Origin: Sulfurospirillum sp. SCADC
Lineage (GTDB): Bacteria > Campylobacterota > Campylobacteria > Campylobacterales > Sulfurospirillaceae
Length of the DNA stretch: 53,515 bases
Reading direction: 5' to 3'
NCBI RefSeq assembly: GCF_000743525.1
Contig: NZ_JQGK01000020.1
Span: 1-53,515 of the forward strand
Numbering within the stretch: position 1 is the stretch's first letter; each line of letters starts with the position of its first letter. The position numbers were made by a program, and so were the translations under genes. The notes below the pieces were generated by a model. It saw only the letters and a list, made by a program, of their open reading frames with translations, did no database searches and was not told the origin of the DNA. This document shows, piece by piece, positions 1 through 53,515 of the stretch.

Positions 1-17
1 TTATAGCAGTTTACTGT

Positions 18-569
18 TTAATTGACGAATATTTGAAGCTGAGAAACTCGTTTAAACCAGGCATCCAAATCTAAACCTGTTTTATTAATAGCAGCAACTA
101 ATACTTGTCCAGAAGCCTTTGCATCTTCGAGTGCATCGTGATGCTTGAATTCATACCCAATCATTTTACAAATGTTAGATAACCCATACCCACTCCATGC
201 ACACTCTTCCCATGCACGACGAGCCACCCTTGCAGAATCAAGCCATACGGTATTAATTGAATTCAGAGAATATTTATTAATCGCTCGACTAACTGAAACT
301 CGATCAAAGTGTGTATGGCTTACACAAATCCCACCAGTTAAAAAATCAGATAATTTCTGAAAGACATCAGGAAATTTTGGAGCACCAATAACATCATCTT
401 CAGTGATTCCGTGAATATCGATATTTATAAAATCAAAATAATCTTCTGGGTCGACTAACGATGACCATTCCTCTACAAGTATTCCATTCTTATATTTCGC
501 CAATCCAATTTGGCAAATTGAAGACATATCTGCATTTGCAGTTTCCACGTCAATTGCTACAAATTCCAT
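18..569 (-). CDS. DnaQ-like DEDDh 3'-5' exonuclease
   Basis: A 183-residue protein of the DNA polymerase III epsilon/RNase T exonuclease superfamily, which removes nucleotides from 3' ends. Visible catalytic residues are Asp7 and Glu9 (AIDVETA), Asp89 (THFDRV), and His144 with Asp149 (HHDALEDA), so the DEDDh set is complete. The start is supported by AAGGAG upstream. Many homologues carry an extra C-terminal domain (for example BRCT) that is absent here, so it is a bare exonuclease domain. It is more likely a stand-alone repair or processing nuclease than the replicative proofreading subunit. The specific substrate cannot be told from the sequence. Confidence 0.8.
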   Translation of the reverse strand: MEFVAIDVETANADMSSICQIGLAKYKNGILVEEWSSLVDPEDYFDFINIDIHGITEDDVIGAPKFPDVFQKLSDFLTGGICVSHTHFDRVSVSRAINKYSLNSINTVWLDSARVARRAWEECAWSGYGLSNICKMIGYEFKHHDALEDAKASGQVLVAAINKTGLDLDAWFKRVSQLQIFVN

Positions 570-740
570 GACTACTCCTTCTTCGCATTAAAGAGATTAG
601 GGGTCAGGAGATTAGTAAATCAAAAAGGTCTTTACTTTTACGCTAACCCAATTTGCCACAAACTCCAACACCCATTAAAAATAATATCTCTTTAATCTTT
701 AAAACCAAAATAGAAAATGCCCTAAACTTCTTTTTCAATG

Positions 741-754
741 CTTTACATGTAAAG
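741..754. repeat. TTACATGTAA-family palindrome, single intergenic copy
   Basis: A full CTTTACATGTAAAG copy in the 266-bp gap between the exonuclease and dat genes. The same gap has a TACAAT -10-like hexamer at 803-808 upstream of dat. Nothing else in the gap is recognisable. Confidence 0.9.
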
Positions 755-835
755 AAAAAACCATTGCCTACTTATTGCACAGATGGCTAAGAAACCTTTT
801 GATACAATTACGTATTATTTTTTTTGGAGTCTGTA

Positions 836-1690
836 ATGAGCAGTATTGTTTTTTTAAACGGAGATTTTTGTAAAGAGGAAGATGCGAAAGTATCTATTTT
901 TGATCGTGGGTATCTTTTTGGCGATGGTATCTACGAAGTGGTACCTGTTATTAATGGAAAAGTGATTGACAAAGAGCCTTTCTTTGAGCGTTTTGATGCA
1001 AGTATGAGCAAAATTGGGCTCAAAGCGCCTTTTTGCAAAGCGGAGATCATTACGATCTTAGATACGTTAATTGCTAAAAATGAGATCGTTGAAGGTGGCA
1101 TTTACATGCAAGTGACACGCGGTGTGGCACCTCGTGAGTTTTATTTCCCTGAAAATACCCCAACCACATTTATGGCGTTTACCTTTAAAAAAGAGATTAT
1201 CAACCATCCTTTGGCAAAAACGGGCATCAAAGTGGTCAGTTGTGCGGACATCAGATGGAAAAGACGTGACATCAAGTCTATTTCACTCTTGGGTCAAGTG
1301 TTAGCCAAAGAAGAAGTCCACCAAAAAGGTGCCTTTGAAGGCTGGATGGTTGAAGATGGTTTTGTCACAGAGGGAACCTCATCGGCTGCCTTTATCGTGA
1401 AAGATGGCGTGATTATCACGCGTCCACTTTCCAATGCGATTTTGCCAAGTATTCGTCGCAAACTCTTAATGGAATTTACCAAAGCAAACAACATCAAAGT
1501 TGAAGAGCGTCTTTTTACCATTGAAGAAGCGTTAAATGCAGATGAAGCGTTTATGGCAAGTGCGACTGTTTTTGTTCTTCCTATCATCGAAATTGATGGT
1601 AAGCCTATCGGCAGTGGAAAACCAGGTCCCATGGTTCAAAAACTTCGTGAATTATATGTCGAAGCAGCCCTCAAAGAGGCGAACGCCTAA
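836..1690 (+). CDS. dat: D-amino-acid transaminase (class IV aminotransferase)
   Basis: A PLP enzyme of fold type IV, 284 residues, close to the Bacillus D-alanine aminotransferase length. It interconverts D-alanine and D-glutamate with their 2-oxo acids, feeding peptidoglycan precursors. The catalytic lysine is probably Lys147 in RRDIKSISLLG, which matches the DIKSLNLLG motif of D-amino acid transaminases. A TTG at 824 would give four more residues, but GGAG at 826-829 sits six bases before the ATG at 836, so 836 is preferred. A palindrome hairpin terminator follows. A branched-chain aminotransferase of the same fold is the alternative; the N-terminal and lysine motifs favour D-amino acid transaminase. 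Confidence 0.85.
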   Translation: MSSIVFLNGDFCKEEDAKVSIFDRGYLFGDGIYEVVPVINGKVIDKEPFFERFDASMSKIGLKAPFCKAEIITILDTLIAKNEIVEGGIYMQVTRGVAPREFYFPENTPTTFMAFTFKKEIINHPLAKTGIKVVSCADIRWKRRDIKSISLLGQVLAKEEVHQKGAFEGWMVEDGFVTEGTSSAAFIVKDGVIITRPLSNAILPSIRRKLLMEFTKANNIKVEERLFTIEEALNADEAFMASATVFVLPIIEIDGKPIGSGKPGPMVQKLRELYVEAALKEANA

Positions 1691-1697
1691 ATACATG

Positions 1698-1725
1698 AGA
1701 GGCTTTACATGTAAAGCCTCTTTTC
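1698..1725 (+). terminator. Rho-independent terminator built on the TTACATGTAA palindrome
   Basis: A perfect 24-bp palindrome at 1698-1721 (AGAGGC arms around TTTACATGTAAA) runs into a T tract just after the dat stop. It also lies just beyond the stop of the convergent gene at 1725, so it could serve both strands. Confidence 0.8.
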
Positions 1726-2330
1726 TACTTTAAATCCATTTGTTTGATCAGATCAATGGTAAGAAGATCAAGGGTGGTTCCGCGTTCGCGTAACTTTTCA
1801 ATTAGGCTTTTTTTACGCTCTTCACTTAGGTTTTGCCCTGCTTTAAACTTGAGCGAGATCGACTCTGGGTTTAAGCGAAGAAGCCCTGTCTGCTCTATCA
1901 TTTTGGTATAAATGGGATTGGTAGCTTCGATGGCATCGTAACCGCCTTCGGGTTGCAGCTTTTGCATGAGCGCTGTGAGCATCAAACATTTTAGATCAGC
2001 ATTGCTCACGATTTCAATCAACCCTGTGATATGAGCCGAGATAAAAAACTGTGTTGCAGGCGAAGCAGAACGCGTGTTGCTAAAGTAAGAGGGAATCAAG
2101 GAGAGTGGCTTCACCACGCTAAAACTCGCTCTAGGATTTTTGGCGATTAGCTCCATTTTACGCCCTTCTTTAGAGCCATGAAAACAGAGGCTTTTCTCAT
2201 ACCAGACAAAATTCAGTGGCACGCCATACGGTTCTTGCTCATCCATTAAGCAGAGTGTTCCGTATTCACACTCGGCAAATAATTCCTCGATACGGTTAGT
2301 ATCATTGACTTCAAATTCAGCTCTTCGCAT
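1725..2330 (-). CDS. Pyridoxamine 5'-phosphate oxidase-like FMN-binding protein
   Basis: A 201-residue protein with the split-barrel FMN-binding fold of the PPOX/NimA group. Visible are the start of the barrel (YGTLCLMDEQEPYGVPLNF) and the segment FHGSKEGRKMELIAKNPRAS, where NimA-like proteins contact the cofactor phosphate. The C-terminal ~70 residues are helical and charged. It lies 8 bp downstream of another FMN-binding gene on the same strand, so the two are probably cotranscribed. GGAG upstream supports the start. The substrate is unknown; a nitroreductase-like or flavin-dependent reductase role is possible. Confidence 0.7.
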   Translation of the reverse strand: MRRAEFEVNDTNRIEELFAECEYGTLCLMDEQEPYGVPLNFVWYEKSLCFHGSKEGRKMELIAKNPRASFSVVKPLSLIPSYFSNTRSASPATQFFISAHITGLIEIVSNADLKCLMLTALMQKLQPEGGYDAIEATNPIYTKMIEQTGLLRLNPESISLKFKAGQNLSEERKKSLIEKLRERGTTLDLLTIDLIKQMDLK

Positions 2331-2338
2331 CGTCTCTC

Positions 2339-2707
2339 CTACGTTGTTTGGATAAAATCTTTAATCGCGATTTTCATCACCGCTCGTGCCCACGGGTAAG
2401 TCGCTTTCATCTGGTTACATTCATCACCATCGTACACAATCGTCGCATTTCCATGAAGCAAAAACCCAGTTCCCTCACCGTGCAAGCCTTCTACTTCTTT
2501 ACTTCCAACCGTCACTAAAACTCTGTTATTGTGTGCCAAAGCTTCTCCCATTGTGTTCATTCCACCAACGGGAACAATGAAATTATCATTGTTTACTGTC
2601 ACAAATGAGTGCCATGTATTGACAACATGAGGAAAGTTTTTTCCTTGGGCGATGATAGCAACCGTTCCCTCTTTTTGCATAACTGATCGCAATTTATCTG
2701 AAATCAT
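2339..2707 (-). CDS. FMN-binding protein, Desulfovibrio FMN-bp type
   Basis: A 122-residue split-barrel flavoprotein. The pattern GTVAIIAQGKNFPHVVNTW, followed by VPVGGM, VLVTVGSKEV and GTGFLLHG, closely follows the small FMN-binding protein of Desulfovibrio vulgaris, which has the same length. Such proteins bind FMN as dimers and may act in one-electron transfer. It is the first gene of a two-gene unit with the PPOX-like gene and is divergent from a MocR regulator 101 bp away. The physiological partner is unknown. Confidence 0.75.
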   Translation of the reverse strand: MISDKLRSVMQKEGTVAIIAQGKNFPHVVNTWHSFVTVNNDNFIVPVGGMNTMGEALAHNNRVLVTVGSKEVEGLHGEGTGFLLHGNATIVYDGDECNQMKATYPWARAVMKIAIKDFIQTT

Positions 2708-2808
2708 TTATCTCTCCATTGAATTATTTTAAATTGTAATTGTGGTATTATAATCTCAATCTGTACTCTACACAAGAGCCAGTTAAGTAAATATTTTAGG
2801 GGTCAGTT

Positions 2809-4194
2809 ATGTATATCCTTGACAAAGAAGCCACAAAGCCACTCTACATACAGCTCTACGAAGCCATGAAAGAGGAGATTTTAAACACCCTTTCGTCTGG
2901 AGCAAAACTTCCCTCGGTACGCAAAGTTGCAACAGAGTACACACTCAGTAAAACCACTGTGGAACTAGCGTACAAACAACTCTATGCGGAAGGGTACATT
3001 GAGAGTATTCCCAAAAGTGGCTACTTTGTTGCCGATACCTTTCACGAATATGGTACGCCCTCTTTAACAGCGCCGTTCAACGTATCGGAACCAAAGCCTC
3101 TGATTCGTTATGATTTTTTTCCTGCTCGGTTGACGCATGATGCGTTCCCTTTGAAACTGTGGCAACGTCTTTTTATCAAAGCGATGAAAGAGAGTTTAGA
3201 CTTTGGGGCGTATGGTGACAGGCAAGGGGAACAGGGACTCAGAACTCAAATTGCGCAGTACCTTATAAAATCCCGTGGTGTGAACTGTGACGCTTCGCAA
3301 ATCGTTGTTTGTGGTGGATTTACAGACTCGATGAACCATCTTGCGGCACTCTTTAAAGAGACTTTTCAACGAATCGCCATTGAGCATCCTGGTTATCCTG
3401 CTACGGGCAAGGTCTTTGAAGATTATGGTTATGACAGTGTTCCCGTTAAAGTCGATCACAACGGTTTAAACATTGACCAACTGGAAGCGACGAAAGTCAA
3501 ACTGGTGTATATTACCCCCTCCCACCAATACCCAACAGGGGTCACGATGCCTATTCCTAACCGTATGAAGTTGTTAGATTGGGCAAAACGCGTTCAAGGG
3601 GTTATCATCGAAGATGATTACGACAGTGAACTACGGTACCAAAATCGCCCTATTCCTTCACTTCAAGGACTGGATCATGATGGAAATGTTATCTATGTTG
3701 GAACGTTTTCCAAGTCGCTTTCTCCCACACTTCGTGTGAGCTACATCGTGCTTCCGCATCGCTACTTGGAAGCGTATGCAAAGGTATGCCAAATGCGTCA
3801 TCAACGCTGCCCTGTGTCACTGTGTACCCAAAAAACCTTGGAACTGTTTATGAAAGGTGGTCATTGGGAGCGACATCTACGCAAAATCCGCACTCTAAAC
3901 CGAAAGAAACACGACTTGATGAAAGAGAGACTCAAAAGCACGTTAGGATCTATGATAGAGATCATCAGTGAAGGCGGTGGACTTGCCATTTTAATACGAC
4001 CTACCATTACGATTGATCTGAAAAAATTAAGAGAAAACGCCCTTAAAGAAGGTATAAAACTCTATTGTGCGAGTGATCTTTACGGTGAGACGTGGGAAGC
4101 GATTCGCATGGGGTTTGGAGGGCTAGCGGAGAGAGAGATCGAAGAAGCCATAGCGCTTCTTCAAAACATATGGATCAAAACCCTTAAAGCTTAG
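2809..4194 (+). CDS. MocR/PdxR-family transcriptional regulator
   Basis: A 461-residue protein with an N-terminal GntR winged helix (about residues 1-75; LPSVRKVATEYTLSKTTVE is the recognition region) fused to a class I aminotransferase-like domain (about 100-455). The PLP lysine is Lys302 in GTFSKSLSPTLR, and the ITPSHQYPTG and EDDYDSELRY motifs are intact. These regulators sense PLP or an amino acid. It is divergent from two FMN split-barrel genes, so it may regulate them and itself from the 101-bp gap. AGGGG six bases before the ATG fixes the start. Typical pdxST targets are not adjacent. Confidence 0.85.
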   Translation: MYILDKEATKPLYIQLYEAMKEEILNTLSSGAKLPSVRKVATEYTLSKTTVELAYKQLYAEGYIESIPKSGYFVADTFHEYGTPSLTAPFNVSEPKPLIRYDFFPARLTHDAFPLKLWQRLFIKAMKESLDFGAYGDRQGEQGLRTQIAQYLIKSRGVNCDASQIVVCGGFTDSMNHLAALFKETFQRIAIEHPGYPATGKVFEDYGYDSVPVKVDHNGLNIDQLEATKVKLVYITPSHQYPTGVTMPIPNRMKLLDWAKRVQGVIIEDDYDSELRYQNRPIPSLQGLDHDGNVIYVGTFSKSLSPTLRVSYIVLPHRYLEAYAKVCQMRHQRCPVSLCTQKTLELFMKGGHWERHLRKIRTLNRKKHDLMKERLKSTLGSMIEIISEGGGLAILIRPTITIDLKKLRENALKEGIKLYCASDLYGETWEAIRMGFGGLAEREIEEAIALLQNIWIKTLKA

Positions 4195-4289
4195 TCCTGC
4201 TTTATAGTGCAACTTTTTACGTTTACATGTAACATACAACACCTTTGTCACAATAATTAATGTACAATGATCAGAAAAAAAGAGGCAAC

Positions 4290-4412
4290 ATGCTTTCACT
4301 GGCTAAAAACATGCAGCATTTTGTGGATCTTATTGTCGAGAAATCTCCCTCTTTAGATGAGATGAAGAGGAGCTTTCACGACTTAACCATTACGTATGGA
4401 TTGCATTTTTGA
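4290..4412 (+). pseudogene. Detached N-terminus of a frameshifted membrane GGDEF gene
   Basis: A 40-codon frame starting MLSLAKNMQHFVDLIVEK. It matches the N-terminus of the neighbouring paralogue at 5589 (MIRLAKNIQHLVDFIVSK). A tandem 5-bp repeat, GATGA-GATGA at 4356-4365, shifts the frame. Removing one copy restores DEEELSRLNHYVWIAF, which aligns with HEEEIFRLNHYVWIAL of the paralogue. The frame stops at TGA 4410-4412, which overlaps the ATG at 4412 of the downstream frame, so translational coupling could still produce the rest. Confidence 0.8.
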
Positions 4413-5440
4413 TGATTCCTGTCTCCCTTTTTACCAGTGTTTACAATGCGTATAGTGCCAATTACACCTTGGCTTTTTTGATCATGCTTTTTGCCTCTTA
4501 CACGATTGGCTCGCTCTTTCTCATCCCTAAAATTAAAAAAACGTACCTGCTGTACCACGGCGCCAATCTTCTTTATACGATTTTACTGCTTTACGTTGTT
4601 TCGCATCTTGATAGTGAAAATTCACGCATCCTTTGGACCTATATTTATCCCATTAGTGTTATCTTTTTATTTGGCAATCGTCTGGGTTTTTTGTACAGTT
4701 GTCTCTTTTTGAGCATGATCATCGCGCTGTTTCTCTTTGTTCCGCATATTCACACCGTCTACAGCATCCCGTTTCAAATTCGTTTTGCCATTACGTATAT
4801 GATCGTTGCGTTTATCAGCAGTTGGGTGGAGTATCACCGTGCGCGGTACCAAAAAGAATCTTTGCAGACGCACTACGCTCTTTTTTTAGAACAAGCACTG
4901 CTCAAAGAGGAGATCGAGCGACGTTGTGTGCTTGAGAAAGAGCTTCAATACCTCGTACAAACGGACACCCTAACCTTGGTCTACAACCGTGGTTATTTCT
5001 TGGAATTGGCAGAAAAAGAGCTTCAACGTGCCATGCGTTACGATGCTTCGCTCTGTTTTGCGGTACTTGATATTGACAATTTTAAACGCATCAATGACAC
5101 ACTGGGTCATCCTGTGGGCGATAGCGTACTCCAAGCGTTAGCACAGCATTGTAAACAGAGTTTGAGGGAGACGGATATTATTGGGCGGTTGGGCGGTGAA
5201 GAGTTTGCATTGATCCTTTTACATGTAAACGAAGAACACGCTAGAGCGAAGATGGAAAAACTCAAAGATGAGCTGAGTCAACTGAGTGTTCCCTACGATG
5301 GAGGGCTTACGCTCAACTTTACCGTCAGCATTGGATTAGCCATGTTGAATGAGCGCATTAAACGACTTGATGAGCTTTACATTCAAGCCGATGAGAAACT
5401 TTACCTTGCTAAAAATGCAGGGCGTAACTGCGTTCGTTAA
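4412..5440 (+). CDS. Membrane diguanylate cyclase, N-terminally truncated by frameshift
   Basis: 342 residues: about five hydrophobic segments (residues 1-150), a short coiled linker, then a complete GGDEF domain with DTLTLVYNRGYF, DIDNFKRINDTLGH and the active-site GGEEF. It would make cyclic di-GMP at the inner membrane. The start used is the ATG overlapping the stop of the upstream fragment; a TTG at 4409 is in the same frame. The true ancestral start is 4290, cut off by a 5-bp duplication. A TTACATGTAA palindrome at 5219-5228 encodes LHV in LILLHVNEE. The tandem paralogue at 5589 carries a different lesion. Confidence 0.8.
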   Translation: MIPVSLFTSVYNAYSANYTLAFLIMLFASYTIGSLFLIPKIKKTYLLYHGANLLYTILLLYVVSHLDSENSRILWTYIYPISVIFLFGNRLGFLYSCLFLSMIIALFLFVPHIHTVYSIPFQIRFAITYMIVAFISSWVEYHRARYQKESLQTHYALFLEQALLKEEIERRCVLEKELQYLVQTDTLTLVYNRGYFLELAEKELQRAMRYDASLCFAVLDIDNFKRINDTLGHPVGDSVLQALAQHCKQSLRETDIIGRLGGEEFALILLHVNEEHARAKMEKLKDELSQLSVPYDGGLTLNFTVSIGLAMLNERIKRLDELYIQADEKLYLAKNAGRNCVR

Positions 5441-5588
5441 TGAATTGGAGGTTTTGTTCGCAAGATTTTCTTGACAGCTAAGAATCTTTGAAACATAACG
5501 CTTTATTTCCACCTTTCTTCTTGGATTCTTTTTTCAATACAACGCTTTTATAACGGTTGCGATGTAGAATTAAAAAAAAAGAGCTGCC

Positions 5589-6635
5589 ATGATTAGATTA
5601 GCTAAGAACATTCAACATCTTGTTGATTTCATTGTTTCTAAGGCGCATTCTCAGCATGAAGAGGAAATTTTTAGACTCAACCATTATGTGTGGATCGCTC
5701 TTTTGATGTTGCCTGTTGCCATTGGTTCTGGAGCCTATAATGTCTACATCAAGAATTATGCGTTAGCCTTTCTGATCATACTTTTTTCAGGGCATATGAT
5801 TGGCTCATTGTTCCTCATTCCTACCATCAAAAGAACGTATCTGCTCTACCATGGTGCCAATCTTCTCTACACTTTTTTGCTTCTTTACATGGTGTTCCAT
5901 ACTGATGCTGAGAATTCCCGTATTCTTTGGGCTTATATCTACCCTGTAGGCATCATCTTTTTATTGGGGCATCGTCTTGGCTTTTTATGGAGCTTTTTAC
6001 TCTTATGTATGATGATCGGGCTTTTCCTTTTTGTTCCTGAAATTCACACGATCTACAGCATCCCCTTTCAAGTTCGTTTTGGTATCACCTATCTTGGTGT
6101 AGCGATTATCAGCAGTTGGGTTGAATACCACGGCTCGCGTTCTCATCAAGCGCTTTTGTTAGAGCAAAAATTACTCAATGAAGAGATAGAAAGACGCAAA
6201 ATACTAGAAAAAGAGCTTAAACGCGCCAAACGCTATAACACCTCTCTCTGTTTTGCTATCCTTGATATTGACTATTTTAAGCGCATCAATGACACCTTTG
6301 GTCATCCTATTGGTGACACCGTTTTACAAGCACTTGCAAAACAGTGCTTAGGTAGCTTGCGAGAAACGGATTTAATGGGAAGACTGGGTGGAGAAGAGTT
6401 TGCGTTTTTACTGTTACATGTAACCGAAGAGCAAGCCAGAGCCAAGATGGAAAAGCTTAGAGAAGAGCTAAGCCAACTCAATGTTTCCTATGATACAAAC
6501 TCAACGCTCAATTTTACTGTGAGTATCGGTCTTGTGATGCTCTCAGAGCGGATTGAAGGGTTGGATGAGCTCTACATCCAAGCCGATGAAAAACTCTATG
6601 CCGCTAAAGATGCGGGGCGGAACTGCGTGCGCTAA
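5589..6635 (+). CDS. Membrane GGDEF protein with internal deletion in the GGDEF domain
   Basis: 348 residues, a paralogue of the preceding gene with an intact N-terminus (MIRLAKNIQHLVDF...) and the same membrane region. The catalytic GGEEF and DIDYFKRINDTFGH remain, but about 26 residues containing the domain's opening DxLT...NR motif are missing. The lost stretch lies between two EKEL-coding direct repeats in the paralogue (4934 and 5012), which suggests recombination between them. Diguanylate cyclase activity is therefore doubtful. A palindrome at 6414-6423 encodes LHV at the same place as in the paralogue. Confidence 0.8.
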   Translation: MIRLAKNIQHLVDFIVSKAHSQHEEEIFRLNHYVWIALLMLPVAIGSGAYNVYIKNYALAFLIILFSGHMIGSLFLIPTIKRTYLLYHGANLLYTFLLLYMVFHTDAENSRILWAYIYPVGIIFLLGHRLGFLWSFLLLCMMIGLFLFVPEIHTIYSIPFQVRFGITYLGVAIISSWVEYHGSRSHQALLLEQKLLNEEIERRKILEKELKRAKRYNTSLCFAILDIDYFKRINDTFGHPIGDTVLQALAKQCLGSLRETDLMGRLGGEEFAFLLLHVTEEQARAKMEKLREELSQLNVSYDTNSTLNFTVSIGLVMLSERIEGLDELYIQADEKLYAAKDAGRNCVR

Positions 6636-7160
6636 TTAATGAGAAGATTTTTTGGCAAGATTCTCTTTTTTGCTTGCACCGTTCATATCCATGCCATAAC
6701 GGTTGTACCCACCGATAAAGATTTTTTGAGCAGGGTCAAAACTCTCAGAGCACGCCTCTTTATCGTATTTAGCCACAAATTTTTTGTTCCCCTCTTCGAC
6801 ACTTAAGTAGTACTCAACGCCCTTGTCTACCATCGCAATTTTGGAAAAGTCTTTGCACTGTTTTTTCAGATCATCGGGCAGCGTGTGGTATTTATTAAGC
6901 TCCTCTAAAATTTGTTTGTACTGGGTTGTGGTGGATTGAAAAAAGACTTTGTTTTGCATCGCATAGACTTTGGTAACGACTAAAGAGAGATCTTTGTGTT
7001 TAAACGTTTGAGGCAAATTTCCTGCTAAACTTTGCGCCATAAACGAAGCATACATCTCAGGTGTGATGTTAAACGGAAGCGCCATTTTTTGGCTTTCGGC
7101 ATATGCACACACACTGAAAAGCAGTGCCAGCAACCACCATGCTTTTTGAAGCGTTTTCAT
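6636..7160 (-). CDS. Periplasmic protein of unknown function
   Basis: 174 residues with a clear Sec signal peptide (WWLLALLFSVCAYA, cut near residue 21). I do not recognise the family. Two cysteines (in KKQCKDF and KEACSES) could form a disulfide in the periplasm. The C-terminus is lysine- and serine-rich. It is convergent with, and abuts, the GGDEF gene stop with no gap. AAGGA upstream supports the start. Confidence 0.6.
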   Translation of the reverse strand: MKTLQKAWWLLALLFSVCAYAESQKMALPFNITPEMYASFMAQSLAGNLPQTFKHKDLSLVVTKVYAMQNKVFFQSTTTQYKQILEELNKYHTLPDDLKKQCKDFSKIAMVDKGVEYYLSVEEGNKKFVAKYDKEACSESFDPAQKIFIGGYNRYGMDMNGASKKENLAKKSSH

Positions 7161-7210
7161 CTCAAATCCTTACCATCATCTTTTGCGGTATTGTAACTCA
7201 TTTTAATGAA

Positions 7211-8161
7211 TCAATCATCAACAGCACTCGTTTTTTCTTGAAAGTAGATAAAAAATCCAAGTCCCAAAAACACCAAACTCATCCCAGCCCACGCTTGCGC
7301 ATTGGGCAGTTCCGCACCTAAAAAGAGCATCTCTCCCAAGAGTGCGAAGATCACTTCGCTCGCTTGCGTGGCATCGACGGCGGCCAGTTCACTGGACTTA
7401 TGCGCCTGATGACGTGCGAGTAAAAAAAGCGTGGTTGCCACCAGTCCTGAGAGCAGTGCGACCAGTGAAGTGTTCAGTACTTGTCCCATTGAGGGCATCG
7501 GTGGGTTGATCAATGCCACTAAAACGATCCAAAAGGGGAGTGAACCTAAAGAGAGCAAAAAGACTTTGTTAAACGCATTTTCCAATAACGGCGAATCGAT
7601 CTTGGGGAAAAGTGTATGCCCGTGTTTGGACTCCCAGACGAGTTGATTGCCAAAGGGATAACAAAATGCGGCGATGAGAACGGGAAAAGCACCTTTGGCA
7701 AACTCCACAAAGTGAAAGGTCGAAATGTGTGAGGTGTTGATCAGCCCAACACCGATGACGATGATCGTTGAAAAGATCCAAATACGTTTGGGAAACACTC
7801 TTCCAAAGAGCATCAAAACAAAAAGCGATGCAATAATGGTCAACTGCCACGTCGCCGCAATAACCCACGCAGGCGCATAATCTGCACTAAAGCACAAAAG
7901 AGCGTAAAAACAGCCAAACCCAATGCTCCCCGCCACGCTCCAAAAGAGCCAATGTTCTCTAAAAAGTCTAAAAAGCGATTGAAGCGGTTTTTGACCCTGA
8001 AACAGACGAATCACGATCAGTAAAAAAACGATCATAAAAACATACCGCAATGACGCAGACCAGATCCAATGTCCACCGTCTAAACTCATCAAACGGTTGA
8101 GCACAAACGTGGAGCTAAAAAAAAGCGCGGAGAGTAAACCAAGAGCAATGAGAGCAACCAT
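7211..8161 (-). CDS. DMT-superfamily transporter, multidrug-efflux (EmrE-like) type
   Basis: 316 residues with about ten hydrophobic segments, resembling the putative multidrug-resistance efflux family within the drug/metabolite transporters. An upstream in-frame ATG would add 17 residues, but GAGGAAG just before the ATG at 8161 (MVALIALGLLSALFF) favours the shorter form. It is divergent from an EamA-type transporter, with one TTACATGTAA palindrome (8236-8245) in the gap. The substrate cannot be inferred. Confidence 0.7.
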   Translation of the reverse strand: MVALIALGLLSALFFSSTFVLNRLMSLDGGHWIWSASLRYVFMIVFLLIVIRLFQGQKPLQSLFRLFREHWLFWSVAGSIGFGCFYALLCFSADYAPAWVIAATWQLTIIASLFVLMLFGRVFPKRIWIFSTIIVIGVGLINTSHISTFHFVEFAKGAFPVLIAAFCYPFGNQLVWESKHGHTLFPKIDSPLLENAFNKVFLLSLGSLPFWIVLVALINPPMPSMGQVLNTSLVALLSGLVATTLFLLARHQAHKSSELAAVDATQASEVIFALLGEMLFLGAELPNAQAWAGMSLVFLGLGFFIYFQEKTSAVDD

Positions 8162-8312
8162 ACATCTTCCTCGAAACATAAATAAAGTGCCATTATACCC
8201 ATTCCCACGCACGCATTATGGTTGAAAAATAGACCTTACATGTAAAGATAATTTTTTAGCACACTAAATCTTGCATCTGCTACAATAACGCCAATAGTTT
8301 AAAAAGGTTTTC

Positions 8313-9188
8313 ATGTCAAACGCATTCAAAGCGCATCTTATGGTGCTTCTTGCCACGTTTTTGGTTGCAGGTTCTTTCATCATCTCCAAAAAACTCTCTG
8401 GCGTTATTCACCCTATTTCACTCAATCTTTTGCGTTTTCTTATCGCCTCTTGTGCACTGGCTCCTTTTATCTTTACGAGTGCTAAAAAACGCTCACGCAT
8501 CCTTCCATCGCTTTGGAGAACGCTGATCATCAGCCTTTTTTACGCACTCTATTTCATCGCATTTTTTAAAGCATTGGAGTACACGACGGCTTTGAGTACG
8601 GGCACACTCTATACGCTTGTACCCCTTGTGACGGCGATTTTGTGTATTTTCTTTTTTAAGGAGCGCATCAGCCAAAAGCAATTGATGATCTATCTTTGTG
8701 GTATCGTTGGCACCTTGATCGTTGTCTTTAAAGGCGACATCAACCTTCTGCTGCACTTTTCACTTGGTCAAGGTGAACTGATCTTTTTAGCCGCGGTACT
8801 GAGCATGGCGCTTTACTCCATCTGCACCAAATTTCTTCACCGCACGGGCGATGATATGAGCGTGCTGGTCTTTATGACGCTCATCGGTGGATCGCTCTGG
8901 ATGGGAATGGCTTTAATGCTTTTTGACATTCCATTGGAGTGGGAGCGCTTGAACATCGAAGCGTTGAACTATCTGCTCTACCTTGCCATCGTGGCGACTT
9001 TTTTCACGGTCTATCTCTACCAAAAAGCCTCCATTGTGATCGGTCCCAAAAAAGTGATGGCGTATGTGTATCTAAGCCCCGCGAGCATCGCGTTACTGCT
9101 GTACCTTTTGGAAGGAGCTACGCTCTCCATCGAAGTCTGCGTTGGCATTGCTATCTCGACCATTGCGACTTTTTTGCTTCTCAAATGA
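8313..9188 (+). CDS. EamA-family DMT transporter
   Basis: 291 residues with ten predicted membrane helices arranged as two EamA repeats (for example SKKLSGVIHPISLNLLRF in the first and SMALYSICTKFL in the second). It would be an inner-membrane exporter of metabolites or amino acids of unknown identity. AAGG lies nine bases before the ATG, and a TACAAT -10-like hexamer is at 8281-8286. Its end is convergent with the OmpA lipoprotein gene, separated by 64 bp containing a palindrome (9212-9221). Confidence 0.75.
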   Translation: MSNAFKAHLMVLLATFLVAGSFIISKKLSGVIHPISLNLLRFLIASCALAPFIFTSAKKRSRILPSLWRTLIISLFYALYFIAFFKALEYTTALSTGTLYTLVPLVTAILCIFFFKERISQKQLMIYLCGIVGTLIVVFKGDINLLLHFSLGQGELIFLAAVLSMALYSICTKFLHRTGDDMSVLVFMTLIGGSLWMGMALMLFDIPLEWERLNIEALNYLLYLAIVATFFTVYLYQKASIVIGPKKVMAYVYLSPASIALLLYLLEGATLSIEVCVGIAISTIATFLLLK

Positions 9189-9252
9189 AACACTACAAAG
9201 CGTTTTTATCTTTACATGTAAACATTCAAAAGCTTTGTAAAACCAAATGCAA

Positions 9253-9852
9253 CTACTTGAGGATAATCTCCACGCGTCTGTTTTTTGCGTTTGGTTTATT
9301 ATTGGGAGTCGGTTCTAACGGGTTTGCATCACCATAATACTTCAATTGAATGAGTGACTTAGGCACCCCATAGACTGCCAATTTGTCTGCAACAGTTTTA
9401 GCTCTTTGGAGTGAAAGCGTTTTGTTGTATTCTTTATCGCCTGCGCTATCGCTGTGACCGATGCTGATGACTTCAACAACCTTATTTTCACGAATCAAGC
9501 GAGCCACCATCTTCAACTCTTCAAGCTGTTTTGCCTCTAAAACAGCACTGTCAAAACCAAAAAAGAAGAGGTAACTTTGAGGTTTTTGCGGTAAAGCATG
9601 TAGCACTTCCGCATACTTGACTTGAACGCTCGCTTCGGTCTCACGTTTGGATGTAATCTCACCTTTTTGAGAAATATCTAAGGCTTCATAGGCTTTGTTT
9701 ATCGTGTGCGTATCACCTTTGCGATCCGCCACGGAGATAGTGCCCACTTTACCATCTTCTTCGGGCATCAGGGTTATTTGAACCTCTTTGGTCGTACACC
9801 CTGAAAACAAAACGGCTCCTAAACAGAGTCCTAAAAGTGCTAAGTGTCTCAT
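9253..9852 (-). CDS. OmpA-family lipoprotein
   Basis: 199 residues. The N-terminal signal ends in the lipobox LFSGC (Cys19), so it is probably lipidated. The C-terminal ~110 residues are an OmpA peptidoglycan-binding domain: FFFGFDSAVL, IGHSDSAGDKEYN, LSLQRAKTV and NRRVEI are visible. It likely tethers a membrane to peptidoglycan. Its start overlaps the FecR-domain gene by 4 bp (ATGA), so the two are translationally coupled. Confidence 0.85.
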   Translation of the reverse strand: MRHLALLGLCLGAVLFSGCTTKEVQITLMPEEDGKVGTISVADRKGDTHTINKAYEALDISQKGEITSKRETEASVQVKYAEVLHALPQKPQSYLFFFGFDSAVLEAKQLEELKMVARLIRENKVVEVISIGHSDSAGDKEYNKTLSLQRAKTVADKLAVYGVPKSLIQLKYYGDANPLEPTPNNKPNAKNRRVEIILK

Positions 9853-10289
9853 TCTTTCGCCTCCGCTACAAAATAGGTTCCTCTGATGCCAATGGTCGCC
9901 GTTTTTGCTTTGATCTCCATTGCGTCAGGATTGATCTTAGGAATGAGTCCTGTTTTGCACGCCATAATCCCTTTGAACAGATTGCTTTTAAATTTAACAT
10001 TTTTATTTTCAGGTTCAAACAGATACTCATCAACCAAAAATTCAGCATTGGAACCGATCGAAATCAAGGTATTGTCTTCAAAAACAATGCCGATGGTGCT
10101 GTTTGAAGCCGTTTTAATAGAGTCTTTTTCAAAGATTCTATCGCCTTGTTTCAAGCTCACCGTTGTGTGATCAGCATGCGTTACGCCGACATCCCCTTGA
10201 ACCGACTTGACAAGCGCCACGGAGGGTGACGCCAAGAGTAAAAGAGGTGTTACGATGAACCATATCCCCAATGCAAAATACTTTTTCAT
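9849..10289 (-). CDS. FecR-domain periplasmic protein
   Basis: 146 residues with a signal peptide and a FecR domain: VQGDVGV, LKQGDRIFEKDSIKTASN, IGIVFEDNTLISIGSNAEF and the ending TATIGIRGTYF. In other bacteria such stand-alone FecR proteins occur with OmpA lipoproteins or adenylate cyclases. It is the first gene of a two-gene operon. GAGGG upstream supports the start. The precise role is unknown, and a sigma/anti-sigma function is not supported by neighbours. Confidence 0.75.
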   Translation of the reverse strand: MKKYFALGIWFIVTPLLLLASPSVALVKSVQGDVGVTHADHTTVSLKQGDRIFEKDSIKTASNSTIGIVFEDNTLISIGSNAEFLVDEYLFEPENKNVKFKSNLFKGIMACKTGLIPKINPDAMEIKAKTATIGIRGTYFVAEAKE

Positions 10290-10419
10290 ATTTATTCCCT
10301 CACTTTTGGCACAATACTGCTTATCTCGTGAATCGATTTTATTACCATTTAGATTATTTTGATCTAAATAATGATGTTATCGTGAGAAATTTATGCTCTT
10401 TTATAAAAATTGTAACGAT

Positions 10420-11226
10420 TTACGCACGAAGTTCAATCGTCCCTTGCAAATACTCCACACACGCACCCGAAACAAAAACACGCTCTTTTTCAACACAGCA
10501 GTACAGCACACCTGAACGCTTCGATGATTGCAGGGCGACAAGCGTTTGTTTACCCAAACGTTTCGACCAAAATGGCGCAAGCCCTGCATGAATTGAGCCC
10601 GTAACAGGGTCTTCCACACCACCATTAGCAGGCCAAAAATAGCGCGAAACAAAATCAAACGCTACACTTGGAGCTGTTACTACTACATCAAAAGGTGCCA
10701 ATGTTGTCAGCTTTTCAAGATCGGGCACGACATTTTTGACATCGTCCTCGTCTTTATACACCGCAAAATAAGCTTGTTGGTTCTTGTAAAATTCAAGCGG
10801 CGCAATGGAAAGTCCTGTTTTTAAAGCTTCTGGAACCTCCCCCACACACTCAGGTTCACGGTTTGGAAAACTCATCTCAATCAACCCATTTTCAAGTGCA
10901 TTCACCTCAATTCTTCCCACCGCTTTTGCCCAAAATGTGATGCAAAACGGATGCCCCAAATGGTTGAAAATCACATACGCACTCGCCAACGTCGCATGCC
11001 CACAAAAGTCGATCTCCTTCAAAGGTGAAAACCAACGAATCTCAAAAACACCCTCGTGATTTTTAACAAAAAATGCCGTCTCAGAGAGGTTATTTTCAGA
11101 CGCAATGCTTTGCATTGTGGATTCTGGAAGCCAATGCTCAAGAGGCACCACCGCAGCTTGATTGCCTTTGAAGAGTGTATCGGTGAAGGCGTCTATGATG
11201 TAGATGGGGAGGTGGGTTGGGGTCAT
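10420..11226 (-). CDS. PhzF-family isomerase/epimerase
   Basis: 268 residues of the phenazine-biosynthesis PhzF fold (two diaminopimelate-epimerase-like halves). Visible are IYIIDAFTDTLFKGNQAAV, the catalytic Glu in NNLSETAFFV, DFCGHATLASAYV and GVEDPVTGSIHAGLAPFW. No other phenazine genes are present, so the substrate is unknown. AAGGA precedes the ATG. Confidence 0.85.
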   Translation of the reverse strand: MTPTHLPIYIIDAFTDTLFKGNQAAVVPLEHWLPESTMQSIASENNLSETAFFVKNHEGVFEIRWFSPLKEIDFCGHATLASAYVIFNHLGHPFCITFWAKAVGRIEVNALENGLIEMSFPNREPECVGEVPEALKTGLSIAPLEFYKNQQAYFAVYKDEDDVKNVVPDLEKLTTLAPFDVVVTAPSVAFDFVSRYFWPANGGVEDPVTGSIHAGLAPFWSKRLGKQTLVALQSSKRSGVLYCCVEKERVFVSGACVEYLQGTIELRA

Positions 11227-11252
11227 GGTCTATTTCCTTAAAATTTAATCCA

Positions 11253-12038
11253 TTATTTTATAATTATTAAGATGCCTATTATCGCGATAAGCATGCCGAT
11301 CAAAATTAAAATACCATATTTTGCAAATACAGCATCATATGTAAGTTTATTACATTCACCCAATGTCGTTATATCATCTGTTTTCTCAAAATTAAAAGCT
11401 AGTAACTGGTTGTTAGATGTTTGAATAAAGTCATCTTGATTTCTTCCACTAATTGTCGACAATTTTTCTATAAATTCCGTAAATAAATCTTCTGATAAAT
11501 CTCTATTGGTAATTCTTAGTATATGATTTTTTGATTTTATTCCATAAAAATCCAAAATAATTTTTTCAGAGAAATAGTTTATGTTTTGAGTAACCTTAAA
11601 AGCCACATTCGACCACTCTTCTTGCAAATGAACTTTTTTCTTTTTCTTCAAAATCAAAAATATTTCATCAATTATAATTTCATCTATGAAAAAAGTTTTT
11701 GCATTAGATAATAGTTCTATGCCCACAGCACAAGCAAATAATACAAAAAATATTCGACCAATCAACTCTGTTTGATGATATGCAAACAAAAGTAAGCATC
11801 CCATAAGAAGAAATAGCCCTATTTGTTTTACACTAAAACTATCTCTATTGTCTGGATATTTAAAAGAAATCTGTTTTTTTTCCATGCGTTGTTGTTTGCG
11901 TGTCTCTTTAGCAGAGGTTTCAAGTAATGCTTTAGTCGTTTCAAGTTCAGCCTTATCCACTGCTTGCCATTCATCCATTTCCGCACTTTCCATCAACGCA
12001 TTTTCTTCCGCATCAAGTGATTGTAGTTCTGTTTTCAT
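11253..12038 (-). CDS. Membrane protein of unknown function
   Basis: 261 residues. The N-terminal ~75 residues are acidic and helical (rich in Glu and Ala, ending KQQRMEKKQISFKY), followed by two hydrophobic segments (about 90-125) and one at the C-terminus (IGMLIAIIGILIIIK). I do not recognise the family. It sits between GNAT and PhzF genes on the same strand. GGAG seven bases before the ATG supports the start. Base composition is more AT-rich than its neighbours, which may mean recent acquisition. Confidence 0.55.
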   Translation of the reverse strand: MKTELQSLDAEENALMESAEMDEWQAVDKAELETTKALLETSAKETRKQQRMEKKQISFKYPDNRDSFSVKQIGLFLLMGCLLLFAYHQTELIGRIFFVLFACAVGIELLSNAKTFFIDEIIIDEIFLILKKKKKVHLQEEWSNVAFKVTQNINYFSEKIILDFYGIKSKNHILRITNRDLSEDLFTEFIEKLSTISGRNQDDFIQTSNNQLLAFNFEKTDDITTLGECNKLTYDAVFAKYGILILIGMLIAIIGILIIIK

Positions 12039-12053
12039 GGGTTACTCCAGGAT

Positions 12054-12683
12054 TTACTTCAAAGGCAAAGTCATATAGTTCCATTGATAATCGTCAAATA
12101 AAACAGACCGCGCAAAGCTTTTTTTTTGGAGGCAGGTTCTAAAGAAAAACTTCTCGAAAAAGCGTGTGGTGTCTCTGTTTTTGTCCATTAGATGTAACGT
12201 TATAAGGTCAAATTTTGAATCTTTTTTTGCAAAATCGCATGCCCATTTAATGAGAAGTGGCTCAATGCCTTGTGCTTGATGGTCTGGATGCACTGCAATG
12301 TCGGCGATGTAGCACTCATAAAGCGCAGGGTCGTGCTTTAACAAATGCGAAGAGAGTGCTAATTTGAAAAAATCCCATTTGCCCAGTACCTGCACCATCT
12401 CTTTCGAAAATAGTGTATTTTTAGCTTTGTCTTGGTTACTCTCAGGCTTCCATTTTAAACACAGTGTTCCTACAATTTTATCACCCTCCAATGCGACGAT
12501 TCGGTGCGTTGATGCCTCGTTGGAAGAAGATTCTAAACGTTTTTCAAACAGATGGGTTAACTGTTCATCGCTTAAATTTTGGCACTGTTTAAAGTGATTT
12601 CGAAACGTGTAAATGAGCAGTTCGATCAATGACTGGGAGTGTTTGGAGTGCATGGATTCAAGGCGGATGGTCGTTTCGGACAT
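12054..12683 (-). CDS. GNAT-family N-acetyltransferase
   Basis: 209 residues with the acetyl-CoA-binding core: DIAVHPDHQAQGIEPLLIKW (motif A, R/Q-x-x-G loop) followed by FDLITLHLMDKNRDTTRFFEKF. It would transfer an acetyl group from acetyl-CoA to an unknown amine. The ribosome site is weak. It ends 15 bp before the membrane protein gene on the same strand. Confidence 0.75.
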   Translation of the reverse strand: MSETTIRLESMHSKHSQSLIELLIYTFRNHFKQCQNLSDEQLTHLFEKRLESSSNEASTHRIVALEGDKIVGTLCLKWKPESNQDKAKNTLFSKEMVQVLGKWDFFKLALSSHLLKHDPALYECYIADIAVHPDHQAQGIEPLLIKWACDFAKKDSKFDLITLHLMDKNRDTTRFFEKFFFRTCLQKKSFARSVLFDDYQWNYMTLPLK

Positions 12684-12750
12684 AGGTAATTTGCCTCAGA
12701 TAAAATTTTGATCATTATAATCTAAGATGTGGGACTTTTTTACATGTAAA

Positions 12751-13263
12751 CTAATACAACTTCCCAAACAGGTCTAAATGGGTGAGGTAAAGCCTGACAT
12801 CAAACTCTAATTGGTGGTAGTTTGGCTCCATATTTTCGCACAAGGCGTAAAAGGCTTTGTTGTGTTCTTTTTCTTTGAGGTGGGCGAGTTCGTGCACGCA
12901 GATCATCTTCAAAAAGGGCTCGGGGGAGCTTTTAAAAAGCGTTGCGACTCTAATTTCACTTTTGCTGCGTAGGCGTCCGCCGTGGTTTTTGATCGTGATG
13001 CGGTGCAATCCTAGCGCGTCGTTGATGTCGTTTATTTTGCCATCATACAGCACTTTGGTGATCGGCTCACTTTTGCGCAGATGCGTGCTTTTAAGCTCCA
13101 TTGCGTACGTATAAAGTGCTTTGTCGCTGGTGAGATTGTGTGTGGTTGGGTACTTGGAGAGCAGGTATTTTCCCAGTTTTTCTTCGGTGATCAGGCGGCG
13201 AATTTGATCTATCAAATGTTCAGGGTAATGCGCGATATAAGCTAGTTCTGGCACGCTTAGCAC
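12751..13263 (-). CDS. YgjP-like zinc metallopeptidase
   Basis: 170 residues with a C-terminal zinc-protease signature, CVHELAHLKEKEHNKAFY: the two His and the Glu of HExxH plus a downstream His. This is the YgjP/WSS1-like pattern. The upstream region SEIRVATLF is usual for the family. Its start overlaps the 3' end of the CHAD gene by 7 bp, so the two are cotranscribed. A palindrome (12740-12749) follows just past the stop. Confidence 0.75.
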   Translation of the reverse strand: MLSVPELAYIAHYPEHLIDQIRRLITEEKLGKYLLSKYPTTHNLTSDKALYTYAMELKSTHLRKSEPITKVLYDGKINDINDALGLHRITIKNHGGRLRSKSEIRVATLFKSSPEPFLKMICVHELAHLKEKEHNKAFYALCENMEPNYHQLEFDVRLYLTHLDLFGKLY

Positions 13264-14144
13264 GCTTTACATGTAAAGATTTTTTCAAATTTTTCGTGCA
13301 TGGTTTGGAGGGCTTCCTTGCTTGATTTTTCGATGCAGTCCTGCTTGTCCTGTGCGATCTCTTCTTCTAAAAGGGTGATGATCTGTTGCAGCGCTCTACT
13401 GTTGGCGCTATTATAGCGTTTGATGCGCTCGATTTGGGTGTTTTTATCTTGGACTTTGCCAAAAGCGGTTTGAATCGGTTTAAAACTTTTCGCAAACTGT
13501 TTCAGCGATAGCGCATCGCAGGTGTAGCGCAGTTTTTTGTAGTGAAGTCTGAGTTTATGAAACCGTTCATTAGGGGATTCTGCGTCGAGTTTTTTGGAGA
13601 TTTTAGCGATCTTGTTAAGGCGCTTTTCGATGATTGCTTTGATGTGCCTGAAAAGTTTTTCTTCAGACTTTGCAAGGCAGAGCTTCTCATCGCTATGCAA
13701 GGCTTCGAGTTCATTAAAAATTTTAGCTTGAAGTTTTGAGGTGAACTTTTCTTCAAACTGTCGGTACACGGCCTCTTTTTCTGCCAAAAGTTTTGCTCTC
13801 AGTTGTTCAAAATCATCCCAATAGAGTGCATCAACGCTTTGTTTGTACGCCTCAAGTGCCTCTAAAAAGACATCCAGATCGCGCATCTCATTGGTCTCTT
13901 GTTGGAGGATTTTGAGGGTTTTGTCAAGTAACTCGTGACGCTTTTCATCCATAAAATCGCTAAATTCCAAGCAGATGGAGCGTGCCGTACGAATGTAAAC
14001 ACGGTACTGGTGCAAGTTTTCAGGATCTTTAGTCTGCAAAAACGCTTTTAAATGCGTTGTGATATTTTCGAGATTGTGGTGCAGCGTGGTTTTGAGTAAT
14101 TGCTTGATGCTATGACGTTCTAAAAAATCTTTTTTGGAAGACAT
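13257..14144 (-). CDS. CHAD-domain protein
   Basis: 295 residues with a CHAD (conserved histidine alpha-helical) domain: helical, with HQYRVYIRTARSICLEF, MRDLDVFLEAL and FHKLRLHYKKLRYTCDAL, where conserved basic residues bind polyphosphate or similar anions. An upstream in-frame ATG exists, but AAGGG before the ATG at 14144 (MSSKKDFLERH) favours the shorter form. The C-terminus is KIFTCKAC, where FTCK is encoded by a TTACATGTAA palindrome (13267-13276). It overlaps the YgjP-like gene. Confidence 0.8.
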   Translation of the reverse strand: MSSKKDFLERHSIKQLLKTTLHHNLENITTHLKAFLQTKDPENLHQYRVYIRTARSICLEFSDFMDEKRHELLDKTLKILQQETNEMRDLDVFLEALEAYKQSVDALYWDDFEQLRAKLLAEKEAVYRQFEEKFTSKLQAKIFNELEALHSDEKLCLAKSEEKLFRHIKAIIEKRLNKIAKISKKLDAESPNERFHKLRLHYKKLRYTCDALSLKQFAKSFKPIQTAFGKVQDKNTQIERIKRYNSANSRALQQIITLLEEEIAQDKQDCIEKSSKEALQTMHEKFEKIFTCKAC

Positions 14145-14314
14145 GGATGAACCCTTATGAGACTTTGGAAAAGGCATTAGAGGCGATACGAGGTGTTGTA
14201 TCTCTCACCATGATATTAATGACATGAAAAATTGTAGTCTTTTAATATTAATCGCACGTTAATGTTCAGCACTTTGCCTTCTTGTTAACCATCGGTATAA
14301 AAAGAAGCGTTATA

Positions 14315-15514
14315 ATGTTTGAAGACACCATAAATACTCTACAAAGGCTTTTTATGCAAGAAAACATGAACGAAACATTCCAAAATCTAGCCGCATTAGA
14401 GGCTCCAAAACGTAACTGCGCTTTGGTTTATTTGAAGCTTATTTTGCTTCCAACACTGGCATATCTCTACTTTTTACTCGGCTTTTTAGGCATTTTACAT
14501 TTTAAAGTGGGGATTCACAGCGTCGTGCTCATCGGGTTTATTTACATCGTTTCCCTCATTTTTGCCAAACACAATGGCGAATTTGGTGTGTGCACGTTTA
14601 GGCGTTACTCCAAAGAGTTTCAAACAGAACTTCACGAATATGTCTCGAAAAACTTGATGCCTATTGGCGGGAAAATGAAGTCCAACGCTTCGTTTGAAAA
14701 TTTCATCGACACGTATGCCAAAGGTATTCGCAATGACAATTATGCCTCCGTGGCGGCAAGTATTTTCCCAACAATGGGTATTTTGGGAACGTTTATCTCG
14801 ATCGCGTTAACACTTCCTGATTTTTCATCGCAAAGTGCGGGTGCGTTAGAAAATGAAATAAGCCTTCTTTTAAGCGGTGTGGGAACAGCGTTTTATGTCT
14901 CCATTTACGGTATTTTGCTCTCACTCTGGTGGATCTTTTTTGAAAAACGAGGACTGAGTCGTTTTGATAGAGACGTAGCACTCATTCAAAACTCAACAGC
15001 AGCACTTTTTTGGACCAAAGAGGAGATCGAACAAGCTTACTTACAAGAAAATCTTCAAAACTTTGAGCGCATCGGCAAGATGTTTGAACGCCTAAGCTCC
15101 AATGACTTTTTTGAACGCCTTGGCAAAAGCATCGAGACCAAATTTAAACTCTTTGATGAGATGTTAAGTTTAGAAGCAACAGCCGTTAAACGAGGCGCTG
15201 AGCACATCAAAGAAGGGATGGAAGCGCTTTCACGCTCACAAGATCGACAGCGCGATTTAGCCGTGATTCACGAAGATATCCTGACCAAACTGAGCCTCTT
15301 TAATGAGAGCACCACCTCTTTACATGTAAGGCTGATGCACAGCAATGAAGCGATGCTCAAAACCAACGAAGAGCTTCTGCGCACACTCAAAGAGACCCAT
15401 ATGATGCAAGGAGATTCGACGGCCAATGAAGAGGTTGAGTCGCTTAAAGAGAGCTTGAAGATCATCGATGCTGAAACCGAAGAGATCATCCAGAAAATGG
15501 ATGCTTTAAAATAA
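14315..15514 (+). CDS. MotA/TolQ/ExbB-like proton channel protein
   Basis: 399 residues. Two hydrophobic segments at about residues 40-85 and two at about 140-210, with the MotA/ExbB signature IFPTMGILGTFISIAL and GTAFYVSIYGILLSLWW, then a ~170-residue helical cytoplasmic tail. It is the stator A half of a proton-driven motor and is paired with an OmpA-type B half with a 1-bp overlap. The start is uncertain: ATG 14315 lies inside a TATAAT box (14311-14316), and ATG 14354 has AAAGG six bases upstream. If the box is the promoter, 14354 is correct. A palindrome (15320-15329) encodes LHV in the tail. Confidence 0.75.
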   Translation: MFEDTINTLQRLFMQENMNETFQNLAALEAPKRNCALVYLKLILLPTLAYLYFLLGFLGILHFKVGIHSVVLIGFIYIVSLIFAKHNGEFGVCTFRRYSKEFQTELHEYVSKNLMPIGGKMKSNASFENFIDTYAKGIRNDNYASVAASIFPTMGILGTFISIALTLPDFSSQSAGALENEISLLLSGVGTAFYVSIYGILLSLWWIFFEKRGLSRFDRDVALIQNSTAALFWTKEEIEQAYLQENLQNFERIGKMFERLSSNDFFERLGKSIETKFKLFDEMLSLEATAVKRGAEHIKEGMEALSRSQDRQRDLAVIHEDILTKLSLFNESTTSLHVRLMHSNEAMLKTNEELLRTLKETHMMQGDSTANEEVESLKESLKIIDAETEEIIQKMDALK

Positions 15515-16587
15515 TGCGCTACAACCGTTCACGAAGTTCAGATCAAAACTTCTGGGTCTCGTATGCTGACTTGATGGCAGGATTGTTGTTTGTGTTTATC
15601 TTGCTTATTGGGGCGATTGTGGTGAAGTATGTGTATGTGCAAACCGATCTTAAAGGCATCAAAAATGATCTTGAAGCGCAAAAAAAAGTTTTGCACATCG
15701 CGCAAATGGAGCTCTCCCAAAAACAACGCGATTTCTTAAGGCTTCGCTCAGATATGAATGTCACAAGTGCTTCATTGCAGATCGCCAAAGAGCTGCTCTC
15801 TCAAAAAGAGTCGAGTTTGGATGAAGCAACGGCAAGGTTGCAACTCTCAGATAGAGAGATCGAAAATCTTAAAAAACTGTTGCTTGACACCGAACTGGCG
15901 CGCGATGAAGTCAAAGGTGAGCTTGTTGCGAGCCAAATGGAGCTAGGAACGACGACCAACACGCTCAAACTCAAAGAGGGAGAGTTAGCGCTTTTAAGTG
16001 CCAAACTGCTTGAAAATGCCGCGTCGCATCAACAATTGGTCGAAGATCTAAACCTCACAAAATCGCGCATTAAAAACCTGACAGGCATTCGCATCAAGGT
16101 GGTGCAAGAGCTTAAAAATAAACTGGGCAAAAAGATCAACATCGACCCCAACAGTGGCGCGATTCGTCTGCCCTCTTCCGTGCTGTTTGATGTGGGATCG
16201 TTTGAGCTCAAACCTGAAGCACAAAAACAGCTCAAAGAGACACTGCAACCGTACCTTGACGTACTGTTAAACGATGAGTCCATACGCGAAAACATTGACC
16301 ACATCGTCATCGAAGGGCATACGGATTCGGATGGAAGTTACATGCACAATCTCGATCTTTCGCAAAGAAGAGCTTACTCGGTGATGGCATTTATCTATTC
16401 ACTCGACGAAAAACGCACGACGCTCCTTCAAAAGTACCTGAGTGCCAATGGCAGATCGTACAGTGATCGTATCTTTAAAAATGGTGTGGAAGATAAAGAG
16501 GCGTCAAGGCGTATTGAGATTAAGTTCAACCTCTCCAACAAAAAAGCGATTGAAGAGATCGAAACCTTTTTAAATCGTAAAGAGTAA
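15514..16587 (+). CDS. MotB/ZorB-like OmpA-domain stator partner
   Basis: 357 residues. A single N-terminal membrane helix follows the proton-pathway Asp (WVSYADLMAGLLFVFILL), then ~140 residues of coiled coil, then an OmpA peptidoglycan-binding domain (SSVLFDVGSFELKPEA, IEGHTDSDGSYMHNLDLS, RRAYSV, ASRRIEI). Together with the upstream gene it forms a MotAB-like stator. Start and stop codons overlap (TAATG). No flagellar, Tol or Ton genes are adjacent. The layout resembles ZorA/ZorB of Zorya defence, but no zorC, zorD or zorE candidate lies nearby. Confidence 0.75.
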   Translation: MRYNRSRSSDQNFWVSYADLMAGLLFVFILLIGAIVVKYVYVQTDLKGIKNDLEAQKKVLHIAQMELSQKQRDFLRLRSDMNVTSASLQIAKELLSQKESSLDEATARLQLSDREIENLKKLLLDTELARDEVKGELVASQMELGTTTNTLKLKEGELALLSAKLLENAASHQQLVEDLNLTKSRIKNLTGIRIKVVQELKNKLGKKINIDPNSGAIRLPSSVLFDVGSFELKPEAQKQLKETLQPYLDVLLNDESIRENIDHIVIEGHTDSDGSYMHNLDLSQRRAYSVMAFIYSLDEKRTTLLQKYLSANGRSYSDRIFKNGVEDKEASRRIEIKFNLSNKKAIEEIETFLNRKE

Positions 16588-16591
16588 CCAT

Positions 16592-16699
16592 GTTACGCAG
16601 TGTGCGTAACGGTATCTTGAACAATGAGTAAAACCCATTGTTCAAGGTCAGGGATATATCCCCGACACCTCCTAAAGCTTCATAAAACATGTTTTATGA
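16592..16699. repeat. Three consecutive inverted repeats after the MotA/OmpA pair
   Basis: GTTACGC/GCGTAAC (16592-16610, 5-nt loop), CTTGAACAATG/CATTGTTCAAG (16616-16646, 9-nt loop) and a perfect 20-bp palindrome at 16680-16699 centred on ACATGT. They lie between convergent genes. At least one may terminate transcription, though none is followed by a long T tract. Confidence 0.65.
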
Positions 16700-16732
16700 G
16701 AAACAAAAGGTGAGATGTAAAAGAGGAAGGTG

Positions 16733-17362
16733 TTAATGCCTTCCTCCTCCATCACGTCTGTCATCATCTCTGTCTGGTTTGTCGGGATGGTTAGTGTTGT
16801 TTTTACGGTCATCACGATGATCATCTTTTCGGTTATCATGTCGTTCAGCAGGTTTAGGCTCACTGTGCCTTTGCTGCTGATCGTGATAAACCTGAGGAAT
16901 GTAAATCTCTTCACGTTTGATCACCACACGTTTGTCTTCGTAGCGATTCTGACGTCTGCTATCGTAGCGATAGTCATCGCGTAAATCATGACGATGGCGT
17001 AGGGTATTAAAATCATTGGAAGAGATGATGACACCGACCAAAGAGGCGATTTCTGCCCAGCTTAAATATTGGTTTTGACGGTACACGCTAAGCACATAAT
17101 CATACGGTTTTCCTGAAAGCTCTGCTAAGCGAAAGATCATATACGCATCGGCAGGTTCACGCACGCTGTCAAGAATGACGATAACGCGGGATTCTGGCAT
17201 ACGAAAGCGATCGGCTAGTCCATAACGGTATCCGTGCGGATCAGAATGGTAGCGGTTATTGAGGCTCAAGCGCCACTCAAAATCGACATCGGCACTCAAA
17301 CTAAGCGGTGCCATCAGCACACCTAATGCCAGTAGTGAAAATAGACTTGGTTTTAATTTCAT
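16733..17362 (-). CDS. Secreted protein with Asp/Arg/His-rich tail, unknown function
   Basis: 209 residues from the ATG at 17362, which has AAGGA upstream; a longer frame exists but lacks a ribosome site. It has a signal peptide (SLFSLLALGVLMAPLSLSA), a compact region of ~100 residues (FRLAELSGKPYDYVLSVYR), and a highly charged low-complexity C-terminus rich in Asp, Arg, His and Lys. The tail could bind metal or be disordered. I do not recognise a family. Confidence 0.55.
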   Translation of the reverse strand: MKLKPSLFSLLALGVLMAPLSLSADVDFEWRLSLNNRYHSDPHGYRYGLADRFRMPESRVIVILDSVREPADAYMIFRLAELSGKPYDYVLSVYRQNQYLSWAEIASLVGVIISSNDFNTLRHRHDLRDDYRYDSRRQNRYEDKRVVIKREEIYIPQVYHDQQQRHSEPKPAERHDNRKDDHRDDRKNNTNHPDKPDRDDDRRDGGGRH

Positions 17363-17506
17363 TTGTTTTCCTTTGTAAGCACATATACGTTGCGAATCAT
17401 ACCTCATTTACGTTAAAACCCCCTCTTTTTAACCATTTTTTGTTATCGTTTTGGTATGGTAAAAAAATTATGTTATGATTAACCATTGTGACATTAGGAG
17501 ATTCTT

Positions 17507-19771
17507 TTGGCGATTATTCAAAAAAATATCTGGATGATTTTTTACATCCTTTTGCTCAGCGCCCTTGTCTTTTTAGGGATTGTCTCTTACGCGAGATGGA
17601 ATAGTGTTCACGAAAAGTACATGACCGATCAGACAAATCTTGTCAAACTTGTCTCCAACGCGACCCACTCGCTTCTTTTGACCCAAGAGATGATGCTCAA
17701 CATTTTAGGCAATCAAATCGTTAAAGATCAAAATCCACGCATTTTAGATGATTTGTTACTGCTCAATCCTTCCATTGTCGCGTTTGGATTTACAGATATT
17801 GAGGGCAATTACCTCCACACCAGCTCCAATTTTGATAAAACAAAACGTCCCAGTCTTAGGGCTCAAAGCGTTACAAAAGAGTCTTTTGACTACACGTTAA
17901 GCCAAACAAAGATGGTCTTAGGAAGGACCTATTTTATCGCTGGAAGTGGACGTTGGGGTATTCCGATCCGTAAAACTGTTTTTGATGATGCAGGCAAAGC
18001 CCTCGGCGTTATGACAGCAGGTCTTGGCATCGAAGGTGCGTTTAAACTCTACACAGAAAATCTTTCCCTGGGAGACTACAACAGTGTGACACTGATACGT
18101 GATCGTGACCAGTTTGTACAGTTCCAATCCTCCAACCATGAAGTTTCCAAAACTCTTTACGAAACGCCACTGCCCAATAACTTTTTACAAAACGCATTGA
18201 AAAGCATCACTCAAAAATATGCCATTTCCCTTGAAGAGGTCAAACAAAAAGGTGAAATTTACACTACAGAAACCACTACGCTGGATGATCGAGTTGTGCA
18301 AATCGTCCTTAAATACAACCCTCGTTACGAGCTGTGGATACTCTCAGAGGTTGATCATGCTCACATGGTGCACGATTTTGTTCAAACCTTTCTCATGTAT
18401 GTGCTTATCTTGATCGTGGTACATGCGATTCTCTTTTTACTCTTTAAACTGATCGCCAATGCGGAGAATAAACGACGATCCGACCTAATTTTCCAAGCGA
18501 CGCATGATTCGCTTACACAGCTTCCCAATCGGAACTATTTTAAACAATGTATGCAAGAGTGGATGTCTGAAAATGCACCTTCTTTTAGCCTTTTTTACCT
18601 TGATATGGACCATTTTAAAAATATCAATGACAGCTTTGGGCACCATTTTGGAGATCTCGTACTGGTTGAGTTTTCCAAACGTCTTTTACGCGTTGTCCCC
18701 AAAGAGAGCATCGTGATTCGCCAAGGAGGCGATGAGTTTATCATCTTAAGTTATCTCACCAATGACGAGGAACTCCTCGCTCACGCCCAAATGATTATGC
18801 ACGAAATTTCACAGCCCTATCACATTCAACAGTTCAATTTTGTCATCGGTGCGAGTGTGGGCATCGCAAAATACCCCGAACACGGTGACACGCTCGATAC
18901 GCTTCTACGCGCTTCGGATATTGCGATGTACGAGGCGAAGAAGTACAAAAACAGTGTCCGCTTGTTTGTACCGCTGATGCAAGAAGGCTACTTGAACCGC
19001 GTCACGGTGGAACAGATGCTGCGCAAAGCGCTCGCCAAACATGAAATCTATATGGTCTATCAGCCTCAAATAGATCACAATGGCGCTATATACGGTGTTG
19101 AGGCGTTGGTAAGGTGGCAAAACGAAGAGTTGGGGTTAGTGCCTCCCGATAAATTCATCCCCATTGCGGAAGCATCGGGCTTGATGCCTGACCTTGGGCA
19201 ATTTATCATCCAGACAACGCTTCAAGAGATGAAAACGTTGCAAATAACGCTTGGAGTCACCTTTCAAACCTCGTTGAATATTTCCATCAAACAGTTTATG
19301 GAAGCGCATTTTTTTGAAAAACTAATCTATGAAATCGACCGTGCTAAGCTAGCGCATGTTTCGCTCTGTTTGGAGATTACAGAGAGTCTGTTTATCGAAG
19401 ATATTGACTACATCTTGCCACTCTTACATAAAATACATGACATGGGACTGCACATCTCCATGGACGATTTTGGCACAGGGTACTCCTCCTTAAGCATCCT
19501 TCGCAAGCTTCCCATTGATGAGTTAAAGATCGATAAAAGCTTCGTCGATACGATTTTGAACGACATCACTGCTGAGAAAATGGTTCAAAATATCATCATG
19601 ATTGGTAAAAATTTGGACTTAAATATTCTAGCCGAAGGGGTGGAAACCAAAGAGCAAGAAGCGTTGCTCAAAAGCTTAGGATGCGACCGTTTTCAGGGCT
19701 ATTTTTATGCCAAGCCATTAGCTTATGACACGCTCAAAGCGTTTTTTGAAACGCACACCATCGCGTCCTAA
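17507..19771 (+). CDS. Membrane GGDEF-EAL protein with periplasmic sensor domain
   Basis: 754 residues: membrane helix (~10-30), a periplasmic Cache-like sensor region (~35-285), a second helix (~293-315), a GGDEF domain (~325-490) with intact RQGGDEF, and an EAL domain (~500-750) with VEALVRW, SLNIS, ITES, DDFGTGYSSL, LKIDKSF, AEGVET and FQGY. Both c-di-GMP synthesis and hydrolysis are possible on motif grounds. The start is TTG, supported by TAGGAG seven bases upstream. It is convergent with the beta-lactamase gene, with a palindrome (19788-19797) in the 35-bp gap. Confidence 0.85.
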   Translation: MAIIQKNIWMIFYILLLSALVFLGIVSYARWNSVHEKYMTDQTNLVKLVSNATHSLLLTQEMMLNILGNQIVKDQNPRILDDLLLLNPSIVAFGFTDIEGNYLHTSSNFDKTKRPSLRAQSVTKESFDYTLSQTKMVLGRTYFIAGSGRWGIPIRKTVFDDAGKALGVMTAGLGIEGAFKLYTENLSLGDYNSVTLIRDRDQFVQFQSSNHEVSKTLYETPLPNNFLQNALKSITQKYAISLEEVKQKGEIYTTETTTLDDRVVQIVLKYNPRYELWILSEVDHAHMVHDFVQTFLMYVLILIVVHAILFLLFKLIANAENKRRSDLIFQATHDSLTQLPNRNYFKQCMQEWMSENAPSFSLFYLDMDHFKNINDSFGHHFGDLVLVEFSKRLLRVVPKESIVIRQGGDEFIILSYLTNDEELLAHAQMIMHEISQPYHIQQFNFVIGASVGIAKYPEHGDTLDTLLRASDIAMYEAKKYKNSVRLFVPLMQEGYLNRVTVEQMLRKALAKHEIYMVYQPQIDHNGAIYGVEALVRWQNEELGLVPPDKFIPIAEASGLMPDLGQFIIQTTLQEMKTLQITLGVTFQTSLNISIKQFMEAHFFEKLIYEIDRAKLAHVSLCLEITESLFIEDIDYILPLLHKIHDMGLHISMDDFGTGYSSLSILRKLPIDELKIDKSFVDTILNDITAEKMVQNIIMIGKNLDLNILAEGVETKEQEALLKSLGCDRFQGYFYAKPLAYDTLKAFFETHTIAS

Positions 19772-19806
19772 AAAACTCCCATGCGCTTTACATGTAAAGG
19801 TGTTAT

Positions 19807-20577
19807 TTACTCTAAAATTCCTTTCGCTTTCAGCGCCTCAAGAGTAAGCAGTTTGCGCAAAGGCAGTTCATCCGAAGATGGTGTTAGCAGGTTGGTTGCA
19901 AAGAAGTAAACACCACGAGAACTCTTTACATACCCCACGTACCAGCCATGATGTTCCGCCCCTTTGGGCACTGCCCAGCCTGTTTTAGCGCTTAAGGTGT
20001 AGTTTTGTCCTTGTTCATCGATCATAATCAATTTAAGCAGATCCAGATGCTTTTGCTCAAAGGGTAAATCATTTTTATAGAGCTTTTTCAAAAAAATGAT
20101 CTGCTCGTATGCGCTGATGCGAAGCGCTCCATCGAGCCAAAAACGTTCAACATCAACGCCTGTTTTTTCATTGCCATACTCTATTTTGTGCAGATACTCC
20201 GTGTATTTTTTAAGCCCAATGGTGCGCGCAAACTGTTGATAGCACCAAACACACGAGGTTTTAAACGCGGAGCTTAAGTTTTGATCGTGATTCCATGCTT
20301 TGATACTTCGCTGCACACCATCCCAAACGATGATTGAATCGGCAGTGATGACACCTTCTTGCAAGGCGATGAGGGTATTGGGAATCTTGAAGGTAGATGC
20401 TGGAAGTAGTGGCATTTTAGCGCGTACATCATTGTAAACATACCGCTCTTTACCATCCAGCGATTCGATGAGCATCGCACCATTGAGATGATCTTTTTGA
20501 AAAAGTTTTGCAATCGTGGCATCTTCAGCTAAAAGTGAACACACAAGACTCAGCATCAAAAGTAGTTTTTGAATCAT
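19807..20577 (-). CDS. Class D (OXA-type) beta-lactamase
   Basis: 256 residues with a signal peptide and all class D motifs: S61-T-F-K64 (active-site Ser and the Lys that becomes carbamylated), S108-C-V110, Y134-G-N136, the W-x-x-G segment WLDG, and K198-T-G200. It hydrolyses beta-lactams in the periplasm; Campylobacterota commonly carry chromosomal OXA enzymes. AAGGA precedes the ATG at 20577. The spectrum cannot be inferred. Confidence 0.9.
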   Translation of the reverse strand: MIQKLLLMLSLVCSLLAEDATIAKLFQKDHLNGAMLIESLDGKERYVYNDVRAKMPLLPASTFKIPNTLIALQEGVITADSIIVWDGVQRSIKAWNHDQNLSSAFKTSCVWCYQQFARTIGLKKYTEYLHKIEYGNEKTGVDVERFWLDGALRISAYEQIIFLKKLYKNDLPFEQKHLDLLKLIMIDEQGQNYTLSAKTGWAVPKGAEHHGWYVGYVKSSRGVYFFATNLLTPSSDELPLRKLLTLEALKAKGILE

Positions 20578-20721
20578 GCCTTTCCTTTGTCTTTGACTAC
20601 GCCACAATTATAGCGTTTTAGCGTTACATGTAAACCCAAGAAGTTTGGTTTACCCTTGTGTGCTAGAATGAAAATAGCTTCGAGTGATTCACGTGCGAAA
20701 CACCAAGCGAAGGAGAGTAGC

Positions 20722-22701
20722 ATGAAACAGACGTTAGAAGAATTTTTACAAACGCTGAGTGAAAGCAGTGAAACTGCGATTGAAAAACTCACACAGATTA
20801 TCAACAAAATTCGTCCAAAATCTTTCAAAAACAACGAAGAGAGTACCGCCAATATTGAAGCGATGATCTGCCAGCTTGAAGCCTCACCAGAACTTAGAGA
20901 AATGCTTTCGTATGAATGTAACGAATGGCTTATCAGCTCTAAAATCTCTAGCAATATCACCTCCTTGGGCATTCTCTCCAAGCAAGGATTCAAAGAGGAG
21001 ATGAGCAGTCGTCTTTACAATAAATTTTTACCGCAAGCGCCTAAAAAAGGCGATTTTACCTCGTTATTTGCCACGCTTTTTCCTCACACAAAAGACCCTT
21101 TGTGGGTTAATGCCATCGATGATGCGCTCTGGGCGAAGTTTTGGAGCATGCTTTTGTACAATGAAGCTTTACATGTAAAGACAAAAATGTACCTTTATCA
21201 TGAGATTATCTACGCGACGGAGATTTTGGCGATTTGGATTGCTGCTGAAGAGTTTGATGAACATTATATTCGTTTGGATAGGTCGTTATTGACCAAAGAC
21301 TCTGCGTTTATCGCACTGCAACGAGAGATCAGTAGTCTGTCGCGTTGCATTCAAAATGAAAATCCTGAGGACGAGCTCACAAGGCTTGATTTTCAACACA
21401 TCGATGTGTTGATCGCTCAATGTTACGACCAAGTCAATTTTTTACGCAAACAGTCGCTCAATAAAGGCATTTTAGTCTCACTCACCTACAACCTTGAGCG
21501 ACTAGAGCAGATCATCCAAAGGGTACAAAAGTGTGTTCAGCTCATCCAAGAATTTGATACCGATGCCTTTTATGCGACCTTGCTACCACTGTTTAAAGAG
21601 GTCGTTGAGAAAAACTGCTCACGCAATTCTCTAAGTGAAGTGCTTAACCAAAATATCAAGATATTGGCGAAAAGTATCGCAAACAATGCCAGCGAACACG
21701 GTGAGCACTACATCACGGAAAACACCAAAGAGTACATCGGTATGGTTTTGAGTGCGAGTGGTGCGGGTGTGATTATCGCACTGATGGCATGGAATAAAAT
21801 AACCATCATGCAAAGCGGATTTGTGCCCATTATCGAAACCATTTTGGCGAGTTTGAATTATGGTTTTGGTTTTGTACTGATCCACCTTTTAGGCTTCACT
21901 GTAGCCACCAAACAGCCCGCCATGACCGCTTCTACCTTTGCTAAAGCGGTCGATAGAGCCGATGCCAAGCAAGCCGATCAGCATAAACTTGTTGCACTCT
22001 TCTTACAAGTTAGCAGGTCTCAATTTGCCGCTGTTATGGGTAATGTAACGCTTGCGCTTGGTGTTTCGTGCTTGATTGGATTTCTCTACGCACAACACGC
22101 TATGCCCATTCTCTCAGCCCAAGAACTCCAGTACTACACGCAAAACTTCAACCCTTTTCCAGGACTTTTCTTCGCTGCCATTGCAGGCGTTTTGCTCTTT
22201 ACCTCTGGCTTGATTGCAGGGTATTTTGACAACCGCGCAAGCTATTTGGACTTAAAAAGCAGGTACATGCACCTTCCAATCTTAAAAAAAATGACCTCAC
22301 AAGCGATGAGAGAAAAGATCGCAACCTACCTACACAATAACCACGGCGCGATCATGGGCAATTTTTACTTCGGAATTCTCTTAGGTGTCACACCGTTTGT
22401 CGGACACCTTCTCAACCTTCCCCTTGACATCAGACACGTCGCCTTCTCCTCCGCCAACCTTGGCTACATCGTTGCACAAGGCGAACTCTCGTTGCTTGAT
22501 TTTATCGTAGGTTTAGTGTTTGTCTTGATGATAGGCTTGGTCAATCTCAGCGTCAGCTTCGCCCTAGCCCTCAAAGTCTCACTCAAATCACGCGATGCGG
22601 AGTTTGGTCATTTTTTCTCTTTTGTAAAACTTCTTTTTCAAGAAGCCAAACGAAGACCATTGGAGCTTTTCTTTCCGAGTAAGAGAGTTGAGGAAGTGTG
22701 A
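20722..22701 (+). CDS. Polytopic membrane protein of the site-specific recombinase family (PF10136 type)
   Basis: 659 residues: a ~330-residue cytoplasmic helical region, then about six membrane helices. The segment YGFGFVLIHLLGFTVATKQPAMTAST is the family hallmark. The family name is historical; I see no tyrosine or serine recombinase catalytic motif, so recombinase activity is doubtful. AAGGAGAG before the ATG at 20722 fixes the start over a longer frame. A palindrome (21169-21178) encodes LHV in NEALHVKTK, and another lies upstream (20624-20633). Confidence 0.7.
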   Translation: MKQTLEEFLQTLSESSETAIEKLTQIINKIRPKSFKNNEESTANIEAMICQLEASPELREMLSYECNEWLISSKISSNITSLGILSKQGFKEEMSSRLYNKFLPQAPKKGDFTSLFATLFPHTKDPLWVNAIDDALWAKFWSMLLYNEALHVKTKMYLYHEIIYATEILAIWIAAEEFDEHYIRLDRSLLTKDSAFIALQREISSLSRCIQNENPEDELTRLDFQHIDVLIAQCYDQVNFLRKQSLNKGILVSLTYNLERLEQIIQRVQKCVQLIQEFDTDAFYATLLPLFKEVVEKNCSRNSLSEVLNQNIKILAKSIANNASEHGEHYITENTKEYIGMVLSASGAGVIIALMAWNKITIMQSGFVPIIETILASLNYGFGFVLIHLLGFTVATKQPAMTASTFAKAVDRADAKQADQHKLVALFLQVSRSQFAAVMGNVTLALGVSCLIGFLYAQHAMPILSAQELQYYTQNFNPFPGLFFAAIAGVLLFTSGLIAGYFDNRASYLDLKSRYMHLPILKKMTSQAMREKIATYLHNNHGAIMGNFYFGILLGVTPFVGHLLNLPLDIRHVAFSSANLGYIVAQGELSLLDFIVGLVFVLMIGLVNLSVSFALALKVSLKSRDAEFGHFFSFVKLLFQEAKRRPLELFFPSKRVEEV

Positions 22702-22753
22702 TAAATTGTGCCATAATTCGTGAGATAAATCTTTACATGTAAAAAGGAAAAAG

Positions 22754-23035
22754 ATGAAACCCTACATGAGCATAATTACCCTAGGAGTTAGTGATATGGC
22801 GCAGTCTATTGATTTTTATCACAAAGGACTCGGATTTCCTAGGCTTGAGCCTTATGAAGAGAAGATTGCTTTCTTTACGCTCAAAGGAACGTGGCTTGCG
22901 CTTTATGAGAAAAAAGCACGGCAGTTGTCGTTAAAATCGCATCGTTGTAGATGGCTAAAATGGCTTCCAAATCAGTTTCCGTGGCAAAACGAATCATTGT
23001 TTTTACCCTTCTTTAAAGGCAATCTATCCTGCTAA
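22754..23035 (+). pseudogene. Truncated VOC (glyoxalase-like) gene
   Basis: Residues 1-55 are a normal VOC-family N-terminus (MKPYMSIITLGVSDMAQSID, then FYHKGLGFP and GTWLALYEKKA). After that the translation is unrelated, because the DNA continues as the antisense of a GNAT gene start. The second half of the VOC domain, with its metal ligands, is missing, so the protein is unlikely to function. A palindrome (22733-22742) lies upstream. Confidence 0.75.
22881..22997 (-). pseudogene. 5' fragment of a GNAT (phosphinothricin-type) acetyltransferase gene
   Basis: A 38-codon frame. The first ~27 residues, MIRFATETDLEAILAIYNDA then ILTTTAV, match the start of PAT/YwnH-type acetyltransferases. The sequence then runs into the antisense of the truncated VOC gene and soon stops. 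The acetyl-CoA-binding core is missing. The junction is at about 22,915-22,925. Confidence 0.7.
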
Positions 23036-23386
23036 TTGACAGGCAAAACAGTTGCTTTGATCTTTACATGTAAAGCACGCAGGTGCGACTCGGTTGATGG
23101 AATCGTAGATGAATTTCTTCCACAATTTATCGACAGGTTTGAGCCCAGCGAGTTCAGGGAAGTGGCATTTCATGTATTTGCCCATCTGAACGCGGTTTTT
23201 AAACCCCATCGCTTCGTAGAGGTGGTTCATTTTCAGTGACATGGCTGCGATGTGTGGGGCGATGACGTATTTTGAGTAGCGATTTTTGGCATAACCTTGC
23301 AAAAAGATCATCACTTCGCGTTCAAGCTTCGTCATCTCTAGTTGACTGTATCGGCTCGTTAGGCTCTCTTCTATGGCGGTGGTCAT
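23024..23386 (-). CDS. nifQ: NifQ-like molybdenum-handling protein
   Basis: 120 residues. The pattern LYEAMGFKNRVQMGKYMKCH then FPEL and LWKKFIYD follows NifQ, which carries a molybdenum-iron-sulfur cluster and donates molybdenum for FeMo-co. The family ends with C-x4-C-x2-C-x5-C; here the first Cys is replaced (RVAPAC), the other three are present (CFTCKDQSNC), and an extra Cys follows (CFAC). The FTCK part is encoded by a TTACATGTAA palindrome (23064-23073). The protein is shorter than typical NifQ. It overlaps rpoN by 4 bp, so the two are coupled. Family assignment is by motif only. Confidence 0.7.
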   Translation of the reverse strand: MTTAIEESLTSRYSQLEMTKLEREVMIFLQGYAKNRYSKYVIAPHIAAMSLKMNHLYEAMGFKNRVQMGKYMKCHFPELAGLKPVDKLWKKFIYDSINRVAPACFTCKDQSNCFACQLAG

Positions 23387-24609
23387 GCTTGTACCTTATA
23401 GATTTTTTTGCGCTCTTTGGATGATGCGACGTTCATCAATTTGCGGTATTTGGTGATGGTGCGTCTGACCATCTTGATGTTAAAGCGCTTTTCAATGCGC
23501 TCCAAAAGGTCATCATCGGTGAGCGGTTCACTTTTGTCTTCGTATTCGATCTGTTGATTGATAAAATTCTTAATCTCAGACGAAGAGAGCTCTTTGGTCG
23601 CGACGGCATTGGTAAAAAACGATTTTAGGGGGAAAATGCCCTGCTTGGATTCAATGTATTTGTTTGAAATCGCCCGTGAAATGGTCGATTCTGCAAACGA
23701 GAGCTCTTCGGCAAGCGTGCTCATATTTAGAGGCTTCAGCTCACCGCCCACAAAGAAAGAGAGCTGTCTCTCCACGACTAAAAGCACAATTTTATACAGC
23801 GTTGTTTTGCGAAGTTCCAAAAGATTGACGATGTCGCGCGCCTCTTTGAGCTTCTCTTTGATGTTTTCACTCTTGCTTGAAAAAGGATCGGTAATCAGAA
23901 TATCAGGATAATAGTCGTTGTTAATGCGCAACCGAATGTCATCATCGACTTCCACGTAAAAATCGGGGATGATCTGTTTGGGTGTCGCTTGATACTCAAT
24001 CGCTGGAGGATTGGCAAATTTTTTGATGATCGCTTTGGCTTCTTCAAATCGCCCGTGTCTGGAAAATTTATCGACCTTTGCCATCTGATCGATCATCTTA
24101 AGAACCAAGTTGTAGAGCTCATCGTCGATGTCATCACTGAGGGCGTCGAGTTGAAAGACAAACGATTCGTGGCTCTCACGTGAACCGATACCATAAGGCT
24201 CTAACTTGGAGAAGCGTTGGCGAATGCGCTCAACATACTCGCTGTACACACCACAGGTCACAGCGATCGCTTCTATATCGCCATCAAAATAGCCCTCTTC
24301 GTTGATGTCACAGAGAATTTCATGCGCTACTTTTTGTGAAATGGGTGTGGGAAAGAGAGGTGGTACAATTTGTTCGATGATTTTTTCATGCAACGACTCA
24401 CTTCCAAGTACCAACTCTTCGACAATGCCATGGCTTGAACCTAGGTTTTGCTCAAAGGGACGCTTGACTTCTAAAAAAGGGTTTTCGTACGACAACGTCT
24501 CTAGGTGCGTACTTAACTCTTGAAGAGGTAGCTGTAACAATGGGAGCCAAAGCTTCAAAGAGAGGTTTAAACTCTGCTTTTGCTTGAATTCTAGGTTGAT
24601 ACTTCTCAT
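23383..24609 (-). CDS. rpoN: RNA polymerase sigma-54 factor
   Basis: 408 residues: glutamine/leucine-rich region I (EFKQKQSLNLSLKLWLPLLQ), core-binding region, helix-turn-helix (LAEELSFAESTISRAISNKY) and the C-terminal RpoN box (VRRTITKYRKL), which contacts the -24 element. It directs transcription from -24/-12 promoters with an activator such as NifA or a flagellar regulator. Four such promoters are seen in front of nif units in this window. It is cotranscribed with nifQ, which suggests a nif-dedicated copy. The ribosome site is poor, and a 13-bp inverted repeat lies just upstream of the start. Confidence 0.9.
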   Translation of the reverse strand: MRSINLEFKQKQSLNLSLKLWLPLLQLPLQELSTHLETLSYENPFLEVKRPFEQNLGSSHGIVEELVLGSESLHEKIIEQIVPPLFPTPISQKVAHEILCDINEEGYFDGDIEAIAVTCGVYSEYVERIRQRFSKLEPYGIGSRESHESFVFQLDALSDDIDDELYNLVLKMIDQMAKVDKFSRHGRFEEAKAIIKKFANPPAIEYQATPKQIIPDFYVEVDDDIRLRINNDYYPDILITDPFSSKSENIKEKLKEARDIVNLLELRKTTLYKIVLLVVERQLSFFVGGELKPLNMSTLAEELSFAESTISRAISNKYIESKQGIFPLKSFFTNAVATKELSSSEIKNFINQQIEYEDKSEPLTDDDLLERIEKRFNIKMVRRTITKYRKLMNVASSKERKKIYKVQA

Positions 24610-24615
24610 GTATAA

Positions 24616-24650
24616 ATTATGCCCAAAAATGGATTGATTTTGGGCATAAT
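24616..24650 (-). promoter_or_regulatory. Perfect inverted repeat in the rpoN leader
   Basis: ATTATGCCCAAAA and TTTTGGGCATAAT (24616-24628 and 24638-24650) with a 9-nt loop, ending seven bases from the rpoN start codon. It could be an operator for a dimeric regulator or a leader hairpin that limits translation. Confidence 0.6.
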
Positions 24651-24679
24651 AGGTGATTATTTTTTACACATAGGAAGAA

Positions 24680-24730
24680 GAGTTTTCTGAAAAACTCCTC
24701 GGGATAGAGCTCCTTGAACAGGCGTTCAAG
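24680..24730. terminator. Two hairpins between the nif operon end and rpoN
   Basis: GAGTTTT/AAAACTC (24680-24697) and CTTGAAC/GTTCAAG (24713-24730), each with a 4-nt loop, lie downstream of the ferredoxin stop at 24742. They may end the nifX operon transcript before rpoN. T tracts are weak. Confidence 0.5.
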
Positions 24731-24741
24731 TGAGGGAAATC

Positions 24742-25038
24742 TTAGTATTTAATACGAACAACACCGTTTGGCTTGTCGATTTTCATTTGACACGCAAGGC
24801 GTGAATTTTCTGAACATGTGCCCGCACAAACCTCTTTAAGAACTTTAAACTCTTTTTCATTTTTTGGAGATAAAAACTCCATACCTTGTACGATTTCAAC
24901 CACACAGGTTCCACATTGACCATCACGACAGCCAAAAGGGAGTGCACTACCACTCGCCTCAACGACATCTTGAATGGTTGCACCCGGTTTTACATTGATT
25001 GCTAAAAAATCATTGATAATTTCTACTCTTGTTGTCAT
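24742..25038 (-). CDS. [2Fe-2S] ferredoxin, nif-associated
   Basis: 98 residues of plant/bacterial [2Fe-2S] type with the ligand set C-x4-C-x2-C (FGCRDGQCGTC) and a fourth Cys in SRLACQM. It is probably an electron carrier to nitrogenase or to cofactor assembly. It is the last gene of the nifX-to-ferredoxin operon, 10 bp after a related protein that has lost most ligands. AAAGGA precedes the ATG. Confidence 0.85.
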   Translation of the reverse strand: MTTRVEIINDFLAINVKPGATIQDVVEASGSALPFGCRDGQCGTCVVEIVQGMEFLSPKNEKEFKVLKEVCAGTCSENSRLACQMKIDKPNGVVRIKY

Positions 25039-25048
25039 ATTTTATCCT

Positions 25049-25387
25049 TTACTTTTTAAATGGTTTAATCAAAACATCGCCCTTGATCATCATCATTGAA
25101 GCAATGCGAACTTTTGGGCTAACCGTAAACTGTTGGCAAATATCAGCATCTTCTTGAGAAATGGCACCAAGTTTCACAAGCTCATCAAGCTCTTCATCTT
25201 CCATGTAACTTGTTGGCTCTTCTTCGCTGATACTCTCAACACTCACTAAACATGTAGAATGGTCATTACTATCAAACGTGATAGGAATCCCCTTCTCTTT
25301 TGCTAGACGAACAACAGGTTCACCTATTTTGGCATCATAGATACCATCTTTTTCTTCATCAAAATGCATAAAGATTACTTTCGCCAT
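25049..25387 (-). CDS. Ferredoxin-like protein lacking cluster ligands
   Basis: 112 residues that follow the [2Fe-2S] ferredoxin fold in outline (AKVIFMHFDEEKDGIYDAKI, EPVVRLAKEKGIPI, STCLVSVES, GDVLIKP). At the positions of C-x4-C-x2-C only the last Cys remains; the first two align with Phe and His (FDSNDHSTC). A later Cys (DADICQQ) may match the fourth. A normal cluster is unlikely. It could be a structural or carrier protein for nitrogenase maturation. GGAGG precedes the start. The family assignment is inference. Confidence 0.6.
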   Translation of the reverse strand: MAKVIFMHFDEEKDGIYDAKIGEPVVRLAKEKGIPITFDSNDHSTCLVSVESISEEEPTSYMEDEELDELVKLGAISQEDADICQQFTVSPKVRIASMMMIKGDVLIKPFKK

Positions 25388-25424
25388 GACTTTTCCTCCC
25401 TACTAAGATTTTTTTATTATGGTG

Positions 25425-25787
25425 TTATTGCTTATAATGTTCTATCATCCATTCTGTCTCTTCCGCCTCAAGATCACGGTAAGGTTCCATCGCTTCAAGC
25501 TCATGTTCCCGACATCCAATGACTTCAATAACCGCTTCAGCATCTAAAAAATGGACTTCATACACACGAATGACTTGTAAAAACTCACCCATGCCACGAA
25601 TGTAACCGACTGAGCCTTTTTTAATCATCACGTCGCCAATTTTGAGATACGGATAGGTACCATCGTTCTTGACATCTTCCAAAAGTTTGACTTTCTGACC
25701 GAGAAAAAACTTCGCTTTGGCTTCGTCTTTACCTGAAAGTTTTGCCATCACATTGTTGTGTAAAACAACGTCTTCGCTAGCAGGCAC
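25425..25787 (-). CDS. nifZ: Nitrogenase maturation protein NifZ
   Basis: 120 residues with the NifZ core: FFLGQKVKLLEDVKNDGTYP, KKGSVGYIRGMGEFLQ, VYEVHF and VIGCREHELE. NifZ helps form the second P-cluster of the MoFe protein. The start chosen is GTG 25787, because AAGGAGG lies five bases before it; an ATG at 25814 has no such site. It overlaps nifW by 11 bp and is part of the nifX operon. Confidence 0.85.
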   Translation of the reverse strand: MPASEDVVLHNNVMAKLSGKDEAKAKFFLGQKVKLLEDVKNDGTYPYLKIGDVMIKKGSVGYIRGMGEFLQVIRVYEVHFLDAEAVIEVIGCREHELEAMEPYRDLEAEETEWMIEHYKQ

Positions 25788-26109
25788 AGTTTCCTCCTTC
25801 CGATGCAGTAGCACACGCTAAACATCCTTTGGCTTTGCCATCTTCGAGCATTCCCCACACCTCAGCAGCACTAGGAGCATGCCCATGTTTATAGTCCATA
25901 TAAACGCGAATCAAGGCAAATTTTAAAAAATCCATCAAGTATTTTTCATCGCCATTAAAATTTTCAAACCCTTTTTTAATGAGACTTCCATACTCTTTCA
26001 TAATATGAAAACGCTTGACTTCCACAATATGTTTATCATAGTCAACGCCAAAAAATTCAAAAAAATCTTCTGCATCTTTCAGTTCATAATATCGCTCAAG
26101 CGTTCTCAT
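25777..26109 (-). CDS. nifW: Nitrogenase-stabilising protein NifW
   Basis: 110 residues. The N-terminus LERYYELKDAEDFFEFFGVD then VKRFHIMKEY is the NifW hallmark. NifW binds the MoFe protein and is thought to aid its maturation or oxygen protection. The C-terminus has an unusual Cys-rich tail (GCLACATASEGGNCAC). AAGGA precedes the ATG at 26109; a longer frame upstream has no ribosome site. It lies in the nifX operon. Confidence 0.85.
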   Translation of the reverse strand: MRTLERYYELKDAEDFFEFFGVDYDKHIVEVKRFHIMKEYGSLIKKGFENFNGDEKYLMDFLKFALIRVYMDYKHGHAPSAAEVWGMLEDGKAKGCLACATASEGGNCAC

Positions 26110-26164
26110 GTTATTTCCTTTATCCTTAATAGTTTGTATACTAAAGGGTTGTATGTACAACCCT

Positions 26165-26680
26165 TTATATCTCGCCTTTTAACTGCTCAATCCAGTTTTC
26201 AATGCGTTCACTGGTTTTCTCTTTTTCGTTGATGTTATCGATGGCTAAACCACAGAGTTTGTCACCCACTTCGGCTAAAGAGGCTGCGTAGGTGTAACCC
26301 TCTTTGTCCACAAAACCGATGATTTTTGCACCTGCTTTGGTAAAAATTTGATTGAATTTACCAAGGGCTGAACAAAAATGTTCGCCATGCGTTTTGCTAT
26401 CCCCTGCGCCAAAAAACGCAACTTTTTTACCTGCAAAGCTGATATTCTCAGAGGTGATCTCAAACAGTGCATCAACCCAACTAAAATGCACATCGCCTTG
26501 TCCCCATGTAGAGGTTCCTAAAAACAGCACATCGTAGTTTTCAAATTGTTCGACACTGTCAAAGTCATCTTCCATCAAAATACAATCGTCATCTTCTACT
26601 TCAAAAGCCTCTTTTAAAGCCTCTGCTACCAACGTTGTATTGCCGCCCGCACTTGCGTAAAATATACCAACCTTTGCCAT
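26165..26680 (-). CDS. nifF: Flavodoxin, nitrogenase electron donor type
   Basis: 171 residues. The FMN phosphate loop is YASAGGNTTLVAE, with the flavin-stacking region LGTSTWGQGDVHFSW and FGAGDSKTHGEHFCSALG. The size and insertion fit long-chain NifF-type flavodoxins that reduce the nitrogenase Fe protein. It sits in the nifX operon between the DUF269 and nifW genes. AGGA precedes the ATG. Confidence 0.85.
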   Translation of the reverse strand: MAKVGIFYASAGGNTTLVAEALKEAFEVEDDDCILMEDDFDSVEQFENYDVLFLGTSTWGQGDVHFSWVDALFEITSENISFAGKKVAFFGAGDSKTHGEHFCSALGKFNQIFTKAGAKIIGFVDKEGYTYAASLAEVGDKLCGLAIDNINEKEKTSERIENWIEQLKGEI

Positions 26681-26692
26681 GTTCTATCCTGA

Positions 26693-27124
26693 TTATTTTT
26701 TATACATTTCGTAAATTTCGATGGCTTCTTTTAACATCTTGCCACCCTCTTTGATGAGATCAGCATAGGTTCTAAAACTGTAACGATGCGCATCTTTAAA
26801 GAATTTGTTGGTGATGACAATCTTCTCTGCTAAAACCACCGCACGTCCAAAACCTTCGTGACTCATCTCCATAACGACTGAGCACATAATGCCCAGCTTG
26901 AGCTCAAACGCCAATGCAATCGATTGAAAAATCAGACGAATATCTTTAATCTGCATCTCATCAATATCTGCAATAATCGGAACGTTTTTAAGTTGCTCTT
27001 TGGTCTTAATGTATTTATCACTCAACACCTCTTCATCGCTCTTTTTCGCCCAAGTCCCAAACTGATCCAGAGCTCTAATTTGCGAGGTGAGGGTTTCGAT
27101 GAACAACTTTTCAAGCTCATTCAT
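26693..27124 (-). CDS. NifX-associated protein (DUF269)
   Basis: 143 residues, matching the NifX-associated family by its length, the opening EKLFIETLTSQIRALDQFGT and the ending FRTYADLIKEGGKMLKEAIE. The family accompanies nifX in many diazotrophs; its biochemical role is not settled. It lies 4 bp from nifX. AGAGGA precedes the ATG. Confidence 0.8.
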   Translation of the reverse strand: MNELEKLFIETLTSQIRALDQFGTWAKKSDEEVLSDKYIKTKEQLKNVPIIADIDEMQIKDIRLIFQSIALAFELKLGIMCSVVMEMSHEGFGRAVVLAEKIVITNKFFKDAHRYSFRTYADLIKEGGKMLKEAIEIYEMYKK

Positions 27125-27128
27125 AGCA

Positions 27129-27485
27129 TTATCCTCTTGCTTCTAAGATTTTTTTGATAAACGGTGGAGGATTGGTTGCGATCATCGTTTGGAGTTTATT
27201 AAGCTCGGTTTCGATGTTAACAACCTCTTTGTATTTGATAGGAAATATTTTGCTATTGACGACTTTTGCCGCAGCGGCAGGTCCAATCTCGACACAGTAC
27301 ATAATGTCAACATGTTCATTCTGTAACAGCTCAACTCGACCTTCAGTTCGCTCTTCGCCTGTTGGAACGACTCCTGAGAGTGCAAACCCCTCAGCATTCA
27401 CGTCATACACGGCAAATTGCTCTCCAGAGCCAAAATGGGCATCAATATTCTTGAGATCGTTTGTAAAAAACGCAACCTTGACCAT
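27129..27485 (-). CDS. nifX: FeMo-co precursor carrier NifX
   Basis: 118 residues of the NifX/NafY/NifB-C family: VKVAFFTNDLKNIDAHFGSG, AVYDVNAEGF and CVEIGPAAAAKVV, the last being the cofactor-binding segment. NifX binds the NifB cofactor and the [VK] cluster between NifB and NifEN. It is the first gene of a seven-gene operon, with a -24/-12 promoter (27524-27537) and AGGAGG upstream. Confidence 0.9.
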   Translation of the reverse strand: MVKVAFFTNDLKNIDAHFGSGEQFAVYDVNAEGFALSGVVPTGEERTEGRVELLQNEHVDIMYCVEIGPAAAAKVVNSKIFPIKYKEVVNIETELNKLQTMIATNPPPFIKKILEARG

Positions 27486-27523
27486 CGTTGTATCCTCCTA
27501 TCGTTAACGTTGTTCATTCCTTT

Positions 27524-27537
27524 ACAAGAAGTGTTCC
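27524..27537 (-). promoter_or_regulatory. Sigma-54 promoter of the nifX operon
   Basis: GGAACACTTCTTGT on the minus strand. The GG-N10-GT spacing fits -24/-12 except that the final C is T. It differs from the fdx-operon site at 35221 at two positions. The transcript would start about 27 bases before nifX. Confidence 0.6.
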
Positions 27538-27649
27538 GTTGAGTGTTCTGGCTTCCTTCTGAGTATTTCCAACTCTATTTTATGCTACGATTGTTACAGG
27601 TGAATTACATTAATTAGTCGACGATGATCGCCTGAGGCTCTTTACAATA

Positions 27650-27690
27650 TTGCTTTACATGTAAGAAAAAAATCCTTACATGTAAAGCAA
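27650..27690. repeat. Paired TTACATGTAA palindromes forming a 16-bp-arm hairpin
   Basis: Arms TTGCTTTACATGTAAG and CTTACATGTAAAGCAA with a 9-nt A-rich loop. It lies between the divergent nifX operon and the MscS-like gene. A near-copy with the same spacer pattern is on the other side of the MscS-like gene (29620-29650). Confidence 0.85.
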
Positions 27691-27718
27691 CAACACTACT
27701 TCTTAAACCCATTGAGGG

Positions 27719-27724
27719 TATAAT
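27719..27724 (+). promoter_or_regulatory. -10 box of the MscS-like gene
   Basis: A perfect TATAAT 37 bases before the ATG at 27761. No clear -35 is visible, which is usual in Campylobacterota. Confidence 0.5.
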
Positions 27725-27760
27725 ATCTTTTATTTTATTACCTCATTTTGGAGTCAATTT

Positions 27761-29614
27761 ATGGCGTTAAACCCCTTTAAATCGTTGATGGTTCTAGCGT
27801 TTTTACTTTCAATCTCTGCTTGTGCCGACGATCAAAACAGCTCTTTAGTCAATGCGGACAAAACTGTCTATGTCAATCTGCTCAAAAACATCAAAGACTC
27901 ACCTCAAACGAACGATGAATTTGCTTTACAAAAAGTGCTTCTTGAAAAGCTGATCAACACGCAGCCTTCAACCATCACGCAAATGCCTATCAACACACCT
28001 ACGAACATTGACGAATACAGCAATCTTTTTAATCGCTATAACGATGATTCGCTTAAAAAAATCGCTCTTGATAAAAAAATCAACTCGATTGCATTGAAAA
28101 TCAAAACACTCGAAAAAGAGATTAAAAGTTTGGATGTGAACAGCACGTCTATTCGTACTCTGCAACTTCAAAATGCGCTTTATACAAAATCACTGCAAGA
28201 ATTTAAAGATCAAACTGAAGCGTTAGCACAAGAGATGCTCTCCATTGAAAAGATGTTAACCGAATCCTTGAAAAACATCACCTTTGATCCTGAAAATCAG
28301 GCCAAAAAAACAGCCACGAATCGTGAAGAGGTTTTAAAACTACGCACAACGCTCGATAATTTTTTAGTGAAAAAAGAGCGTTTTGAACTCTTAGGAGATA
28401 ACCGCGATCGAGGGGTTTCTGCTACGGCGATCAGCGCTAAAGAAGATGCCTACACCAAAGCATTGAGAGAGACGATTGGCTCTTTATTTTTAGAGTTTTC
28501 CAATGCCTTAAAATCCAAAAATGAAAAGGCATTTGCTTTGGAGAAAAGCATCCTTGATGAGGTCGCACTCTTAGATAAAACAGATATGATTAACGAATCG
28601 ATGGCGTCACTTTTGCATGCAATGGAGAAAAAGTATTTTGGTACGCTCGATACCATCGCAGGTTCCACAACCCAAGAGTTCAAAAATATTGTAAAATCGA
28701 CATGGGGCATACTTACTGAGCCTATTTTTACAACGAATGGTACACCGATCACAACGTTGAAACTGATCTTAGCGCTCTTTATTTTTCTCATTGGCGTTTT
28801 TGGTGGCGGGTTTTATAAAACCAGCATTAAAAAAATTGCGAACAATAGCAAATCGATCAATTTAGCAACCCGTACGATTTTAGCCAATATTGGCTACTAC
28901 GTCATTCTCTTAGCCGCTTTTTTTATCGCCTTAAATGTCTTAGGCATCGACCTCTCTTCGATTGCACTTGTAGCAGGTGCCCTTTCGGTGGGTATCGGTT
29001 TTGGTCTGCAAAACATCGTCTCCAATCTTGTCTCTGGCATCATTTTGATGTTTGAGCGCAGCATTAAAATTGGTGATTTTGTGGAGCTCTCAGGAACCGT
29101 GCATGGTCATGTCACCGATATTCGTATGCGCTCCACAACCCTTAATACCAACGGAAATATCGATGTCATCGTTCCCAATCGCAACTTTATTGAAAACAAT
29201 GTGATTAACTGGACGATGCACGATAAAATAAAACGTTTTGATATTCCTTTTGGTGTTGCCTATGGCACGAAACCTGAACATGTGATTGCGGTGATTAAAG
29301 AAGCCGTTGTTAACAGTGGGTATAGCGATATTATCGAGGCTCATGATAAATTCACCAACGTCATTATGTCGGGCATGGGAAGCAGCAGTGTTGATTTTAT
29401 CCTGCAAGTATGGATTCATGGTGAAGAAATTTTGGCACCGAGTAAAACCATGTCCAGATTTTTGATTATTATCTACAACACGCTCAACGCACATGGCATC
29501 GAAATTCCCTTTCAACAACACGATGTGCATATTAAAAGTATTGATAAAGAGAGTGCTTTGAGCCTTACGAAACCCCAAAGCGTTGAAAAAAAAGTGGACA
29601 CAGCCAATACGTAA
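27761..29614 (+). CDS. MscS-family mechanosensitive channel
   Basis: 617 residues: signal sequence with a possible lipobox (ISAC), a long periplasmic coiled region (~30-320), membrane helices (~335-430) and the MscS core with the pore helix VAGALSVGIGFGLQNIVSNL and the beta domain (ERSIKIGDFVEL, VIVPNRNFIENNVINW). It opens under membrane tension to release solutes. GGAG precedes the ATG. It sits inside the nif region and is flanked on both sides by paired palindromes, so it may be an inserted gene. Confidence 0.85.
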   Translation: MALNPFKSLMVLAFLLSISACADDQNSSLVNADKTVYVNLLKNIKDSPQTNDEFALQKVLLEKLINTQPSTITQMPINTPTNIDEYSNLFNRYNDDSLKKIALDKKINSIALKIKTLEKEIKSLDVNSTSIRTLQLQNALYTKSLQEFKDQTEALAQEMLSIEKMLTESLKNITFDPENQAKKTATNREEVLKLRTTLDNFLVKKERFELLGDNRDRGVSATAISAKEDAYTKALRETIGSLFLEFSNALKSKNEKAFALEKSILDEVALLDKTDMINESMASLLHAMEKKYFGTLDTIAGSTTQEFKNIVKSTWGILTEPIFTTNGTPITTLKLILALFIFLIGVFGGGFYKTSIKKIANNSKSINLATRTILANIGYYVILLAAFFIALNVLGIDLSSIALVAGALSVGIGFGLQNIVSNLVSGIILMFERSIKIGDFVELSGTVHGHVTDIRMRSTTLNTNGNIDVIVPNRNFIENNVINWTMHDKIKRFDIPFGVAYGTKPEHVIAVIKEAVVNSGYSDIIEAHDKFTNVIMSGMGSSSVDFILQVWIHGEEILAPSKTMSRFLIIIYNTLNAHGIEIPFQQHDVHIKSIDKESALSLTKPQSVEKKVDTANT

Positions 29615-29619
29615 CCGCA

Positions 29620-29650
29620 TTTACATGTAAGAAAAATCCTTACATGTAAA
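29620..29650. terminator. Paired palindromes as bidirectional terminator
   Basis: Arms TTTACATGTAAG and CTTACATGTAAA with a 7-nt loop (AAAAATC), between convergent genes ending at 29614 and 29666. The spacer is like that of the 27650-27690 pair. Confidence 0.7.
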
Positions 29651-29665
29651 GAGTGGAAATACCTA

Positions 29666-30601
29666 TTAAGCTCTTACCCACTGCGCGATCTGTGCAATGT
29701 CCTCAGGCGTGGTTTGACAACATCCCCCAATGACGCGCGCCCCTTTTTGATACCACGTATACGCCATCTTGCCATACGATGAACTTTTTGAAAGTCCATC
29801 CCACGTTTTGGTGAGCGCATTGTAGGTCGATCCGCCATTGGGGTAAACGATGATCGGCTTTGAAGAAACCGCTTTGATCTCTTCGATGAGTGATTCGATG
29901 AACTCGGGAGCGGTGCAGTTGATGCCAATCGCGATGATCTGTTTTTGCGTTTCTAAAAACTGCGCGCACTCACGAATACTCTCGCCGCTGTTGATATGCT
30001 CTCCATCTTTAGCGCTAAAACTCACCCACGCACACATCGTTGAAAATGTCTCTAAGAGTTTGCAAAGCGCTCGTACTTCGATCAAACAAGGCATCGTTTC
30101 GCACGCCAAAAGATCGGGCTTGGCTTCGATGAGTGTCGCCAGTCGTTTACGGTGAAACTCCATCAACGCTTCCACACTCAGCCCATAATTACCCCGAAAC
30201 TCTGAACCATCAGCAAGATACGCCCCATACGGTCCCACCGAAGCAGCGACCAAAGGCTTGTGTCGTTTGGCATGATTTTTGGTTTCGCTCCAAAACGCAT
30301 CACGTACATTTTGAGCGATGGTGATCGAAGACTGAATCAGCGCTTTAGCTTCTGCTTCGCTCATCCCACGCTTCATAAACCCCTCATAGGTTGCTTGGTA
30401 ACTCGCCGTCGTAATGCAATCACTGCCAGCTTTGAGGTAATCCAAATGCACTTCCGCAATCGCTTCAGGCTTTTCCATCAGAAACTTTGCCGACCACAGA
30501 GAGTCGTTGATGTCGTAGCCTTTGCGCTCAAGCTCCGTGCCAAACGCTCCATCGATGATGAGTACTTTTTGCTTGCTTAAAATGATTTCAATGGGATTCA
30601 T
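29666..30601 (-). CDS. mmuM: Homocysteine S-methyltransferase
   Basis: 311 residues of the zinc-dependent homocysteine methyltransferase family: IDGAFGTELERKGYDIN, the zinc Cys in IGINCTAPEF and the Cys pair in GGCCQTTPEDI. It makes methionine from homocysteine and a methyl donor such as S-methylmethionine. GAGG precedes the ATG at 30601; a longer frame adds five residues without a ribosome site. It lies between nif operons, but a nif role is not implied. Confidence 0.85.
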   Translation of the reverse strand: MNPIEIILSKQKVLIIDGAFGTELERKGYDINDSLWSAKFLMEKPEAIAEVHLDYLKAGSDCITTASYQATYEGFMKRGMSEAEAKALIQSSITIAQNVRDAFWSETKNHAKRHKPLVAASVGPYGAYLADGSEFRGNYGLSVEALMEFHRKRLATLIEAKPDLLACETMPCLIEVRALCKLLETFSTMCAWVSFSAKDGEHINSGESIRECAQFLETQKQIIAIGINCTAPEFIESLIEEIKAVSSKPIIVYPNGGSTYNALTKTWDGLSKSSSYGKMAYTWYQKGARVIGGCCQTTPEDIAQIAQWVRA

Positions 30602-30637
30602 ACGTTTTTTCCTCAAAAAATTTAGGATATATCATAC

Positions 30638-30898
30638 TTAGTACGCACTCTGCCGATGCTTAACATCCACAATAAAAACCATCACCTTCTCCTGTTCAAC
30701 ACTATAAAAAAGCCTATAATTGCCAAGTCTATAGCGATAATACCCCTCAAACTCGCCTTTGAGTTTTTTGATGTTGGTGCCAAAAAAAGGATTTTCCCTG
30801 AGTTGTGGATAGACGATGGTTTTGATTTTGAGGTAGAGCTTCGCATCCAGTGTTGCTTTTACTTTCTCAAACGTCTTTGTCTCTGCGATGCTAAACAA
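30638..30898 (-). CDS. RelE/ParE-family toxin
   Basis: 86 residues from a TTG start that overlaps the antitoxin stop by 8 bp. The core FEGYYRYRLGNYRLFYSVE and the ending VDVKHRQSAY are typical of RelE-like toxins, which cleave mRNA at the ribosome or act on gyrase. A longer in-frame start lies inside the antitoxin gene and gives an atypical N-terminus. It is paired with the ribbon-helix-helix gene upstream. Confidence 0.75.
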   Translation of the reverse strand: MFSIAETKTFEKVKATLDAKLYLKIKTIVYPQLRENPFFGTNIKKLKGEFEGYYRYRLGNYRLFYSVEQEKVMVFIVDVKHRQSAY

Positions 30899-31127
30899 TC
30901 GTAAACTCGTTGTTTTTGATGTCTTCCATGCCTTGCTTGAGGTTTTCAACCAAGTTTGCATCGTTTAGTATCTCTGCCATTTCGCTGTTATCGACGTACT
31001 GTGCGGATGTGAGGTACTGCATGGTTGCAAACTCGATGAAATTAGAGATATTGCGTTTTTGCCCTTGCGCAGCGAGTTGAATGATATTGTAAACGCTATC
31101 ATCCACTCTCATCGTGACTGTTTTCAT
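30891..31127 (-). CDS. Ribbon-helix-helix antitoxin
   Basis: 78 residues: an N-terminal RHH DNA-binding domain (MKTVTMRVDDSVYNIIQLAA, KRNISNFIEFA) and an acidic C-terminal segment that would wrap the toxin (ENLKQGMEDIKNNEF). It neutralises the RelE-like toxin and represses the pair. AAGGG precedes the ATG. The pair lies between nifN and mmuM. Confidence 0.8.
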   Translation of the reverse strand: MKTVTMRVDDSVYNIIQLAAQGQKRNISNFIEFATMQYLTSAQYVDNSEMAEILNDANLVENLKQGMEDIKNNEFTIV

Positions 31128-31202
31128 TTTGTGCCCTTTGTATGCTATGTGAATTTATTGTATTCAATTTTATTCACATTGTCAAGAGAATTGACGTTTA
31201 CA

Positions 31203-32483
31203 TCAGTGATAGGCTAAAAGATTATTGACCTCACACAAAAAGGCGCAACTGCCTTCGTACAAAATGTTGTAACGAAGCCCGATGCCGACTTGCTCATAGT
31301 TTGGAAATCCTCGAATGAGAAGCGCTTTATGATGTTTATGCGCTAAACGCTCGCCGTGGTAGTTGGCGATGAGCATATCCATCTCGGGGAGTCGCTTCTC
31401 CACCTCTTCAAAATCGCCGATTTGCATTTTACATGTAAAGGCTTCTTGGATTTCACTGCGCTGTGCGATGTACGCTTCACACGTACTTCCAGCTTCTCTA
31501 AGCGCTTTGGAAATGGCATAGGCACTATCGGGCTCATCGGCGATGAGTATTTTTGCTTTTCCAAGGGTAAAATGGGTATCTAAAAGCACATCTTGCAGAC
31601 GCGCGCGCCATCGTTTGACGACACTGGGAACACTTTTGCACTGTAAAAATTCAAAGACTTTGGCATAAAAATCATCCGTGGCTTCTAAGCCGATGAGGCT
31701 ATCAAAATGCAGGTGCGTGCTTTGAGGGAATTTTTCATAAAAAAGTTCACCGCATTTTTTGACCGAATGCCCAATGGTGATGACAGCTCCCGCGTCGCCT
31801 AGTTTTTCGATGTCAGAAACGCTAATGCCACCGCTACTAAGAGCGCCTTGTTTGACGCCCAAATGCCCATCGAGTGAATCGCTGAGATCAGGGAGTGCAA
31901 AAACGACCAAGTCCAAACATTCCAGCGCTTCTTTGAGTTTTTCCACTTCGATGGGACTAAAATTGACATTGGGAATGAGCAGAACTTTGTCTTTTCTTAC
32001 CTGCGTGGTGGGCTCGATCAGTTGGGTAATGATGTTTTGAACACTCAAACTCCATCCGCTCTCAAGCCCACCTTCAAAATCGGGCGTATGCACATAGACC
32101 ATCTTTTGCTTCTCTTTTAAAAGCAGCGTTGCGCCTTTGATGTCATCGCCTTTGGTCTCCGTCATGCCTGTGGTAAAAAGCCCCACCAAATCGGGCGTTA
32201 CTTTTTTGGTGATGTTCTCCACCGCTTCGGAGATGCCTTTATCGCCACCATCGATGACCGCGGTTATGTCATTCACCGCGGTGGTTTGAATGGCGATAGG
32301 ATCGTTAAAATGACGAGTAAAAAGCACCTTGGTAAACGAAGCACACCCTTGCGCGCCGTGCATCAAAGGCATACAGTTTTTAATGCCCAAAAATGCGAGT
32401 GTCGCGCCCATCGGCTGAGAGAGCTTGAGAGGGTTTACATGTAAAGGTTTTAGGCTCGTTGCTTTGAGCTCTTTTAAATTCAT
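31203..32483 (-). CDS. nifN: FeMo-co scaffold subunit NifN
   Basis: 426 residues of the nitrogenase component 1 family. The opening NPLKLSQPMGATLAFLGI then CMPLMHGAQGCASFTKVLFT is characteristic of NifN. With NifE it forms the scaffold on which the NifB cofactor matures to FeMo-co. The start is the ATG overlapping the nifE stop (ATGA). Two palindromes lie in the gene: 32435-32444 encodes LHV just before NPLK, and 31429-31438 encodes FTCK near residue 350. Confidence 0.9.
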   Translation of the reverse strand: MNLKELKATSLKPLHVNPLKLSQPMGATLAFLGIKNCMPLMHGAQGCASFTKVLFTRHFNDPIAIQTTAVNDITAVIDGGDKGISEAVENITKKVTPDLVGLFTTGMTETKGDDIKGATLLLKEKQKMVYVHTPDFEGGLESGWSLSVQNIITQLIEPTTQVRKDKVLLIPNVNFSPIEVEKLKEALECLDLVVFALPDLSDSLDGHLGVKQGALSSGGISVSDIEKLGDAGAVITIGHSVKKCGELFYEKFPQSTHLHFDSLIGLEATDDFYAKVFEFLQCKSVPSVVKRWRARLQDVLLDTHFTLGKAKILIADEPDSAYAISKALREAGSTCEAYIAQRSEIQEAFTCKMQIGDFEEVEKRLPEMDMLIANYHGERLAHKHHKALLIRGFPNYEQVGIGLRYNILYEGSCAFLCEVNNLLAYH

Positions 32484-33826
32484 ACTAGCTCCCATGGTGC
32501 AGCCTTTCCAACCAGTTTAAAGACAGGATTTGCCAGTGCAGAACAGACATCACTCGCCAAATTTTCAAGCCCTCCGTACGCGCCATAACTTACTTTTTTT
32601 TCTTGATTGACATCGACAAACGCAATGCGTTTTTTGATCGCGGTGTAAAGACTTCGCCCACCCGCCAACAAAATGTCTACATGGTGCTCATCAATGAGTT
32701 TGGGCTGTTCAACACCCGGGTTTTTAAAGACGATGGGCACATATTCACTCGCAATGGCGACGTCTTCTTCCGTGGCTTTTTGCACACAGGTTGCGACCAC
32801 TTCGATGCCGATGTCTTGAAGCGCTGAGGCAATCGACCACGACTTGTTGCCGCCCGTGTTGAGAATCGCTTTTTTGCCTTTGAGCATAAGAAAGTACGGC
32901 TTCAAACGCTCCGCCAACTTCGCCTCTTCTTCGGCGATAATCGCTTCAGCTTTAGCGCTGAGTTCCGCATCACCAAACGCATTGACGATGGAGCGAATCG
33001 CATTGGACGTGTCACGTTTTCCGTAAAAGGAGACGCTCACATAAGGGATGTTGTAGCGTTCTTGCATTTTACGACACAAAGTGACCAAGGATTTTGCACA
33101 GACGATGACATTCAGCTTTGCGGTGTGTGCCATTTGTATCTGTTCAATTCTGCCATCGCCTGAGAGCGAAGAGATGACTTTAATGCCAATGCGTTCAAGT
33201 ATGGGCTTGTACTGCCACATATCGCCTGTCACGTTATAATCACCGATCAAGTTAATACCAAAGGGATGAATGCTTTCAGGCTCACGCGTACCCACAAGCG
33301 CGTCCAGCACCGCTTCACCTGCAAGGCGTGACCCTAAGTTTTTACTGCCCACGAATCCTGGGGCATGCACGGGCACGATGGGAATGTGAAACAACTCTTC
33401 CGCGGTTTTACATGTAAAGTCGATGTTATCCCCAATCATCGCTGTGACACAGGTTTCGTAGACAAAAATCGCCTTAGGGTTTTTGTGCTCCACGATGTAC
33501 GCTAAAGCATCTGCCAGCTTCTTGTCACCACCAAAAATGATGTCTTGGGTCGAAACATTCGTGCAATAGCCCAGTGGCGTGTTGTTTTCACCTTCATAGC
33601 TTGTAAGCGTAGCTCTGGTTTCCCATGAAGCGCCAAGACAAGTGTCGGGACCATGCACCAAGTGCACAGCATCCGCATAAGGAAAGAGTGATATTTGCGC
33701 TCCCTCAAACGCACACCCTCCGCTCGTCGCTCCAGGTTTCGGTTTATCACAGCTCGCTTTTTTGGTTTTGTTATGAGAACAAGCACTCTCGTTTAACAAA
33801 TCCTTGATCAGTTTTCTATTTACCAT
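32480..33826 (-). CDS. nifE: FeMo-co scaffold subunit NifE
   Basis: 448 residues. Hallmarks are LLNESACSHNKTKK, GGCAFEGAQISLFPYADAVH, GPDTCLG and FVYETCVTAMIGDNI; the Cys residues hold the scaffold's [4Fe-4S] cluster. It pairs with NifN. A palindrome (33408-33417) encodes FTCK right after GDNID. No Shine-Dalgarno sequence is visible, and a -24/-12 element (33839-33852) would place the transcript start almost on the start codon. Confidence 0.9.
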   Translation of the reverse strand: MVNRKLIKDLLNESACSHNKTKKASCDKPKPGATSGGCAFEGAQISLFPYADAVHLVHGPDTCLGASWETRATLTSYEGENNTPLGYCTNVSTQDIIFGGDKKLADALAYIVEHKNPKAIFVYETCVTAMIGDNIDFTCKTAEELFHIPIVPVHAPGFVGSKNLGSRLAGEAVLDALVGTREPESIHPFGINLIGDYNVTGDMWQYKPILERIGIKVISSLSGDGRIEQIQMAHTAKLNVIVCAKSLVTLCRKMQERYNIPYVSVSFYGKRDTSNAIRSIVNAFGDAELSAKAEAIIAEEEAKLAERLKPYFLMLKGKKAILNTGGNKSWSIASALQDIGIEVVATCVQKATEEDVAIASEYVPIVFKNPGVEQPKLIDEHHVDILLAGGRSLYTAIKKRIAFVDVNQEKKVSYGAYGGLENLASDVCSALANPVFKLVGKAAPWELV

Positions 33827-33838
33827 AGCTATTGATTT

Positions 33839-33852
33839 GCATAATGTATTCC
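33839..33852 (-). promoter_or_regulatory. Candidate sigma-54 promoter of nifEN
   Basis: GGAATACATTATGC on the minus strand, GG-N10-GC, sharing GGAAYAC with the other nif sites. Predicted +1 at about 33827, one base from the nifE start codon at 33826. Confidence 0.5.
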
Positions 33853-33911
33853 GTTAATCTATAGGTTTATGCTTCTCAAATATTATACGGTATCCCAATA
33901 AGCACGATTGA

Positions 33912-33979
33912 AATATATGGTAGTTTTTTAATTTTTTTCTACCATATATTGGCAATATGGAACTTTTTCTACCATATAT
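33912..33979. repeat. Repeated end of the Fic gene
   Basis: ATATATGGTAG occurs three times: twice in direct orientation on the minus strand (33969-33979, which is the last codons of the Fic gene, and 33939-33949), and once inverted (33913-33923). The inner pair forms a hairpin with an A/T-rich loop that may terminate the Fic transcript. Confidence 0.6.
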
Positions 33980-35036
33980 CACCTTTAAGAAGATTGTAGA
34001 GTTTTGGATTGATGTAGAGTACGGTTCTTGATTTTTTAAAAGATTCTAAGACACCTATTTTCTCAAGCTCTTTGAGGTACTTTGCAGCAGCGTGTCTCTC
34101 TACGTCTAAAGCCGCTTCAACATAAGCCGTTTTGGTATAGACCTCCGTAAAAATGGCATCGATAAGCTCTTTTTTATATATTTTTGGTAATTTCTCTTTC
34201 ACTTCTAGGGCAGTTTCATCGACCAAATTTTTAATCGCTTTGGCTTTTTGAAGCGTTTGGATAGCTGTTTGCTCGATGCCTTTGAGTATGTAAAGCGTCC
34301 ATTCTTCCCATGTTTCTTTGGTGCGAACCTCTTGAAGTAAACGGTCACTTTTATGTTTGATGATGTATCCACTAAGGTACAAAATCGGCGAATCCAGTAA
34401 GCCTTGGTTGCACAAGTATAAGATATTTAAAATTCTTCCTGTCCTGCCATTGCCATCATAAAAAGGATGGATAGACTCAAACTGATAGTGCAAAATTGCC
34501 ATCATAATCAATGGATCAAATACATTGGGTTCGTTGATACACTTCTCTAAATTTGCTAGTAAATTTCTAATAGTTTCTTCATCTTGAGGTGGCGTGTAAA
34601 TAACTTCGCCCGTTTTTAAGTTTTTAAGTACCGTACCCACTTGCTTTCGTATGCCTGCATCATTTTCTGAAAGCTCTTTTTGGATGGCTACAATGTCATT
34701 GGTTGTGATGATCTGTCTCTTTTGTAACTGCTCAAAACCAAATCTCAGAGCTTTTCTATAATTTAAAACTTCTTTGATGTTGTTTGAAATATGCGATGAA
34801 TCAATCGCCAATGCTTCAAAAAGTTCATCTTGTGTTGTGATAATATTTTCGATCTCAGAGCTATCTTTGGCTTCTTGAAGGGTAAGAGAGTTTATAAGTA
34901 TCTCTTTGTTAGGAATTTGATCGGCAAAACCTTTAAGTTCGGCTAATGCCTTGTTCGATTGACTCAATTGCTTTAAAATGGGCACTGTATCAAAATCAAA
35001 TTTTGGAGGTAAAGCGGGTAAGATAAATTCATTCAT
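33969..35036 (-). CDS. Fic-family adenylyltransferase with winged-helix C-terminus
   Basis: 355 residues: Fic_N region (~1-100), Fic core with HPFYDGNGRTGR (catalytic His and ATP-phosphate loop), and a C-terminal winged-helix region. An S-x-x-x-E-N inhibitory helix (SSEIENI, residues ~59-65) upstream of the core marks a class II, self-inhibited Fic protein. It would AMPylate a target, or itself, to control activity. GGAG precedes the ATG. It separates nifE from the ferredoxin operon and has no clear nif link. Confidence 0.85.
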   Translation of the reverse strand: MNEFILPALPPKFDFDTVPILKQLSQSNKALAELKGFADQIPNKEILINSLTLQEAKDSSEIENIITTQDELFEALAIDSSHISNNIKEVLNYRKALRFGFEQLQKRQIITTNDIVAIQKELSENDAGIRKQVGTVLKNLKTGEVIYTPPQDEETIRNLLANLEKCINEPNVFDPLIMMAILHYQFESIHPFYDGNGRTGRILNILYLCNQGLLDSPILYLSGYIIKHKSDRLLQEVRTKETWEEWTLYILKGIEQTAIQTLQKAKAIKNLVDETALEVKEKLPKIYKKELIDAIFTEVYTKTAYVEAALDVERHAAAKYLKELEKIGVLESFKKSRTVLYINPKLYNLLKGDIW

Positions 35037-35220
35037 ATTGAAGCTCCATTAGCATTTACCCATAGAAACCTGTACAATTTCATTTTTTTAATTATCAATC
35101 GTTCGTCCTGATAATTTGGTTTTGAGTTAGTGATTTGATTGGAATGATTTTACCCAAATATCAAACTTTTGTAGAAAAGAATCATCACACCAAGATAGCA
35201 ATAGTATAAAAATATTGTAT

Positions 35221-35234
35221 GGAACACCTCTTGC
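35221..35234 (+). promoter_or_regulatory. Sigma-54 promoter of the ferredoxin/flavodiiron operon
   Basis: GGAACACCTCTTGC preceded by T, an excellent GG-N10-GC match to the -24/-12 consensus. Predicted transcript start about 35246, giving a ~116-nt leader. Confidence 0.75.
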
Positions 35235-35273
35235 ATAAACAGTGGCGTGTACCTTTAAAAACCCTTACTCAAC

Positions 35274-35315
35274 CCACGGTGCGATAAAGCCCATTTTGCA
35301 TCGTGGTCTTTTTTC
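35274..35315 (+). terminator. Terminator-like hairpin in the operon leader
   Basis: CCACGGTGC (35274-35282) pairs with GCATCGTGG (35298-35306) with one G-T wobble, followed by TCTTTTTT. It lies between the sigma-54 promoter and the ferredoxin gene, so it could attenuate the operon, or end transcripts arriving from upstream. Confidence 0.55.
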
Positions 35316-35361
35316 AAAGGTTTTTTGAGAGACAACAACTTTACATGTAAAAGGATCTACC

Positions 35362-35739
35362 ATGGCAGTAAGAATTACCGACGTCTGTATCAATTGTGAC
35401 AGTTGCATTGATGAGTGTCCTGCAACGGCAATAGTGAGTGCAAGCGATTCACCGATCAATGGGGACACCACGTATGTTAAACCTGAAAAATGTATCGAGT
35501 GTTCGGATGGCACCATGCCAAAATGCGCAGACGCCTGTCCCACCGAGGGCGCTATCGTTTGGGATTTGCCGTATACGCCTGAGTACAATGCGTATTATGT
35601 TGCAGGTCACGAGAGCGGTCTTTACAACATTCGTGAGCACAAGAAAAATGGCATTATGTTCCCTGAGGTCTCTCCAAAACCTTACCGTGAAGCGATCTCT
35701 ATCGCGGATCGCCAAGCGCATGCCCCTGTAAACGCGTAA
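35362..35739 (+). CDS. 2[4Fe-4S] ferredoxin, FdxN type
   Basis: 125 residues. Cluster motifs are CINCDSCIDECP near the N-terminus and CIECSDGTMPKCADACP, where the second has the insertion typical of nif-associated FdxN/Alvin-type ferredoxins. A ~50-residue C-terminal extension follows. It likely carries low-potential electrons to nitrogenase or NifB. It is the first gene of a three-gene operon with a sigma-54 promoter. AAGG lies nine bases before the ATG, next to a palindrome. Confidence 0.85.
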   Translation: MAVRITDVCINCDSCIDECPATAIVSASDSPINGDTTYVKPEKCIECSDGTMPKCADACPTEGAIVWDLPYTPEYNAYYVAGHESGLYNIREHKKNGIMFPEVSPKPYREAISIADRQAHAPVNA

Positions 35740-35749
35740 GGAACATGGG

Positions 35750-36133
35750 ATGAAGATAGCATTTGCATCGACCGACAACCTTCATGTCAATGACCATTTT
35801 GGTTGGTGTAAATGCTTTTACCTCTACGAACTCAAAGAGGACTCTTTTGTCTTTTTAAAAGCACTCGAATCGCCTAATGAGATCGCCGAAGAAGGCGATA
35901 AACTCGCTTACAAGATCGAATGCTTAGAAGATGCCAACATCGTATGCGCTTCACACATCGGACCTCGGGCATCGCTCATGGTCAAAGGCTCAGGTATTTT
36001 TGTCCTCAAGTCTGAGAAAGAGAATGAGCGCATCGACACGCTTTTAAACACGCTACTGACATTAAAAAACAGCAATCCGCCTCTTTGGATGCAAAGGTTT
36101 TTCCATGCCGCATCATCCCATAACCCTAGCTAA
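35750..36133 (+). CDS. NifX/NafY-like iron-molybdenum cofactor-binding protein
   Basis: 127 residues with the dinitrogenase cofactor-binding fold: MKIAFASTDNLHVNDHFGWC and VCASHIGPRASLMVKGSGI. It is a paralogue of NifX and of the C-terminal domain of NifB in this window. It may carry FeMo-co or a precursor. It lies between ferredoxin and flavodiiron genes and overlaps the latter by 29 bp. Confidence 0.8.
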   Translation: MKIAFASTDNLHVNDHFGWCKCFYLYELKEDSFVFLKALESPNEIAEEGDKLAYKIECLEDANIVCASHIGPRASLMVKGSGIFVLKSEKENERIDTLLNTLLTLKNSNPPLWMQRFFHAASSHNPS

Positions 36134-37337
36134 GGACATCTATTTTGTAGGTGTATTTGACCCCGATATACGCACGTTTGACATTGTTATGCGAACCGCC
36201 AATGGTTCGAGTTATAACGCCTATCTCATCAAAACAGACGAAGGCGTTATCATTGTCGATACGGTGAAAAAAGAGTTTCAAGACGAATTTTTCTTACATG
36301 TAGAAGCTTTGTGTTCCTACGATGCGATCAAATACGTCATTATCCACCACATCGAGCCTGACCATTCGGGTGCACTCCCTGAACTTATCCGAAGAGCGCC
36401 ACACGCCAAAGTGCTTATCTCGCCCCAAGCCACGATGATGCTCAAAGCGCTGACCAACACCGAAGAGATCAACTTTGAAACGATTTGGACGAACAAACAA
36501 CTCACCTTAGGCGGCAAAACCATCACGTTTCTGACCACGCCGTATCTGCACTGGCCCGAGACGATGAGCTCTTATGTGCATGAGGATAAACTGCTCTTTA
36601 GTGGCGATGTGTTTGGTGCCCATTACTACGATAAACGCCTTTTTAACGACAAAGTGGGCGACTTTTCGTACGCGTTTCAGTACTACTACGACCACATTAT
36701 GCGACCGTTTCAAAGCTATGTGAGAAGTGCGCTGAAACTGTATGAACGTTTTGAAATAGCTCTGATCGCTCCACTTCATGGCCCAATATTGCGCGACAAT
36801 CCACAGCAATACATTGAGGCATATCGTCAGTGGAGCCATAAAGTGGAAGCTTACAAAGCAGGTAAAAAAATTCTCTCTATTTTCTACCTCACCAGTTATA
36901 AAAACACGCAAGAGATGGCACAATCGATCTTTGAAGGGTGCGAAAGTGTCGAAGGTGTGGTCGCCAATATGTACGATCTAGCCTCCATCGAAGAGCAAAA
37001 TATGATGGCGATTTTGGAAGAGAGTGACGGTTTTCTCATCGGCACACCCACGATCAATGCGGACGCTCCCAAACCTGTGTGGGACTTGCTCTCCTGCTTG
37101 ATGTTTTTAGACAAGCAAGGCAAATGTGCAGGTGCTTTTGGATCGTACGGTTGGAGTGGCGAAGCGGTCGATCATATTTTGGCGCGTCTTAAATCACTGA
37201 AACTTCGTGTACCGCCCCTCACACCTCTGAAAATCAAACTAATTCCCAGCGTCGCAGAGCTTCAAACGTGCTATGAATTTGGGGTAGAATTTGCAGAAAT
37301 TTTACAAGGGAAAATGGTCGAAATTGATCTTGCCTGA
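36105..37337 (+). CDS. Flavodiiron protein (A-type flavoprotein)
   Basis: 410 residues: a metallo-beta-lactamase-like diiron domain (~1-250) with all ligands visible (HIEPDH, LHWPET, SGDVFG, PLHGP) and a C-terminal flavodoxin domain (~255-405). Such enzymes reduce O2 to water, or NO to N2O. The position in a nif operon behind a sigma-54 promoter suggests oxygen removal for nitrogenase, with the ferredoxin as possible donor (inference). A near-match of the palindrome (36294-36303) encodes LHV. The end overlaps the convergent response regulator gene by 36 bp. Confidence 0.85.
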   Translation: MPHHPITLAKDIYFVGVFDPDIRTFDIVMRTANGSSYNAYLIKTDEGVIIVDTVKKEFQDEFFLHVEALCSYDAIKYVIIHHIEPDHSGALPELIRRAPHAKVLISPQATMMLKALTNTEEINFETIWTNKQLTLGGKTITFLTTPYLHWPETMSSYVHEDKLLFSGDVFGAHYYDKRLFNDKVGDFSYAFQYYYDHIMRPFQSYVRSALKLYERFEIALIAPLHGPILRDNPQQYIEAYRQWSHKVEAYKAGKKILSIFYLTSYKNTQEMAQSIFEGCESVEGVVANMYDLASIEEQNMMAILEESDGFLIGTPTINADAPKPVWDLLSCLMFLDKQGKCAGAFGSYGWSGEAVDHILARLKSLKLRVPPLTPLKIKLIPSVAELQTCYEFGVEFAEILQGKMVEIDLA

Positions 37338-37724
37338 GCCATTTTTGACGATGCAGCAGGTATAAATTTTTTCAAAGAGTTCGTCCATATCAAAAGGTTT
37401 GCAAAGATACTCCGTGACCCTAAGCGCTTTAGCACGGGCACGATGCGCTTCTTCGCTGTGTGCGGAAGTGATAATAATAGGAATCTCTGCATTTTCCATA
37501 CGAATACGCTCCATCATACGAAAGCCGCCCATAAAAGGCATTTGAAGATCGGTAATAATTACATCAGGGGCATTTTTGTAAAATCGGTATAACCCCTCTT
37601 CGCCATTGCGCGCGGTGTAAAACTCGTCAAACATCGTATCGAACAGGGTGAAAAATGCGTCTAACATATCTTTTTCATCTTCGATAATCAACGGACGAAC
37701 CGTTTTAAGCAACGCTAAATCCAC
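37302..37724 (-). CDS. Single-domain response regulator
   Basis: 140 residues, a receiver domain only. The acidic pair is in IIEDEKD, the phospho-acceptor is Asp59 in IITDLQMP, and the Lys is in LCKPFD. It has no output domain, so it likely works through a partner or as a phosphate relay. The start is GTG, overlapping the kinase stop by one base (TAGTG), so it belongs with the upstream histidine kinase. Confidence 0.85.
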   Translation of the reverse strand: MDLALLKTVRPLIIEDEKDMLDAFFTLFDTMFDEFYTARNGEEGLYRFYKNAPDVIITDLQMPFMGGFRMMERIRMENAEIPIIITSAHSEEAHRARAKALRVTEYLCKPFDMDELFEKIYTCCIVKNGSGKINFDHFPL

Positions 37725-38938
37725 TACACCAATCCTTGTAAAACAATCTCAAATTTTGCGCCTGTCTCAGTATTTTCAACGCTAATCTGCCCTTGCATAT
37801 GCTCTTCAAGGATAATTTTGCTCATATAAAGCCCCAACCCTGTGCCGTGTTTAGCTCCTTTGGTTGAAAAATAGGGCTCAAAAATGTACGGCATTACCAT
37901 CGCATCGATGCCTCCACCGTTGTCTTCAATGGTGACGATAATCTTCCCTACATCACCTCGTTTTGCTACAACCGTGATCCGTTTGGAAAACTCTCCGCAA
38001 CTCTCTAAAAGCACATCTTTAGCGTTGTTGAGAATATTAATAATGGACTGCCCAAACTCATTGGGATAGCTCTCAATTTTGAGCCCCTCTTCGCTTTCAA
38101 AACCAATCTCGATTCCATGTGCGGCAACGATGGGTTTGACCATCTCCACAGCATGGGAGAGTTGCTGCTTGATGTCAAACACCTTGATCGATTTGTCGGG
38201 TTTAAAAAAGTCTCTAAAATCATCAATCGTTTTGGACATCTGCACGATCTGACGCATCGAGTCCTCTTTAAACTCATCCATGATATGTTCGTCTAATTTT
38301 TGAAGTTTGTACTTAAAAACAATGTTTTGTGCTAAAAGAGAAAGCACATTGAGTGGTTGCCTCCATTGATGCGCAATCATGCTGATCATCTCGCCCATTT
38401 GGGCATGACGCGATTGTTGAAAGAGCATCATCTCTTGTTGGCGATTTTTTTCGATTTGAACTTTGACTTGCATCTCTAAGTTTTCATTGAGTGCTTGGAG
38501 TGCATACTGCGCCTCTTTCAGCTCGCTGAGATCAATGATCGCTGAGATTCGCACCGTCTTTCCAAACCCTTTGACGATAGAGCCTCGCACCAAGCCTGGA
38601 AAAATTGTACCATTTTTTCGCAAAAGCATGCACTCATACATCTCCGTATAAGGCTTTGTTGACTGTTCTTGTATCAATGCTCTCGACTCAGGAGCGATGA
38701 AATCAATCAGCGGTCTTCCCAAAATCTCTTCTTTGTCGGTGCCTCCAAAAATTTTCAACGCTTGCACATTAACCTCAACCACATACCCTTTATGAGAAAC
38801 GATCATCCCTTCAATGGCAAAATCAATCAGCTTCTTAAATTTTTGCTTCTGCTGTGTGAGCAAGTAAATCCATAAGATACCCACAAGAAGGATAAACCCA
38901 ACAACAAAAACCGTTGCAGAAAGGGTTAAAGACGACAT
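37724..38938 (-). CDS. PAS-domain sensor histidine kinase
   Basis: 404 residues: one N-terminal membrane helix (~5-28), a PAS domain (~35-150), a coiled linker, the H-box IAHQWRQPLNVLSLL and an ATPase domain with NILNNAKD, EDNGGGID and GTGLGLYMS. It would phosphorylate the adjacent receiver proteins. The short periplasmic part suggests cytoplasmic or membrane sensing through PAS. GGAG precedes the ATG at 38938. It overlaps the upstream REC-GGDEF-EAL gene by 13 bp. Confidence 0.85.
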   Translation of the reverse strand: MSSLTLSATVFVVGFILLVGILWIYLLTQQKQKFKKLIDFAIEGMIVSHKGYVVEVNVQALKIFGGTDKEEILGRPLIDFIAPESRALIQEQSTKPYTEMYECMLLRKNGTIFPGLVRGSIVKGFGKTVRISAIIDLSELKEAQYALQALNENLEMQVKVQIEKNRQQEMMLFQQSRHAQMGEMISMIAHQWRQPLNVLSLLAQNIVFKYKLQKLDEHIMDEFKEDSMRQIVQMSKTIDDFRDFFKPDKSIKVFDIKQQLSHAVEMVKPIVAAHGIEIGFESEEGLKIESYPNEFGQSIINILNNAKDVLLESCGEFSKRITVVAKRGDVGKIIVTIEDNGGGIDAMVMPYIFEPYFSTKGAKHGTGLGLYMSKIILEEHMQGQISVENTETGAKFEIVLQGLV

Positions 38939-40707
38939 GGTAACTCCAACCAAGGCTCACCGATGTGGTAGCCTTGAAACTCATCAACACCCATTGCGAC
39001 CAATTGATCAAAGATCGTTTGGCTGTGCACATACTCCGCAATCGTCTTTACATGTAAAGCTTTGGCAAACGAGACAATGGCTTGCACAAGAATGCGTGTC
39101 TTCTCGCTTGTATCGATCTCTTTGATAAGGCTCCCATCAATTTTCAAGTACGCAGGATCCAGCTGCATCACATGCGAAAAGTTAGAATACCCTGTTCCAA
39201 AATCATCAATGGCAATAGGGGCATCTTCGTATTTGATGTATTTTAAAAAGTTTTTCACCGTATTCAAATCGGTCGCCTTTTCACTCTCAAGCACTTCAAA
39301 AACCAGATGAATCGCTTGATTTTGGGCGCGAAATGCTTCTATGCGTGAACGTAAAAGATCGCGAATCTCTTTGTTGAGCATATCGCGAAAACTGATGTTG
39401 ATGGAAAAACTAACCGTAGGATGTGTTGCCATGAGCTCCAACACTTTTTCAATCATCTTGTGACTGAGATTATCGTACTGTCTGGTACGACGTGCAATGT
39501 CTAAAAAGTAGTATGGAGAGACGTATTGTTCTTGCTCCAATTTATCCTTGGTTTTGATACGAATCAGCGCTTCATACTTAATAATTTCGCCCTCTTTGTT
39601 ACAGATGGGTTGGAAAAAAGGTACCACATTGTCTTTATCCAGCGTATCAGCGATCACATCTTGCCAGTAAAAATCATTGGCAAGAGACTCTGTTTCATCC
39701 AAATTACTGGTGTAGACTACAAACGATTTTCCCGATTGTTTAGCAAAATCAAGTGCCGTAAACGCTTTGTTGCAAAGATCTTCTTGGTCAAAGGTGACAC
39801 CCATAGAGATATGCACCAAGATCTTCTCATTCAGCCCTTCAACTTTGATCGCGATGCCATTGAGAAGGTCCAGTGTTTGGTTAATCGCTTCGTAGATTTT
39901 TTCAGGATTGAGCTCCGTATCAAGATTCAGCATTGCAAACTCATTGGACGAGACGCGAAAAACACTGTAACACATCGATGTCGCCACCTCTTTAAGGTGA
40001 TGAGAAAACTCTTTAAGGATTTGGTTACCCACTTCGATACCATAGAGTTTATTGTAATTTTTAAACCGATCAATATTGATAAGAAATAAAGAGGGAACTT
40101 CAACAGGTTGAATGTGGCTTAAAATGCTATCGAGTGTATTTTTATTGGGCAGTTTGGTCAAAGCATCGGTGTGAAGTTGCTCTTCAAGAGCCGATTGTTG
40201 CAGGACAATAGTCTGCTTGAGTGAGCTTGTATAAGCGCGTCGTTCCTCTTTAAGTAAAATCGTCTCAACCGTTGAAGCCAGTGAGTCAAAGAGCTGGTCA
40301 AATTCGATCGGTTTTAAGATATACCCATCCACACCCAGGCGAATCGTCTCAATCAAATACTCCACATCATTGTGCGCAGAGGTGACAATAATCGCCGTCT
40401 CTTTGCAGATTTTACGAATTTTAGCAATTAAAGCAATACCATCAAATTTGGGCATTTTAATATCGGTAATCACCAAATTATAACGTCTCGATTGAAGCTC
40501 ACACGAAAGCCCTAAGGGTGGAATAGCAATCTCAGCATCGACAAAGAGATCGTAAGCATGTTGCCCATCATTCGCAACATCAATGGAGTCAAAAAATTCA
40601 CTTAAAATTGAATGCGTATATTTCCTCGTAACCTCGTCGTCTTCAATGTATAAAATCCGTATCCCTTTAGAACGAGATTTGAGACGCTCCATCGCTGATG
40701 TATCCAT
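38926..40707 (-). CDS. REC-GGDEF-EAL response regulator with degenerate GGDEF
   Basis: 593 residues. Receiver domain (~1-125) with phospho-acceptor in VITDIKMPKFDG; GGDEF-like domain (~165-320) whose active site reads SSNEF, so cyclase activity is unlikely; EAL domain (~335-590) with YEALIR, SINIS, DDFGTGYSN, LKIDGS and FQGY mostly intact. It is probably a phosphorylation-controlled c-di-GMP phosphodiesterase. A palindrome (39048-39057) encodes LHV in KALHVKTIAEYV, next to a catalytic-loop Glu. Starts at 40710 or 40731 are also possible. Confidence 0.8.
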   Translation of the reverse strand: MDTSAMERLKSRSKGIRILYIEDDEVTRKYTHSILSEFFDSIDVANDGQHAYDLFVDAEIAIPPLGLSCELQSRRYNLVITDIKMPKFDGIALIAKIRKICKETAIIVTSAHNDVEYLIETIRLGVDGYILKPIEFDQLFDSLASTVETILLKEERRAYTSSLKQTIVLQQSALEEQLHTDALTKLPNKNTLDSILSHIQPVEVPSLFLINIDRFKNYNKLYGIEVGNQILKEFSHHLKEVATSMCYSVFRVSSNEFAMLNLDTELNPEKIYEAINQTLDLLNGIAIKVEGLNEKILVHISMGVTFDQEDLCNKAFTALDFAKQSGKSFVVYTSNLDETESLANDFYWQDVIADTLDKDNVVPFFQPICNKEGEIIKYEALIRIKTKDKLEQEQYVSPYYFLDIARRTRQYDNLSHKMIEKVLELMATHPTVSFSINISFRDMLNKEIRDLLRSRIEAFRAQNQAIHLVFEVLESEKATDLNTVKNFLKYIKYEDAPIAIDDFGTGYSNFSHVMQLDPAYLKIDGSLIKEIDTSEKTRILVQAIVSFAKALHVKTIAEYVHSQTIFDQLVAMGVDEFQGYHIGEPWLELPCRL

Positions 40708-40802
40708 CATATGCCTTATTTTTTGGATCAATAGATGGATTATATCTCAAAAATATGGTTCATTATCCGTTTATTATGAGGATTCTAAGAAATATAACAC
40801 TT

Positions 40803-41471
40803 TTATAACACTAAACGGTACCCCGTTCCATACTCTGTCATAATATAACGTGGCTTCTTCGGGTCGTCGCCTAGCTTTTTACGGATATTTTGAATATGGT
40901 AATTTAAAGATTGCGGTGAGCTTAAGGAGGAGAGATGAATCGCTAAAACATTGCGATAAACCACCCTATTTTTGTTCTCTATGAGGAAAGAAAGGATTTT
41001 ATATTCGATTGCGGTGAGCGAAACAGGTTTTTGATTGAGTAAGATCGTTTGGTTGTTGTAATCAATAGCAAGATTGTTTTTATTAAATTCCATTTTAATC
41101 ATTGAACAACGTTTTAAAATCGCCCACATGCGAACTTCCAACTCTTCAAGCATAAACGGCTTGCACACATAATCGTCCACACCAAAACGAAACGCCTGCA
41201 CTTTGGCTTCCAGATTGGAGTGACAACTTAAAACAATGATAGGAATACTGCTTTGATTGTTGATCTGTTTAATTACCTCAAAACCGCTAAAATCAGGAAG
41301 GCTTAAATCCAACAATAAAATATCGTAGTGCTGTGCAGAAAGCTTTAAAAGACCATCAATGGCAGTTTCGGAAATATCGATTTCAAACCCTACACTCTCT
41401 AAATATTGTGCAACTTGACCTGCCGCATCGTAGTCATCTTCTATTAAGAGAACTTTAATTTTCTTTTGCAT
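40803..41471 (-). CDS. OmpR/PhoB-family response regulator
   Basis: 222 residues: receiver domain (LLIEDDYDAAG; phospho-Asp in LLLDLSLPDF; Lys in CKPF) and a winged-helix DNA-binding domain (LNYHIQNIRKKLGDD, MTEYGTGYRLVL). It probably belongs to the same signalling cassette as the kinase downstream, 95 bp away. The start at 41471 has GGAG 11 bases upstream; a longer frame begins at 41513. Confidence 0.85.
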   Translation of the reverse strand: MQKKIKVLLIEDDYDAAGQVAQYLESVGFEIDISETAIDGLLKLSAQHYDILLLDLSLPDFSGFEVIKQINNQSSIPIIVLSCHSNLEAKVQAFRFGVDDYVCKPFMLEELEVRMWAILKRCSMIKMEFNKNNLAIDYNNQTILLNQKPVSLTAIEYKILSFLIENKNRVVYRNVLAIHLSSLSSPQSLNYHIQNIRKKLGDDPKKPRYIMTEYGTGYRLVL

Positions 41472-41552
41472 TTTGAAAACCACTCCAAGCATTATATATT
41501 TTGTATTATACATAAAGCGTATGATTTTGCAAATATCATTTTAAAACTTTGT

Positions 41553-41558
41553 TATAAT
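41553..41558 (+). promoter_or_regulatory. -10 box of the GAF/HD-GYP gene
   Basis: A perfect TATAAT 30 bases before the start at 41588, in the divergent gap with the OmpR-type regulator. Confidence 0.5.
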
Positions 41559-41587
41559 GCACATACAATCTTGATCTAAAGAGATGA

Positions 41588-42682
41588 ATGATGGACTCAG
41601 CGGAAAAACAACTTGCTATCTTATTAGAATTTGGTAAAGTGATCAATAGAACCAAAAGCCTTAACGAAGTATTGGAGTCTATGGCGAGTTTTGCTAGAGA
41701 AATTTTACACGCTGATCGCTGTTCTATTTTTGTCTATGACAAAAACAAGGATGAACTTTGGTCTAAAGTGGCACAAGGCTGTGAGCCTATTCGCGTTAGC
41801 GCGAAAAAAGGCGTTGCTGGCTATACGGCGCTTTCAAAAGAGACGCAAATCGTTGTGGATGCCTACAATGATTACCGCTTTAATCCCGACATCGATAAAG
41901 CAACAGGCTATCTCACCCAAACGATTCTAGCGGTTCCCTTACTCGACAATCAAGAAAATACGATCGGTGTGTTTCAAGCTCTCAATAAAAGCGAGACGAT
42001 CTTCACCAATGTCGATGCAGAGCTTTTATTATTGATCTCAAACTATGCGGCTTCTGCGATTGAAAATGCTATTTTGTACGATAGATTACGTGACACACAA
42101 ACCAAAATCATCAATAAATTGGCTTCTGCTGCGGAATTTAAAGACCAAGAAACATCAAAACATACGAAACGTGTTGGACTCTACAGTGCGCTTTTAGCGG
42201 AGCAGTATGGCTTAAGCAGAGATAATATTAGCAAAATTGAACTCGCAGCTCCGATGCACGATGCAGGAAAAATTGGTATCGCCGATAAAATCATGCTTAA
42301 ACCTGACAAACTCACCCCTGAAGAGTTTGAAATCATGAAAACGCATGCTCAAATTGGTCATGATCTCTTGTTTGATGAGGAGAATGAGTACCTCAAAGCC
42401 GCCGCACTCATTGCGCTTGAACATCATGAAAAATGGGATGGCTCAGGGTATCCTCACGGTAAAAAAGATGAAGAGATCTCTATTTTTGGGCGTATTGTGG
42501 CGATTGCGGATGTTTTTGATGCGCTTATTTCCAGACGTCCGTATAAAGAGCCATGGAGTTTTGACAAAGCGCATAAACACTTGCAACACAACAGTGGAAC
42601 GCATTTTGATCCTACGCTCATTGCCCTGTTTAGCAAAAATATCGAAAAAATTCATATGATTTATCAGGAACTCAAAGACTAG
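41588..42682 (+). CDS. GAF and HD-GYP domain c-di-GMP phosphodiesterase
   Basis: 364 residues: GAF sensor (~20-160) followed by an HD-GYP domain (~170-350) with HDAGKIG, HHEKWDGSGYP and IVAIADVFDAL. It would hydrolyse c-di-GMP in response to a small ligand or redox signal bound by GAF. It is divergent from the OmpR-type regulator. Its 3' end is followed by the nifB sigma-54 promoter 15 bp later. A second ATG directly follows the first. Confidence 0.85.
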   Translation: MMDSAEKQLAILLEFGKVINRTKSLNEVLESMASFAREILHADRCSIFVYDKNKDELWSKVAQGCEPIRVSAKKGVAGYTALSKETQIVVDAYNDYRFNPDIDKATGYLTQTILAVPLLDNQENTIGVFQALNKSETIFTNVDAELLLLISNYAASAIENAILYDRLRDTQTKIINKLASAAEFKDQETSKHTKRVGLYSALLAEQYGLSRDNISKIELAAPMHDAGKIGIADKIMLKPDKLTPEEFEIMKTHAQIGHDLLFDEENEYLKAAALIALEHHEKWDGSGYPHGKKDEEISIFGRIVAIADVFDALISRRPYKEPWSFDKAHKHLQHNSGTHFDPTLIALFSKNIEKIHMIYQELKD

Positions 42683-42696
42683 TCGATCCAATCTAA

Positions 42697-42710
42697 GGAA
42701 CACTTTGTGC
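42697..42710 (+). promoter_or_regulatory. Sigma-54 promoter of nifB
   Basis: GGAACACTTTGTGC, GG-N10-GC, with the same GGAACAC core as the 35221 site. Predicted transcript start about 42722; AAGGA follows before the nifB ATG at 42746. Confidence 0.75.
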
Positions 42711-42745
42711 AAACTTTAGGGTAAAGAAATTCTAAAGGATCGCAC

Positions 42746-44179
42746 ATGAGTTGTTCTTGTACATCATCCACCAACACCCAAAATGAACTTCAAGCCAGCA
42801 TCATGCAAAAGATTAACAACCATCCTTGTTATTCTCAAGATGCCCACCAACATTATGCGCGTATCCATGTGGCAGTAGCCCCTGCATGTAACATCCAATG
42901 CAACTACTGCAACCGCAAGTACGACTGTTCCAACGAGAGTCGCCCGGGTGTTACGAGCTATAAACTAAGCCCAGAAGAGGCGGTGAAAAAAGTCTTACAT
43001 GTAGGCGGTCTGATCCAACAACTCAGCGTCGTAGGCATCGCAGGACCAGGCGATGGACTTGCCAATCCTAAGCAAACCTTTGAGACTTTTTCACTGCTTA
43101 AAAAGTACGCTCCTGACATCAAACTCTGTCTTTCCACGAACGGCTTGATGATCCATAAGCACATTGATGAGATTGCCAAGTACAACATCGAGCACGTGAC
43201 GGTGACACTGAACTCTGTTGATGAAACAGGTGAAATCGGCGCTAAAATCTACCCATGGGTTTTTTACGAACATAAAAAACACCGTGGTGTTGAGGGAGCT
43301 AAACTCCTCCTTGAGAAACAACTGCTTGGTATTCAAATGCTGGTTGAGCGAGGCATTTTAGTGAAAGTAAACTCGGTCTTAATCCCAGGTGTCAATGACG
43401 AGCACCTTCCGTTTGTGGCACGAAAAGTCAAAGAGTTGGGTGTTTTCATTCAAAACGTGATGCCTATCATCTCTAAACCAGAATACGGTACCAAATTTGG
43501 ACTGGACGGCGTTCCAAGTGCGACGCATAAACAGCTCATGAAAGCGCAAGAGGCGTGTGATGTCAATGTTAAATTGATGCGCCACTGCCGTCAATGTCGA
43601 GCAGACGCGGTGGGGCTTTTGGGCGAAGATCGAAGCGATGAATTTTTCAAAGAGAGTTTCGTGGACAAAAGCTTTGAAGAGCTCGCGCACCACTATAACC
43701 TAAACCAACGTATGAAAACGCATGAAAACATCGAAACATGGCGAAGAGCGCTTCGAGCAGCCAATGGTAAAATCAACCAAGAAGAAGCGACAAACAAAAA
43801 TGAACTCAGCTCCACAGGCGATACAATGCTTGTAGCCGTCACAACACGCGGAAATGGACTCATTAACGACCACTTTGGCAGTGCCAAAGAGTTTCTCATC
43901 TACGAAGCAGGCGATAAGGCGATCAAATTTATCATGCACCGTAAAGTCGAGAACTCGTACTGCATGGGTAAAGAGAACTGCAATGGAACGTATCCTATCG
44001 AAGAGATCAAAAACGCTCTCTCCGATTGCCATCTTCTCTTAACTCAAAAAATTGGCGAATGCCCACAAAAAGAGTTGGAGAGCATTCACCTTACCTGTGA
44101 TGAGAGTTTTGCGGATGAGCCTATTGAGATTTCTGTTCTAAAAGGTGTGCGTAAGCACTTCTTCACAGCCGCTTCCTAA
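42746..44179 (+). CDS. nifB: FeMo-co biosynthesis radical SAM protein NifB
   Basis: 477 residues. The radical SAM cluster motif is C48-x3-C52-x2-C55 (APACNIQCNYC), followed by the NifB-typical RKYDCSNESRPGVTS and the later HCRQCRADAVGLLGED. A NifX-like domain (~355-470; TTRGNGLINDHFGSAKEF) is fused at the C-terminus. NifB inserts carbide and fuses two [4Fe-4S] clusters into the [8Fe-9S-C] core. It is the first gene of the nifB-nifV operon. A near-match palindrome (42995-43004) encodes LHV. Confidence 0.95.
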   Translation: MSCSCTSSTNTQNELQASIMQKINNHPCYSQDAHQHYARIHVAVAPACNIQCNYCNRKYDCSNESRPGVTSYKLSPEEAVKKVLHVGGLIQQLSVVGIAGPGDGLANPKQTFETFSLLKKYAPDIKLCLSTNGLMIHKHIDEIAKYNIEHVTVTLNSVDETGEIGAKIYPWVFYEHKKHRGVEGAKLLLEKQLLGIQMLVERGILVKVNSVLIPGVNDEHLPFVARKVKELGVFIQNVMPIISKPEYGTKFGLDGVPSATHKQLMKAQEACDVNVKLMRHCRQCRADAVGLLGEDRSDEFFKESFVDKSFEELAHHYNLNQRMKTHENIETWRRALRAANGKINQEEATNKNELSSTGDTMLVAVTTRGNGLINDHFGSAKEFLIYEAGDKAIKFIMHRKVENSYCMGKENCNGTYPIEEIKNALSDCHLLLTQKIGECPQKELESIHLTCDESFADEPIEISVLKGVRKHFFTAAS

Positions 44180-44189
44180 GGAGCCTAGA

Positions 44190-45302
44190 ATGATTATCAA
44201 CGATACCACACTCAGAGATGGTGAACAAGCGCCGTATGTCGCGTTTAATACTGAAGAGAAGATTGCCATTGCGTCTGCACTTTATCTTGCAGGTGCGGAT
44301 GAGCTTGAAGTGGGTATTCCTGCGATGGGGGCGAAAGAGCAAGCCGATATCAAAGAGATCTTGGCTCTTGATCTGCCTCTTCGCATTATGAGTTGGAATC
44401 GTGCCACGATGGGTGACCTTGAAGCTTCACTCTCGTGTGGTTTAAAAGCCGTTGATCTCTCCATTCCTGTATCAGACATTCTCATTGAAGCAAAATTTGG
44501 AGGCGATAAAGCACGCCTCTTAAAAAACCTTGAAGAAGTTTTACATGTAAGCAAATCTGAGGGAATTTTTGCCTGCATTGGGGGTGAAGATAGCTCACGT
44601 GCAGACCTTGGATTTTTAAAAGAGGTGATGGAGTTAGGAGCCAGTGTGGGCGCCAATCGTTTTCGTTACTGCGACACCGTGGGCATTATGCGTCCGCATC
44701 AAATTTATGAGCACATCTCCTACCTCACGAGTCTCAATCTTTTAGAGATTGAAATGCACACGCACAATGACTTTGGTATGGCAACGGCAAATGCGATTAG
44801 TGGACTGGAAGCGGGTGCGATGAGTGTCAATACAACGGTTATTGGCTTGGGTGAACGCGCTGGAAATGCGAGTTTTGAGCAGGTTCTCATGAGCCTTGCC
44901 CACCTCTTTGGCGAAGAGCGCATCATCAACCCAGACGCACTCAAACACGTGGTTCAATTGGTTGAAAAAGCCTCGAACCAAAGTATCTCTGCTACGATGC
45001 CGATTGTGGGTAAAAACATCTTTTCACACGAATCGGGCATCCATGTCAATGGCATGATCAAACACGACAAAGCCTACGAAGCCTTTACGCCTCAAAGTGT
45101 AGGCATGACGCGAAGTTATCCGATAGGCAAACATTCAGGCAGTTCAACTCTTTTGTATCATTTGCGTGCCATGGGCTACGAGCCTGAAAACGCAGTTATC
45201 AATAAAATGCTTCCCAAGGTGCGTGAAATGGTCACAAATCGCAAAAAAGTTCTCAACAAGAAGGAGCTAAAAGCGCTCTATATCGCTTCTAAAGCGGGAT
45301 AA
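44190..45302 (+). CDS. nifV: Homocitrate synthase NifV
   Basis: 370 residues of the DRE-TIM family: NDTTLRDGEQAPYVAF, EMHTHNDFGMATANAIS and FSHESGIHVNGMIKHD. It condenses acetyl-CoA and 2-oxoglutarate to homocitrate, the organic ligand of FeMo-co. AAGGAG precedes the ATG at 44190, 10 bp after nifB. A palindrome (44541-44550) encodes LHV in EEVLHVSKSEG. Confidence 0.95.
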   Translation: MIINDTTLRDGEQAPYVAFNTEEKIAIASALYLAGADELEVGIPAMGAKEQADIKEILALDLPLRIMSWNRATMGDLEASLSCGLKAVDLSIPVSDILIEAKFGGDKARLLKNLEEVLHVSKSEGIFACIGGEDSSRADLGFLKEVMELGASVGANRFRYCDTVGIMRPHQIYEHISYLTSLNLLEIEMHTHNDFGMATANAISGLEAGAMSVNTTVIGLGERAGNASFEQVLMSLAHLFGEERIINPDALKHVVQLVEKASNQSISATMPIVGKNIFSHESGIHVNGMIKHDKAYEAFTPQSVGMTRSYPIGKHSGSSTLLYHLRAMGYEPENAVINKMLPKVREMVTNRKKVLNKKELKALYIASKAG

Positions 45303-45306
45303 ATCA

Positions 45307-45564
45307 ATGCAAGAGTACGCCTCTAAAATCATCTGTGAATGCGGTCAAAAGAGCATCCAAGATGCTATTGATATTTTTAAATCCACCACCCTGCCCTATA
45401 AAAAAGCCAAAAAACTGGTCACAGAATGCAATCAAACCTGTTGTCGTAGACCTTTGATGGCGCTGTTTAATATGGTAGAATTTGGTGAAATTGATTACGA
45501 AGAGATTGCCTTTTTGATCGATCAGAAAAACAGCCGATTTGAAGCAGGAGAGCATGATGAGTGA
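45307..45564 (+). CDS. BFD-like small Cys-rich protein in the nifB-nifV operon
   Basis: 85 residues with Cys10-x-Cys12 (IICECGQKSIQDAI) and Cys41-x3-Cys45-Cys46 (ECNQTCCRRP). The order and helical pattern resemble the BFD [2Fe-2S] fold (C-x-C ... C-x2-C), although the second pair is spaced differently. It may bind an iron-sulfur cluster for cofactor assembly. It lies 4 bp after nifV and overlaps the LRR gene by 8 bp. The assignment is tentative. Confidence 0.55.
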   Translation: MQEYASKIICECGQKSIQDAIDIFKSTTLPYKKAKKLVTECNQTCCRRPLMALFNMVEFGEIDYEEIAFLIDQKNSRFEAGEHDE

Positions 45565-46552
45565 GCGTATTCGTGATTTTGCACAGTGGATTAAATCTCA
45601 AGGGTTGGAACATACGCTGCCTCGTGAACTCTCCAAGCTTGAAAGCCTTACAACCCTTGATCTCAGTCGCAAAAAGCTCAAAAGCTTGCCTGAGAGCATT
45701 GGAGCACTCCAGAACCTGAGCATTCTCAAAATCTCAGGCAATCGCCTCAGCGAGCTTCCCAAAGACATCTGTTCGCTTACAAACCTCCGTAATTTACAGT
45801 GTGAAAACAACCTTTTGCAAACGCTTCCTGAAAACTTTGGCGCGCTTCGCTCTTTGGTCATTTTAAATCTCAATGGAAACCAACTCAGTTCCCTGCCACA
45901 AAGCTTTTACGATCTGACAAACCTTACGCGTCTTACCCTTGCCGTAAACCGTCTAAGCCACCTTGATCTGGCATTTAAAAACCTCAAAAAACTTTTACAT
46001 GTAAGCTTGGATACGAACTATTTTGAGTCTCTTCCTGAAGTCTTTGGCGCGATGCAATCGCTCTATTATCTGGATCTTTCGTTCAATAAACTCACCACCT
46101 TGCCCCAATCTCTCGGTGAAATCAAAGAGCTTGAAACGCTCATTTTAGAGGGCAACCTTTTGCAAAACCTTCCTTCCCTCGAAGCGCACGATATGCTGGT
46201 CAAACTCAATCTTGCGTCCAACCATCTCACCTCCATCGACTTTGATCTTTCCAAATTAGAAGATTTGCAAATCCTCTCACTGGAAAACAATCTGCTTGAA
46301 CAGGTTCCAACCGCACTGTGCACGCTTGCAAAACTCACCTCGCTCGATCTGAGTGCCAACCGCCTTAGCACGCTTCCTGAGTGCATCGGCAACCTTAGCA
46401 GTCTTTACGAACTTGATGTTGAAGCGAACCTCTTAAGCACGCTTCCAGACTCCATCCAAAACCTAACCCACCTTAAAACACTTTTTATCGCCAACAACCA
46501 TGATTTGAAAAAGCCCGATATTCCCTCCTTAGAGTACTGCGACGTTGAATAA
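45557..46552 (+). CDS. Leucine-rich repeat protein at the end of the nifBV operon
   Basis: 331 residues, about twelve LRRs of ~23 residues (for example LTTLDLSRKKLKSLPESIG). LRR proteins bind other proteins; no enzymatic domain or signal peptide is seen. Its start overlaps the preceding gene (AGGAG six bases before ATG 45557), so it is coupled to the nif operon. LRR-type genes occur near nifB in some diazotrophs (lrvA in Azotobacter is an iron-sulfur LRV protein), but this one is a plain LRR. A palindrome (45995-46004) encodes LHV inside one repeat. Confidence 0.8.
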   Translation: MSERIRDFAQWIKSQGLEHTLPRELSKLESLTTLDLSRKKLKSLPESIGALQNLSILKISGNRLSELPKDICSLTNLRNLQCENNLLQTLPENFGALRSLVILNLNGNQLSSLPQSFYDLTNLTRLTLAVNRLSHLDLAFKNLKKLLHVSLDTNYFESLPEVFGAMQSLYYLDLSFNKLTTLPQSLGEIKELETLILEGNLLQNLPSLEAHDMLVKLNLASNHLTSIDFDLSKLEDLQILSLENNLLEQVPTALCTLAKLTSLDLSANRLSTLPECIGNLSSLYELDVEANLLSTLPDSIQNLTHLKTLFIANNHDLKKPDIPSLEYCDVE

Positions 46553-46587
46553 GGATATTTTAACTCCCTCTTGGCTACCATATAAGA

Positions 46588-47250
46588 ATGACTCAGATTG
46601 AAAAAATACGGCTTTTAAAACTTTTATACCAGTACCGAGCCATGGGATTTGAATTTTTCCAAGAGTATCGACCCCTCTCTTTGAGCAAGCAACCCACCCT
46701 CTCGAACAACTTAGAAGAGCTTAAAAGCAGCGCGTTACAGTGCCATCTCTGCGCTTTAGCCAAAAGTCGTAAAAATGTCATTTTTGGTGCGGGTAACCTG
46801 CATGCCAAAGTGATGTTCATCGGAGATAACCCTGGTGTCAGCGAAGATGAAACCGGCATGCTATATACTGGCAAAAGTGGTGAATTGCTGGCAAATATGA
46901 TCGAAAAAGTTCTGTTGATCCCTAAAGAAGAGGTCTATGTGACCACGATTTTGAAGTGTAAAACGCCTGACAATCGTGTTCCAACACCTGAAGAAGTTGC
47001 CTGTTGTAAACCCTATGTGATGCAACAGATCCAAACGATTCGACCTAAAATTATTGTTACCCTTGGATCTGTGAGTTTTCATCATCTTACAGGTGAGTAT
47101 GATACACCTATCGATAAAATACGAGGATCGGTGCTCAATTTTGGTGAAGCCAAATTGATCCCAACGTTCCATCCCAGTTTTTTACTGCGAAACCCCAGTA
47201 GCAAAAAAGAGGTTTTTGCAGATATGCTAAAAATAAGGAGCATGTTATGA
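46588..47250 (+). CDS. Family 4 uracil-DNA glycosylase
   Basis: 220 residues. The [4Fe-4S] ligands include CHLC near the N-terminus and Cys in LKCKTP and EEVACC. The water-activating motif region is MFIGDNPGVSEDETG, and the DNA-binding His is in HPSFLLRNP. It removes uracil from DNA. It overlaps the downstream lipoprotein gene by 4 bp. The upstream ribosome site is weak. Confidence 0.85.
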   Translation: MTQIEKIRLLKLLYQYRAMGFEFFQEYRPLSLSKQPTLSNNLEELKSSALQCHLCALAKSRKNVIFGAGNLHAKVMFIGDNPGVSEDETGMLYTGKSGELLANMIEKVLLIPKEEVYVTTILKCKTPDNRVPTPEEVACCKPYVMQQIQTIRPKIIVTLGSVSFHHLTGEYDTPIDKIRGSVLNFGEAKLIPTFHPSFLLRNPSSKKEVFADMLKIRSML

Positions 47251-48554
47251 AATTTTGGTTGCCCCTAACCCTCAGTTTATTTCTTTTTGCAGGATGTACC
47301 GCTACAAGCCAAGCACCCGCACCCTATAAACCAACCACTTTCAATATCTCTGCTAACGCTAAAAAAGGCGCAGCGATCAATCAAAAAAGCACCGCAACCT
47401 ACCCAGGTTCTGAACAACAAAAATCATCTACTCCCGCTTCAAGCGTCGTAGAAGCACCCGTTGTGATCAATGACACAACCATCAAATCAACCACGCTTGC
47501 CATGGCAACACCAACGCCGCCTAGCACCAGTGTTACTCCCACGTCACCTTCATCCATGAACGATGAAAGTGAGTCTGCGTTGACACCGATTATTGCGACA
47601 CCGATGCCAAAACCACTCAATGATGATAGCACGATGATTAAGATCGCCGTTTTGGTACCTCAAAAAACCATTAAAAAATATGCTATTACCTCTGTAAACT
47701 CGGTTATTTCCTATCTTTTGTATAAAAACTACTACTTTGATCTGAACGTCTTTAACTCAGGCGATGAAAAAGAGGAGTCGATTGCCAAAGCGCTCTTGGA
47801 CATTCAAGCAGGCGGATACCACTACATCATCGCACCTGTCACGAGCGAAGGTGCTAACATTATCGCCAGTCGTGTCACAGACACCCTTGTCTTCATCCCG
47901 ACACTGCACAGCTCCAATGTACGAAGTTCTGGATCGAATATGATCTTTGGAGGGATTGATTATGACCAACAAATCGCCCTTTTGGCAGGAAAAGCCAACG
48001 AGAGAGTCGGCACCTTTGAAGATGGCAGTAGCCTGAGTTACCAACTCAATGCGTTGGTTAAAAAAAACAGCAATCGTGTGGTGTATGAAAAACGTGTCGA
48101 GAGCCCTAAAGCAAACTTCAAACAGATGTTTAAAGGCAATGGAGCACTCAATAACACCTCACTTTATCTCAACACACAGCTTGTAACGTCAAGCCTCATT
48201 GCATCGCAACTTCGCTCCAACGACATTCGTCCCTACATGCTTCTTTCAACCCAAGTCAACTACAATCCACTGCTTTTAACGCTAACACAGTACGAAGATC
48301 GCGATCAAATGTACATCGCAAACTCTATCCAAAAAGCACCTGCAGCGCTAGAAGAGATCAACACGATGTTTGGACATGACATCGTCTATGACTGGGTCAA
48401 TTACTCAACGTCCATTGGTGCGGATTATCTGTGTCAGCAGTTCTTCAATGGAACCATTGAGCGCACCTTCAAAGAGACCATCACCGGAAACCAAGTGGTC
48501 TATAACACCGCACTCTACCAACCCGGTCGCAATGAATTTATTCGCGGAAATTAA
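47247..48554 (+). CDS. Lipoprotein with periplasmic-binding-like fold
   Basis: 435 residues: lipobox LFAGC (Cys16), a Ser/Thr/Pro-rich linker (~20-125), then a domain reminiscent of type I periplasmic-binding proteins or the LppC/LpoA N-terminal fold (IKIAVLVPQKTIKKYA, GYHYIIAPVTSEGANII, FIPTLHSSNV). An activator of cell-wall synthesis is possible but unproven. It is coupled to the glycosylase gene (ATGA). Confidence 0.65.
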   Translation: MKFWLPLTLSLFLFAGCTATSQAPAPYKPTTFNISANAKKGAAINQKSTATYPGSEQQKSSTPASSVVEAPVVINDTTIKSTTLAMATPTPPSTSVTPTSPSSMNDESESALTPIIATPMPKPLNDDSTMIKIAVLVPQKTIKKYAITSVNSVISYLLYKNYYFDLNVFNSGDEKEESIAKALLDIQAGGYHYIIAPVTSEGANIIASRVTDTLVFIPTLHSSNVRSSGSNMIFGGIDYDQQIALLAGKANERVGTFEDGSSLSYQLNALVKKNSNRVVYEKRVESPKANFKQMFKGNGALNNTSLYLNTQLVTSSLIASQLRSNDIRPYMLLSTQVNYNPLLLTLTQYEDRDQMYIANSIQKAPAALEEINTMFGHDIVYDWVNYSTSIGADYLCQQFFNGTIERTFKETITGNQVVYNTALYQPGRNEFIRGN

Positions 48555-48640
48555 ATAAAGCACTAAAGGTGCGTGGGCTTTCTACCGAAGAAAACTTAGT
48601 GTTAACGTAGTTTTTGAAGCTTTGCTTTAAAAACGTGTCA

Positions 48641-48659
48641 AGAGTTTTGTAAAAACTCT
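48641..48659. terminator. Hairpin at the end of the deformylase-thioesterase operon
   Basis: AGAGTTTT/AAAACTCT with a 3-nt loop, overlapping the thioesterase stop codon and lying between convergent genes. No strong T tract follows. Confidence 0.45.
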
Positions 48660-49032
48660 AAATGAAAAAGCCTCTAAAAAAGGCTTTTGTCTCTTCGTCT
48701 ATTTTGCAAGGTTTTCCCTCTTTGACATACGCAAGTGTAGAGGTCATCGTAAAGAGTTTGACCTCTTCTCTCCACACCTCTTGTTTTAAAATCAGTGAAG
48801 CGTTTTTAAGCAAAAGTAATTCTGTTTTTACGTCGATCAGATCGCCTAATTTGGCAGGCTGTATAAAGTCAGCTTCGAGATGTTTCACTACAAAATGCCC
48901 ACCATTCACAGCAGGACTAAGTCCTTTTTCATAAAAAAGATCACTCCTAGCACGCTCACAAAATTTGAGGTAATTGGCATGGTAAACCACACCACCAGCA
49001 TCGGTATCATCGTAATATATACGTGTTTTCAA
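48658..49032 (-). CDS. ybgC: YbgC-family acyl-CoA thioesterase
   Basis: 124 residues of the hotdog fold: YYDDTDAGGVVYHANYLKFC holds the catalytic Asp, followed by RARSDLFYEKG. It hydrolyses short or long acyl-CoA or acyl-ACP. The start is TTG, overlapping the deformylase stop (TTGA), with GGAG upstream. Tol-Pal genes, its usual neighbours in other bacteria, are absent here. Confidence 0.85.
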   Translation of the reverse strand: MKTRIYYDDTDAGGVVYHANYLKFCERARSDLFYEKGLSPAVNGGHFVVKHLEADFIQPAKLGDLIDVKTELLLLKNASLILKQEVWREEVKLFTMTSTLAYVKEGKPCKIDEETKAFFRGFFI

Positions 49033-49574
49033 ACTTTCTCTCCTTTCGTTTTTCCTATGATGCGTTGGTACTCTTTTTCCATGACCACATCATACGTAGA
49101 TTCCACCCTATCAATAAACACTTTTCCCATTAAATGGTCAAACTCATGCTGAAAGACACGCGCTACAAAATCGCTGTAGATGACCGTGTGTTCTTCGCCA
49201 TCTCTATCCGTATACAAAACCTCAACTTCGCTGTAACGCGGTACCTGCGCTCTGATGCCTGGCAAGCTCAAACACCCTTCCCAATCTTTGATAATTTTAT
49301 GCGAGTGCGAAAGTATTTTAGGGTTAATAAGGGCTGTTGGCTCCATCGTAGGCGCATTGGGGTAGCGTTCACTTGGTTCTGATGCAATGATCACAATCGC
49401 TTGAGCGCAATTCACTTGCGGTGCGGCAATTCCAACACCTTTTGAGGCTTTACATGTAAAGATCATATCGTCGATCAATGTTTGAATTTCCACATCGTGG
49501 ACATCTTCCACTTTGGCTGCGACGCTACGTATGACATCCGATCCAAGTTGGTAAATTTCACGTAGATTTGCCAT
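49029..49574 (-). CDS. def: Peptide deformylase
   Basis: 181 residues with the three family motifs: GIAAPQV, EGCLSLPG and HEFDHLMG (metal ligands Cys and two His; catalytic Glu). It removes the N-formyl group from new proteins. A palindrome (49450-49459) encodes FTCK in IFTCKASKGVGIAAP, directly before motif 1, where other deformylases have variable residues. It is coupled to ybgC. Confidence 0.95.
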   Translation of the reverse strand: MANLREIYQLGSDVIRSVAAKVEDVHDVEIQTLIDDMIFTCKASKGVGIAAPQVNCAQAIVIIASEPSERYPNAPTMEPTALINPKILSHSHKIIKDWEGCLSLPGIRAQVPRYSEVEVLYTDRDGEEHTVIYSDFVARVFQHEFDHLMGKVFIDRVESTYDVVMEKEYQRIIGKTKGEKV

Positions 49575-49705
49575 GTCTGTTTCTTCTTTGGTACTTAAAA
49601 TTATGGGTAATTTAGCATATTCGCACTTTAAAGAGCGTTATTTTAAGCAACAAGACCATGCACGTGTGTTAGAGTTTTATAAAATTATCCTAAAGGTAAA
49701 AGACC

Positions 49706-50098
49706 ATGCACACGCTCCTCAAAGCTCTTTTGGTAGCATTTCTTGGCATCACAGCACTTCACGCTAGCTTTTTAGAAGAAGAAAGCGTCAGAGCGGTTAA
49801 AGAAAAAAAGCTGATTCTTGTCAACATTGTACGCGATGACTGCCCTTACTGTCGGAAAATGCAACGCGAAATTTTCAACAACCCTGCCTACAAAAAGCAG
49901 ATAGACCAAAAGTTCGTTTTTGTCTCCATCGACCAAGATGATCCCACCTTGCCTCAAGATTTGCACACCAAATACGTCCCTGCCAACGCCATCCTCTCAC
50001 CATCGCGCCACACCATCATCGAAGGCTACACCGGCTATATGGACCCAGCCTCGTTTATGAATGTTTTAGAGAAAGCCTATAAGGCAGAATTCAAATAA
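49706..50098 (+). CDS. Periplasmic thioredoxin-fold protein
   Basis: 130 residues: signal peptide (LLKALLVAFLGITALHAS), a thioredoxin-like domain with the redox motif CPYC (RDDCPYCRKMQRE) and the segment KYVPANAIL at the cis-Pro loop position. It likely acts on disulfides in the periplasm (SoxW/DsbD-gamma-like). No partner gene is adjacent. Confidence 0.8.
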   Translation: MHTLLKALLVAFLGITALHASFLEEESVRAVKEKKLILVNIVRDDCPYCRKMQREIFNNPAYKKQIDQKFVFVSIDQDDPTLPQDLHTKYVPANAILSPSRHTIIEGYTGYMDPASFMNVLEKAYKAEFK

Positions 50099-50162
50099 TG
50101 TGACACTCAAAGGTGAAATGAAGTACAATGTCGCACTGACATAAAAACCTAAAAGGCAAGCC

Positions 50163-50471
50163 TTGAAAAAGATATTTCACCTCCACGTTGAAAACAAAAA
50201 CAGCGACCGACTCGTAGAGTCCATCAAACATGAAATTCGTAAATACATCAAACGTGAACGCACTAAAAAGACACCCGAAGGGTTCCATTTCTGGGACTTT
50301 GACTGCAAATTCGGCGAAAGTGCACAAAATGCACAAGCCGTTCACCAAGCCGATCTTGGCGAAGAAATCGACAAAGCACACAGCGCAAAATGGAGCGAGT
50401 GTTACATCGAGATCATCGCTAAACCTGCCAAAAAACCTGTCGCTGCTGCTAAGGAAAAAGAGACAAAATAA
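50163..50471 (+). CDS. DUF6172-like small protein
   Basis: 102 residues, TTG start with AAGG upstream. The central EIRKYIKRERTKKTPEGFHF then WDFDCKFG matches a small uncharacterised family I recall as DUF6172. It has a Lys/Ala-rich C-terminal tail. The function is unknown. Confidence 0.6.
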   Translation: MKKIFHLHVENKNSDRLVESIKHEIRKYIKRERTKKTPEGFHFWDFDCKFGESAQNAQAVHQADLGEEIDKAHSAKWSECYIEIIAKPAKKPVAAAKEKETK

Positions 50472-50473
50472 TC

Positions 50474-50517
50474 TTTACATGTAAAGTAAAAGCGAAACGC
50501 TACACTTTACATGTAAA
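50474..50517. repeat. Two palindromes forming a larger imperfect inverted repeat
   Basis: Cores at 50475-50484 and 50507-50516 flank an inner AGCG/CGCT stem, so the whole region can fold as one imperfect hairpin. It follows the DUF6172-like stop and could terminate that transcript. Confidence 0.65.
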
Positions 50518-50625
50518 CTACTTTCCTTCAATTTTCTCCATTACTCTTCTTTAGTTTTGCACAATATATTTGACATTTATACATTAAAATTATAAAATGT
50601 CTAAAATATTAGTCAAGGAACTATT

Positions 50626-50886
50626 ATGGACTTAAGAGAGTTTGGCACTCACATGGCACACCTTCGCAAAGCAAAAAAAGTATCGCAAGAGCAACTCTCC
50701 CGCGACCTTTCTATTTCACGTGCTACCATTAGCTCACTTGAAAATGGAATTAACTCTAATGTAGGCATAAAAACCGTACTACATATCCTTGACTACTTAG
50801 GGTATGAGCTTACATGTAAAGAAAAATCACCCTTCCCTACGTTTGAGGAGTTAAGAGATGAAAGAGTTCGTGAGTTACAAAAATAA
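50626..50886 (+). CDS. XRE/HipB-like helix-turn-helix regulator
   Basis: 86 residues with an XRE-type HTH (LRKAKKVSQEQLSRDLSISR then ATISSLENG) over residues ~10-65. No HipA-like toxin follows; the next gene is a membrane methyltransferase. A palindrome (50810-50819) encodes LTCK in YELTCKEKS, and another copy (50888-50897) directly follows the stop. AAGGA precedes the ATG. Confidence 0.75.
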   Translation: MDLREFGTHMAHLRKAKKVSQEQLSRDLSISRATISSLENGINSNVGIKTVLHILDYLGYELTCKEKSPFPTFEELRDERVRELQK

Positions 50887-50931
50887 CTTACATGTAAAGC
50901 GTTTTGAGTTGTTTAAAAAGGACAATGTGCC

Positions 50932-51372
50932 ATGACTTCAAAAATATACTCTTACCTCTTAGTCGCATTACAATTCATCTTCATTGCAATCTTAGTTCTA
51001 CATCATGGCTTGCACATGCCAAGTAACTTTGCTTTACTCATCTTTTTTGCAGGCGGTGGCTTTGGGCTCTATACCCTAAAATGCAATACCCTTAGTAACT
51101 TCAACATCACCCCCGAAATCAAAGAAAACGCCTCGCTCATCACCATAGGAGCGTACCGCTACATCAGGCATCCGATGTATTTTTCAGTGCTTGTGATGAT
51201 GCTTGGCGTTCTGGTGTCTAAGCCTTCTGTGCTGAGCCTTTTTATCTTCGCGCTTTTGGTTGTAACACTGTTTTTGAAAGCTCACAAAGAAGAAATGCTG
51301 TGGATGGTAGAGTCTAGCGAGTATAAAAACTATAGGCAACAAACGAAAAAAATTATTCCGTTTGTTTTGTGA
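50932..51372 (+). CDS. Isoprenylcysteine carboxyl methyltransferase-like membrane protein
   Basis: 146 residues with four membrane helices and the phospholipid/isoprenylcysteine methyltransferase signature GAYRYIRHPMYFSVLV and a late Glu pair (KEEMLW). It would methylate a lipid or small molecule at the membrane using SAM. The substrate is unknown. Confidence 0.75.
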   Translation: MTSKIYSYLLVALQFIFIAILVLHHGLHMPSNFALLIFFAGGGFGLYTLKCNTLSNFNITPEIKENASLITIGAYRYIRHPMYFSVLVMMLGVLVSKPSVLSLFIFALLVVTLFLKAHKEEMLWMVESSEYKNYRQQTKKIIPFVL

Positions 51373-51546
51373 AGTAGCCTATCAGCTTTTTATTTCTAGT
51401 TAAGTGATGCAATGGAATATTTTGTGCTTATTTGTCGATATAGGTGTAAATGTAACACATTGGTAATTAGTTATTTACAAGATAATAACTAATTCAGTAA
51501 TAATTAGCTAAAATCAGCTTCTAACATAATATAAAGAAAGGTTGTT

Positions 51547-52245
51547 ATGTCAAATTTTATTGTTCAAGTAGTACTTGATGTATGGTATGAATCTTCATAT
51601 CCGACAGTGGCATTACTGGGTGATATATATAAAATTGGATATACAAATATAGCTGAAACTCCATTCAGGAATATGCCTCCTGAAATTAGAAATAGTAACC
51701 CTGATTTTAAATATCAGCCTATGTATGAAATATCATCTCCTAATAGCCATTATAAAATTAATGTTGGAGATAATATATTTGGTATTAGTACAAGTGCATA
51801 TACTTCTTGGAATACTTTTATTAGTGAAACAAAAGCAATGTTCAATATCTTATTTACTAATCAAAATTCAGATTTAAAGGTAAGTCGTATTGGTCTAAGA
51901 TATTTAGATATGATCGATAATAAAAATATTTTTAATGGTGAACATATAAAGCTAAAAATTTCAAATGAAAGTAAAAATGAGTCTGATTCCATAAATATGA
52001 GATTTGATACTACTATAGATTCATGCAAAGTAACAGAAGCAATTATATATCCATTCCCAAGAATAGATAATAAAGAAATTATAGGAACATTTATCGACAT
52101 CATAACTTCAAAAGAGAATGTAGAACTTTTTAATGAAAATATAAAAGAAGAATTTTATTCTATAGCTGATAAATTACATGAGATACAAAAAAATCAATTT
52201 AAAAAGATACTAACAGATGAGCTACGCAGACAGATCAATCTATGA
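51547..52245 (+). CDS. TIGR04255-like protein of an AT-rich island
   Basis: 232 residues. The segment KVSRIGLRYLDMIDN and the overall layout resemble the TIGR04255 family of unknown function. The coding sequence is much richer in A and T than the rest of the window, contains no TTACATGTAA copy, and forms an apparent operon with the next two genes (29-bp overlap with the first). AAAGG precedes the ATG. Horizontal acquisition is likely. Confidence 0.6.
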   Translation: MSNFIVQVVLDVWYESSYPTVALLGDIYKIGYTNIAETPFRNMPPEIRNSNPDFKYQPMYEISSPNSHYKINVGDNIFGISTSAYTSWNTFISETKAMFNILFTNQNSDLKVSRIGLRYLDMIDNKNIFNGEHIKLKISNESKNESDSINMRFDTTIDSCKVTEAIIYPFPRIDNKEIIGTFIDIITSKENVELFNENIKEEFYSIADKLHEIQKNQFKKILTDELRRQINL

Positions 52246-52672
52246 ACAAAAAATACAACCAACACAGTTTGAGACAAAACAACAGTGGATTGCATATTTT
52301 GTTATGATGGGAATAGCACTATCATCACACGCACAAGCAAGTACAGTTAATGTCCAATCAACAAGTAATATGGAACATATACACCAAAAATCAGAATATA
52401 GTTCTGCATTGCTTGATTATGAACAAACAATGAAACAATTAGAAATTGAAGAAATTAAAAAAGAAATTGAAAAAGAAGTTAATATAAAAATTATTGGATA
52501 TTGGCTTCCTCGTATTGATGTTGAAAAAGAATGTATATTCTTTAAATGTGAATTAGATGAAGAAACAAAAAAAGATTATAAAAAGATGTCTGACATCGAA
52601 TTAAATATGTATTTATCAGTTAAAGACATTATTGACAGGAGTAAATATTTTGACATGGTAGCAATGATATAA
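52217..52672 (+). CDS. Unknown protein with a membrane or signal segment, AT-rich island
   Basis: 151 residues. A hydrophobic stretch near residues 24-42 (WIAYFVMMGIALSSHAQA) could be a signal peptide or membrane anchor, followed by a Glu/Lys-rich coiled segment (~60-95). I do not recognise it. It overlaps the TIGR04255-like gene and abuts the HEPN-like gene, so the three are probably one operon. Confidence 0.5.
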   Translation: MSYADRSIYEQKIQPTQFETKQQWIAYFVMMGIALSSHAQASTVNVQSTSNMEHIHQKSEYSSALLDYEQTMKQLEIEEIKKEIEKEVNIKIIGYWLPRIDVEKECIFFKCELDEETKKDYKKMSDIELNMYLSVKDIIDRSKYFDMVAMI

Positions 52673-53047
52673 ATGAGTCCTCAAGAGCTATCTGAGCAGT
52701 TTTTTATCATTGCATGCGAAATAAAAACAAAGTGTTACACCTCCCTTAATCAAGAACAACTATCACGAGCCGTATTTAGCAGGCTATATTATGCCCTGTA
52801 TCATAAATATCTAGCACATGACTCAACATTGCTAAATACTTCTTCAGGGCAAAAGCATGAAATGATACAATCCTCTATTGGTAGAGGCAATTATCTACAT
52901 AAGACTAAACAAATTTATATAAAAATGTATAAATTAAGATTATGGGCTGATTATGATAAGCGCATAGATAAAGACCTAATAGAAGCTGATATGAATAGAT
53001 ATGTTTATGACGCTGAAACAGTTATTAAAGTTAGTAAATTACAATAA
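52673..53047 (+). CDS. HEPN-like protein, AT-rich island
   Basis: 124 residues, all-helical. RLYYALYH fits the HEPN Rx4-6H motif (R, six residues, H), seen in many toxin and defence RNases. The start directly follows the previous stop (TAAATG). Its partners are a TIGR04255-like and an unknown protein. RNase activity is inference. Confidence 0.55.
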   Translation: MSPQELSEQFFIIACEIKTKCYTSLNQEQLSRAVFSRLYYALYHKYLAHDSTLLNTSSGQKHEMIQSSIGRGNYLHKTKQIYIKMYKLRLWADYDKRIDKDLIEADMNRYVYDAETVIKVSKLQ

Positions 53048-53114
53048 AAACTTTATAACTTAAAGTAGCTCTATGCTCTTTAACTCTTTGGGTAATAATG
53101 TCTGAGTTGACTTT

Positions 53115-53510
53115 TCACCTCACCCAATTCTCAACTTCCAACCCCTCAACCCGCTCAAACTCTTTCATATTATTGGTCACAAGCACGACATCAAGCGACT
53201 TAGCGTGTGCGGCGATAAGCATGTCTAGTAAGCCGATGGGTTGTCCTTTTTGCTCTAAATTTGCGCGTATTTTTCCATACTCCAAAGCCGCTTTGTAATC
53301 ATACTCAGCAACATCAAAAGGAATGAGGAAATGCTCAATGGCTTTGAGGTTTTTCTCGACAAATTGACTTTTATGCGCTCCATAAATGAGTTCCGATACA
53401 GTGATGGAAGATAGAAGAATGTCGCCTACATTGCATTTTTTGAGCTCTTCTAAAACGCTTTGTGGTTTGTTTTTAATGATGTAGATACAGATTGTAAATT
53501 TCACTCCCAT
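53115..53510 (-). CDS. VapC-like PIN-domain toxin with altered N-terminus
   Basis: 131 residues. PIN motifs SELIYG, LLDMLIAAHA and LVTNNMKEFERV are present, typical of VapC/MvpA RNases. The first strand, normally LLDTNICIYII with the first catalytic Asp, reads VKFTICIYII here, so that Asp and Asn are missing. The toxin may be inactive. The antitoxin would lie beyond the window end. Start ATG 53510, or GTG 53504. Confidence 0.7.
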   Translation of the reverse strand: MGVKFTICIYIIKNKPQSVLEELKKCNVGDILLSSITVSELIYGAHKSQFVEKNLKAIEHFLIPFDVAEYDYKAALEYGKIRANLEQKGQPIGLLDMLIAAHAKSLDVVLVTNNMKEFERVEGLEVENWVR

Positions 53511-53515
53511 GTTTC

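Follow-up and report, generated by a model that had tools for sequence, protein, structure and literature searches.

The split gene and its tandem paralogue

The window, the whole 53,515-bp stretch of DNA analysed here, is contig 20 of the draft genome of Sulfurospirillum sp. SCADC (2.66 Mb in 38 contigs). It includes two adjacent genes, here called gene 1 and gene 2, for diguanylate cyclases of the type made up of a MASE6 domain (PF20966) and a GGDEF domain (PF00990). A tandem MASE6-GGDEF pair is also present in another genome of the same genus, G012, on a 29,506-bp contig. Gene 1 is split into two ORFs at a short tandem duplication found 4.3 kb inside the contig, while gene 2 is a single open frame that has a gap in its GGDEF domain. 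The features of the locus are as follows.

4290–4412, + strand: 5′ fragment of gene 1, a 40-aa ORF running from ATG 4290 to TGA 4410–4412
4355–4365, + strand: AGATGAGATGA, an 11-bp run with a period of 5, made up of two head-to-tail 5-bp units (2.2 units), from a repeat scan and homologue alignment
4356–4365, + strand: GATGAGATGA, the 5-bp tandem duplication, the sole copy in the window
4409–5440, + strand: 3′ fragment of gene 1, a 343-aa ORF starting at TTG 4409 or ATG 4412, from the ORF list and Pfam profiles
4410–4414, + strand: TGATG, a stop/start overlap, from the sequence and homologue alignment
5589–6635, + strand: gene 2, the tandem MASE6-GGDEF paralogue, an open frame that is 26 codons short in GGDEF
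6207–6218, + strand: GAAAAAGAGCTT, the single remaining copy of a 12-bp direct repeat, at a deletion junction (6206/6207)

The duplication is near codon 23 of gene 1 and shifts the frame, so that roughly the first 24 codons of this MASE6-GGDEF gene are read in a different frame from those that follow. The 5′ fragment, which has AGAGG at a suitable distance ahead of its ATG, encodes the native N-terminal residues as far as the duplication and frameshifted residues from there to its TGA. The duplication also creates a TGA (4358–4360) in the downstream frame. The 3′ fragment contains an incomplete MASE6 domain, matching profile positions 22–167 of 170 with positions 1–21 unmatched (gene 2 matches 7–169), and a complete GGDEF domain (151.9 bits, cut-off 23.8) that has kept the GGEEF active-site motif. 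The DxLTxxxNR turn is present in gene 1 as TDTLTLVYNR.

A search of 24 Sulfurospirillum genomes recovered homologues in 17 of them, and the site was aligned in 19 homologous genes, all from genomes other than that of the window. The extra 5 bases are absent from all 19, and none has more than one unit. Pairwise alignment of gene 1 with its two nearest orthologues, G006a (90.8 % nucleotide identity) and G007 (90.7 %), produced exactly one gap in each case, corresponding to the 5 bases. A single open frame extends across the site in 18 of the homologues, and in these the N-terminus is conserved (type MLxLAKxxQHxVDxIV...RLNHYVW). The other homologue, from G004, has a single frame at this site and its own apparent 1-bp frameshift further down. 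This independent change is in a CACACA stretch of a gene that is 99.5 % identical to the homologue in G005.

These comparisons confirmed the proposal in the earlier note that a 5-bp tandem duplication splits a diguanylate cyclase gene, as the intact homologues carry one unit. Gene 1 has an ORF-disrupting lesion that is absent from its orthologues, which is one of the marks of a pseudogene. The insertion is counted as real because the relatives lack it and not because the repeat is unusual. Perfect two-copy repeats with a period of 5 are common in the window (39 found, 48 ± 9 expected under a first-order Markov model), and the repeat itself was rejected as evidence. From the alignments, the duplication is judged to have arisen after the split from the species carrying G006a and G007, and is strain-specific as far as the sampled relatives show.

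The GGDEF domain of gene 2 also scores above the Pfam cut-off (127.3 bits, cut-off 23.8), and both genes include RLGGEEF, a form of the GG(D/E)EF motif. When gene 2 was compared with G012b (96.0 % nucleotide identity) and G006b (88.7 %), 78 bp were found to be missing after position 6206, in frame. In G006b, two copies of GAAAAAGAGCTT are spaced 78 bp apart, and the single copy remaining here is what a deletion between direct repeats leaves behind. Among the 26 residues removed is the DxLT...NR segment, which is present in the relatives of gene 2. Alignment to solved GGDEF domains (e.g. 6zxm), together with the description of DgcR (PMC8041772), identified the lost segment as the wide turn plus the greater part of helix α0, the helix that leads into β1. 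This region has been put forward as the link through which the coiled coil and the catalytic domain communicate (PMC6733907). Gene 2 is therefore without the DxLTxxxNR wide turn and without a complete helix α0, as described for this type of domain (PMC8041772, PMC6733907). The catalytic core (FKRIND...GHPIGD and GGEEF) is retained.

On the window branch, omega for gene 2 was 0.76, compared to 0.15 elsewhere (p = 0.014), a result that involves approximately 15 substitutions and is one of two tests. The gene 2 lesion is a 78-bp deletion specific to this strain, with relaxed constraint. It was overlooked in the earlier note, which had used the paralogue at 5589 as the intact reference for gene 1. 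The single-unit frame put forward there as the intact form was borne out by all 19 homologues, but the paralogue is not itself intact. Gene 2 is closest to G012b (96 %), whereas gene 1 has 77 % identity to G012a but 91 % to G006a and G007, and this pattern suggests recombination or gene exchange at the tandem pair.

Age of the gene 1 lesion and alternative readings

A codon model applied to the 342 codons downstream of the duplication gave gene 1 an omega of 0.0793 on the window branch, compared to 0.0789 for the rest of the tree (likelihood ratio test, p = 0.99). An omega of 1 over the whole window branch was rejected (2ΔlnL 8.3), as was an omega of 0.3 (4.7), so purifying selection on gene 1 was normal along most of this branch. 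The unchanged omega means that the lesion is very young, that it is an assembly error or that the fragment is still in use. We prefer the first of these because the 16 other genes shared with the syntenic region of G006 are each intact in one frame, the 5-bp duplication is clean and no second, intact version of gene 1 or of the 5-bp site was found elsewhere in the assembly. General assembly noise and genome-wide decay were considered, and neither was seen among the genes compared with the syntenic G006 region.

An assembly or sequencing error, with one unit and an intact gene 1 in the true genome, is rather unlikely. It would be consistent with the unchanged downstream constraint, with the lack of a second lesion across the 342 codons and with the draft state of a genome in 38 contigs. 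However, a perfect 5-bp duplication is atypical of short-read or homopolymer errors, and the site is kilobases away from the contig end. The lack of any further frameshift in the genes shared with G006, and the presence of just one version of the site among the contigs, also argue against an error.

Continued use of the fragment via translational coupling, in which ribosomes stopping at TGA 4410–4412 would reinitiate at ATG 4412 to produce a working cyclase of 342 aa, is improbable. The TGATG overlap exists, as the earlier note had pointed out, the GGDEF domain is intact and omega is unchanged, though recency explains the last of these equally well. Thirteen of the 19 homologues carry TGATG in frame, encoding Leu-Met within TM1, and the overlap is hence an old sequence coincidence that predates the duplication rather than a restart selected after the frameshift. 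When the sequence was read for a Shine-Dalgarno-like sequence at a usable distance before ATG 4412, none was found. The restart ORF also begins too far downstream to include the RLNHYVW stretch, which is nearly invariant, and contains just half of TM1, and the hydropathy segment VWIAFLMIPVSLFACVYNA of intact G006a was missing when this ORF was scanned. With the overlap inherited, no Shine-Dalgarno sequence and the N-terminus and half of TM1 lost, this looks a weak route to a shortened protein, and a normal membrane sensor is unlikely to arise from the restart.

The earlier note had also raised the possibility of an on/off switch, in which the gene would be ON with one unit and OFF with two. 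A pentanucleotide change does alter the frame, and tandem duplications can revert at a low rate by recombination or slippage. However, translational phase variation at simple repeats needs hypermutable tracts. In a survey of Campylobacter, which is related to Sulfurospirillum at the phylum level, the cut-off for simple sequence repeats (SSRs), derived from published switching tracts, was at least five tetra- or pentanucleotide units, and no SSR with a unit of more than two nucleotides was reported (PMC6321876). The gene 1 tract consists of 2.2 units, and in a between-species comparison the number of units was invariant across the 19 homologues. A search of the literature on reversible two-copy duplications in bacteria and on MASE6-GGDEF proteins found nothing useful. 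With just two units and no variation in unit number in any relative, we consider it very improbable that this minimal two-copy pentanucleotide slowly and reversibly switches a membrane diguanylate cyclase on and off. If it did, a single slippage event would toggle a c-di-GMP-controlled behaviour, the paralogue being already disabled.

Ribosomal −1 frameshifting at U UUU UGA before the stop at 4410–4412, where a slip on the T5 run directly preceding the stop would re-enter the downstream frame and give some full-length protein, is scarcely credible, as there is no canonical slippery heptamer, the T5 run is inherited from intact relatives and a scrambled segment would replace the conserved EEELSRLNHYVW.

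The gene 1 frameshift is most likely real and an ordinary recent loss-of-function event. At a threshold of E ≤ 1e-60, the family had no match in 7 of the 24 Sulfurospirillum genomes, including four with 99 % and one with 92 % completeness, and the G004 copy has its separate 1-bp frameshift. A GGDEF query matched 33 places in the host genome, corresponding to about 30 enzymes of this kind. Given these numbers, losing one copy, or both, is unremarkable, and the MASE6-GGDEF family looks dispensable in the genus.

Recent loss of gene 1 by duplication together with decay of gene 2 by deletion, as a redundant pair is shed, is in our view quite probably the explanation for the sequences seen here. 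Replication slippage would most likely have generated the 5-bp duplication, and translation from gene 1's own start ends after 40 aa. Reinitiation at the coincidental TGATG could supply no more than small amounts of a protein shortened at its N-terminus, and the membrane diguanylate cyclase encoded by gene 1 would recently have lost its activity, or much of it, in this strain. In gene 2, a deletion between the 12-bp direct repeats has cost the GGDEF domain its DxLT turn and the greater part of helix α0, and this gene appears to be decaying. Gene 2, despite its open frame, is probably the copy that has been decaying for longer, and until recently the functional copy was probably gene 1. On this reading the strain is shedding a pair of c-di-GMP synthases, presumably because they are redundant.

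Two different repeat-mediated indels in adjacent c-di-GMP synthase genes make this a clear but ordinary case of recent gene loss, and one in which the open-frame paralogue can be the more decayed member of the pair. Annotations should flag the frameshift in gene 1, and gene 2 is unsuitable as an intact reference.

An iterated palindrome in the window

A separate observation concerns the palindrome TTACATGTAA, found 31 times in the window compared to 0.14 expected, including at positions 743, 1705, 4223, 5219, 6414 and 8236. The host genome (2.66 Mb) contains 1309 copies, while the reversed control was found once. It was found in every other genome of the genus (49 to 1496 copies), and elsewhere in the family there are 29 to 733 copies across three other genera and 7–23 in a fourth. 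Outside the family, only 0–6 copies per genome were found. The flanks favour CT...AG. At 50456–50517 there is an imperfect 32-bp tandem repeat (1.9 copies) with TTTACATGTAAAG in its unit, which places two palindromes 32 bp apart.

From its distribution, TTACATGTAA looks like a family-specific highly iterated palindrome. A literal full-text search for TTACATGTAA revealed no paper on the palindrome among the matches listed. It is far more unusual than the gene 1 duplication and merits its own study.

Comparison with known systems

As a highly iterated palindrome, TTACATGTAA is comparable to HIP1 of cyanobacteria. For the cyclase pair, gene 1, with its two fragments taken together, and gene 2 both have the architecture of MASE6-GGDEF cyclases with the GGEEF motif, differing in that gene 1 is split near codon 23 and gene 2 has no DxLT...NR segment. 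The SSR phase variation systems of Neisseria, Haemophilus and Campylobacter share with gene 1 a change in unit number that shifts the frame within a coding region, but gene 1 differs from them in having two units, no polymorphism seen and no hypermutable tract. Gene 1 also resembles strain-specific pseudogenes formed by a short tandem duplication that shifts the frame. As in these, gene 1 has one extra direct unit from a single event that is absent from relatives, and a truncated 5′ ORF with the rest of the gene intact. It differs from them in nothing notable, and stands as a very young example in which the tandem paralogue is damaged too.

Follow-up and report, generated by a model that had tools for sequence, protein, structure and literature searches.

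Highly iterated palindromes (HIPs) have so far been a cyanobacterial puzzle, the question being why a genome should keep so many copies of one palindrome. HIP1 and the alternate HIPs of cyanobacteria are short perfect palindromes that reach very high copy number and associate with methyltransferases, are gained and lost sporadically among relatives, and are abundant in some genomes that lack the enzyme (Elhai 2015, PMC4390886). Here, a palindrome that by analogy behaves like a HIP, and would be a new variant outside the cyanobacteria, is described from Sulfurospirillum sp. SCADC, where one of its copies lies within nifQ. The window, that is the whole stretch of DNA analysed, comprises 53,515 nucleotides of contig NZ_JQGK01000020.1. 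The classical NifQ motif is C-x4-C-x2-C-x5-C. A NifQ would bind a Mo-Fe-S cluster and supply Mo for FeMo-co, the three-Cys core presumably ligating the Fe-S portion of that cluster. Very probably two independent things meet at one codon of this gene, an ordinary NifQ of its phylum and a single HIP-like copy. The genes concerned are as follows:

23024..23386, minus strand: nifQ, short Campylobacterota form, 120 aa, PF04891, adjoining rpoN and other nif genes
23383..24609, minus strand: rpoN (sigma-54), upstream neighbour of nifQ, with Pfam Sigma54 domains
31203..32495, minus strand: nitrogenase-component-type gene (NifE/NifN-like), PF00148, with two in-frame 10-mer copies, at 31429 and 32435, one per reading frame

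The gene had been taken for nifQ in a preliminary description made from the sequence, and this identification stands because of the profile match of PF04891 to the 120-aa ORF (54.9 bits against a cut-off of 27, E 1.8e-14) and the nif gene context. The match covers profile positions 59-159 of 159, and the neighbourhood at 23383-32495 encodes, according to Pfam, rpoN, a 2Fe-2S ferredoxin, NifZ, a flavodoxin, a DUF269 protein, and FeMo-co-binding-type and nitrogenase-component-type proteins. The C-terminal end of the ORF reads ...RVAPACFTCKDQSNCFACQLAG. No sequence relative of the protein was found in the PDB (best E 1.1), Foldseek against the PDB gave nothing better than E 4.6, and the NCBIfam search gave no match. 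In AlphaFold models of this protein and of a Pseudomonadota NifQ the helices are good, the C-terminus of the former is weak (pLDDT about 70, then 52), and the ligand geometry of the window and Pseudomonadota proteins is not comparable because the models are too uncertain at the cysteine end. On the opposite strand, a short glyoxalase-type ORF (22754-23035) shares 12 bases with the 3′ end of nifQ; its Pfam match spans only the first half of the profile, and it is probably a truncated gene.

The cysteines of the window NifQ are arranged as C104-x2-C107-x5-C113-x2-C116, within the sequence C104-FT-C107-KDQSN-C113-FA-C116, and the palindrome covers the second of them:

23075..23077, minus strand: codon of C104, which opens the three-Cys core (invariant in a 69-row alignment)
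23066..23068, minus strand: codon of C107 (TGT), second core Cys, within the palindrome (invariant in the same alignment)
23048..23050, minus strand: codon of C113, third core Cys (likewise invariant)
23039..23041, minus strand: codon of C116, fourth Cys, present in 70/70 Campylobacterota and 0/10 Pseudomonadota (best 80 of 519)
23063..23074, minus strand: palindrome TTTACATGTAAA, codons F105-T106-C107-K108, with its 10-mer core at 23064-23073; the 10-mer is intact in all of the 18/22 genus nifQ genes that encode FTCK

A GTDB genome scan with a mixed alignment returned 519 relative-encoding candidates, the best 80 of which consist of 70 Campylobacterota and 10 Pseudomonadota loci, phylum being assigned from record title and likeness. 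Among these best 80 of 519, the core C-x2-C-x5-C is present in 80/80, a Cys three residues after the core in every Campylobacterota locus and no Pseudomonadota one, and a Cys five residues before the core in 0/70 Campylobacterota versus 10/10 Pseudomonadota; the full classical motif occurs neither in the window NifQ nor in any of the 70. The new Cys that had been noticed in CFAC is C116, the residue found throughout these 70 loci, and the rearranged ligand set proposed at the same time holds as a description but is not peculiar to the window NifQ, since all 70 share it. Replacement of the first Cys by Arg is correct as an ungapped count, which places R99 five residues before C104, but in the alignment the upstream Cys is gone with a deletion of about 8 residues and the position itself is variable, the 70 loci (best 80 of 519) having K 27, E 16, R 8, A 7, L 5 and S 3 times and four other residues once each. 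Only H55, R65, W89, K90, P102, C104, C107 and C113 (window numbering) are invariant across both groups in the 69-row alignment.

A second set of 27 family loci and 28 further loci of the phylum, which overlaps in genomes with the 70-locus set, has the Campylobacterota pattern in 54/55 sequences on alignment. The one exception, locus L032 (genome G157), is a full-length Pseudomonadota-type NifQ (160.6 bits) with a Cys at -5 and none at +3, and is likely a case of horizontal transfer. The Cys set, which has no connection with the palindrome, is a NifQ variant of the whole phylum, and the window protein is an unremarkable example of the form that the family takes there. Campylobacterota and Pseudomonadota NifQ belong to the same Pfam family (PF04891) and have the same invariant residues and a nif gene neighbourhood in common; the Campylobacterota form differs in being shorter (usually 99-131 aa, whereas the majority of Pseudomonadota proteins have about 145-275), in having no N-terminal part, in the deletion that takes the upstream Cys, and in the extra Cys three residues past the core. 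Two nifQ copies lie on one contig in genome G035 (L005 and L031) and likewise in another genome (L110 and L111).

The window NifQ has the invariant core C104, C107 and C113 and a fourth Cys that follows the core (C116), as in Campylobacterota generally, where in Pseudomonadota the fourth precedes it. The two great NifQ groups have only three Cys in common, and the position of the fourth on opposite sides of the core helps to separate the residues needed for the Fe-S part from those that may contact molybdenum; metal ligation by the core is itself something we infer. Even in Pseudomonadota C-x4-C-x2-C-x5-C is not universal, because the upstream Cys is present in 7/8 plasmid NifQ proteins (8 taken from 124 plasmid records with a match) and missing from one. 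A plasmid of Azospirillum sp. B510 carries an annotated NifQ (L060) with the three-Cys core and neither alternative fourth Cys.

At the DNA level, the 10-mer TTACATGTAA occupies 23064-23073 inside a 14-bp palindrome CTTTACATGTAAAG (23062-23075), and the in-frame 12-mer TTT ACA TGT AAA encodes F105-T106-C107-K108; coordinates and translation agree with the initial reading that the palindrome is in frame, spells FTCK and contributes a Cys of C-x2-C-x5-C. The family search took in 44 genomes, 26 of them with NifQ, including 24 of the window's genus, 22 with NifQ (Sulfurospirillum diekertiae is among the named members of the group). FTCK is encoded by 18/22 genus nifQ genes, the others having FSCK (G020, G028), FRCK (G017) and ATCK (G034); these four lack the motif at the site, and all four Cys are present in 22/22. 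The 10-mer is intact in 18/18 of the FTCK genes and the 12-mer in 17/18, the remaining one using AAG for Lys, while flanking synonymous codons vary freely. The C107 codon is TGT in every motif-bearing nifQ and TGT or TGC in the others. Outside the genus, FTCK is found in 0/61 NifQ loci, with Phe at that place in 1/61 and Lys in 5/61, and several genes (for example L031, L039, L042 and L078) have ACA TGT at the same place. In the genus, F and K next to the putative ligand Cys are the usual residues, and they coincide with the motif; motif-less FSCK and FRCK keep both, and ATCK keeps K alone. Their persistence where the motif is broken (FSCK, FRCK) means that they are tolerated without it, and does not by itself show the order of events. 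Probably a HIP copy settled on a pre-existing Thr-Cys codon pair (ACA TGT) of nifQ, and completion to TTT ACA TGT AAA would then have fixed Phe and Lys beside the Cys, an order that we infer.

The copy in nifQ would be one of about 1,300 of a 10-bp HIP kept at the DNA level. Copies in the window number 31 exact and 5 with one mismatch, against 2.26 expected in all, and the abundance far above chance extends genome-wide, the 2.66-Mb genome holding 1,309 copies of the 10-mer versus 1 of the pattern read backwards, and 657 of the 12-mer versus 0 of its backward pattern. Of 227 occurrences of TACATGTA, 213 fall in TTACATGTAA, the unit being 10 bp; exact copies outnumber all thirty one-mismatch variants together by 225 to 49, and CATG outside the 10-mer shows no excess (1437 against 1436 expected from base composition). 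Across 18 motif-rich stretches and the window, 99 exact copies are intergenic, 125 intragenic and 1 lies across a boundary, fractions that are approximate because genes were called by a simple longest-ORF rule. The density is 1 per 386 bp between genes versus 1 per 3,002 bp within them in the same stretches, with its peak between convergent genes, where 3,551 bp hold 27 copies. One intergenic copy of this kind is:

1705..1714, no strand assigned: intergenic copy flanked by convergent genes and embedded in a perfect palindrome of 22 bp

Coding copies fall into the LHV frame (59), the FTCK frame (64) and a stop-containing frame (2). A hairpin terminator was considered as a general reading of the palindrome and is rejected, since the palindromic arms, which extend per side by a mean of 1.09 between genes versus 0.98 within, are no longer between genes than within.

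Conservation beyond the protein was assessed on 20-kb stretches around nifQ from 19 family genomes (20 stretches) together with the window. Where the amino acids agree in motif-rich pairs, the 10-mer is exact in 82/82 comparisons in the LHV frame and 134/134 in the FTCK frame (216/216 in total), whereas control three-codon runs with the same amino acids in the same genes are identical in 46125/187635 (24.6%); the 216 are pairwise comparisons over 50 query sites (21 LHV, 29 FTCK) and are non-independent because many of these sites are orthologous, the nifQ site alone supplying a large share of the FTCK counts. Further motif-rich comparisons have differing amino acids (19 LHV, 52 FTCK) or gaps (6 and 6). 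Intermediate-motif genomes keep the 10-mer exact in 4/28 LHV and 42/42 FTCK comparisons, and two motif-poor genomes in 0/1 and 1/1, most sites there being changed in the protein too. Both copies in the nitrogenase-component-type gene, at 31429 and 32435, are intact across the compared motif-rich genomes where the amino acids agree. Of the 34 FTCK instances in the window plus 17 stretches, several being the same nifQ site in different genomes, 33 are spelled as the 12-mer and the remaining one still holds the 10-mer; the expectation from codon usage outside motifs is 12.7%. TTACATGTAA is preserved at the DNA level by Sulfurospirillum genomes, beyond what the protein constrains.

Several features set the palindrome apart from its cyanobacterial counterparts. 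It is an AT-rich 10-mer with a CATG centre, where HIP1 is a GC-rich 8-mer; it is 7.8-fold denser between genes than within; and its one-mismatch copies (15, 4, 17, 8 and 5 by distance from the end, outermost first, n=49) have no clear bias to the outermost bases of the kind reported for HIP1 (PMC4390886). The hosts differ as well: the palindrome is found in Sulfurospirillum and in a few genomes from one other family of the order rather than in cyanobacteria. Copies of the 12-mer number 14-792 in the 24 genus genomes and 0-8 in the 10 genomes of a related genus, g2. Among 248 genomes drawn from the order, of which 21 are in the family, 222/227 outside the family have 0-10 copies of the 10-mer; the five bearers all belong to one family (G156 with 367, G168 with 340, G221 with 96, G201 with 48 and G234 with 31), and the abundance in G156 and G168 is an apparent independent gain, sampled relatives mostly having 0-10. 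No alternate palindrome stood out in the 20-kb stretch of motif-poor G020. Neither the palindrome in these bacteria nor the Campylobacterota Cys variant was found described in the literature searched, most subscription papers lying outside its coverage.

Of the two methyltransferase classes surveyed in 48 chosen genomes, D12 (PF02086) includes one clade of about 325 aa whose presence in the genus goes with that of the motif; enzymes of the beta class (PF01555) show no such pattern. When 65 chosen genomes were searched with one member, an orthologue (62-100% identity; in two pieces in G023) was found in 15/24 genus genomes, which hold 258-792 copies of the 12-mer versus 14-412 in the 9 without it, two of which carry a 54-56% relative instead. 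A rank test of copy number against the orthologue gives p = 1.4e-4 with kinship uncorrected. On a NifQ+RpoN tree of 22 genus genomes (G014 and G030, which have no NifQ, being left out), the genomes without the orthologue fall in four clades, each with lower copy number. Divergent genus members have the solitary methyltransferase gene between the same neighbours, which from their sequence we take to be a transglutaminase-like gene on one side and a CheY-like or histidine-kinase gene on the other; in six low-copy genomes (G020, G028, G021, G025, G032 and G033) the CheY-like and transglutaminase-like neighbours are kept and the methyltransferase gene is missing from between them. In these six, the genomes inspected for it, a small lysine-rich ORF occupies the gap. 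Copy number tracks the solitary D12 adenine methyltransferase at its conserved locus, with exceptions: G024 and G029 keep 271 and 412 copies without the orthologue, although in G029 and G030 its absence may merely reflect an incomplete genome.

The enzyme resembles known solitary D12 methyltransferases (Dam-like) in its PF02086 domain and DPPY motif and in that no partner nuclease was recognised among those adjoining genes that were read; it differs in its fixed position beside the genes named above. It may be akin to the CATG-specific M.HpyI/M.NlaIII. No PDB relative was found, NCBIfam gave no useful name, and plasmid homologues are annotated only as DNA adenine methylases. Beside this D12 locus lies an ORF (L241 2-673, minus strand; G000 contig 5) that may be similar to the beginning of a Cas9-type protein. 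In its published form (PMC4390886) the GmeC repair model cannot hold here, because the associated enzyme is a D12 adenine methyltransferase.

The preliminary description had offered, as one of two readings, that motif drift and cluster site evolved together. In that case the Cys set would have been imposed by the palindrome, or would itself have drawn the palindrome in to serve nif regulation or NifQ chemistry. This is highly improbable. Such a history would fit a motif that covers C107, is kept in 18/22 genus nifQ genes and is flanked by genus-typical F and K, but the Cys set occurs in 70/70 Campylobacterota loci, only 8 of which have the 12-mer and 9 the 10-mer at the site, all genus members (best 80 of 519); the four genus members without the motif at the site have an unchanged set; and motif copies lie in many genes and between genes throughout the genome. 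The link between motif and Cys set fails because relatives share the set, most of them without the DNA motif, and what survives of the proposal is the coincidence of F and K with the motif, FTCK being absent from all 61 loci outside the genus. It is a minority possibility that the phylum's NifQ uses the three invariant Cys alone, C116 and the upstream Cys of Pseudomonadota being non-ligands and no ligand having been rearranged. A [3Fe-4S] centre needs three Cys, C104, C107 and C113 are the only ones invariant in both groups, and the Azospirillum sp. B510 protein has the core without either fourth Cys; conservation of the fourth Cys within each group (C116 in 70/70, the upstream Cys in 10/10, best 80 of 519) nevertheless points to a function in each.

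As to what keeps the palindrome intact, by analogy with cyanobacterial HIP1 a process linked to the solitary D12 adenine methyltransferase at its conserved chromosomal locus is most likely, and the chance that the enzyme is itself the cause of maintenance is put a little short of even. The link is incomplete because two motif-rich genomes, G035 (283 copies) and G168 (340 of the 10-mer; no PF02086 and no PF01555 matches), have no detectable homologue, and because 51-55% homologues occur in 7/10 g2 genomes that have only 0-8 copies. The palindrome might instead be the binding site of an abundant dimeric DNA-binding protein, whether a nucleoid or chromosome-organising protein or a termination factor at gene ends, with binding the selected property and the methyltransferase a passenger, a reading with a substantial minority claim. 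The 10-bp unit and the lack of CATG excess outside it suit such a protein at least as well as a methylase site, and it would accommodate the crowding between genes (1 per 386 bp versus 1 per 3,002 bp, peaking between convergent genes), the preponderance of exact copies (225 versus 49) and the motif-rich genomes without methyltransferase; on the other side, copy number is lower in each of the four clades without the orthologue, the arms (1.09 versus 0.98 per side) argue against an RNA hairpin terminator, and no candidate protein was identified. Returning to the methyltransferase, we put forward tentatively that TTACATGTAA is a Campylobacterota HIP tied to the solitary D12 enzyme, inherited in Sulfurospirillum and lost or replaced about four times, and that upkeep of the palindrome may be strong enough to write amino acids, so that nearly every Phe-Thr-Cys-Lys in these proteomes, including the surroundings of the NifQ cluster Cys, would be due to the DNA motif. 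Why such palindromes are kept becomes a testable question now that an unrelated second lineage offers a different base composition and a candidate enzyme, together with close relatives that have it or lack it.

Two intergenic pairs of the palindrome in the window, at 27655-27685 and 29621-29649, have their copies about 20 bp apart around a similar short AT-rich spacer, GAAAAATC, and look as if they were a recurring two-copy element.
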